Shown here one piece after another: positions 1-34,764 of a stretch of DNA of 34,764 bases. The notes beneath the pieces are model-generated. The model saw nothing but the letters and a program-made list of their open reading frames with translations, made no database searches and was not told the DNA's origin. Location: the NCBI GenBank assembly GCA_003230915.1, contig QIHI01000132.1, forward strand, positions 1 through 34,764, read 5' to 3'. Both the position numbers and the translations under genes were made by a program. Within the stretch, counting starts at the first letter, position 1, and each line of letters starts with the position of its first letter. Origin of the DNA: Kiritimatiellales bacterium (lineage in GTDB: Bacteria; Verrucomicrobiota; Kiritimatiellia; Kiritimatiellales; Pontiellaceae).

Positions 1-1658
1 ACGGCGAGCGTCATCCGTTCCTGTGCTTCGGAAATGAGGACTTCCCACGGTTGGAGCCCTTCGTATTTGAGCGGAGCACCGGCGAGTTCGCATTCGCAAC
101 CCCCGGAATATTTACCCATTTCGCCGAAGGAGCAGGAGATACCGCCGGCGCCGTTGTCGGTGATGCAACGGTAGAGGCCGAGGTCGCGTGCTTCGAGGAT
201 AAATTCGTAGAGCTTGCGTTGCGTCAGCGGATCGCCGATCTGTACCGCCTGCGCGGGCGATTCTTCGCGAAGCTCTTCGGAGGAGAAGGTGGCTCCGTGG
301 ATGCCGTCTTTGCCAATACGACCGCCGCACATGACGGTCCAGTCGCCTACTTCAATTTCTTTGCGTTCGGAGGGGCCGCCGGTGACTTTCACCGGAATGG
401 TACCCATCGTACCGCAATACACGAGGGGCTTGCCGAGGAACCGTTCGTCGAAGCACTCGAAGCCGCGACTGTATGGAATGCCGGACTGGTTGCCGCCATC
501 GATGACGCCGTCGTGTACGCCGTCGCGAATCCGGCGCGGGTGCATAAGGCCTTCGGGCATGGCTTTATCGTAGAACGGCGAACCGAGGCAGTAGCCCCAC
601 ACGTTGGAAACGAGCGCCGCGCCCATACCGGTGCCGAGCGGGTCGCGGTTGACCCCAACAATTCCGGTCATGGAACCACCGTAGGGATCGAGCGCGGAGG
701 GCGAATTGTGAGTTTCTACTTTATAAACGAGGTGGATGTCTTCGTTGAATTTAACAATGCCAGCGTTGTCGGTAAAAACCGAAACCAGCCAATCGATCGA
801 TTCGGCAATCTTGTTGGTGGAGGCTTTTATGTAGGTTTTATAGAGCGAGTGGATGGTTTCGGATTCACCGGTCTCTTCGTCTTTATAGTGAATCGTTCCG
901 GCAAAAACCTTATGCGAGCAGTGTTCGCTCCAGGTTTGGGCGATGCATTCGAGTTCGATGTCGGTTGGCCATTCCGGCAGGTCGAGTTTGGCACGGTGCG
1001 CCTTGACGGCATCGCACAGGTAGTGGGCGCGGATGGTGTGCATCTCTTCGAGCGAGAGCGACAGGATGCCATCCCTCGAAATTTTCATCAGCGCCGTGTC
1101 GTCGTCCGGAAGCTCGATAGTATTGACTTTAATTTCGGGGTGATCGTCGAAGATCGGGGCGGTCAAATCCGGTTCGGCGGAAAGCCACTCTTCCTTCGAG
1201 AAGACATCGATCGTTTGGATAAGTGTGTTGGCGAGCAGGTCTTTGCCAAGGTGCCCAACATCCTCGCGGGCAAGGTCACCAGAGAGGAAATATTGGATAG
1301 AGGTGTAGATCTGCTCTTCCCATTCGAGCTCACGGCCCACCATATCCTTCAGCGCGCCGCGCGCGGTGCGACCGACGTTGTCGGTCACGCCCGGCTTGAA
1401 GCCGATTTCGAGCATCCAGTCGAACGATTCGGGAGCGGACAGCCGACCCATGGCGGATTCGGCCACAACTGGGTCGGCGAAGGTTTTCTGCACACGAGTG
1501 GCGGTGGCTGCATCGATGTTAGCAACGACTTTATAGATATCACGCGTACGACACTGGGCCATCACCATTTTCAGTGCGCCTTCCGCCCGATGGATTACAC
1601 CGCGCCCGCGTGCATCTGGAACACCGTCTTTTAGCCCGATTTCAATTCTGTAAATCAT
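1..1658 (-). CDS. purL: Phosphoribosylformylglycinamidine synthase, PurS-PurL fusion (5' part; C-terminus off the left edge)
   Basis: I translated the minus strand directly; the ORF track omits this gene because no stop falls in the window. ATG at 1658 opens a frame of about 552 codons. The first ~170 residues contain PurS-like sequence (MIYRIEIGLKDG..., then GVTDNVGRTARGALKDM), followed by a PurL core with the signatures WSEHCSHK, VETHNSPSALDPYGG and DNGAGGISCS. The enzyme makes FGAM from FGAR with ATP and glutamine-derived ammonia in the fourth step of purine synthesis. Fusion of PurS to PurL in one chain is known in some lineages. The 3' part, including any glutaminase domain, is outside the window. 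The 527-aa plus-strand ORF at 51-1634 is its antisense shadow. A weak AGGGGC lies upstream of the ATG. Confidence 0.9.
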   Translation of the reverse strand, partial: MIYRIEIGLKDGVPDARGRGVIHRAEGALKMVMAQCRTRDIYKVVANIDAATATRVQKTFADPVVAESAMGRLSAPESFDWMLEIGFKPGVTDNVGRTARGALKDMVGRELEWEEQIYTSIQYFLSGDLAREDVGHLGKDLLANTLIQTIDVFSKEEWLSAEPDLTAPIFDDHPEIKVNTIELPDDDTALMKISRDGILSLSLEEMHTIRAHYLCDAVKAHRAKLDLPEWPTDIELECIAQTWSEHCSHKVFAGTIHYKDEETGESETIHSLYKTYIKASTNKIAESIDWLVSVFTDNAGIVKFNEDIHLVYKVETHNSPSALDPYGGSMTGIVGVNRDPLGTGMGAALVSNVWGYCLGSPFYDKAMPEGLMHPRRIRDGVHDGVIDGGNQSGIPYSRGFECFDERFLGKPLVYCGTMGTIPVKVTGGPSERKEIEVGDWTVMCGGRIGKDGIHGATFSSEELREESPAQAVQIGDPLTQRKLYEFILEARDLGLYRCITDNGAGGISCSFGEMGKYSGGCECELAGAPLKYEGLQPWEVLISEAQERMTLA

Positions 1659-1740
1659 GCTGTAGCCCCTACTTTACTAGTCAAAAATGATGGCAGGGAG
1701 AATAGCCACAAACCAGCGGAGAAAGCACAACGAAATCAGG

Positions 1741-1773
1741 AAAAAGAAAATCCCGCCGAACCTAGTGGGATTT
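1741..1773 (-). terminator. Predicted rho-independent terminator
   Basis: On the minus strand AAATCCC (12-nt loop) GGGATTT is followed by TCTTTTTCC. It lies 27 bp beyond the stop codon of the secreted-protein gene at 1800-3503 and upstream of purL, so it probably ends the former transcript. The T tract is interrupted by one C and the loop is long, so efficiency is uncertain. Confidence 0.5.
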
Positions 1774-1780
1774 CAGGGAT

Positions 1781-1795
1781 TTCCAAAGATTGGAA
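1781..1795. repeat. Intergenic palindrome TTCCAA-N3-TTGGAA, copy 1
   Basis: A perfect 6-3-6 inverted repeat (TTCCAA AGA TTGGAA) lies between the stop codon at 1800 and the predicted terminator. The same arms recur at 13692 and 22533 with different central triplets. Function unknown; a protein-binding site or short extragenic repeat are both possible. Confidence 0.75.
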
Positions 1796-1799
1796 CCGC

Positions 1800-3503
1800 C
1801 TATTCCACGGGCAGAGCTTGCGGCACTCCGCTTTGCGGTTGCTGTATTTTCTGCATCTGCATCATCATAGCCATCTGGCCATACTTGGCGATCAGCTCGC
1901 CGGGCAAGTTGATGCTCCACATCACCCGACCGTCGGCCTTGAACCCGGCGGAAGTGATGGGTTCCACGCCTTGAAAGAGGTCGCCCATTTTCTTGGATAG
2001 CATTGGATTGCCGATATTGGGCATGAAGGAAGTGACGAAGGCCATGTATGCGCCCATGTCGAGATCGAAATAGTAGAAGCCTTCTGCAGGATAGGTGCTA
2101 CGCGCCTTGAGCGAGGTAGGCTTGAATGTTTCATCCTTCAGCCGGTCCAAGGTAGCTTCGATCCTACTTTCTCCCATCGACAAGACCATCACACCATCGT
2201 TAATGGCGATCTCATACACCATGTTCGTCAGATTCATCGCCGATAACTGTTCGACCACTTCCACCGACTGATTCGTCATCGACATACCGAGTGCGAACTG
2301 ATGGATCTTCACTCCATTATGTTCGCGTACATTTTCTTTGAATTCCGGTGCCAAGGACATGCCGAGATCTTCGTATAGCGGCAGGAAAGATTCGAGGTCT
2401 TGTGGCAGTGCCTTAACAATGTTCAGGGCTTCCGCCTCGTCCGTGACATCCATCAAATAACCCATGGTCAGGCCGGATTCACTATCCATACCAACGATTT
2501 CGCTCATGGATCCACCGGACACGTTCCACCATTTCTTTTGGAGGGATACCAAGCCAGCAAGGTCAATTTCCGTTATCTCCATCTCCTTAACGAGTTGTTC
2601 TGCCTCTCCAACCATGAAGTCCATCAGAGCCTGGGGGTTGGTGAGGAAGATATCAAAGCCCAGAGCGCCTCCACCGAGATATCCCGATTGAATTTTGGAA
2701 TTCTGCGTGTTTAGCACAGGCGCATTGCAGAGCGTTTCAAGTCGACTTCCCGCCCTTGGAGCAAAGGTTTTACTGATCCGGATCGATCCATTCTGCGGAG
2801 CCAGCACGATTTCTGCAACATCGCACTGGCCAGCAAGAGACAGAAGCACGCGCAGTTCCCCTTCGAGGAGCCTAAGCGTGTTTTGTACTGAACCCAACGT
2901 AGCGCCCGGTGCCTGCATCATACCTTGTCCCATCAACGCGGGTATCTTCTGTAGCAGGCCTTGGATCTGGTCGTTGTTGCGTTCGACAATCGCGGCGGGC
3001 TGTAAAGCAATGCGTAACGTGGGCGATGGGTTGACCAGTAGCGTGCTTTTCACCGCATCCCTAAAAGCAATCCCTTTGGCAACCTGTTCTTCGGTTTGCC
3101 CAATCACCAAAAGTCCATTGGCATACTCAAATTGAACGCCTTTTGGAGCCAATGCATTGGTATAGGCCGTAATCTGAGCCGCGGCCACTTCGACGACGGC
3201 AAAAATATTGGTGGGATCCAGCGCGATAATCGATAGTCCCTTGCCGGGAGCGATTCCCGCCAGCCCCGGATCACCCAGCTGCATGCCGACCATGCTCTTA
3301 AGCATCATGCCGTTCATCATCGGTGAAACCTGCGCGGCCACGGAACCGACCCCGTTGAGCAATCCGTGTAGATCCGAAATCGTTACGGAGAGCATAGCCT
3401 CTTCCAGCGCAACCGATTTTTCAACCAAGGGTTTGGCATTTGCCACACCTAAAGTCAAAATACTGAGTGTTGTGGCGGCTCCTATTTGCTTCATCCACTT
3501 CAT
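1800..3503 (-). CDS. Large secreted protein of unknown function
   Basis: 567 residues starting MKWMKQIGAATTLSILTLGVANA, a clear Sec signal peptide with an AxA-type cleavage site near residue 24. The start is supported by AGGAGA 5 bp upstream of the ATG. No catalytic motif is recognisable. The mature part alternates hydrophobic and Gly/Met-rich segments, and the C-terminus is Met/Gln/Pro-rich (MMMQMQKIQQPQSGVPQ). It is probably periplasmic or outer-membrane associated. It is divergent from the HEAT-like secreted protein at 3639, with 135 bp between, so the two may share a regulatory region. I do not recognise the family. Confidence 0.85.
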   Translation of the reverse strand: MKWMKQIGAATTLSILTLGVANAKPLVEKSVALEEAMLSVTISDLHGLLNGVGSVAAQVSPMMNGMMLKSMVGMQLGDPGLAGIAPGKGLSIIALDPTNIFAVVEVAAAQITAYTNALAPKGVQFEYANGLLVIGQTEEQVAKGIAFRDAVKSTLLVNPSPTLRIALQPAAIVERNNDQIQGLLQKIPALMGQGMMQAPGATLGSVQNTLRLLEGELRVLLSLAGQCDVAEIVLAPQNGSIRISKTFAPRAGSRLETLCNAPVLNTQNSKIQSGYLGGGALGFDIFLTNPQALMDFMVGEAEQLVKEMEITEIDLAGLVSLQKKWWNVSGGSMSEIVGMDSESGLTMGYLMDVTDEAEALNIVKALPQDLESFLPLYEDLGMSLAPEFKENVREHNGVKIHQFALGMSMTNQSVEVVEQLSAMNLTNMVYEIAINDGVMVLSMGESRIEATLDRLKDETFKPTSLKARSTYPAEGFYYFDLDMGAYMAFVTSFMPNIGNPMLSKKMGDLFQGVEPITSAGFKADGRVMWSINLPGELIAKYGQMAMMMQMQKIQQPQSGVPQALPVE

Positions 3504-3578
3504 ATCTATCTCCTATCTGGTTTGATTTTCTAAAGGGGGTGAGCGTCGCACGAGGCGGAATCGCTTGCAAAGGTTTTC

Positions 3579-3607
3579 TTGTTTTTAGAGGTTCGGTTGT
3601 CTACCTT
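3579..3607 (+). promoter_or_regulatory. Predicted sigma-70 promoter for the HEAT-like protein
   Basis: TTGTTT, 17 bp, TACCTT. It predicts a transcript start near 3614, about 25 nt before the ATG at 3639, leaving room for the AGGAGA at 3625. Geometry and leader length fit; the -10 match is modest. Confidence 0.4.
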
Positions 3608-3638
3608 GGCTTGTTTGAAAATTCAGGAGAGAGCCCCA

Positions 3639-4547
3639 ATGATGAAAATCACCCTTTGCCTTTTGCTCGTCACTGCATCCGTTGTGCTGGCACAAACCAA
3701 TGCCCCAGCCATCAACGCACCGACCGAACCGAAAACCATCTCCATTCAGGAAATGCTAGTGATCGGCAACTCCGGCATGCGGCTGCACTCGCTGGCCATG
3801 ATCACACAAGGCAAGGTCAAGGAGGGTATCGACGAAAGTTTCTTGCCTGGTTTCAAGGCCTGCTCCGAAGACACGGCGACGCCAGTTCGCAGCGTTGCCG
3901 CACGAATCATGGGGCAAAACCTACTTCAAGGTATGGAGGAACCCAACCCCGAAGCCGTCGCACTGCTTGTTAATCTCGCTCAGGACGAATCAGCCGACGT
4001 GCGCTTTAACGCCGTCTATCACGGGCTAGCCCAGCTGGAGGAAAAGTCGGATGAGATCGTCGCGCTCCTGCTCGACGTCGCCGCCTCCAACCGCGAGCAT
4101 AGCCTCTACGAGCAGATCGCCCAATCCCTGGAAAGCCATCGCAAAGCCGCAATCCGCCTCTTGAACGAAAAGTTAGAATCCGGCGACTCGATTGCGATCT
4201 ACGAAATTTACGAAGACATGACCGGCACGTCGCCGCCCAACAACGACCTGTTTCTCGACATGCCCTCTTCCCGCCCGAAAGTGTTCATCTTTAAAAGCAA
4301 TGATACCGACGCCGAGGCCTTCAAAGCCGAACTAACGGATGCTCTCCACGCGGCAGGCATCGCTAGCCCCGACCTGCACATCTCTGGCGTTGGTGCCAAC
4401 TATGTGCTCATGCTCAAGACCTACCTCACCAAAGACCGCCTCGCCGTCGAAAAAACCTTTGCTGACCACGGCTCCTTCAAAATCACACAGGATATGTGGC
4501 TCACCCCTGAACTCGAAATCCAGATCGACGCGATGCGACAGAAATAG
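3639..4547 (+). CDS. Secreted HEAT-repeat-like protein
   Basis: The 322-aa ORF in the track starts too early. The better start is ATGATGAAA at 3639, 9 bp after AGGAGA, giving 302 residues that open with a signal peptide (MMKITLCLLLVTASVVLAQ). The mature protein begins with an Asn/Ala/Pro/Thr linker. Helical repeats follow from about residue 45 to 200, with the periodic pattern of HEAT/armadillo repeats (for example VRSVAARIMGQNLL and ADVRFNAVYHGLAQL). The last ~100 residues look like a separate alpha/beta domain. It is likely a periplasmic interaction scaffold. Binding partner unknown. Confidence 0.8.
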   Translation: MMKITLCLLLVTASVVLAQTNAPAINAPTEPKTISIQEMLVIGNSGMRLHSLAMITQGKVKEGIDESFLPGFKACSEDTATPVRSVAARIMGQNLLQGMEEPNPEAVALLVNLAQDESADVRFNAVYHGLAQLEEKSDEIVALLLDVAASNREHSLYEQIAQSLESHRKAAIRLLNEKLESGDSIAIYEIYEDMTGTSPPNNDLFLDMPSSRPKVFIFKSNDTDAEAFKAELTDALHAAGIASPDLHISGVGANYVLMLKTYLTKDRLAVEKTFADHGSFKITQDMWLTPELEIQIDAMRQK

Positions 4548-4603
4548 GCATTAGGCTATAGGTGGTTCCTGCCAAAGTCTAAAGCGGGACTACCCCTAGC
4601 CAT

Positions 4604-4625
4604 GCGGCTGCATTCAGTGAGCCGC
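4604..4625. other. Small GC hairpin after the HEAT-like gene
   Basis: GCGGCT, 10-nt loop, AGCCGC, about 57 bp after the stop codon at 4547. No T tract follows, so this may be a transcript-end stabiliser or part of the repeat-like material in the 4548-4923 gap rather than a canonical terminator. Confidence 0.3.
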
Positions 4626-4724
4626 TCGCAGGCATGTCCATAACAGCCACACGCTCGATCAACGTTGGTGGAATCGTGCCATTTGATCAGTAGGATCGAG
4701 GCGCGGTGTTCGGTTCATGATTTT

Positions 4725-4815
4725 ATCGTAGATGCGATGCCCTCGTCGCATTCCCGTCGAGCGGCAGGTGGCGGACTTTGCGGGCGCAAAGCGACGAGGG
4801 CGCCGCTTTTACGAT
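4725..4815. repeat. 91-bp imperfect palindrome in a gene-free gap
   Basis: Symmetric arms ATCGTA / TACGAT, GCG / CGC and an 11-bp perfect pair GCCCTCGTCGC / GCGACGAGGGC enclose a 41-nt centre that itself holds CTTTGC-GGGC-GCAAAG. The unpaired segments between arm blocks are equal in length on both sides, so the element folds into one long hairpin in either strand. The surrounding 4548-4923 stretch shows no convincing gene; its ORFs of 75 codons lack ribosome sites and run through this hairpin. It is probably a REP/MITE-type extragenic repeat or a structured RNA. A genome search would decide. Confidence 0.6.
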
Positions 4816-4923
4816 CAAACGAAAAAAGGTTTAGTTTCATCTACTCTGCTCCTTGGTTTGAAAAGAATTTTAGTATGCCCCCTCCCCCGTAATCAAGGGT
4901 CGTTTTATTCGGGCAGGTTCATA

Positions 4924-5262
4924 TTATTCCGCCAGCACCCCAAAGTAGGTGACGACTAGGTCGGTGGTACCGGAATTGATGATTTCATGCACTTCGCCGA
5001 GTTCCACGACGGCGGTGGTTCCTGCGGAAAAAACGTAGGACACGTCGGCGATGCGGATTTCGCCACAGCCGGATTCGACGGTGAAGACTTCCGTCATGTC
5101 GTCGTGCTGGTGGGCGACGACCTTTTCGCCGGGCGGGAAGACGGCGCGGGCGTAGGTGGTGATCGCTCCAACCTCGCCGTTACTCAGCATGACCCGCTTG
5201 CGGATCTTCTCATTGTGCGACACCCCTAGATCTGGCAGCTCGTGGATGTGGATCAGCTTCAT
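4924..5262 (-). CDS. Small cupin-domain protein
   Basis: 112 residues, a single conserved beta-barrel cupin domain. Motif 1 is represented by PPGEKVVAHQHDDMTEVFTVESG (His-x-His and a following Glu as metal ligands) and motif 2 by VVELGEVHEIINSG. The family binds a metal and a small ligand or sugar; the substrate cannot be read here. The ATG overlaps the TGA of the upstream gene in ATGA, so translation is coupled. Last gene of a three-gene minus-strand operon. Confidence 0.85.
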   Translation of the reverse strand: MKLIHIHELPDLGVSHNEKIRKRVMLSNGEVGAITTYARAVFPPGEKVVAHQHDDMTEVFTVESGCGEIRIADVSYVFSAGTTAVVELGEVHEIINSGTTDLVVTYFGVLAE

Positions 5263-5537
5263 TCCTCATCCTCTTTAGCGGTCTTCATATACTGCCCATA
5301 TCCGCGTTCCGTCTTCTTCCACAGCCAATTTCCCATCCAGATCCCACCCAATGGGAAGACGATGAGATTGATCATAAATCCATCCCACGAAAATGACTCT
5401 TTGTGGAGAAGCAGATCGATGAAGGAATACAGTATACCGCAAATCAGCCCCCATCCCAAAACCCCGTAGTACAGAACAAACTTCCGCCTTCCGATCTGCC
5501 GGGTTCTTTCCCATCGTAGCGCTTGCTGTGCATTCAT
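5259..5537 (-). CDS. Small two-helix membrane protein
   Basis: The track gives 188 aa, but the real start is ATG at 5537, preceded by GGAGGA and lying 1 bp after the upstream stop codon. The 92-aa product has a basic N-terminus (MNAQQALRWERTRQIGRRKF), two hydrophobic segments (VLYYGVLGWGLICGILYSFIDLLL and GFMINLIVFPLGGIWMGNWLW) and a charged tail ending KEDEE, giving a probable N-in/C-in hairpin. No known family recognised. Coupled on both sides in the DUF1643-cupin operon. Confidence 0.8.
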   Translation of the reverse strand: MNAQQALRWERTRQIGRRKFVLYYGVLGWGLICGILYSFIDLLLHKESFSWDGFMINLIVFPLGGIWMGNWLWKKTERGYGQYMKTAKEDEE

Positions 5538-5538
5538 A

Positions 5539-6243
5539 TTAATCCTCCAAAGCTTGAAGCATGTTGTCCAGCCACAGCAGTTTTTTGGACTGAAGCATGG
5601 GACTGGGGTGAGCGTTGAGTAGTGGATGAACCCCAGAGGGTACGGTACAGGTGGATTCGCCTTCGATGCGCTGCATACATTGTTCGGCCAGCGGGACGAG
5701 GCCGAGAATCTGACCCCAGCCGAGTAGGATGGGCGTATTGCCTTTGCGTCGAAGTGAGTGGGAACATTCGGCAGTGCGTTCTTTGGAAAATAGGCTATGC
5801 ACATGTCCCCCCATGATTCCGGCAAGTGCCTCGGCCTGCTGGAGAAAGTTTCCGGACTTGGGATCGCGCAGGTCGGAAAGGTTCAGCACGCGGATATGCC
5901 GCCAGCCCTTGGCCACCCCTACGCGCATCACTTGATATTGGGTGTTGTCGGGCTGGGTCAGCACCAGTTCCTTTCGCATGGAATCGCTCGAGTGGGGGTA
6001 TTCAATTTCCGCATCAATATGGTAGATGTCTTTCGGGTGCGACGATCCGGGATTCATCATGATGACCACCACATCCGGTTCCCTCTCGGAAAGGTCGGAC
6101 GGGTTTTCCTGCAAAATGGAACGGTCGACCATTTCAAGCACGCTACGGCATTTCGCCCGTTCGCCAGTCATCAGGACCCACTCATAGAAATGGCCGTAGC
6201 AGCTAAACCGCTTCTTCAACTCCGCCGCGTATAAAAATTCCAT
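5539..6243 (-). CDS. DUF1643-like protein
   Basis: The track's 272-aa start is too far upstream; ATG at 6243 follows GAGGGATCC and gives 234 residues beginning MEFLYAAELKKRFSCYG. The segment PDVVVIMMNPGSSHP resembles the family core (V-x-x-M-N-P-S motif of DUF1643), and the later LLGWGQILGLVPLAEQCM resembles the 'xxWG' segment of that family. Biochemical role is unknown; DUF1643 proteins resemble uracil-DNA-glycosylase-fold proteins, but no glycosylase activity can be claimed. First gene of the operon and divergent from the CvpA-like gene at 6345. Confidence 0.7.
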   Translation of the reverse strand: MEFLYAAELKKRFSCYGHFYEWVLMTGERAKCRSVLEMVDRSILQENPSDLSEREPDVVVIMMNPGSSHPKDIYHIDAEIEYPHSSDSMRKELVLTQPDNTQYQVMRVGVAKGWRHIRVLNLSDLRDPKSGNFLQQAEALAGIMGGHVHSLFSKERTAECSHSLRRKGNTPILLGWGQILGLVPLAEQCMQRIEGESTCTVPSGVHPLLNAHPSPMLQSKKLLWLDNMLQALED

Positions 6244-6344
6244 GGATCCCTCGTATTCCGTGATAAAATAGGCGTGTACTTTAGGCTTCCGGCATCGCAA
6301 ATAACAACCTATCTTTAAAGCATTGATACGCAGAGGTTCTACCC

Positions 6345-7259
6345 ATGCACATTGCAATCGACATTCTGGCAGCCATCATCCTGCTCTTCTTTTTTCTGGC
6401 GGGTTGCTACAAAGGATTTCTACTCTCCTTGCTGGGGGGGGTGCGCGTGATACTCGCCTATGGAGGCGCCTATTTTTCTGGGCGCTATATTGGCTTTTGG
6501 CTGGGCGAAATCGCCCACCGCCCGCGGATCGTCACCATTCCCGTCTGCGCAGGCATGACTTTTGCGCTCATCACTTTCGCCTTCCATTTGCTCATGTGCG
6601 AAATCCGAACGCGCCACGTAGCAAAGGAAAAAAAAGAAGAATTCCGCCGACCCGTTATCAGTTGTCTCTCCGGGGGCATCATCAAACTAGCAGGCGGAAC
6701 TCTATCGCTTATTTTACTCTTTTGGCTGGGCGACCTATTCCTCGTTGGTGCCGTCGGCATCTCGATCCCCGGCTCAGATCAAGCCTACTTTTCCCGATTT
6801 GCCCGCCGCACGGTCTACGAAGCGGCCTACCAACTCACTCCAAAGCAAGGCCGAGAACTTCAGGTCGCCTCTATGGCCCACATGATCAGTAATCCGGCAG
6901 AAGGCATGAAGCGTCTTGAACGCGTGATGGCCGCCGAATCGGTGCAGCGTCTTTTGACCGATCCGCAACTCGCCAAGGATATACTCAGCGGCGCCCCCGA
7001 CCGCATCCTGAAAAACGCCTCGTTCCAAGGTCTGGTCAACGACCGCGCCACACTCGATGAGCTACGCGAACTCGGCATGCTTTCGGGCAATGAGACCAGA
7101 ACCGGCCTCAGCGAAAAACTGGCCGCCGTGGGTCAAAACAAAAAAATACAGACCAGTATCGAAAGTCTAAGAGCCCGGAACATGCTGAGTACCGACAAGA
7201 TTCCGCTACTCCTACGCGATCCAGACTTCGACATCATCCTCGGCGAACTCGTCAAGTAG
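6345..7259 (+). CDS. CvpA-family membrane protein
   Basis: 304 residues with AGAGGT upstream of the ATG. Hydrophobic segments fall at about residues 4-24, 30-50, 66-88 and 118-138, with a Gly-rich opening (LLFFFLAGCYKGFLLSLLGG) typical of the CvpA fold. The C-terminal ~160 residues are a charged, helical cytoplasmic or periplasmic domain not present in short CvpA proteins. CvpA-type proteins are linked to envelope homeostasis and colicin V secretion in enterobacteria. A run of eight G at 6434-6441 lies inside codons 31-33 and is a candidate slippage tract. Ends 3 bp from the convergent neighbour. Confidence 0.7.
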   Translation: MHIAIDILAAIILLFFFLAGCYKGFLLSLLGGVRVILAYGGAYFSGRYIGFWLGEIAHRPRIVTIPVCAGMTFALITFAFHLLMCEIRTRHVAKEKKEEFRRPVISCLSGGIIKLAGGTLSLILLFWLGDLFLVGAVGISIPGSDQAYFSRFARRTVYEAAYQLTPKQGRELQVASMAHMISNPAEGMKRLERVMAAESVQRLLTDPQLAKDILSGAPDRILKNASFQGLVNDRATLDELRELGMLSGNETRTGLSEKLAAVGQNKKIQTSIESLRARNMLSTDKIPLLLRDPDFDIILGELVK

Positions 7260-7262
7260 CCG

Positions 7263-7988
7263 CTATTCGAAGCCCTCTTCGATCGGCGCAAGCACGCCTT
7301 CGGCCACCAGCTGATCGTCCATTTCCTGCGTCAGCGGAATCGGAAGCGGCGGCATGCCCGAACGGATCACTTCCATCTGATAGTCCTGCAGATTGGCGCG
7401 AATCTCCTCACGGCGATGGCGCTGCTCCTCCGGCGTAAGTTGGGGCTCCGGCGGGGGGGTTGGTTCCGGCGGGGGGGTTGGTTTCGGGGGCACGCGACGA
7501 CGGAACCCGCCGCCAAACTTCCGTTTCGGTGCCTCGGGCTTCTTAGCCGGAGTCGTAGCGATGGTCGGGGTCTTGGTCAATTCGAAAACTACCGCTTTAC
7601 CTTGGCTCTGCAACGTGGCCTTCGATCCGGGGAGGTCAATCTCGAGCAACTTCAGTCCCATAAAACTTTCACCTACCAGCAGGATCACACTCTTCGACTG
7701 ACCCGGCTGAGCTTTCAGATTCTGGAATCCTGCGCGGATTTCGCCCGTTTCGCTTTCCATGAGGAAGCACAGCCGCAACTCTTTGGAGGCCGCCGCAACG
7801 GCCGCGGCCGCGGCCTTCTCTTGGGCGACATCCTCATCGAAGGGGTTCGCACCGAATGGCGAACGTTCCATAATTAATTCATAGCGCTCCGGAGTGTATT
7901 CCGGCGATACCGCGTTAGCGGTTCCCACAGCCAGCACGGCGCTTAGTAGCCCATATCCCGTTGTTTTCATGCGATTGATCCCGATCAT
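7263..7988 (-). CDS. Proline-rich exported protein of unknown function
   Basis: 241 residues with signal peptide MIGINRMKTTGYGLLSAVLAVGTANA. The start is supported by AAAGGAC 6-7 bp upstream. The segment RYELIMERSPFGANPF follows the cleavage site. A single folded core (~60-130, LRLCFLMESETGEIRAGFQNL...) precedes a basic and proline-rich linker KPTPPPEPTPPPEPQ built from an 18-bp tandem duplication containing two G7 tracts on the plus strand. The C-terminus is acidic. The PPPEP linker suggests a span across the periplasm or peptidoglycan. No known family recognised. Confidence 0.75.
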   Translation of the reverse strand: MIGINRMKTTGYGLLSAVLAVGTANAVSPEYTPERYELIMERSPFGANPFDEDVAQEKAAAAAVAAASKELRLCFLMESETGEIRAGFQNLKAQPGQSKSVILLVGESFMGLKLLEIDLPGSKATLQSQGKAVVFELTKTPTIATTPAKKPEAPKRKFGGGFRRRVPPKPTPPPEPTPPPEPQLTPEEQRHRREEIRANLQDYQMEVIRSGMPPLPIPLTQEMDDQLVAEGVLAPIEEGFE

Positions 7989-8015
7989 TTGGAAGTCCTT
8001 TTTCGAGCGCTGGAA

Positions 8016-8044
8016 ATAATGTTTCCTCGTACCGCATTCGTCAA
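8016..8044 (-). promoter_or_regulatory. Predicted sigma-70 promoter for the Pro-rich exported protein
   Basis: On the minus strand TTGACG, 17 bp, CATTAT, predicting a transcript start near 8009, about 20 nt before the ATG at 7988. This leaves the AAAGGAC ribosome site in the leader. The -35 is a five-of-six match. Confidence 0.5.
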
Positions 8045-8119
8045 GCGCAACCCCATCTTCCCATTCCTAGAAATAAACGATGGGAAAGTTTAAATATTGT
8101 ATAAATAAAGGAAGAGAGC

Positions 8120-9415
8120 CTAGCGCCGCCGATGACTCAGTGGCACGGAAAGAGTTCCGTTGAAGAACTCGATGATGTGCCCTCGCTCAATCAACCAGCC
8201 CAACGGTTGCAGCGCTTTCTTCGCCTCCTCCGACTGTGGGTCGAGCGCAGGATGAAGAATTTCCACCAGGTGCTTCCGGGTCGAACCGGGGTTCTCTTTC
8301 AGGAAAATCAATACTTCGGCAATGCTTTCGATCGTGTCCTCCGGCTTGACAGGACGCGGTTTGATATGGGTGACAAAGTTGATCTTCCCCGCCTTGAATA
8401 CGTTCAAGTGCATGTGCCGGAAGGCGGCACGCATTGCGAACGACATCGAGAGCGGAAAGGCACTCTCCTTTGCCCAAACCCGCCGGATGGCGTTCGTAAT
8501 ATCGCGATCCTCCAGCTCCTGTGACACCTTTGAAGGCACAACCGCCCGGTGCGTCTTTTCATACATCGAATCCATGTTTTGCTTGAGACTCGCTTCGGCC
8601 TTGCTTAAGTCGAGCGGCTCCGCCTCGGGGTCAGACTTGAGCTTATAGACCGTCTTTTTGCGGCTCTCCTCCTTCCACTGCTCGATCAGTTCTTCATCGC
8701 GCACAGTCTCGATGCTGCGCTTGTACTCCTCCAGCGAAAGGTGCGCAAAGCGGCCTTGGTGTAGCTCATTGAGCTTGTCGGTATAGCTGTGGTGATTCGG
8801 CGGCCCCAGTAGCACTCCGCTCTTGCGGCAGCGGGCCACACAGACAAACTGCCCGGCGGGTGGGTCGGCTTCGATCTCCTCCTTCTCGTAGACATCGGTC
8901 AAGTGTTTCGACATCAAATGCTGGACGATCATCTCCTCCGAACACGCGGCCGCCTTGCAATGCTTGCACTGGAACAGCGTAAACTCCGGCGCATCCTTGT
9001 TCACCTCGATCTTCACCAGATACCCTTCGGCATCTTGGATAAACAGGCTCGCCAGATCCATTAGCGGATAGGCGCGCCGCGAGTGGTGCATCTGCCGCAC
9101 CAGCGAAGCTAAGCGCTTCTGCTCGGGCAGGAAGGAAATAGACACAGGAATCTCCCGAACCGGTTCGCGCGGTGGGCGGGCGGGGCGCGAATGATTATCG
9201 TGATCGGGATGCGGGCGGCGGGGGCGGTCATTACGGGAATCGCGACGGGGTGAATGTCGGTCATCGCGGCGGTCACGTCGGGGGGCGGAGTCCTTGTAGC
9301 TCTTCGCACTATAGTGATTTTCCCCCGGAGGCTTGCGCGCCCATTGGGGAACAAAGTTCAGGTCGAGGACCACATCCTTTGTATCCCTCCGTACTTCCTT
9401 TGGCTTTTCTTCCAT
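8120..9415 (-). CDS. C2H2-like zinc-finger protein with a disordered Arg/Asp-rich N-terminus
   Basis: The track starts at 9430 (436 aa, MRGSSMEEKPKEVRRD); ATG at 9415 (MEEKPKEVRRD, 431 aa) is about as likely, and neither has a strong ribosome site. Residues ~30-90 are low complexity, rich in Arg, Asp, His and Pro (RRDRRDDRHSPRRD). A single zinc-finger-like module C150-x2-C153-x12-H166-x4-H171 follows. The middle is charged and helical, and the last ~100 residues resemble a winged-helix fold (AEVLIFLKENPGSTRKHLVEIL). A nucleic-acid-binding role is inferred from this architecture. The gene stands alone. I recall similar proteins only from PVC bacteria but cannot confirm the family. Confidence 0.8.
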   Translation of the reverse strand: MEEKPKEVRRDTKDVVLDLNFVPQWARKPPGENHYSAKSYKDSAPRRDRRDDRHSPRRDSRNDRPRRPHPDHDNHSRPARPPREPVREIPVSISFLPEQKRLASLVRQMHHSRRAYPLMDLASLFIQDAEGYLVKIEVNKDAPEFTLFQCKHCKAAACSEEMIVQHLMSKHLTDVYEKEEIEADPPAGQFVCVARCRKSGVLLGPPNHHSYTDKLNELHQGRFAHLSLEEYKRSIETVRDEELIEQWKEESRKKTVYKLKSDPEAEPLDLSKAEASLKQNMDSMYEKTHRAVVPSKVSQELEDRDITNAIRRVWAKESAFPLSMSFAMRAAFRHMHLNVFKAGKINFVTHIKPRPVKPEDTIESIAEVLIFLKENPGSTRKHLVEILHPALDPQSEEAKKALQPLGWLIERGHIIEFFNGTLSVPLSHRRR

Positions 9416-9531
9416 GGAACTACCCCGCATCTTTCAGTGAGTTAAAGAAACACGATTTTAGCGAAACCCCCTTCGATTAAAAGGTTCTTCGTAGATTATC
9501 ATGGAGGGTTTCGGGGCTTCGTGGGAAAGGC

Positions 9532-9560
9532 TTGAAAGAGAGTGAGTGTTACAGGATAAT
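9532..9560 (+). promoter_or_regulatory. Predicted strong promoter of dinB
   Basis: TTGAAA, 17 bp, GATAAT: five of six matches in each box with ideal spacing. The expected start of transcription is about 9566-9568, only a few bases before ATG 9570, so the mRNA would be leaderless or nearly so. The track's GTG start at 9546 falls inside the spacer, which argues against it. No LexA-type box is recognised. Confidence 0.6.
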
Positions 9561-9569
9561 TCCGAGAGC

Positions 9570-10787
9570 ATGAAGCCGAAACAAACCCTATTCCTGCACG
9601 TCGACATGGATGCCTTTTTCACTTCCGTCGAGCAGTACGATCACCCCGAACTGCGCGACAAGCCCATCGTGGTCGGTGCACCGCCCGACCAGCGTGGCGT
9701 GGTGGCCGCCGCCTCCTACGAAGCGCGCAAGTTCGGCATCCACTCCGCCATGCCCTCGCGCACCGCCTTCCAGAAATGCCCCGAGGCTATCTTTGTTCCG
9801 CACAACATGGCGCGCTACAAAGAGGTCTCGCAGCAGATCATGCGCATCTTTGGATCCTATACCCCCCTCGTCCAACCCCTCTCCATCGACGAAGCCTTCC
9901 TCGATGTCACCGGCTCCCAGCGACTCTTTGGCGACGGACCAACCATCGCCGAAAAGATTCGGAGCGACATCTTCGAACAAACCGGTCTCACCGCTTCCGT
10001 CGGCGTAGCACTCAATATGTTCCTCGCTAAGCTCGCCTCCGACATGGATAAGCCCGACGGCCTCACCCTCGTCCCGTTCGATCAGACCGCCATCGAAAGA
10101 TTCCTCGCGCCCCTCCCCATTGGTCGTATCTGGGGGATCGGCAAGGTGACGCAAAAAAAACTGCTCTCGCTAGGCATACCCACCATAGGAAAACTCCAGC
10201 AATTTGACTTCCAAATCCTCGAACAAGCGGTCGGCACACGCGCGGCCAAAACGTTCAGCCGCCTTGCCCGTGGCATCGACGAACGCACCATCCAAACCGA
10301 TACCGAAGAAAAGAGCATCTCCAACGAAACCACCTTCAAGGACGATGCCACTGACCACGACCAGATCGAGGCCACCTACAAGCGGCTCATCGATAAAGTC
10401 GCCGGTCGCCTCCGCAAGGCCGGCCTCTACACCACCACCGTGCATCTGAAAATCCGCTGGGACGACTTCTCCACCATTACTCGCCAGATCCGACTCCCCC
10501 TTCCCTGCTGCGACGATACTACCCTGCGCGAAACCGGCATATTTCTGCTTCACGACAACCTGCGCCATCGCCCCGTCCGCCTCATCGGCTTCGGCGTTAG
10601 TGGACTAACCGAAACCGACGCGCCGCCCACCGCCCAGCTCAGCCTCTTCGATTCTCCCGACACCACCCAACACGAAAAGCGTACCCGCCTCAGCCGTACC
10701 ACCGATGCCATCAAACAAAAGTTCGGCAACCGGAGCATCCAGCGCGGCTCCGCCATGGAAAAGCCGCCGCACGATCCCGCGAAATAA
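9570..10787 (+). CDS. dinB: DNA polymerase IV (Y-family translesion polymerase)
   Basis: 405 residues from ATG 9570. Catalytic palm motifs are visible: HVDMDAFF (D12) and LSIDEAFLDVTG (D107, E108). The little-finger domain occupies roughly 240-350. The C-terminus carries AQLSLFD, matching the QLxLF beta-clamp-binding motif. It copies past lesions and is mutagenic. The tail after the clamp motif (~30 residues, basic) is typical in length. Start choice: the track's GTG at 9546 would lie upstream of the predicted transcript start. It is transcribed alone, with no imuA/lexA neighbours. Confidence 0.95.
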   Translation: MKPKQTLFLHVDMDAFFTSVEQYDHPELRDKPIVVGAPPDQRGVVAAASYEARKFGIHSAMPSRTAFQKCPEAIFVPHNMARYKEVSQQIMRIFGSYTPLVQPLSIDEAFLDVTGSQRLFGDGPTIAEKIRSDIFEQTGLTASVGVALNMFLAKLASDMDKPDGLTLVPFDQTAIERFLAPLPIGRIWGIGKVTQKKLLSLGIPTIGKLQQFDFQILEQAVGTRAAKTFSRLARGIDERTIQTDTEEKSISNETTFKDDATDHDQIEATYKRLIDKVAGRLRKAGLYTTTVHLKIRWDDFSTITRQIRLPLPCCDDTTLRETGIFLLHDNLRHRPVRLIGFGVSGLTETDAPPTAQLSLFDSPDTTQHEKRTRLSRTTDAIKQKFGNRSIQRGSAMEKPPHDPAK

Positions 10788-10897
10788 TCCCGACTTAGGA
10801 GGGCCTTTCGAGTCATAAACTGACGAGAGAGGAAAAATCATCCAGTTCACTAAACCCACTGATAGCAGGTCTGGTACGCGCTGGCACAGAAGAAGAG

Positions 10898-10986
10898 TGG
10901 TGCTCGAGGTGGGATTCGAACCCACACGGGATTTAACTCCCACAAGGCCCTCAACCTTGCGTGTCTACCAATTTCACCACCCGAGC
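10898..10986 (-). tRNA. tRNA-Leu (anticodon GAG), CCA encoded
   Basis: The reverse complement begins GCTCGGGTGGTGAAATTGG and ends GGGTTCGAATCCC ACCTCGAGCACCA. Anticodon stem CAAGG / CCTTG brackets the loop TTGAGGG, giving anticodon GAG (reads CUC and CUU). A long variable arm, the T-loop TTCGAAT and a 7-bp acceptor with one G-U pair complete a class II tRNA of 89 nt including CCA. The small ORFs overlapping it (10605-10943, 10850-11059) are spurious. Confidence 0.95.
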
Positions 10987-11008
10987 AGATGGGCAAAAAG
11001 AGGTGGGG

Positions 11009-11037
11009 AAGATACCTATGCCTTGTGGGGGGCGCAA
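11009..11037 (-). promoter_or_regulatory. Predicted promoter of tRNA-Leu
   Basis: Minus strand TTGCGC, 17 bp, TATCTT, about 23 bp upstream of the tRNA 5' end. The spacing is ideal, and a G/C-rich discriminator follows. Confidence 0.5.
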
Positions 11038-11147
11038 GGGGTAAAATGAAAAAAACCACCTCAGCTCATTTGAAAGAAAACCTCCAAATGAAACTTCCAT
11101 ATTTTTAATGATCCGGTATCCCTTGTTTCGACCCCAGAGAAGCGACT

Positions 11148-12089
11148 ATGGACTATGTTTTACAGGTATTATTTGTTCTGACCCTGATGGCGATCGGGTT
11201 TGTGGCTCGTAGGCGTGGCATGGTGAGTGCCGCTGGAACCAGCGAGATGGCGCGAGTCCTGATTGCGATCATCTATCCCTGCCTGATTTTTTCTTCGATC
11301 ACGCAACTCAACGCACACGAGCTGGCGAAAAACTGGATCATGCCGGTGTTGGCGATGGCGATTACCGGGACAGGGCTGGTGCTTGGGTTGGTTGCGCTCT
11401 CGTGCATGAAGGGATTGGATCGGCAACGGACTGGTGCATTCCTTTTTCAAAGCACGGTCAACAACTACCTTTTCCTCCCGCTACCTCTAGTGATGTTACT
11501 TTGGGGCGCGGAAGGCGTGGCTCTGCTAGTTTTCGCATCGCTCGGTTTTGAACTCACGGTCTGGACGGTGGGCGTGTTCCTGTTTAATCGAACGAGCAAG
11601 CTGTCCGAGGGCATTCGGATGATGCTCGGCCCGCCGCTGATTATCCTGCTCTTTTCGATCGGTTGGATCTGCATTCGCGACCTATCGGGCATCGAGCCGC
11701 TCGACGGCCTTCCGCATCGCCTGTTGGGTCTGCTCTATTTCGGAACAGAAACCGTGGGGAAGGCCACGGTGATGATTTCGATGATGGTGGCGGGTAGCCG
11801 GATCGCTGTACTGGATGCGCGCGCTGCTCTCGACCGACAGGTATGGATCGTCGCCACCCTTCGATTGCTGGTTACGCCCATCCTTTTCATCTTAATCCTC
11901 AAGCAGATTCCAATGAGCGAAGTGGCGTACGGTATCCTGACCGTGGTGGCCGTTATGCCGGCGGCAGTGGCGAGCCTAATCTTCAGCGAACGCTTTGGCG
12001 GCGATTCGGAGTTCATTGCCACCACTCTGCTCGTTACTCACCTCGGCGCAGTCGTGACCATTCCTCTCTTGCTGACGTGGGCCCTTTAA
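11148..12089 (+). CDS. AEC (auxin efflux carrier) family transporter
   Basis: 313 residues with about ten hydrophobic segments in two five-helix halves. The Asn/Pro-containing broken helices characteristic of the family are visible (IAIIYPCLIFSSI and STVNNYLFLPLPLVMLLWG; second half VVAVMPAAVASLIFSERFGGD). AEC proteins are inner-membrane carriers, often for dicarboxylates such as malate; the substrate here is unknown. AGAGAAG lies upstream of the ATG. Convergent with the LysM gene, 15 bp between stops, with no obvious terminator. Confidence 0.9.
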   Translation: MDYVLQVLFVLTLMAIGFVARRRGMVSAAGTSEMARVLIAIIYPCLIFSSITQLNAHELAKNWIMPVLAMAITGTGLVLGLVALSCMKGLDRQRTGAFLFQSTVNNYLFLPLPLVMLLWGAEGVALLVFASLGFELTVWTVGVFLFNRTSKLSEGIRMMLGPPLIILLFSIGWICIRDLSGIEPLDGLPHRLLGLLYFGTETVGKATVMISMMVAGSRIAVLDARAALDRQVWIVATLRLLVTPILFILILKQIPMSEVAYGILTVVAVMPAAVASLIFSERFGGDSEFIATTLLVTHLGAVVTIPLLLTWAL

Positions 12090-12104
12090 CAGGCTTAAAA
12101 CCTT

Positions 12105-12620
12105 CTACTCTGGAACAAACAACTTCTGGCCGACGTAGATGCTGTCGGACTTGAGGTTGTTGGCCTGCTTAATGGCTTTGACGGTCGTACCGTAGGCCGA
12201 AGCGATGGCGGAAAGCGTATGGCCGGATTCGACCACGTGCTCCCGGCCGGCACCGCGGCTGGGCTTGCTGGGGCGGGATGCGACGGACTTTTTAAGTAGG
12301 CCTTCGACCCGTCGGATAAGTTCATTCATCTCGCGCCCCTGCTTGGCTTCGAGCGAGCTCATTTTATGGTTGAGTTGTGTAATCTGGCTGTTGTAGGAGC
12401 GAACCTCGCTACGCAGCTGCTGGAGCTCCTGAACGAGGCGAGCGTTTTCCATCTCGACCGATTCAACCTGGCTCTTCACCCGATAGACCTGCTCCTCGGC
12501 GTGGCGTTGGACAACTTGTTCACGAGCCACGGTTTCGCGGCGCTGTTGGGGGGTTTGAAGGGTTTCGCAACCCGACAAAAGCCCGACGATGGGCAGAATA
12601 AGCCATAGTTTGAATATCAT
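12105..12620 (-). CDS. LysM-domain lipoprotein with coiled coil
   Basis: ATG at 12620 (not 12632) follows GGAG by 6 bp. The 171-residue product starts MIFKLWLILPIVGLLSGC, a lipoprotein signal with lipobox LSGC and the acylated Cys at 18. Residues ~28-108 are a charged coiled coil (heptads in ENARLVQELQQLRSEVRSYNSQI). A basic Ser/Arg/Pro linker leads to a LysM domain at ~126-170 (HVVESGHTLSAIASAYGTTVKAIKQANNL...VGQKLFVP), which binds peptidoglycan. It probably tethers the outer membrane to the wall. Second gene of an operon with sppA, 13 bp downstream. Confidence 0.9.
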   Translation of the reverse strand: MIFKLWLILPIVGLLSGCETLQTPQQRRETVAREQVVQRHAEEQVYRVKSQVESVEMENARLVQELQQLRSEVRSYNSQITQLNHKMSSLEAKQGREMNELIRRVEGLLKKSVASRPSKPSRGAGREHVVESGHTLSAIASAYGTTVKAIKQANNLKSDSIYVGQKLFVPE

Positions 12621-12633
12621 AGAGGTCTCCATA

Positions 12634-13623
12634 TCAAGGTTTCCATTGGTGCAAGAATCGGGGCGAGGCCATCGCTGATAGATCGGGAAGCTGCGGCAGT
12701 CTGGATAACATTAGCGTATCGAAAAACCCGCGTGACTTGGAGTAGCGGACGAGGTAGATCTCTTCCACATCGAGCAGGAACGCTAGTTGGTCGATGGCAT
12801 CCTCTAGATAGCCGATCCCGTCGATAAAGTTGTGTTCCAAGGCCTGTGGTGCATTAAAGACGCGGCCATCGAGCAGGTCGCGGTTCTCGAATCCCCGGGA
12901 ATTCTCGACGATGGAGGCAAAGCGATCCTGCATACCGTCAACCAATTCCTGTAGCATGGCCACATGTTGCGGGTTAACCTCCTCGAAGGGGTTGAGCATA
13001 TCCTTGTTTTCGCCGGAAGCGATGGTGACCGAGCTCAGACCCATCTTATCGCCCAGTCCTTTTAGGTTGAGCGTCTGCATGATGACACCGACGGAACCGA
13101 CAATGGCGGTAGGCTCGGCCATGATGTAGTCACCCGCCATGGCAGCGTAGTAGGCTCCGGAAGCTCCGAGGCCGCGGACAAACACCATAATCATCCGCTC
13201 TTCGTCCTCGGTTTTAAACCGCTCTAGAGCCGCATAGATCTCGTCGCTGGGCGTAACGGCACCGCCGGGCGAATCGACTTCCAACAGAATGGCCTTCACT
13301 TCGGGGTCGATCGTCGCAGCGCGGATCTCCCCTAGGATATTTTCAACCATGTCGGGCTCGTAGCCGAACAACCGTTCCCGCCGCCCGCGCAGGATCACGC
13401 CGGCGAGATCGATGCGCACCACCTTGGTGTCGCCATAGCCATGCGACCAGGTTTCATCATACGAGGGTTCTGCGTCCACTGGGTAGTCGTTGCCCCCGTG
13501 AGCCGCCGATCCCGAAAAAAGTGCCGCCGTCAGCCCGATATTGGTCAGGAAGCTACCAAACAGCAACAGCGCCATGATCCCCACTGCCATCCAGCACCCT
13601 ATTTTCGATCCATTGCCTGCCAT
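12634..13623 (-). CDS. sppA: Signal peptide peptidase SppA, S49 serine protease (short type)
   Basis: 329 residues from ATG 13623, after CGGGGA. The track's start at 13659 overlaps a predicted -10. One transmembrane segment (~11-36) anchors a periplasmic S49 domain. Catalytic Ser155 lies in GLGASGAYYAAMAG and the general-base Lys207 in SGENKDMLNPFEE, the Ser-Lys dyad of SppA. The substrate-site VDSPGGAV is also present. It degrades cleaved signal peptides in the membrane and is of the single-domain length usual outside enterobacteria. Operon with the LysM lipoprotein; divergent from kdsD/kpsF. Confidence 0.92.
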   Translation of the reverse strand: MAGNGSKIGCWMAVGIMALLLFGSFLTNIGLTAALFSGSAAHGGNDYPVDAEPSYDETWSHGYGDTKVVRIDLAGVILRGRRERLFGYEPDMVENILGEIRAATIDPEVKAILLEVDSPGGAVTPSDEIYAALERFKTEDEERMIMVFVRGLGASGAYYAAMAGDYIMAEPTAIVGSVGVIMQTLNLKGLGDKMGLSSVTIASGENKDMLNPFEEVNPQHVAMLQELVDGMQDRFASIVENSRGFENRDLLDGRVFNAPQALEHNFIDGIGYLEDAIDQLAFLLDVEEIYLVRYSKSRGFFDTLMLSRLPQLPDLSAMASPRFLHQWKP

Positions 13624-13654
13624 AGAATTTCCCCGTGGTTTCAAAACTCCAGAT

Positions 13655-13683
13655 ACCATAGAGTTTCCATCGCTTTATTTGAA
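13655..13683 (-). promoter_or_regulatory. Possible sppA promoter
   Basis: Minus strand TTCAAA, 17 bp, TATGGT; the -35 sits inside the TTTATTTG-AA-CAAATAAA palindrome. The same TATGGT -10 appears upstream of the TIGR03790 gene. It would place the track's start 13659 inside the promoter. Confidence 0.3.
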
Positions 13684-13691
13684 CAAATAAA
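13674..13691. repeat. AT-rich palindrome TTTATTTG-AA-CAAATAAA
   Basis: Perfect 8-bp arms with a 2-nt centre, directly abutting the TTCCAA-N3-TTGGAA palindrome, in the divergent sppA/kpsF promoter region. A candidate operator. Confidence 0.5.
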
Positions 13692-13706
13692 TTCCAATGG
13701 TTGGAA
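13692..13706. repeat. Intergenic palindrome TTCCAA-N3-TTGGAA, copy 2
   Basis: Perfect 6-3-6 repeat (central TGG) between the divergent sppA and kpsF genes. It overlaps the ATG at 13697 that the ORF track uses as the start of kpsF. Same arms as at 1781 and 22533. Confidence 0.75.
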
Positions 13707-13753
13707 AAAATCAGCTACGGTGCGACCCATCTATTGAAAACGAGGAACATGCT

Positions 13754-14725
13754 TTGGACTACCTTAAACGCGCACGGGAAGTGCTGGACATCGAAATTGC
13801 CGGGCTTGAAACTCTGAAGAATGAAATGGGTGAAGGCTTTATCCGTGCCGTCGATGCCATCCGAGCCACCGTCGGGAACGGTGGAAAGGTCGTTATTACT
13901 GGCGTCGGGAAAAACCTGCACATTGGTAATAAAATCGCCGCAACGCTGACCAGCACCGGCACTCCGGCCGTTGTGATGCACCCCATCGAGGCTATGCACG
14001 GCGACTTCGGCATCCTCGGCGACCGCGACATCCTGCTGGCCATGAGCTATTCCGGGGCCTCCGACGAACTGATCGCCCTGCTCCAACCCGTCAAACGCAA
14101 GGGAGTTCAGATCATCGCCATGACCGGCGAGACGGACAGCCCGCTCGCACAACACAGCGACATCATCGTCTCCATCCGGGTCGACCAAGAAGCCTGCCCG
14201 TTCAATATGGCCCCCACCACCAGCACCACCGCTACCCTCGCGCTTGGCGATGCGCTCGCCATGGTTCTGCTTCAGGCTCACGGCTTCGAGATCGAGGACT
14301 ATGCCAAACTCCACCCCGGCGGCGCCATCGGCCGCACCCTGCTACTACGCGTCGGCGATGTAATGCGTACCGGTGAGCGCTGCGCTCAGGTCGAAGTCGG
14401 CAAACCCGTGCGGGAAGCCTTGATTGCGATGACCGGAGCACAGTCCGGTTGCGTGGCCATCGTCGAAGATGGTGACCAGTTGGTAGGCATCGTCACCGAC
14501 GGCGACCTACGCCGCCATCTGATCGAAACACCCAACCTCGTAGACCAACCGATCGAGTCGATCATGACCGCAAACCCGATTACCCTTTCGAAAGATCAAT
14601 TGGCGCTTGAAATCCTTAATATCTACGAAAAACACAATATCGATGACCTGATCGTGGTGGACGAAAACAACTGCGTTATTGGTGCAGTGGATATCCAGGA
14701 TTTGCCCAAACTGAAAATTCTATAA
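13754..14725 (+). CDS. Arabinose-5-phosphate isomerase (KdsD/KpsF family)
   Basis: About 323 residues. SIS domain: GKVVITGVGKNLHIGNKIAATLTSTGTP (KdsD family: VVxGxGKSG), AMHGDFGIL, SYSGASDEL and MAPTTSTTATLALGDALA with the catalytic acidic/His residues. Two CBS domains follow (VGDVMRTGERCAQV and IESIMTANPITL). It interconverts ribulose-5-phosphate and arabinose-5-phosphate for Kdo synthesis, implying LPS. Start: the track's ATG at 13697 lies inside a palindrome and lacks a ribosome site; TTG at 13754 has GAGG at 8 bp and gives the usual N-terminus LDYLKRAREVLDIEI. The start is uncertain (13697 or 13754). Confidence 0.88.
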   Translation: MDYLKRAREVLDIEIAGLETLKNEMGEGFIRAVDAIRATVGNGGKVVITGVGKNLHIGNKIAATLTSTGTPAVVMHPIEAMHGDFGILGDRDILLAMSYSGASDELIALLQPVKRKGVQIIAMTGETDSPLAQHSDIIVSIRVDQEACPFNMAPTTSTTATLALGDALAMVLLQAHGFEIEDYAKLHPGGAIGRTLLLRVGDVMRTGERCAQVEVGKPVREALIAMTGAQSGCVAIVEDGDQLVGIVTDGDLRRHLIETPNLVDQPIESIMTANPITLSKDQLALEILNIYEKHNIDDLIVVDENNCVIGAVDIQDLPKLKIL

Positions 14726-14731
14726 TGAACC

Positions 14732-14822
14732 GTCTGCCGGAAGATCGGCGACACCCCGCGAAGTAGACCACTTCCCGATTGACCCGTTTGGGTGCAATGG
14801 GTACTGTTCGCGGGTTCTTTTT
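14732..14822 (+). terminator. Compound hairpin ending in a U-run after kpsF
   Basis: GTC-T-GCCG gaagat CGGCGAC forms a first hairpin (14732-14752). A long second one pairs CCCGCGAA-GTA (14755-14765) with TAC-tg-TTCGCGGG, enclosing CCC-g-ATTG-ACCC gttt GGGT-g-CAATGGG, and is followed by TTCTTTTT. This may be a bulky rho-independent terminator of kpsF, or a leader/attenuator of the PpiD-like gene whose ATG lies 30 nt further on. The nested, fully paired design exceeds an ordinary terminator. Confidence 0.6.
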
Positions 14823-14852
14823 ACACAGACCAGAAGGAGCGAGGACAACACC

Positions 14853-16529
14853 ATGACAATGATGATTTCAAAGTTTCATAAACTCATTCAATCTAAGATC
14901 GTCTGGGGTGCTTTTGCGCTCTTGATCAGCGTAGCATTTGTAGGGATGTCCATGCCGAATTCCCAGCGCACCGCCGCCAAGCGTGATCGGGCCGCCGCGC
15001 AGCGGGCTGGTATGCTGTTTGGCGAAGAGGTCTCGCGCATGGAGTTTACCAAGGCCTATCAAAGCATCCGACTGAACTATACTCTGGAATACGGCCTCTT
15101 CCGTGTCACAGACGAGATTCAAAAAATCTTCGAGACCGCAGCGTGGCAGCGTATCGCCATGCTGAAGAAAGCGCAACAGCTCGGCATGGTCGTGACTCCT
15201 GAACAAAACATCCACATCATCCAACAGCAGGCTATTTTCCAGAATCAGCAGACCGGGCAGTTCGACCCCAACGTCTACAACACGATGCTACAACAGGTTC
15301 AATCTCTGACCGGAATGACCCCTCAGAATGTTGAAGTCCATTTTGCCGAAGAGGTTTTACTTTCAAAAGTAGCCAGCATCCCGGCCCAGAGCGCGGTGGT
15401 GACCGAAGCGGAAATCAAGAAAGCCTTTCACCGCTACACCGACAAGCTGACGGTTGAATATGCCGCCATTCCCCGTAGCCTCTCCAAAGCTCCGAAGGTT
15501 TCGGACAAAGATGCCCAAAACTATTTCGCGCTTAATCCGGAAGAGTTCCGTATGCCGGAAAAGGCCATCGTCGACTATGTTCAATTTTCTGTGATCGACT
15601 ACCTTGAACAGACAGAAGTAAGCGAGGAAATGGCACTGGAGTTCTATGAGCACAACAAGCAACGCTTTGTCAAACAGCCCTCCGAAGATGCCAGCCTAGA
15701 TGCCGTACCGGAGTTTCGCCCCTTCGAAGAGGTCAAAAGCGAAATCACCGAGAGAATCCAGATGCAGATGGCACGCTCGCTGGCGACCGACCAAGCCGAT
15801 GAACTCGTTGCTGAACTGGCCGATGAAAGCGCAACGTTCAAATCGGTGTCTCAAAAGCTCGGCATGAAAATCGTCGACAACACACCCGCTTTCACCATGG
15901 TGGATTCCGTCAAGGGCGTAGACCCCACCGCCCCGTTCCAGCACGCCGCCTTCGCGCTAGAAAAAGATGAAACCCACTACTACAGCGATCCGGTCGTGGG
16001 TCGCGATTATGTTTATGTTCTCTCGCTGACCAAAAAATTGCCCTCCTTTCTACCTTCGTTCGACATCGTGCGCGAGGCCGCTACCGAATCCGCTAAGATC
16101 ACTGCATTGGAAGGAGCCTATATCAAAAAAGCCCAGCAGGTTTACGGGGAAATTCGCGCCGCGATTCAGGCCGGAAAATCCTTCGCTGACGCCATCGGCA
16201 AATACAAACTTAAGCCGACCACCACCGAACCATTCGATTTCACCACGGAACTCGAAGACGAATTTAGCCAGCAGATCAAGGAAGCGACCGCGCTCTACAA
16301 TCAAGGCCAGCTGGCCGACCTGATCGGCACACCGGATGAATATCTTGTGGCTTATGTGACCGAGAAGATCCTCGGCAACGAAACCACCGTCCTCCCGGGC
16401 ATGCGCGATGAATTGGCCAGCCGCATCGCCAACGAAAAAGCAGCCCAGTTAGTCTCGGCCTGGAAAAACGCTCTGCTGGAAGAAGCCGGCTTTGAAGACC
16501 TGCTGATTCGTGCTAGCGACGAATCATAA
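14853..16529 (+). CDS. PpiD-like SurA_N-domain periplasmic chaperone/peptidyl-prolyl isomerase
   Basis: 558 residues with GGAGCGAGGA before the ATG. One N-terminal transmembrane segment (~17-34, IVWGAFALLISVAFVGM) is followed by a SurA_N-like chaperone domain (residues ~55-180, AAWQRIAMLKKAQQLGMVVTPEQNIHII), then a middle region around FRMPEKAIVDYVQF. E. coli PpiD is 623 aa with a degenerate PPIase domain; a clear parvulin active site is not evident here either. It is probably a membrane-anchored folding factor acting as polypeptides leave the Sec translocon. Followed 13 bp downstream by the FxsA gene. Confidence 0.8.
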   Translation: MTMMISKFHKLIQSKIVWGAFALLISVAFVGMSMPNSQRTAAKRDRAAAQRAGMLFGEEVSRMEFTKAYQSIRLNYTLEYGLFRVTDEIQKIFETAAWQRIAMLKKAQQLGMVVTPEQNIHIIQQQAIFQNQQTGQFDPNVYNTMLQQVQSLTGMTPQNVEVHFAEEVLLSKVASIPAQSAVVTEAEIKKAFHRYTDKLTVEYAAIPRSLSKAPKVSDKDAQNYFALNPEEFRMPEKAIVDYVQFSVIDYLEQTEVSEEMALEFYEHNKQRFVKQPSEDASLDAVPEFRPFEEVKSEITERIQMQMARSLATDQADELVAELADESATFKSVSQKLGMKIVDNTPAFTMVDSVKGVDPTAPFQHAAFALEKDETHYYSDPVVGRDYVYVLSLTKKLPSFLPSFDIVREAATESAKITALEGAYIKKAQQVYGEIRAAIQAGKSFADAIGKYKLKPTTTEPFDFTTELEDEFSQQIKEATALYNQGQLADLIGTPDEYLVAYVTEKILGNETTVLPGMRDELASRIANEKAAQLVSAWKNALLEEAGFEDLLIRASDES

Positions 16530-16542
16530 ACTCGGAGTACCG

Positions 16543-16941
16543 ATGCCGATCTCCTATCTCATCGCACTGTTTATTGGCCTGCCGATTGTAGAACTTGCCT
16601 TGCTCTTCGAAGTGCACAGCGCGGTGGGCTTCCTGCCCACCGTCCTGCTCGTTCTATTGACCGGAGTAACTGGAGCCACACTCGTGCGGCGACAAGGCCT
16701 TGCCACCCTACTCAAAATCCAACGCGAAATGTCGATCGGCAATGTTCCCGCCCCGCAGATGATGGATGGTGTAATGATCCTAGTGGCTGGCGCCTTGCTC
16801 GTCACCCCGGGGCTGATTACCGATCTCTCTGGCTTTGGTCTGCTGATTCCGTACGTGCGCGAACACATCCGCCTTTGGGTCGGGAAGAAAATCGAAGCAA
16901 AAATACGTAGTGGCTACATCCAAGTGAACGTAAAGCGTTAA
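16543..16941 (+). CDS. fxsA: FxsA-family membrane protein
   Basis: 132 residues from ATG 16543 (GGAG 7 bp upstream), not the longer track start at 16510. Starts MPISYLIALFIGLPIVELALLFEV, with the family pattern of two or three hydrophobic segments, PxVEL near residue 14, the GATLVRRQG turn and VAGALLVTPGLITDLSGFGLLIP. Enterobacterial FxsA suppresses F-plasmid exclusion of phage T7; its normal role is unknown. It is cytoplasmic-membrane, with a basic C-terminus (VGKKIEAKIRSGYIQVNVKR). Likely co-transcribed with the PpiD-like gene. Confidence 0.9.
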   Translation: MPISYLIALFIGLPIVELALLFEVHSAVGFLPTVLLVLLTGVTGATLVRRQGLATLLKIQREMSIGNVPAPQMMDGVMILVAGALLVTPGLITDLSGFGLLIPYVREHIRLWVGKKIEAKIRSGYIQVNVKR

Positions 16942-16957
16942 ACTTAAAACCTGAAAC

Positions 16958-18379
16958 TTGAACAAGAACACATCCATCCCCCTATGCGTGGATCTTGACG
17001 GGACACTCGTCAAGCTGGACACTCTTCATCAAGCCCTCTTTCTGCTATTGCGCCGCAGTCCGGCAAGCATCTTCCGCATTCCGGGTTGGATTGCCAAAGG
17101 CAAAGCACACCTGAAAGATCAGGTGATGCAGCGCGTCACACTCGATGCTTCCGCCCTGCCCTACCACAAGGAATTCCTGGCCTATCTCCGAAAAGAACAC
17201 GAAAGAGGGCGCCCTCTGATTCTCGCCACCGCCTCCAACTACCGCACGGCCAACGCCGTCGCCGACCACCTCGGCCTCTTTTCCGACACTCTTTCCAGCA
17301 CCATCGACACCAACATGCGCCACGCCCAAAAACTCGCCACAATCCAAGAGTGTTTCCCCGCCTTTGGCTATGCCGGAAACGATGCCGCCGACTTTCCCAT
17401 CTGGGATGCCGCCGACGAGATCATTCTTGTTAATCCCACCCAGGTCGCACGGGAAAAGTATGCCGCGAATGCGGATCGCATCTTCGTCGAGTCCCGACCG
17501 GTTGCACGCATGCTGGTCAAGGCAATGCGCTGCCAACAATGGCTCAAAAATCTACTCATCTTCTCCCCCGTCTTGCTGGCACATAAATTTACAGACCTTG
17601 GAACCCTACTACAGGCCGTAACCGCCTTTTTTGCTTTCAGCCTTGCAGCATCCTCGATCTACATTCTGAACGACCTGTTCGATCTCAGCGCCGACCAGCA
17701 CCATCCGCGCAAATGCCACCGGCCCTTCGCCGCAGGCGACCTATCGATCACCGTCGGTGCGCTATTGATTCCCCTGCTCGCTCTTCTCAGCATCATCCTG
17801 GGCATGCTACTACCGCTTCCATTTTTCCTGACCCTGCTGGCCTACTACGCCATCACCACGCTCTACTCCTGGCGGCTGAAACAGATGGAAATCATCGATG
17901 TACTCACGCTGGCGATCCTCTACTCCATGCGCATCGTCGCCGGTTCGGCCGCCACCGGCACCCCCGCCTCGTCGTGGTTCATCATTTTCGCCATCTTCTT
18001 GTTTTTAAGCCTAGCCCTCGTGAAACGCCTTTCCGAGCTCCGTGAAATAAAGGACAGCGAGCCCTTCGACCAAACGCACCGCGAGCGCGGCTACACCGTG
18101 GACGACCTGCCGCTACTCATGGCCTTCGGCACCGCCAGCGGCTACCTCTCCGCATTTGTATTCACCATGTACTTGAGCAGCGAGTGGGTCACGCAACTCT
18201 ACCGCCGCCCCGACCTACTCTGGCTCTTCTGCCCGCTGTTGCTCTACTGGATCACGCGCATCTGGATGCTCGCCTGGCGCGGCCAGATGCATGACGACCC
18301 ACTGGCCTTCGCCGCCAAGGATCCACACACCTACGTCGTCGGCGTACTCAGCATTGCTATCATTCTATTCGCTATTTAA
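16958..18379 (+). CDS. HAD phosphatase-UbiA polyprenyltransferase fusion (DPPR synthase-like)
   Basis: 473 residues. The HAD domain (1-190) has motif I VDLDGTLV (nucleophile D12), ILATASN and the acidic motif GNDAADFP. The UbiA domain (~195-470) has about eight to nine membrane helices, NDLFDLSADQ (238-247, first Asp-rich motif) and the second, more polar motif near 365-385 (KDSEPFDQTHRERG). In mycobacteria the UbiA-family enzyme Rv3806c joins PRPP to decaprenyl-phosphate, and a separate phosphatase then removes the 5-phosphate. Here both steps may sit in one chain. That is an inference, and alternative UbiA substrates are possible. The only start available is TTG 16958; there is no strong ribosome site. 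Confidence 0.85.
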   Translation: MNKNTSIPLCVDLDGTLVKLDTLHQALFLLLRRSPASIFRIPGWIAKGKAHLKDQVMQRVTLDASALPYHKEFLAYLRKEHERGRPLILATASNYRTANAVADHLGLFSDTLSSTIDTNMRHAQKLATIQECFPAFGYAGNDAADFPIWDAADEIILVNPTQVAREKYAANADRIFVESRPVARMLVKAMRCQQWLKNLLIFSPVLLAHKFTDLGTLLQAVTAFFAFSLAASSIYILNDLFDLSADQHHPRKCHRPFAAGDLSITVGALLIPLLALLSIILGMLLPLPFFLTLLAYYAITTLYSWRLKQMEIIDVLTLAILYSMRIVAGSAATGTPASSWFIIFAIFLFLSLALVKRLSELREIKDSEPFDQTHRERGYTVDDLPLLMAFGTASGYLSAFVFTMYLSSEWVTQLYRRPDLLWLFCPLLLYWITRIWMLAWRGQMHDDPLAFAAKDPHTYVVGVLSIAIILFAI

Positions 18380-18391
18380 CGGAGACTCCCC

Positions 18392-19330
18392 ATGCAACCC
18401 AGCGTAGACCTCGCCATCGTCGGCTCCATCGGAATCGACACCATCGAAACTCCCACCGAAAAGCAAGAGGAGATTCTCGGAGGCTCCGTGAGTTATGCCT
18501 GTGCAGCGGCCTCCTTCTACACTCATGCCGGCATGGTCGGCGTGGTCGGAACTGATTTTCCAACCGAGTTCCGGAAAATCTGGGAAAACATGTCCATCGA
18601 CCTCGAAGGCCTGCAGACCGTCGAAGGCAAAACATTCCGTTGGTCCGGTGTCTACGAAGAAAACATGGACAACCGCCGCACGCTCTCCACCGACCTCAAT
18701 GTCTTCGAAACTTTCTCGCCGGAGCTGCCTGTAGCCTACCGCTCCGCCCCCTACCTCTTCCTTGGAAATATCCACCCAGCCTTGCAGCTGCATGTTCTTG
18801 AACAAGTACACGACCCGAAATTCATCCTGATCGACACGATGGATCTGTGGATCAACATCGACAAAGAAAACCTCACCCAGGTCATTGGCAAGTGCCATAT
18901 GCTCACGCTCAACGAGTCCGAGGCGCAGCTCTTCACGGGCGAGTTCACGCTCAACAAAGCCGCCAAACAGTTGCTCGAACTTGGCCCCGAATACGTACTC
19001 ATCAAAAAAGGCGGCAACGGCTCTATGCTCTTCACCAAAGATGACATTTTCTTGCTACACGCCTATCCGCTCGACGATTTAAAAGATCCCACCGGCGCGG
19101 GCGATACCTTCGCCGGCGGTCTTATGGGTGCGCTCGCCGCATCGGGAAAAACCGACAAGGAGGCCATCCGCCAAGCCATGATTCACGGCAGCATCACCGC
19201 CTCCTTTGGCGTAGAGGAATTCAGCCTTGACCGCCTTAAGCGACTCGACCGCTCCGAGCTCGAAGCCCGCATCGGCGAGTTCAAGGAAATGTGCCGAATA
19301 GCTTGTGCGGATAGTGAGGAAAGGATGTAG
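18392..19330 (+). CDS. PfkB-family sugar kinase
   Basis: 312 residues; ATG 18392 after GGAG and 12 bp from the previous stop codon. The N-terminus has the nucleoside/sugar-kinase GSIGIDTIETP and GGSVSYACAAASF. Near the C-terminus DPTGAGDTFAGG contains the catalytic Asp238 and the anion hole. Adenosine-kinase/ribokinase fold, ATP-dependent; the sugar is not determinable. Next to the HAD-UbiA gene it may feed pentose phosphate, but this is inference. The last ~10 residues (RIACADSEERM) run into a decayed methyltransferase fragment, so the native C-terminus may have been replaced. Confidence 0.85.
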   Translation: MQPSVDLAIVGSIGIDTIETPTEKQEEILGGSVSYACAAASFYTHAGMVGVVGTDFPTEFRKIWENMSIDLEGLQTVEGKTFRWSGVYEENMDNRRTLSTDLNVFETFSPELPVAYRSAPYLFLGNIHPALQLHVLEQVHDPKFILIDTMDLWINIDKENLTQVIGKCHMLTLNESEAQLFTGEFTLNKAAKQLLELGPEYVLIKKGGNGSMLFTKDDIFLLHAYPLDDLKDPTGAGDTFAGGLMGALAASGKTDKEAIRQAMIHGSITASFGVEEFSLDRLKRLDRSELEARIGEFKEMCRIACADSEERM

Positions 19331-19658
19331 TGGCTCCGATCACGGAGTGGATTGGGGACGCGTTACGCTGGTTAAAGGGTTCTACAGCGATACGTTGAAC
19401 AACGAGCTGGTCGCCAAACAGGATATCCGTAAAGCCAGCATACTCATGATTGACTGCGATATGTATTCGTCGGCCATCGAATCATTGAACTTCTGCGAAC
19501 CCTTCATCCTTGATGAAGCCATTATCATTTTCGACGACTGGAATCCTCTGGCGAAAAAGAACAATCCAGATCTCACCGCCGTCGAAACCGGAACCTACAG
19601 CTACAATCCTGACGACCTGAACGGAAAGATTTTCAGGATCTCTCGCACCCCGGCGTGA
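19305..19658 (+). pseudogene. Truncated TylF/MycF-type O-methyltransferase fragment
   Basis: 117 codons whose residues ~15-90 align by eye to the C-terminal half of macrocin-type (TylF) SAM methyltransferases: RVTLVKGFYSDTLN, ILMIDCDMYSS and EAIIIFDDWNPLAKKNN (the acidic and Asp metal-binding positions). The N-terminal SAM-binding half is missing and there is no ribosome site. The frame overlaps the 3' end of the sugar kinase gene. It is probably a remnant of a sugar or small-molecule methyltransferase, consistent with past cassette turnover. Confidence 0.65.
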
Positions 19659-19686
19659 AGCCCTTCTTTCTGCGGTTCCGCCAAGC

Positions 19687-20328
19687 TCATCTCGCTGGGA
19701 AACGGGGCGGAATGAAGACGGGCGGATGCATGTAGAGTGGTTCGAAGGGTTCGGATTCAATCCCGTTTTCTAAGCGTTGGGAAACAAGTTGACCCAGCTT
19801 CCCCGCCGTTGGGAAAACGGGTTCCCCGCTTTCCTGAGTCTGAAACTGGGCAAGCAGTTCTTCCAGTCGATCATGGTCAGGGCTGACGACAAGCGTTTCC
19901 GGCGGAATAAAGTCAGCCAGCTCGTTGCACTCCATCAGCTGGAAGTCCTCTTCAAGTTCAGTGCCGGTAAACACTCCAGCCCAAACCTTGTTGCGGCGGG
20001 CATCGCCTACCACGGCCGTGCGCTCCACACCCATCTGTGCTGCAAGTGCTGCGCCGCTGTTGAGTGCATAGACCGGTTTCCCACCCGGAGCCGCAAGCGA
20101 GTTAATAACGGAGAAGGAGATCCGCATGCCGGAAAACGCGCCAGGACCACGTCCAGCGGCAAAGTAGTCGACGGTATCCCAATCCACATCAAGCTCCGCC
20201 ATGGCATCGAAAAGCTGTTGGCGGTTCTTGAAGTTTTCAACCCAACCTTTTTCGACCACCACCACGCCGTCTTCGATGAGGGCAATGCTACCGTGCTTTG
20301 AGCTGAGTTCGATGGAAAAAATGTTCAT
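19687..20328 (-). CDS. tsaB: tRNA threonylcarbamoyladenosine biosynthesis protein TsaB
   Basis: 213 residues starting MNIFSIELSSKHGSIALIEDG, typical of the ASKHA-fold TsaB N-terminus. Family signature AAGRGPGAFSGMRISFSVINSLA (residues ~56-80). TsaB is the catalytically inactive partner of TsaD in forming t6A37 on ANN-decoding tRNAs, with TsaE and TsaC. Its ATG overlaps the tsaE stop in ATGA (20325-20328), so translation is coupled. The last gene of the minus-strand operon. The C-terminus is Pro-rich (LYMHPPVFIPPRFPAR). Confidence 0.92.
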   Translation of the reverse strand: MNIFSIELSSKHGSIALIEDGVVVVEKGWVENFKNRQQLFDAMAELDVDWDTVDYFAAGRGPGAFSGMRISFSVINSLAAPGGKPVYALNSGAALAAQMGVERTAVVGDARRNKVWAGVFTGTELEEDFQLMECNELADFIPPETLVVSPDHDRLEELLAQFQTQESGEPVFPTAGKLGQLVSQRLENGIESEPFEPLYMHPPVFIPPRFPAR

Positions 20329-20753
20329 GATTCATTCTCTCTAAAAATGCGGAACGTGCGCGCTCCTGTGTGGGAGTCGGCCTCGATCCAGATGTGTAGT
20401 AGATCGGGCGGCAGCAAGCCTTCGGCGCGCTCGGCCCATTCAATCGCAGTAATTCCATCCGCATCAAAATATTCCTCCAGCCCGAGGCCGAGTGCCTCGT
20501 CGGGGCCGGAGAGGCGATAAAGATCGATGTGATGCAGCGGTAGGCGGCCTTCATATTCGCTGATCAGCGTATAGGTGGGGCTGGTAATCGGCTCATCAAT
20601 GCCTAGTGCGGCGGCATAGCCCTGAATAAAGCAGGTCTTGCCCGTACCGAGTTCGCCGTGCAAGGCAATGATGGTTCCGGACTCAAGTTCGTCCGCGAGA
20701 CCGGCGGCGAGTGCCCAAGTTTCTTCGGGGCTGTTGGTTTTTTCGATGCGCAT
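20325..20753 (-). CDS. tsaE: tRNA threonylcarbamoyladenosine biosynthesis ATPase TsaE
   Basis: 142 residues. Walker A GELGTGKT (33-40), preceded by the N-terminal SPEETWALAAGLA helix, and followed by SPTYTLISEYEGRLPLHHIDLYRL, the family signature (SPTF, HxDLYR). E109-region AIEWAERAEGLLP is the Trp-containing motif for the ATP site. TsaE cycles the TsaBD complex. It is 3 bp downstream of the TIGR03790 gene and overlaps tsaB by 4 bp. Confidence 0.94.
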   Translation of the reverse strand: MRIEKTNSPEETWALAAGLADELESGTIIALHGELGTGKTCFIQGYAAALGIDEPITSPTYTLISEYEGRLPLHHIDLYRLSGPDEALGLGLEEYFDADGITAIEWAERAEGLLPPDLLHIWIEADSHTGARTFRIFRENES

Positions 20754-20756
20754 GGT

Positions 20757-22460
20757 TCAGGATCCAGAGTTGAATTTAATCCCAAAACTGACCGGCGGAC
20801 TGGAGACCTCCATGCCGTCGGCATAGATGGCAATGGCGCGGATGCGGTTCGGCCCTTCACCGATCAAAAGTTCATCCAACACCAGTTCAACCTCGCTATC
20901 ATACATTTTTTCATCAATCACTTGCTCACCGCTCACGAGTCTCATTGTTTCAGGTGTTTCCATCCCCCCAATCTGTACTTTAACGGCATGCTCGTTCTTC
21001 CCGATTTTTCTGATATTTGGGTCAATGACCACAGATCGACCCATGCGATCCACCGTGAACGGCTTGACGACTGAAGCGTTGAATTCGACCAAATGCTTGA
21101 TGCGTGCCACGGCGCGTAGTTCGTGGTAACCATCTGCCAGCTTCGCCACGCGGATGAAAGCTGAAGGATCTTCAGACACCTCGCCGAACACCTTTCCGTC
21201 GATCAGAAACGAGTAGAGTACCGTGGTGTTTTCTGTACGACTTTCCGCCTGCGCAAGATAGGTAAAGTCGTTGGAGATACTATCTGCACCCAGAACCTTG
21301 ACCTTCATCGGTACGGCATACGGTTTGGCCAACGGATCGCCTAGCAACAAACTTTGCAGCGGGCAGGCAATGGATTGATAGAAGCTTTCCAGCATGGTGC
21401 AGCCAGAGGAGTACTGAACGAAAAAGCGTGCGGAGGGGAACTTATTTGCATTGGAATAGGGTTCCACCACAGCACCAGCAGAAGCGGTTGCCCCGGCCGT
21501 GAGCCACTCCGTCATTTTGGTTTGCGGCCGCTGGAATTCTGCGCTCCAACTGGTGAGATGCTCAGCCATCGCCCCGGGTGCAAACGATTTTATGCGGGCC
21601 GGATCGACCGTTTCCGCACCCATCAATAACCCCATCACATTTTCCGCACCAGCCGGAAAATTGGTCGTAACAACGGCCTCGAGACCGCGCTGTTTCAATT
21701 CCGCCACCGCCGGAGCATACTGCCATTCACGACATTTCGCGCGAACGTCTTCGCCCGTCACAAAATAGATCTTGTTTTGCATCCCGCGGTAATCCGAAGT
21801 CTTGCCGCGTTGGAGAGTTTGGAGAACCGTTTCGATGGAGGTTCCTTTTTCGCCAATATAGCCGAGCATCATACTTGGCAACGGCATGCGTTCTCCGAGG
21901 CCGCCTTGCAAATAGGCCGCCTCTGGCGGAACCTGCGCGGCCATGCCCAACCCCCTCTTATGCATGCCGAGCGATAGCGCGGGTAAGTTGAGTTTAAGCC
22001 GCTCATGGGGGCCGCTAAAAAGCTTGGATAGATATTTTCCACCCTCGACAAGACTCAGTCCCGGAGGCTTGTTGCGCATGAACGTCATACCACCGACCGA
22101 CATTTGCTTGCGGTCGTTCGGATCGGTCTTCACGCGAATCGGAAAGTCGACGGAATAGACCCACGCCAGAATATGGCCATCGATCCCTCGCTCCTGCGCA
22201 GCCGTATTGGCCGGCTCCCAGATCAACTTCGTAAATTCCTCCGGTGTCACCGTGGCCGCACCACCATAAGCACTCTCCGGAACATCGAGATAGACCAGAT
22301 TTATTTTTGGAATCTGTCGCGCTTCCGCAAACGTATTTGCCACCAGTAGCGACGGCTGCGAGTTTTTATTCACCAAGAGCAGCACCTCGTGCGGCATCTG
22401 CGCCTGCACTGAAACCACCGCAACAAAGGTACCAAACAAAATTTTCCAAACCTTGAACAT
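20757..22460 (-). CDS. TIGR03790-family secreted protein
   Basis: 567 residues from ATG 22460, where GGGGAGC lies 5 bp upstream (the track's 22502 start is upstream of the transcript start predicted here). Signal peptide MFKVWKILFGTFVAVVSVQAQ. The mature part starts PHEVLLLVNKNSQPSLLVANTFAEARQIPKINLVYLDVP and carries HILAWVYSVDFPIRV, which I recognise from TIGR03790 proteins of planctomycetes and relatives; the function of that family is unknown. The C-terminal ~180 residues look like beta-sandwich domains (EELRAVARIKHLVEFN). First gene in an operon with tsaE and tsaB; whether that is functional is unclear. Confidence 0.8.
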   Translation of the reverse strand: MFKVWKILFGTFVAVVSVQAQMPHEVLLLVNKNSQPSLLVANTFAEARQIPKINLVYLDVPESAYGGAATVTPEEFTKLIWEPANTAAQERGIDGHILAWVYSVDFPIRVKTDPNDRKQMSVGGMTFMRNKPPGLSLVEGGKYLSKLFSGPHERLKLNLPALSLGMHKRGLGMAAQVPPEAAYLQGGLGERMPLPSMMLGYIGEKGTSIETVLQTLQRGKTSDYRGMQNKIYFVTGEDVRAKCREWQYAPAVAELKQRGLEAVVTTNFPAGAENVMGLLMGAETVDPARIKSFAPGAMAEHLTSWSAEFQRPQTKMTEWLTAGATASAGAVVEPYSNANKFPSARFFVQYSSGCTMLESFYQSIACPLQSLLLGDPLAKPYAVPMKVKVLGADSISNDFTYLAQAESRTENTTVLYSFLIDGKVFGEVSEDPSAFIRVAKLADGYHELRAVARIKHLVEFNASVVKPFTVDRMGRSVVIDPNIRKIGKNEHAVKVQIGGMETPETMRLVSGEQVIDEKMYDSEVELVLDELLIGEGPNRIRAIAIYADGMEVSSPPVSFGIKFNSGS

Positions 22461-22497
22461 AGATGCTCCCCGAATCACTGATTGAATTGAGTCCGAG

Positions 22498-22527
22498 ACC
22501 ATAGCCCCGATTCCCCAGAACCCGCAA
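22498..22527 (-). promoter_or_regulatory. Predicted promoter of the TIGR03790-tsaE-tsaB operon
   Basis: Minus strand TTGCGG, 18 bp, TATGGT, predicting a transcript start near 22491, about 31 nt before ATG 22460 and leaving its GGGGAGC ribosome site in the leader. The -35 is 6 bp from the 22533 palindrome. Confidence 0.4.
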
Positions 22528-22532
22528 CCCCA

Positions 22533-22549
22533 TTTCCAACCCTTGGAAA
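22533..22549. repeat. Palindrome TTTCCAA-N3-TTGGAAA, copy 3, between divergent promoters
   Basis: Perfect 7-3-7 inverted repeat (central CCC), 6 bp from the left -35 (22522-22527) and 8 bp from the right -35 (22557-22562). Its position suggests a shared operator or activator site for both divergent transcripts. Confidence 0.75.
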
Positions 22550-22556
22550 CTTTCCG

Positions 22557-22585
22557 TTGCGTATCCTTCGCTTGAATTCTATGTT
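22557..22585 (+). promoter_or_regulatory. Predicted promoter of the hydrolase, leaderless
   Basis: TTGCGT, 17 bp, TATGTT. The expected start of transcription is about 22592, the A of the ATG, so the mRNA would have no leader. This is consistent with the lack of a ribosome site before ATG 22592. Confidence 0.4.
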
Positions 22586-22591
22586 TCCAAC

Positions 22592-23389
22592 ATGAATGAA
22601 CAAACCTTATCCCACATTGTGCTGTATGGTGGCGGCCTCTACCTTTTGCTCAACTTGCTGGCTCTGTTATTTTCGGAAAAGCTAATCTTCGCTCCGCAAA
22701 CTCCGAGCTATGACCAGCTACCCGGCGAATTGAAAATCGCTTCCGGCAACGGCGAAAAAATTAACGCCGTCTATCTCGAAACCTTGAACGCGGAATACAC
22801 CCTCCTTTTCAGCCACGGGAACGCGGAAGATCTTGGCAACGTGCTTCCGTTTATGCGGCAGTTCCAATCCCTCGGCTACTCGGTCTTGATGTACGACTAC
22901 CGTGGCTACGGCACCAGCGAAGGGTCGCCCTCCGTCCGCAAAGCCTATCAGGATATCGATGCTGCCTACCGATGGCTTACTGAAGAAAAGAAGATCGCCC
23001 CAAAAACCATCATCGTTCAGGGCCGCTCCGTTGGCGGCGGCCCCTCCACTTGGCTCGCTGCACGCCGTGAGGTCGGCGGCCTGTTTTTAGAGAGTACCTT
23101 CACTTCCGCATTCCGCGTAAAAACCGTTATCCCGCTACTGCCGTGGGATAAATTCGATAACCTGCGACACATCAAACAGACCACCTGCCCAGTCTTCATC
23201 ATGCATGGACGCAACGACACGATCATTCCCTTCTGGCACGGCAAGAAACTTTACGATGCCGCGCCGGGGAAAAAGATGCACCTCTGGATCGACGGTGCCG
23301 AGCACAACAACTACGCCTACATCGCTGGCGACGACTATATCGACTCGTTCCAAGCCTTCATGAAACTGGTACGCGACGATGCCGAATAG
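22592..23389 (+). CDS. Membrane-anchored alpha/beta hydrolase (Bem46-like)
   Basis: 265 residues. One N-terminal hydrophobic segment (residues 7-27, HIVLYGGGLYLLLNLLALLF) is followed by an alpha/beta-hydrolase domain. Triad visible: Ser146 in QGRSVGGGP, Asp209 in HGRNDTIIP and His238 in DGAEHNNY. The conserved SHGNAED of the oxyanion region (FSHGNA, residues 73-78) is also present. BEM46/ABHD13-type proteins are serine hydrolases of unknown substrate. It is monocistronic, ending at the terminator at 23465. There is no ribosome site, in keeping with a leaderless message. Confidence 0.88.
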   Translation: MNEQTLSHIVLYGGGLYLLLNLLALLFSEKLIFAPQTPSYDQLPGELKIASGNGEKINAVYLETLNAEYTLLFSHGNAEDLGNVLPFMRQFQSLGYSVLMYDYRGYGTSEGSPSVRKAYQDIDAAYRWLTEEKKIAPKTIIVQGRSVGGGPSTWLAARREVGGLFLESTFTSAFRVKTVIPLLPWDKFDNLRHIKQTTCPVFIMHGRNDTIIPFWHGKKLYDAAPGKKMHLWIDGAEHNNYAYIAGDDYIDSFQAFMKLVRDDAE

Positions 23390-23464
23390 AGCATCGAATC
23401 AGTAAGGGGTTTCGAACAGGTGAAAGCACTTTTTGAGTATTAAAATTTGAGCGTGGTCTCCACG

Positions 23465-23491
23465 TCTAACCGTATAGGTTAGAATTTTTTC
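23465..23491 (+). terminator. Rho-independent terminator of the hydrolase gene
   Basis: TCTAACC GTATA GGTTAGA followed by ATTTTTTC: 7-bp perfect stem, 5-nt loop and a six-T tail, 76 bp after the stop codon. This is the clearest terminator in the window. Confidence 0.85.
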
Positions 23492-23812
23492 TTCCTGCCA
23501 ATGTTGTGGTAGCTCCATCAACTTTCGCTTAGCGAATATCGCCCCTGAAACAGATGTCCCCAGAGCTAGGGCGAGCATTGTATCGTATGCGGATATCCAA
23601 CGATTCTGCCCGGAACAGATTATGTACCAGGTAGCTTATGCCGATCTGGAAGTATCACCGCTCCTGACCGTTAAAGAGTTTCGCACCCCATATATTTATA
23701 GCATGGTACATGTATTCAGGCTAACGGATGTTACTTTATAGTGCCGAATTGACACTATTTATCCTAAAAAATGAGTTGATCGATTCTGCGCCTTAATGGC
23801 ACATTATTGCTC
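23492..23812. other. Gene-free stretch before the two-component pair
   Basis: About 320 bp with no gene I can support. It contains palindromes TTCGCT-T-AGCGAA (23524-23536) and ATAGTG-N9-CACTAT, an AT-rich section with TATAGT about 70 bp before the kinase start, and a near-miss sigma-54-like TGGCAC...TTGC just before the ATG. A 59-codon minus-strand frame (23399-23578) overlaps the terminator and has no ribosome site. Regulation of the kinase gene presumably lies here. Confidence 0.4.
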
Positions 23813-24997
23813 ATGAAACCGGGATTTTTTGATAAATTGGTAAATCGGCTGGATCATTTAGATTCGGGAAGTTTACAGGCCTACTTCTTGCGCTTGGCGA
23901 AAGAGAAAGGTTTGATGGAAACCATTTTCCAGGCTTTGGAAGAAGGGTTGATCGTGCTTGATGCCGAGGCGCAGATCAGCTACGCCAACCGTGCGGCCGA
24001 GCAGATGCTCGGTTTCACACTTGAAAACGCACTGGGCGTCTCGATTCAGCACTATCTCAAGGATATCCACTGGGATCTCGTACTCGACCTCGATGAATAC
24101 GAATGGAGCCAGCTTGTCCGGCGCGAGATTGAGGTGACCTATCCACAGCATCGCTTCATGGAATTCTATGTCGTTCCGCTTGCCGCCGTCGATGAGAAGG
24201 AAGAGGGTGCTGTGGTCATTTTCCGGGATGTAACCCGCGAACGCGAAAGCACCGCTGAGTCGATCGAATCCGAGCGATTGCACGCACTGAGCCTACTGGC
24301 CGCTGGTGTTGCCCACGAAATTGGAAACCCGCTCAACTCGATCAACATCCATCTCCAGTTGCTCGACCGCGAGATTGGCGATCTGATGGACGATAAGGCT
24401 AAAAAGGAGTTGAAAGAACTGGTCGATATTTCACGCAAGGAGGTGGAGCGACTCGACGCGATTATCCGCCAGTTTCTGAAAGCCCTACGTCCGTCGCTGC
24501 CGGAGCGCAAGCCGGTGAAGCTGGCCTGCTTGATCGACGAGATGCTCGAAGTGATGAAGCACGAAATCAACGACCGTCAAATGCTGGTCGAAACAGACTT
24601 TCCTGAAGACATTCCCCCCGTTGCGGTCGATGAGACGCAGGTGAAGCAGGCCTTCTTCAACGTCATCAAGAACGCGTTGCAGGCGATGGCCGACGGTGGG
24701 ATTCTCAGAATCAACATGGTTCAGTCTGATCGTTTCGTTAGTATGGTGATCGAAGACAACGGTCCCGGTATTGATCCTGAAAAGCTCGGTGCGATCTACG
24801 AACCCTTCCACACCACGAAGCCTGAAGGTACCGGCCTCGGTATGATGATTGTCCAGCGCATCATGCGCGACCACGGTGGTGAGATTGAAATCAATACCGA
24901 GCTTGAGCGCGGTACGCGGTTGACGCTGCGCTTTCCGCGGCAAGACGCACGCATTAATTTGCTGAATGCCCCGGAGAAGGAGGTCACCCATGAGTAA
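23813..24997 (+). CDS. PAS-domain sensor histidine kinase, NtrB/AtoS-like
   Basis: 394 residues from ATG 23813 (the track's TTG 23807 adds two codons; no ribosome site before either). No membrane segment, so cytoplasmic. PAS domain at ~36-145 (ALEEGLIVLDAEAQISYANRAAEQMLG). HisKA domain with phospho-accepting His168 in SLLAAGVAHEIGNPLNSI, then the HATPase: N box FFNVIKNALQAM, G1 DNGPGID, F box YEPFHTTK and G2 EGTGLGMMI. It phosphorylates its partner response regulator, which it overlaps by 8 bp. The signal is unknown. Confidence 0.92.
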   Translation: MKPGFFDKLVNRLDHLDSGSLQAYFLRLAKEKGLMETIFQALEEGLIVLDAEAQISYANRAAEQMLGFTLENALGVSIQHYLKDIHWDLVLDLDEYEWSQLVRREIEVTYPQHRFMEFYVVPLAAVDEKEEGAVVIFRDVTRERESTAESIESERLHALSLLAAGVAHEIGNPLNSINIHLQLLDREIGDLMDDKAKKELKELVDISRKEVERLDAIIRQFLKALRPSLPERKPVKLACLIDEMLEVMKHEINDRQMLVETDFPEDIPPVAVDETQVKQAFFNVIKNALQAMADGGILRINMVQSDRFVSMVIEDNGPGIDPEKLGAIYEPFHTTKPEGTGLGMMIVQRIMRDHGGEIEINTELERGTRLTLRFPRQDARINLLNAPEKEVTHE

Positions 24998-26342
24998 GCC
25001 AATCGTTCTTATTGTCGATGATGAAAAGAGCGCGCGCGATGGATTAGTGCGAGCCCTACGACAGGGCTACCGGGTCTTTGTGGCAGAGAACGGAACATCT
25101 GCGCTGGAGGTACTAGCCAGCCAGAAAATCGATGTGCTGTTGAGCGATGTCCGCATGCCGGGGATGGATGGTATTACGTTGATGCAGCGCGCGCTAGCCA
25201 ATCACCCGGGACTCATCTGCATTATTCTGACGGCCTATGGCGACGTAGAGCTGGCGGTGCAGGCGATGCAGCAAGGTGCAACAGATTTCATGACCAAACC
25301 GATCAACCTCGACAAGCTGGAGCTAGTCCTTGGTCGTGTGCTGAAGGCCAAGAGGATGGAGTTGGAAAATGAACAATTGCGTGCGCAGCTCGACGACAAG
25401 TATGGCCTGGAAAACATGGTTGGCCACTCTGCCCCGATGCAGGAAATCTTCGAAACTATCCGGCAGGTGGCCAGCTCGCGCGCGACGGTATTGATTCAGG
25501 GCGAAAGCGGAACCGGGAAGGAGCTGGTCGCCAAGGCGATCCACCAGCTGGGTTCGCGCTCGAAAGGACCGTTCGTGGCGGTACACTGCGCCGCCCTCTC
25601 GCAAAACCTGCTGGAGAGTGAATTATTTGGCCACGAAAAAGGAGCATTTACCGGCGCAATGGAGCGGCGCATCGGTCGTTTCGAGAAGGCTGACGGCGGG
25701 TCGCTGTTCCTCGACGAGATCAGCGAGATAGATGCCTCGGTACAGGTGAAAATTCTCCGAGCGCTGGAGGAGCGGCAGATCGAGCGCGTCGGTGGCGATA
25801 CACCAGTGGATGTCGATTCGCGCTTGATCGCCGCCACCAACCGCGACCTTAAAGGCATGGTCGATGAAGGCGCATTCCGCGAGGATCTGTTTTACCGTCT
25901 CTACGTCGTCGTCATCACCTTACCGCCTTTGCGAGAACGGCAGGACGACATTCTGTTGCTGCTGAACCATTTTCTGGCCGGGTTCAACGAAGAGAACGGG
26001 AAGCAGATCGAGGGTTTCACCCCAGCGGCCTACGAGATGCTATCGAGCTACGAATGGCCCGGCAACATCCGTGAGTTGCGCAACCTCGTCGAGCGCATGG
26101 TGGTACTCGCGCGCGGGAAGATGCTGGATGTGAAGGACATCCCGATACAGGTGCGCGAGCAGGCCAGCGACGGCGAGGTGCGGATCGATGCCGACCTCAC
26201 CGTCGACGAAATGGAAAAGCGGATGGTCGTCCAAGCGCTGGAAAAAACCGGCGGCAACCGTACGAAAGCGGCCGAAAAACTCGGTGTCAGCCGCCGGACA
26301 CTGCACCGCAAGCTGAACGAGTATGGCATTGGAAAGAGCTAG
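24990..26342 (+). CDS. Sigma-54-dependent response regulator, NtrC/AtoC family
   Basis: 450 residues from ATG 24990 (GAAGGAGGT 6 bp upstream; the track's 24966 ATG lies inside the kinase gene). Receiver: IVDDE, phospho-acceptor D53, LTAYGD and K103. AAA+ domain ~140-370 with Walker A GESGTGKE (171-178), GAFTGA loop 218-223 for sigma-54 contact, Walker B SLFLDEI and the RED-LFYRLYVV arginine region. Fis-type helix-turn-helix at the end (GGNRTKAAEKLGVSRRTLHRKL). Activates sigma-54 promoters when phosphorylated; its targets are unknown. It overlaps the kinase stop by 8 bp. Confidence 0.96.
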   Translation: MSKPIVLIVDDEKSARDGLVRALRQGYRVFVAENGTSALEVLASQKIDVLLSDVRMPGMDGITLMQRALANHPGLICIILTAYGDVELAVQAMQQGATDFMTKPINLDKLELVLGRVLKAKRMELENEQLRAQLDDKYGLENMVGHSAPMQEIFETIRQVASSRATVLIQGESGTGKELVAKAIHQLGSRSKGPFVAVHCAALSQNLLESELFGHEKGAFTGAMERRIGRFEKADGGSLFLDEISEIDASVQVKILRALEERQIERVGGDTPVDVDSRLIAATNRDLKGMVDEGAFREDLFYRLYVVVITLPPLRERQDDILLLLNHFLAGFNEENGKQIEGFTPAAYEMLSSYEWPGNIRELRNLVERMVVLARGKMLDVKDIPIQVREQASDGEVRIDADLTVDEMEKRMVVQALEKTGGNRTKAAEKLGVSRRTLHRKLNEYGIGKS

Positions 26343-26440
26343 GAGTCTGGTAGATACACAAAGCAACGATGTTGAGATCGGCCAAGAGCAATTAAAAAAA
26401 GAGCCTCTCCATATGCCCTCTAATATGAAAGGAGAAAACC

Positions 26441-26980
26441 ATGTTGAAACGTGATGAAGCGGCGTTGGTATTTATTGATGTGCAGGGGAAGCTGCATGGA
26501 ATCATGGATGGGAAGGAGGTGCTTGATGGCAACCTGACGCGGATGATCGAGTGCGCGAAGCTGCTGGAGATTCCGATTGTTGGCACGGAGCAAATTCCCG
26601 AAAAGCTCGGCCCGACCACCGAACTATTTAAATCGTTGCTTGCCGATATTCCAATGATTGGAAAATCGGCTTTCAGCTGTTGTGGTGAGCCAAAGTTTAT
26701 GGAGGCTTTTCAGGCTTTGAGGAAACCACAGGCGATACTTATCGGGATCGAGGCTCATGTCTGCGTCTACCAAACCGCCCTCGATTTGCTTGAGGATGGA
26801 ATCGAAGTGTTTGTGGTGGCCGATGCGGTATCGTCGCGTACTCTCGAAAACAAAGCGCTGGCACTGCAGGCCATGCACGATGCCGGGGCAAAGGTGCTTC
26901 CGGCTGAAACCATTCTATTTGCTTTGCTGCGCGATGCCGCCGACCCGCACTTTAAGGGATTGCTCAAATTGATCAAATAG
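26441..26980 (+). CDS. Isochorismatase-fold cysteine hydrolase
   Basis: 179 residues; AAAGGAG 6 bp before the ATG. Catalytic triad visible: Asp13 (VFIDVQG), Lys75 (GKSAFSC) and Cys108 (GIEAHVCV), with the cis-peptide motif of the family in GIEAHVC. YcaC/nicotinamidase-like enzymes hydrolyse amide or similar bonds; the substrate cannot be assigned. A cytoplasmic enzyme. The following pterin dehydratase gene starts 80 bp downstream. Confidence 0.88.
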   Translation: MLKRDEAALVFIDVQGKLHGIMDGKEVLDGNLTRMIECAKLLEIPIVGTEQIPEKLGPTTELFKSLLADIPMIGKSAFSCCGEPKFMEAFQALRKPQAILIGIEAHVCVYQTALDLLEDGIEVFVVADAVSSRTLENKALALQAMHDAGAKVLPAETILFALLRDAADPHFKGLLKLIK

Positions 26981-27059
26981 GGGAATCGCTCATGGAATGG
27001 GTACTTTCCTTTTCGCGAATCCGCGCTACAGTCCCGTCGTTGAACGGAGGGACATTGCA

Positions 27060-27395
27060 ATGAGTACGTATAAATTGACGGATAAGCGGTGCAAACCGTG
27101 CGAGGGCGGCGTTGCGCCGTTGACTCTGAAAAAGGCCGATGTGCTGCTGGCGCACCTTGATGACTGGTTGCACGAGGGTTGTGAAATCAAGAAGACTTTT
27201 ACCTTTAAGAACTACTATCGGACGATGGCGTTTGTGAATGCGGCGGCCTATGTTTCGCATGGTGAGGATCATCATCCGGATATGCTAGTGGGTTATAAAA
27301 CCTGCACCGTGACCTACACTACGCATGCGATCGGCGGGCTATCGGAGAACGATTTCATCTGCGCCGCCAAGCTGGACGAGCTCTACGCTTCGTAG
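27060..27395 (+). CDS. phhB: 4a-hydroxytetrahydrobiopterin dehydratase (pterin-4a-carbinolamine dehydratase)
   Basis: 111 residues from ATG 27060 with GGAGG 9 bp upstream. The track's longer ORF (26997) adds unrelated residues. Typical opening YKLTDKRCKPCEGGVAPL; catalytic region FVNAAAYVSHGEDHHPDML with the His pair (HH) and later His; C-terminal GGLSENDFICAAKLDEL. The enzyme dehydrates 4a-hydroxytetrahydropterin for cofactor recycling by aromatic amino-acid hydroxylases; no hydroxylase gene is adjacent. Its 3' end overlaps the convergent YcgN-like gene by 13 bp. Confidence 0.95.
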   Translation: MSTYKLTDKRCKPCEGGVAPLTLKKADVLLAHLDDWLHEGCEIKKTFTFKNYYRTMAFVNAAAYVSHGEDHHPDMLVGYKTCTVTYTTHAIGGLSENDFICAAKLDELYAS

Positions 27396-27814
27396 ACGAT
27401 GTATTTTTTGAGGTCGTTGCCCGCGAGGAATTCGGGGATGAGCTTCTTGCGGGCGGAGGCGCCGTGGGCGTGGACAGAGGCGGGATCTTTCGTGATGAGC
27501 GGGTGCCAGTCAGGTAGGGGCTTGCCTTCGGCCATCAGGCGGTAGGCGCAGGTGTCGGGCATCCACTGGAAGTGTTCTGGGTGGTCGGTCGAGAGTACGG
27601 CACAATCGGGAACGGTTTCGTGGCGGTTGAGATAGTCGGTGCAGCGGCAGGAGTTGACATCGAGCATGCGGCAGGCGACGTAGGTGTAGTGGACTTCGCC
27701 AGTGTCCTCATCTTCCAGTTTGTGGACACAGCATTTTGCGCAACCGTCGCAAAGGGATTCCCATTCGGTTTCGTTCAGTTCGTGGAGTTTCTTAGTTTCC
27801 CAGAAGGGGGGCAT
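27383..27814 (-). CDS. YcgN-like cysteine-cluster protein (UPF0260)
   Basis: 143 residues from ATG 27814 (GGGAGG in the coupling sequence GGGAGGATGACATG; 1 bp after the upstream TGA). Cysteines cluster as CDGCAKCC (N-terminal), CRMLDVNSCRCTDY, PDCAVL and DTCAYRL, matching YcgN/YkgJ-type proteins that probably bind metal or an Fe-S cluster. The role is unknown. It overlaps phhB 3' end to 3' end by 13 bp. Coupled to the hybrid kinase gene. Confidence 0.85.
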   Translation of the reverse strand: MPPFWETKKLHELNETEWESLCDGCAKCCVHKLEDEDTGEVHYTYVACRMLDVNSCRCTDYLNRHETVPDCAVLSTDHPEHFQWMPDTCAYRLMAEGKPLPDWHPLITKDPASVHAHGASARKKLIPEFLAGNDLKKYIVYEA

Positions 27815-27815
27815 G

Positions 27816-30293
27816 TCATCCTCCCGCATATTTGTTGATTAGCGCAACGAGATCCTTGCGACTGACGGGCTTGGAAATATAGTCGTTCATGCCGCCGTCG
27901 AGGCATTTTTTCCGATCATCCTTCATGGCGTGAGCTGTGATGGCAATGATGGGGATTTGTGCAATATCGCTGTGCATGGCACGGATGCGGGCGGTAGCTT
28001 CAAAACCATCCATGACGGGCATCTGACAATCCATCAAGACGACGTCGTAGGTATCCTTTCGGATCTGTTGGATAGCATCTTGCCCATTTCCGGCAATATC
28101 CACCAGACAACCGGCTTTACGCAGGATGGCCGCGGCAACCTGTTGATTGACCTTGTTGTCTTCAACCAGCAGAACTTTTACGCCTGGACGAAGCAGGATT
28201 TCCACATGATCTCCGCGCGGCTTTTTGGGTTCCGCCGGATGGTTGGCAGGAGAGAGGGCGAGGTTGAAGAAAAAAGTGGATCCGCGACCGGAGGAACTGA
28301 TCAGCCCGATCTTTCCCCCCATTAGTTCGATGAGCTGTTTGCAGATGGCCAGTCCGAGGCCGGTGCCGCCATACATCCGTTTGGCGGATCCATCGACCTG
28401 CGTGAATTTTTCAAAGATGGAGGCTTGTTGCTCCTTGGGAATGCCGATGCCAGTGTCAATAATCTGGAAATAGAGATCACCGCCCGAGCCGCTCGATTGA
28501 CGTTCGATGTTGAGAGCCACCGAGCCTTGGTGGGTGAATTTAATGGCGTTGCCCACGAGATTGACCAGCACCTGCTCCAGAAGGCCTTCGTCGCCGACGA
28601 CGTAGAGTGGCACATCATCTTGACAGGCGCAGTGGATTTTGATGCCGTTCTGCTTGGCTTCGGATTGGAATCGTAGATGAATATTTTTGCACATTTCTCG
28701 CAGGTCGAGAGACGACTCGCGAACATCCATCTGACCCGCTTCAATTTTAGAAATATCGAGCACGTGGTTAATGATGTTTAGCAGGCCATTGGTCGATTGC
28801 AGGATGGTATCGGTACAATTTTCTTGCTCGACGGAGAGCGAGGTGTCGGCCAACAGTTCTGCCATGCCGACGATCCCGTTGAGAGGTGTACGAATTTCGT
28901 GGCTCATGTTGGCGAGGAACTCGCTTTTGGCCCGACTGGCATTTTCGGCGATCTCCCGGGCCTGCTCCGCCATTTCCTTGGAATCCTCTGCCATTTGGCG
29001 GGCGGCGTGAATTTTTCCCTCTGCTTCTTTGCGCAGGGCGATGTCGCGGGAGTGGAGTTGGAGTACTTTCTGTCCGTCTAGCGTAAGCAGTGTTCCGGTC
29101 ATCTCGACCGGGGTAACTGATCCGTCGGAGGCCATGCTGGAGCCTTCGCATTGCTTCAGCTCGCCGGAGAACCACATGCGCATATTGTCGTCCACGGAGT
29201 TATGGAAGGTGGACGGAACCAGATCATATACGGTCTTAGAGAGCAGCTCGTTTTTCTTCATTTTCACAGATTTACAGGCGCGTGAGTTGGAGGCGACGAT
29301 GGTTCCTTTCCGGTCAAGGATGAAAACGGCATCCGGGGAATTTTCAAAAAACTGACGTAGCCGCTCTTCGCTTTCGGCGTGCTGCCGCGTACGTTCCTTC
29401 ACCTTCCGATGCAGATTACGGTTCCAGAGCAGGATCATCAAAATGGTGCCGACCACCGCCAGCGCAACCCCTGATACGATGAGCAGGTAGGCCCGCAAGG
29501 GCGGGCGGTGCTGTGCGTATTCCGAGCCGAGCCATTTTCCCTGAATTCTATAGAGCGTTCCATTTTGCTGCGCATGGGCAATACCCTTGTTGATGATTCC
29601 GCGCAGCATGTCGTCGCCATCCCGTACAGCCATGCAGAGCCGGGTAGTAAAGAGCGGGTCGCCAACCGCTTTGAGATCGTTCGACTCTGCGGCAACGAGG
29701 TGGTGATGAGCCACCAACTCGTTGCCGATCATGGCGTCGGCCTCCCCAGCCATTACGAGAGCGATACTTTCCTTGATCGTCGACACGAATTTAATTTCGC
29801 ACATTACCTTGTTTCGCTGGAGAATTTCTAAGACATGACTAGAGGCCATGATGGCGACGCGCTGGCCCTCCAGATCTGAAATCTCCCTGATCACTTCATT
29901 ATCGCTACGTACGAATAGGGTGATTGGAGTCGTTTTGAGGAGGGAGGAGAAATCGAATTCATCGTTGCGTTCCGAGGTCTGGACAAGGGAGGTCATGGCA
30001 TCCACCTCCCCCGTACGCAGGAGTTCGAGGGCTTCGGACAGTGGAGCAGGTTCGAACCGAATTTTGAAGCCCATATAGGCGGCCATCCACTGAGCCAGCT
30101 CAACATTCATTCCACTCAATTGTTTTTTGCGAGCGAACTCGAACGGGGCATAGTTCGGTTGCACTGCAAATACAATTTCACCCTTGGCCTTAAGGTATTC
30201 ATATTCCTCGGCGCTCAATGGAGCGGCCTGCAAATTTCCGGAAAGCAGGACAATTCCGCCGAGGATGAACAGTCTATGGAATATAATTTTCAT
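27816..30293 (-). CDS. BvgS-like hybrid histidine kinase with a periplasmic solute-binding sensor
   Basis: 825 residues from ATG 30293 (MKIIFHRLFILGGIVLLSGNLQAA, signal peptide). Order: periplasmic SBP_bac_3 domain (~30-262, EIVFAVQPNYAPFEFARKKQLSGMNVE), transmembrane helix (~268-292), PAS (~312-420), HisKA with His465 (NMSHEIRTPLNGI), HATPase (GNAIKFTHQG, DTGIGIPKE, GGTGLGLAI), REC with phospho-acceptor Asp755 (MDCQMPVMDG) and K near the end (SKPVS). Like BvgS/EvgS, it should bind an amino acid or similar solute outside and phosphorylate itself internally. There is no separate response regulator nearby. The final TGA is coupled to the YcgN-like start. Confidence 0.93.
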   Translation of the reverse strand: MKIIFHRLFILGGIVLLSGNLQAAPLSAEEYEYLKAKGEIVFAVQPNYAPFEFARKKQLSGMNVELAQWMAAYMGFKIRFEPAPLSEALELLRTGEVDAMTSLVQTSERNDEFDFSSLLKTTPITLFVRSDNEVIREISDLEGQRVAIMASSHVLEILQRNKVMCEIKFVSTIKESIALVMAGEADAMIGNELVAHHHLVAAESNDLKAVGDPLFTTRLCMAVRDGDDMLRGIINKGIAHAQQNGTLYRIQGKWLGSEYAQHRPPLRAYLLIVSGVALAVVGTILMILLWNRNLHRKVKERTRQHAESEERLRQFFENSPDAVFILDRKGTIVASNSRACKSVKMKKNELLSKTVYDLVPSTFHNSVDDNMRMWFSGELKQCEGSSMASDGSVTPVEMTGTLLTLDGQKVLQLHSRDIALRKEAEGKIHAARQMAEDSKEMAEQAREIAENASRAKSEFLANMSHEIRTPLNGIVGMAELLADTSLSVEQENCTDTILQSTNGLLNIINHVLDISKIEAGQMDVRESSLDLREMCKNIHLRFQSEAKQNGIKIHCACQDDVPLYVVGDEGLLEQVLVNLVGNAIKFTHQGSVALNIERQSSGSGGDLYFQIIDTGIGIPKEQQASIFEKFTQVDGSAKRMYGGTGLGLAICKQLIELMGGKIGLISSSGRGSTFFFNLALSPANHPAEPKKPRGDHVEILLRPGVKVLLVEDNKVNQQVAAAILRKAGCLVDIAGNGQDAIQQIRKDTYDVVLMDCQMPVMDGFEATARIRAMHSDIAQIPIIAITAHAMKDDRKKCLDGGMNDYISKPVSRKDLVALINKYAGG

Positions 30294-30415
30294 ACAGGTC
30301 TTAAGAAGCGCCTCACTATATGGTTTGGCAGGGAGTCGGCAAACAAAAATATGGTTCCGAATCATGTGGCTTTGCCTTTAATGCAGAGGGTGATTCTTCT
30401 AGGATCTTCCGTGTT

Positions 30416-30898
30416 ATGGTCGAACTTAAGAAGGTAGCCTATGTGATGCAACGGTTCTTTCCCGAAAAATGGGGAGGTACCGAGAGTGTGGTTTTCAACT
30501 TTTCGCGGGAGCTCATCCGGCAAGGAATTTAGAGTAAAAAAAATTGTACCGACATGTTTTCCGCATCTGGAGATCCCTCTTTTGAACACGTTCTAATTCG
30601 GCGATTCCGCTATCTCGTGGTTCGGGCTCTCTTCGGCGGTGAAGGAAAAATACCTGTCGCTCATCCACACGCACGTACAGCAGTCGGCTGGGCAGCGGGG
30701 TTGCCGGTGCTAGCTAATCGGGTCGGCGGGATTCCGGGCTTTACGACCAACCGGGAAAATATTCTTTTGGCGGAAAAGGACGGCGAAGCGGCACTGGTCG
30801 AACGGATGGGGGAGCTTGCGGATGAGCCGAGCTTACGAAAAAGCCTTGTGGTAGCCGCGCGGGTGCAGAAAATCCACGATTTTATTTTACGTGATTAA
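30416..30898 (+). pseudogene. Glycosyltransferase remnant (GT4-like) with an amber codon and a central deletion
   Basis: One continuous frame is broken only by TAG at 30530. The first 38 codons (KVAYVMQRFFPEKWGGTESVVFNFSRELIRQGI) are the N-terminal Rossmann start of a family 4 glycosyltransferase. After the TAG the same frame resumes SKKNCTDMFSASGDPSFEHVLIRRFRY, typical of the next segment. A large in-frame gap then leads directly to the C-terminal end AAGLPVLANRVGGIPGFTTNRENILLAEKDGEAALVERMGELADEPSLRK, the donor-binding part. The central ~200 residues are missing. The reading frame is preserved through the deletion. Probably once made a surface polysaccharide. Distinct from the ORFs in the track, which show only the two halves. 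Confidence 0.75.
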
Positions 30899-30970
30899 GA
30901 CTGGCGACAGCGCGCGTTTTTAATCAATATACGCTCTTTTCGACCCATAAAGATGAAAGGCGGGACTCGT

Positions 30971-31222
30971 ATGCCTCATAAGGAAATAAAGAAACAGATC
31001 GGCGAACTTAAAAACGAACTGGAACAAACAGCGCGGGAAACCGGATTTCTCGAAGAGAAACTGGAGCAGGCTCGTGAGGGAATTGAACGCTATACCCCCG
31101 AAGCCGTTCAGGATTTTGCAGAAACCCTCCAGCGCGAGGCCGAAGCCTTTGAAGTCGAACATCCCCGCATTACCGCCCTCATCAACCAGATAACGACCGC
31201 GCTGAGCAACCTCGGAATTTAA
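30971..31222 (+). CDS. DUF4404-like small coiled-coil protein
   Basis: 83 residues from ATG 30971 (the track's 30953 start is less well supported). Entirely helical and charged, with heptad-like spacing in IKKQIGELKNELEQTARETGFLEEKLEQAREGIERY, and a C-terminal HPRITALINQITTALSNLGI that matches the DUF4404 pattern (protein sometimes called a 'chromosome partitioning' protein in databases, without evidence). It ends 12 bp upstream of the UDP-glucose dehydrogenase and is probably co-transcribed. Function unknown. Confidence 0.75.
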   Translation: MPHKEIKKQIGELKNELEQTARETGFLEEKLEQAREGIERYTPEAVQDFAETLQREAEAFEVEHPRITALINQITTALSNLGI

Positions 31223-31234
31223 CGGAGAAATTGA

Positions 31235-32605
31235 ATGACAAAAATTTGCTGCATTGGAGCCGGCTATGTCGGTGGCCCCACCATGGCGATGATCGCCAAG
31301 AAATGCCCGAACATTCAGGTTACGGTCGTGGACATCAATGAAAAGCGGATCGCCGCCTGGCAGTCCGATGACCTCCCGATCTACGAACCTGGACTCGACG
31401 AAGTCGTCAAAGAAGCACTGGGCCGCAATCTCTTTTTCTCCACCGAAGTCGATCAAGGTATCATCGATGCCGACATTGTTTTTGTGAGCGTGAATACGCC
31501 CACCAAAACCTTTGGCGAAGGTGCGGGCTGCGCATCCGACCTCCAATACTGGGAACTCTGCGCCCGTCGCATTAAGGAGGTTTCCACCTCCGATAAGATT
31601 ATCGTCGAAAAGAGCACCCTGCCGGTTCGTACCGCCGAGGCGATGGAGCGTGTACTGCATAGCGGCCAGAGCACCGTTCATTTCGAAGTTCTTTCGAATC
31701 CCGAATTCCTCGCCGAAGGCACGGCGGTTGCCGATCTGGAAAATCCTGACCGCGTATTGATCGGCGGGCACGAAACCCCGTCCGGCCAAAAGGCTTTGCA
31801 GACGCTGGTCGAGATCTATTCCAACTGGATCCCGCGCGAGCGTATTCTTACCGCGAACGTCTGGTCGGCTGAGCTTTCTAAACTTACGGCCAATGCCTTC
31901 CTTGCGCAGCGCGTTAGCTCCATTAACGCCATCTCTGCCCTGTGTGAAGCCACCGAGGCCGATGTCAGCGAAGTCGCGCACGCCATCGGAACCGACAGCC
32001 GTATCGGCCCCAAATTCCTCAAGGCCAGTATCGGCTTCGGCGGCTCCTGCTTTAAAAAGGATATTCTCAACCTCGTCTACCTCTGCGAAAGCTATGGCCT
32101 TCAAGAACCGGCCGACTATTGGCGGCAGGTGGTCACCATGAACGAGTATCAGGAAATGCGCTTTGTTCGCAATATGCTGCACAGCATGTTCAATACAATT
32201 GCTGGCAAGCGCATTGCCATCTTCGGTTTTGCCTTCAAGGCCGATACCGGCGACACCCGCGAGAGTCCAGCCATCAAGGTATGCCGGGAGTTAGCGGCAG
32301 AGCGCGCAAGCGTCGTGGTGTCCGATCCGAAGGCGATCGAAAATGCCAAGATTGAATTGGCGGAAGAGCTTGAGCAGATGGAGTTCGAAGAAGATCCCTA
32401 CGCCGCCGCCAATGGGGCACATGCCGTAGCCATCCTGACCGATTGGAAGGAGTATAAAGAACTGGACTACCAGCGGGTCTATGATTCGATGGCCAAGCCC
32501 GCCTTTATCTTCGATGGCCGCAACATGCTCGACCACCAAGCGCTCTTCGACATTGGCTTCGAGGTCTATTCCATCGGCAAAGGCCGCAAGACCCACCTGA
32601 AATAA
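31235..32605 (+). CDS. ugd: UDP-glucose 6-dehydrogenase
   Basis: 456 residues; CGGAGA 7 bp before the ATG. NAD-binding Rossmann start [19 protein letters not shown]; catalytic Cys272 in the signature [10 protein letters not shown]; Lys in [20 protein letters not shown]. Oxidises UDP-glucose twice to UDP-glucuronate. The long insert-containing form resembles animal/plant enzymes more than the short bacterial ones. It supplies UDP-GlcA for polysaccharide. Adjacent to the decayed glycosyltransferase, suggesting a former exopolysaccharide region. Convergent with the glutaredoxin gene. Confidence 0.95.
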
Positions 32606-32623
32606 TTGAACAAGGTAGAGGGA

Positions 32624-32905
32624 TCAGTTTAATAGTCTATCGATTTCACCGGACTCGATCAGAGATTCTAGTTTGCGCCAGCCCCCAATATAGCGTTGCC
32701 CAATGAATATTTGGGGGACAAATTCGACTTCCCCGCCGCAGCGCCGGTACATTTCTCGTGTAGTCTCAGAGTCGATAAAGGTATCTGAATCCTCATCATA
32801 CTCAATGGCGTAGGCTGTGAAGGTTACGCCCCGTCGATAGAAAAATAGGATGGCTTCGGTGCAGAGATCGCAGGTCTGTGAATAATAGATATCAACGTTG
32901 TTCAT
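32624..32905 (-). CDS. Glutaredoxin-like protein
   Basis: 93 residues with active site TCDLC (Cys12, Cys15), a CxxC variant of the CPYC dithiol, the cis-Pro in VPQIFIGQRYIGGW and the GG glutathione-binding turn. A thiol-disulfide oxidoreductase; the DL dipeptide in place of PY may shift its redox behaviour. An inserted acidic loop (YDEDSDTFIDSETT) is longer than in E. coli Grx3. It stands alone. Confidence 0.9.
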   Translation of the reverse strand: MNNVDIYYSQTCDLCTEAILFFYRRGVTFTAYAIEYDEDSDTFIDSETTREMYRRCGGEVEFVPQIFIGQRYIGGWRKLESLIESGEIDRLLN

Positions 32906-33097
32906 GTGTTCCCTTTTTATCGAGTGATGCGTTGGAAGCCGAGTGTACTTTGCTGGAAGCCAGTCATTTTATCGCCTTTAATTGGATCTCTTAACGAGGG
33001 AAGTAACCTGCTCTATTTGGACGCAAAGTTCAAATATCCGTAGGGAATATTTTTCTGAGTTGTTATTGGACGGTGCTGAGCTACACTGGTTGATGAC

Positions 33098-34174
33098 ATG
33101 AGTAAATTCATCCAGAATGTGTGGAGACGGGCATGGTGGACGGGCGACCCCGATAAGGATTGTTCGGCGGGGTTGGCGGTGTTCGGTACACTGGAGATCC
33201 TGTCGGGCATCTTTTGCTTTGCATTGGCGATGCTGCTATTGATCGTGGTTTCGACGAGCGGATTGCATGGCATGAAGCCGATCCATTACCAGATCTCGAT
33301 GGGGTTTCTGCTCTACCTGACCGGTTGGTTTATCGTGATGGGATTAGGCAGCATCAAAGCGCGGCGTTGGGCGCGGGCATTGCTGATGGTTGGGGCATGG
33401 GGTTCCATTTTTTTCGGGACGCTGGCGCTCGCCTTGGTGTTGTATATCTTGCCGGAGGTCTATGGCCTGTTTTCCGATTCGAATCTGGTTTCGCCTAGAG
33501 TTGCGCTGAACATTCTTAATTTTTCTGTGGCGGGACTCATTTTTCTTCTAGTGGTTCTCCCACTAGCCTCGGTGGTATTCTATGGCTTGAACGGGGTCAA
33601 GGCCACTTGCGAACGGCGCAACCCTGCACCCTGTTGGACGGATCGCTGCCCGCTCCCATTACTGGCGATGAGTTTTATTTCCGCTTTGGGAAGCTTGTCC
33701 ATCGTAATTGGTGCCACTACGCATTATGTGGTGTTGTTTTTCGGGTACGTGGTCAGTGGGATTCCCGGTGCGCTGGTGGTAGCAGCCATCTCCATGGCAT
33801 CGGGCTATGTCGGGTGGGGTGCGTATACCCGCAGGATGCATGCATGGTGGGGAGCCTATGCCTTGGTGCTGCTGACTTCCTCATCGATGATGCTGACCTT
33901 TGCCGAGTTGGATATGATCGATCTCTACATGCAGATGGGCTATACCCTTGAACAGGTCGGTGCTCTGGAGGAGCTCCGGCCTATCAACTCAACTTTGCTG
34001 ACATTTCTCAGCGGCGTGTGGGGCATTATGGCCTGCGCCTTTCTGGTGTGGGTGCGCGACTGTTTCTCTCCGGAAAAGGATGAAGTCGAGGTGAAATCCC
34101 ACCAGCAGGTTAAGGCCGAAGCAGAAGCCGCCCTGCCTGAAGAGCCGCCCCGTGCGCGCATGCGACTTGATTAG
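33098..34174 (+). CDS. Multipass membrane protein of unknown family
   Basis: 358 residues. After a basic start (MSKFIQNVWRRAWWTGDPDKDCSAG) there are about eight or nine hydrophobic segments, at roughly residues 28-52, 65-86, 93-117, 138-163, 185-210, 215-235, 246-268 and 300-325, then a charged cytoplasmic tail (SPEKDEVEVKSHQQVKAEAEAALPEEPPRARMRLD). No family recognised; no catalytic motif stands out. The start has no strong ribosome site. Monocistronic, ending at the predicted terminator. Confidence 0.85.
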   Translation: MSKFIQNVWRRAWWTGDPDKDCSAGLAVFGTLEILSGIFCFALAMLLLIVVSTSGLHGMKPIHYQISMGFLLYLTGWFIVMGLGSIKARRWARALLMVGAWGSIFFGTLALALVLYILPEVYGLFSDSNLVSPRVALNILNFSVAGLIFLLVVLPLASVVFYGLNGVKATCERRNPAPCWTDRCPLPLLAMSFISALGSLSIVIGATTHYVVLFFGYVVSGIPGALVVAAISMASGYVGWGAYTRRMHAWWGAYALVLLTSSSMMLTFAELDMIDLYMQMGYTLEQVGALEELRPINSTLLTFLSGVWGIMACAFLVWVRDCFSPEKDEVEVKSHQQVKAEAEAALPEEPPRARMRLD

Positions 34175-34176
34175 GG

Positions 34177-34198
34177 CGGTTTTGTTCAGCCGTTTTTT
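34177..34198 (+). terminator. Probable terminator after the membrane protein
   Basis: CGGTT TTGTTC AGCCG followed by TTTTTT: a 5-bp stem with one G-U pair and a six-T tail, 2 bp after the stop codon at 34174. It overlaps the stop codon of the minus-strand remnant below. Confidence 0.5.
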
Positions 34199-34407
34199 GT
34201 TGAGGAGGTTTTCGCTGGTTTACTTTCAGGGGGCCACATTCTTTTTGACTCCTGATGAGCCTTCGCGAAGGCGAGCAGGATCATCCGTGCGCAGACCGCC
34301 ACATCCCCATAGACCGAGAGAGCGTCGGACACTGCTTTTTTCTCCTCATCAGTGAAGCGAACGCTAATGGCTGCCTGTCTTTTGTACTTTGGATTCCTTT
34401 TATTGTT
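34186..34407 (-). pseudogene. Ribbon-helix-helix-like small protein without a start codon (not in the ORF track)
   Basis: The minus strand reads NNKRNPKYKRQAAISVRFTDEEKKAVSDALSVYGDVAVCARMILLAFAKAHQ...STKNG* in one open frame of 74 codons. The RQAAISVRFTDEEKKAV strand-and-helix resembles N-termini of ribbon-helix-helix DNA-binding or relaxosome accessory proteins (an alternating beta-strand, then helix). There is no in-frame ATG, GTG or TTG before a TAA ~25 codons upstream (one CTG at 34431). So either the start is lost or non-standard. The flanking 34400-34580 stretch is AT-rich. No neighbour such as a toxin or relaxase is visible. Confidence 0.45.
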
Positions 34408-34465
34408 TGCCGAACAATGATGGGAATACAGAAAGAAAAAAGATATTTTTTAGCGTTGCTGTGAA

Positions 34466-34505
34466 AATCTTTAAGATTCATAAAATAGGGTCGTTCATAG
34501 AACGA
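34466..34505. other. Two palindromes upstream of the last gene
   Basis: AATCTT-T-AAGATT (34466-34478) and TCGTTC-ATA-GAACGA (34491-34505), both perfect, about 25 bp apart and 83-122 bp before ATG 34588, in an AT-rich stretch. Candidate operator sites; no regulator is identified. Confidence 0.4.
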
Positions 34506-34529
34506 GTGGGGATTTCACAAATCTCTTTA

Positions 34530-34558
34530 TTGAAAAATATTATATTCAGTCTTATCTA
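34530..34558 (+). promoter_or_regulatory. Possible promoter of the last gene
   Basis: TTGAAA, 17 bp, TATCTA, giving a transcript start near 34565 and a 23-nt leader with AAGGGGG before ATG 34588. The -10 is weak. Confidence 0.3.
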
Positions 34559-34587
34559 AATGAAGCAAAAAAAAAGGGGGAATGGCT

Positions 34588-34764
34588 ATGGTGCTGAAAG
34601 CTATTGGGGGAGTCATATTGGGTCTTATGCTGGGGAGCCCCGCCATCGCGAAAACTACGGAAGGGGCCTTGTTGGAAACCGTTCCTGCAATCTTGATTGT
34701 CGATAGCGAGCAAGCGCTAGGGGAACGTTTGGAGTCGATTCAGCGTCAGTATCTTCCGGTCAGC
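34588..34764 (+). CDS. Secreted protein of unknown function, 5' end only
   Basis: Open to the right edge; 59 codons visible. Signal peptide MVLKAIGGVILGLMLGSPAIAK, then KTTEGALLETVPAILIVDSEQALGERLESIQRQYLPV. The ATG at 34588 has AAGGGGG 7 bp upstream; the in-frame ATG at 34582 is too close to it. Not in the ORF track because the frame is incomplete and short. Too little is visible to assign a family. Confidence 0.65.
   Translation, partial: MVLKAIGGVILGLMLGSPAIAKTTEGALLETVPAILIVDSEQALGERLESIQRQYLPVS

Follow-up and report, generated by a model that had tools for sequence, protein, structure and literature searches.

The window, the whole 34,764 nt stretch of DNA analysed here, contains four exact matches to the palindrome TTCCAANNNTTGGAA, where the chance expectation from 100 dinucleotide shuffles is 0 (Table 1). 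The initial annotation had recorded three perfect copies. Those at 1781 and 13692 stand; the third starts at 22534 and not at 22533, and the fourth, at 26649, had been overlooked. A one-mismatch copy in a PAS histidine kinase ORF carries the change of inner A to G, the most frequent one-mismatch type. This kinase gene adjoins, within 23807–26342, a gene for a sigma-54-dependent response regulator (Pfam).

Table 1. Copies of the palindrome and associated features in the window
Feature	Coordinates	Strand	Remarks
Exact site TTCCAA-AGA-TTGGAA	1781..1795	.	Intergenic, 4 bp beyond end of minus-strand ORF 1800–3503
Conserved kpsF upstream element around palindrome	13673..13722	+	AT-rich left part, AAAATC right part
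Exact site TTCCAA-TGG-TTGGAA	13692..13706	.	Upstream of kpsF-like gene
kpsF-like SIS-CBS sugar-phosphate isomerase gene	13754..14725	+	Likely TTG start, from ortholog alignment
Exact site TTCCAA-CCC-TTGGAA	22534..22548	.	Divergent intergenic region, 43 bp 5' of plus-strand hydrolase ORF at 22592
One-mismatch copy TTCCAG-GCT-TTGGAA	23927..23941	.	Inside PAS histidine kinase ORF 23807–24997
Isochorismatase-family gene hosting coding site	26441..26980	+	Pfam
Two-mismatch position	26571..26585	.	Same isochorismatase gene; exact sites here in genomes G160, G248 and G307
Exact site TTCCAA-TGA-TTGGAA	26649..26663	.	Within isochorismatase-family gene; made by point substitution

As called, the site at 13692 seems to overlap a start codon. 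A TTG at 13754 is conserved in the orthologs, which places the palindrome upstream of the kpsF-like gene and not within it; translation of this gene likely starts at that codon. The closest named matches of the KpsF product share 94% identity (a Verrucomicrobia MAG) and 81–86% identity (Kiritimatiellales and Pontiella MAGs). The upstream palindrome is kept, with the same centre TGG, in the records of eight relatives. The sequence CTTTATTTGAAyAAATAAA to its left and AAAATC to its right are partly retained even where the palindrome has decayed. This conserved element may be a promoter.

Anatomy and distribution of the motif

In the host genome (Kiritimatiellales, Pontiellaceae), 31 exact copies are present, against 0 for a reversed control pattern, which bears out the original suggestion that the palindrome occurs far beyond chance. 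When up to one mismatch is allowed, there are 130 copies against 3 for the control. Among the 48 host arm pairs separated by a gap of 0–30 bp, 31 have a gap of exactly 3 bp.

At the centre of the gap, exact sites have G or C in 56/56 cases in genome G160, 59/61 in G081 and 82/84 in G065, so the true motif is TTCCAANSNTTGGAA, with a G or C at the dyad. The two bases flanking the dyad vary more than the dyad itself. In families f4 and f22 the motif carries an extra A/T step, TTTTCC...GGAAAA. Half-sites alone, with palindromes masked, occur at about 1.1–1.6 times expectation, and the unit is the whole 6-3-6 palindrome. Likewise, apart from copies of the full motif, the shorter cores CCAN5TGG and CCAAN3TTGG occur about as often as expected. 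G160 has more copies of TCCAN5TGGA than expected (29 against 3.7), in keeping with full motifs in which both inner positions have been substituted. Among 206 sampled one-mismatch copies, 99 have the inner A changed to G, and the CC step tolerates change least. Over-representation falls sharply at the first mismatch, as it does in DNA uptake sequences (DUS/USS).

Across 289 genomes of the phylum, exact copies number from 0 to 1,339 per genome within the class Kiritimatiellae and 0–5, near chance, outside it. Genomes of the same genus contain 3, 4, 31, 74, 334, 640, 1,132 and 1,177 copies. Ratios of exact to one-mismatch copies, derived by setting the exact counts against those for up to one mismatch, are 853/382 in G065, 1,339/969 in G012, 459/31 in G090 and 1,177/1,553 in G160. 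In the first three of these copy-rich genomes, exact copies rival or outnumber all one-mismatch copies combined. The host genome, with a ratio of 31/99, looks as if its copies are weakly maintained or decaying.

Two observations concern other repeats. With up to one mismatch allowed, the reversed control matched 54 times in genome G175, far above other genomes, which suggests an unrelated repeat. In G081, another repeat that contains a palindrome (CCACGC/GCCCGC) is present 29 times in stretches L062–L082 and may represent a CRISPR array. No alternative 'dialect' palindromes were found in the sampled stretches of motif-poor relatives. A search of an open-access library returned no earlier description of the palindrome; judged by title and abstract, the matches for palindromes in Kiritimatiellae concerned unrelated matters only.

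Coding copies and position relative to genes

The copies had at first been taken to lie outside coding sequence and, in every case, 5' to a gene. In the window, the copy in the isochorismatase ORF contradicts the former and the copy just past the end of a minus-strand ORF speaks against the latter as a general rule. Genome-wide, 23 of the 31 host sites are in called genes (22 with the kpsF start placed at 13754), as are 46/61 in G081 and 34/56 in G160, whose sampled stretches had in part been selected around pairs already known. These coding calls come from a simple codon-based gene-calling script with approximate start codons. Sites within genes occupy all three frames. Set against the refuting conditions first proposed, counts at chance level or equal density in genes, the count is far above chance, and the density within genes is only about 2–3 times below that of extragenic DNA.

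Families differ in this respect. In f1 and f2 most copies are inside genes, and in f4, f22 and other families the majority are intergenic. The copies are not enriched upstream of genes, and the depletion in convergent regions that might accompany a promoter element is also not seen. Occupancy in f4 is highest in convergent regions (14/23) and lowest in divergent ones (12/40); of the 42 clusters in tandem regions, 30 are closer to the upstream stop. This distribution does not fit a promoter operator, and the earlier proposal of a promoter or global regulator site is disfavoured.

The isochorismatase gene indicates how coding copies may have originated. G248 has three exact sites in this gene, and the alignment of the relatives' orthologs is free of gaps at these positions; the exact copies are in motif-rich genomes, and others have 1–9 mismatches. 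The gap-free alignment excludes mobile-element insertion for these copies. G160 and G248 share all three sites. Outside the sites, 78 of 164 third codon positions (48%) differ between the two orthologs, and in the arms 0/12 third positions, or 0/36 over all arm positions, differ (one gene, three sites). At the site centres, the outer positions differ in 3/6 cases and the dyad in 0/3. The sites in the isochorismatase gene were thus made by point substitution and then held at the DNA level. With coding copies in all three frames, and those examined having arisen by substitution, the palindrome cannot be a very short extragenic repeat, as had also been considered.

Helical phasing and a probable protein reader

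Neighbouring copies in G081, the best-phased genome, lie on one helical face. Their spacings are mostly 22, 31–32, 41–42, 53 and 63 bp; when one-mismatch copies are counted too, R=0.90 for a period of 10.5 bp, at a nominal p of about 3e-10. In f4, f22, f7 and other families there are pairs whose starts are 31–32 bp apart and whose spacers are unrelated, and the intergenic arrays of f10 have regular spacing and common outer ends. Phasing is weak in G160, and in pooled f1 it is not specific to the 10.5-bp period. Phasing such as that in G081 and the array families may be read as a signature of cooperative binding to duplex DNA.

Genome G090 has two seven-site arrays, at L217:8595-8776 and L052:7082-7263, with nearly mirror-symmetric spacing (22-30-31-31-31-22 and 22-31-31-31-30-22). 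Their outer ends resemble AAGTTTTCC...GGAAAACTT.

Close pairs are also found in viral contigs, mostly at 21, 31–32, 41–42, 53 and 62 bp; the search covered gaps of 5–9, 14–18 and 24–50 bp, and the range of spacings is therefore not fully free. In a tailed-phage contig with terminase, portal and head protease genes (L142:650-767), four copies at 31, 31 and 41 bp lie in an apparently intergenic stretch before the packaging genes. A few viral contigs have phased pairs, this phage contig and one with transposition genes among them; they do not discriminate between the hypotheses.

The sharp symmetric motif, the G/C dyad, the helical phasing and the arms frozen across species support the early suggestion of a site for a DNA-binding or nucleoid protein. 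The palindrome is very probably a cooperative site for a dimeric protein that binds double-stranded DNA. In the mechanism proposed, TTCCAANSNTTGGAA would be bound by a sequence-specific dimeric duplex-DNA-binding protein that part of the class Kiritimatiellae possesses. One TTCCAA arm would be read by each subunit, with the CC/GG step read most strictly and the dyad almost always G:C, and adjacent dimers would cooperate if they lie 2, 3, 4, 5 or 6 turns apart on one face of the helix. Point mutation would create sites in coding as well as non-coding DNA, and these would then be kept exact. The protein would be a sequence-specific nucleoid-associated protein, with its sites marking the whole chromosome. 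A role in the nucleoid or in chromosome organisation is favoured because phasing and arrays indicate nucleoprotein complexes. The proposal as a whole, a dimeric protein site with such a role in part of the class, is plausible on sequence grounds but tentative. A thousand individually selected genic sites are hard to explain by weak selection for nucleoid binding, and a transmission drive would explain them more easily.

Such a drive is the basis of the strongest alternative, which we consider unlikely though deserving of serious attention: a signal like the uptake sequences of Haemophilus and Neisseria, in which motif-bearing DNA would be preferred for uptake (or packaging) and then recombined. 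Any point mutation that yields a new copy would thereby spread through the genome, with a dimeric, oligomerising receptor as the reader. The near-exact copies, hundreds to more than 1,000 of them within genes and outside, and the gain by substitution are consistent with this, and a drive of this kind explains the point-gained coding copies best. The sharp drop from zero to one mismatch and the large differences between sister species also match the published behaviour of uptake sequences, but these are reported not to be palindromes (PMC1939737). Helical phasing and arrays of 2–7 copies would in addition be unexpected. The presence of ComEC in 51/53 genomes would agree with an uptake signal; however, it is equally common in motif-free genomes, and no ComEC match was found in motif-rich G118. 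As a near-universal protein that does not track copy number, ComEC is uninformative.

A classical global transcription regulator that controls a very large regulon and uses the palindrome as its operator is improbable. The conserved kpsF upstream site and its centre, the two window copies upstream of genes and the size of the symmetric 15-bp site, which is that of a dimeric helix-turn-helix operator, would agree with this. Against it are the mostly genic copies of f1 and f2 and the orientation bias in f4 described above.

An iterated palindrome like HIP1, with a modified core on which methylation-dependent repair acts to create and preserve the copies, would account for high copy number in coding and non-coding DNA and for patchy occurrence among relatives, as for HIP1 (PMC4390886). 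This explanation is nonetheless very improbable. No shorter methyltransferase core is enriched, the one excess seen, in G160, fits substitution within the full motif, and twelve fixed bases with a gap are long for a methyltransferase site. Helical phasing would also be left unexplained.

Spread of a mobile extragenic palindrome by a Y1 (RAYT) transposase, as for REP/REPIN elements, is also hard to credit. The f10 intergenic arrays with their common outer ends, and the lean of f4 copies to gene ends, recall such elements, but there are many coding copies, those aligned are gap-free substitutions, and spacers are unrelated. Y1 transposases (PF01797, with the RAYT subfamily not separated) were rejected as determinants; their counts do not track the motif, with 0 in motif-rich G151 and 14 in motif-free G068.

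An RNA hairpin acting as a terminator or mRNA stabiliser is scarcely tenable: although TTTTCCAANSNTTGGAAAA can be drawn as a stem of 8 bp with a loop of 3 nt and f4 copies lean to gene ends, the extended motif is followed by A and not by a T-run, many copies are in coding sequence, and one-mismatch transitions that keep a G-U pair or break pairing on the transcribed strand are about equally frequent (57 vs 60), a strand symmetry that contradicts this reading.

Other candidates for the dimeric reader were compared with copy number. A single-family Lrp/AsnC protein is encoded in 27/27 motif-rich and 22/26 motif-poor genomes, and its helix-turn-helix is nearly unchanged in G050 and G087. Neither presence of the ortholog nor its DNA-binding domain follows the motif, and Lrp/AsnC was rejected as sole determinant. 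HU was also rejected, with counts alike in motif-rich and motif-poor genomes. Thus, among the Lrp ortholog, ComEC, Y1 transposase and HU, none tracks copy number, and the comparison yielded no candidate for the reader.

Relation to known systems

To our knowledge, few systems imprint an exact motif of at least 8 bp hundreds of times per genome, namely uptake sequences, HIP1 and Chi, and we know of no earlier case in which a gapped palindrome, helical phasing and gain within codons occur together. Chromosome architecture sites such as those of matS/MatP, Noc and SlmA are also exact palindromes distributed across the chromosome and read by a dimeric protein. In comparison, the copy number here is 10–100 times higher and there are helical tandem arrays; we know of no family member or matching site sequence among systems of these types. 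Sites of Lrp/AsnC (feast–famine) proteins are likewise 15 bp and symmetric, with regular spacing of about three helical turns. The single Lrp ortholog is, however, found in motif-rich and motif-poor genomes alike. An Lrp/AsnC octamer is reported (PMC10127797).

The DUS/USS of Neisseriaceae and Pasteurellaceae (PMC1939737, PMC3630211) resemble the present motif in their many near-exact copies genome-wide, including genic ones, in gain by point mutation and in their differences among related species. They are reported not to be palindromes, and the gapped palindrome with a G/C dyad and the helically phased pairs and arrays seen here set the two apart. HIP1 of cyanobacteria (PMC4390886) is similarly a palindrome of high copy number in coding and non-coding DNA that is lost in some relatives. 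The motif described here differs in its length of 15 bp with a 3-bp gap, in having no shorter enriched core and in its helical tandem arrays. REP/BIME/REPIN elements with RAYT transposases (PMC2817692, PMC3116915) are likewise short, regularly spaced palindromes of high copy number that in some families lie close to gene ends, whereas the present motif enters genes by substitution and shows no correlation with Y1 transposases.

The palindrome could be a self-propagating genomic signature: read as helically phased dimers and conferring an advantage in transmission or maintenance, it would write itself into coding sequence by point mutation across much of the class, and would be gained and lost repeatedly together with a putative DNA-binding protein. 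This broader view is possible, if speculative. The class Kiritimatiellae has barely been studied, and genomes of one genus with 1,177 and 3 copies offer a natural comparison for finding the protein. The palindrome would make it possible to test directly which of uptake, chromosome organisation and repair drives genome-wide motifs.
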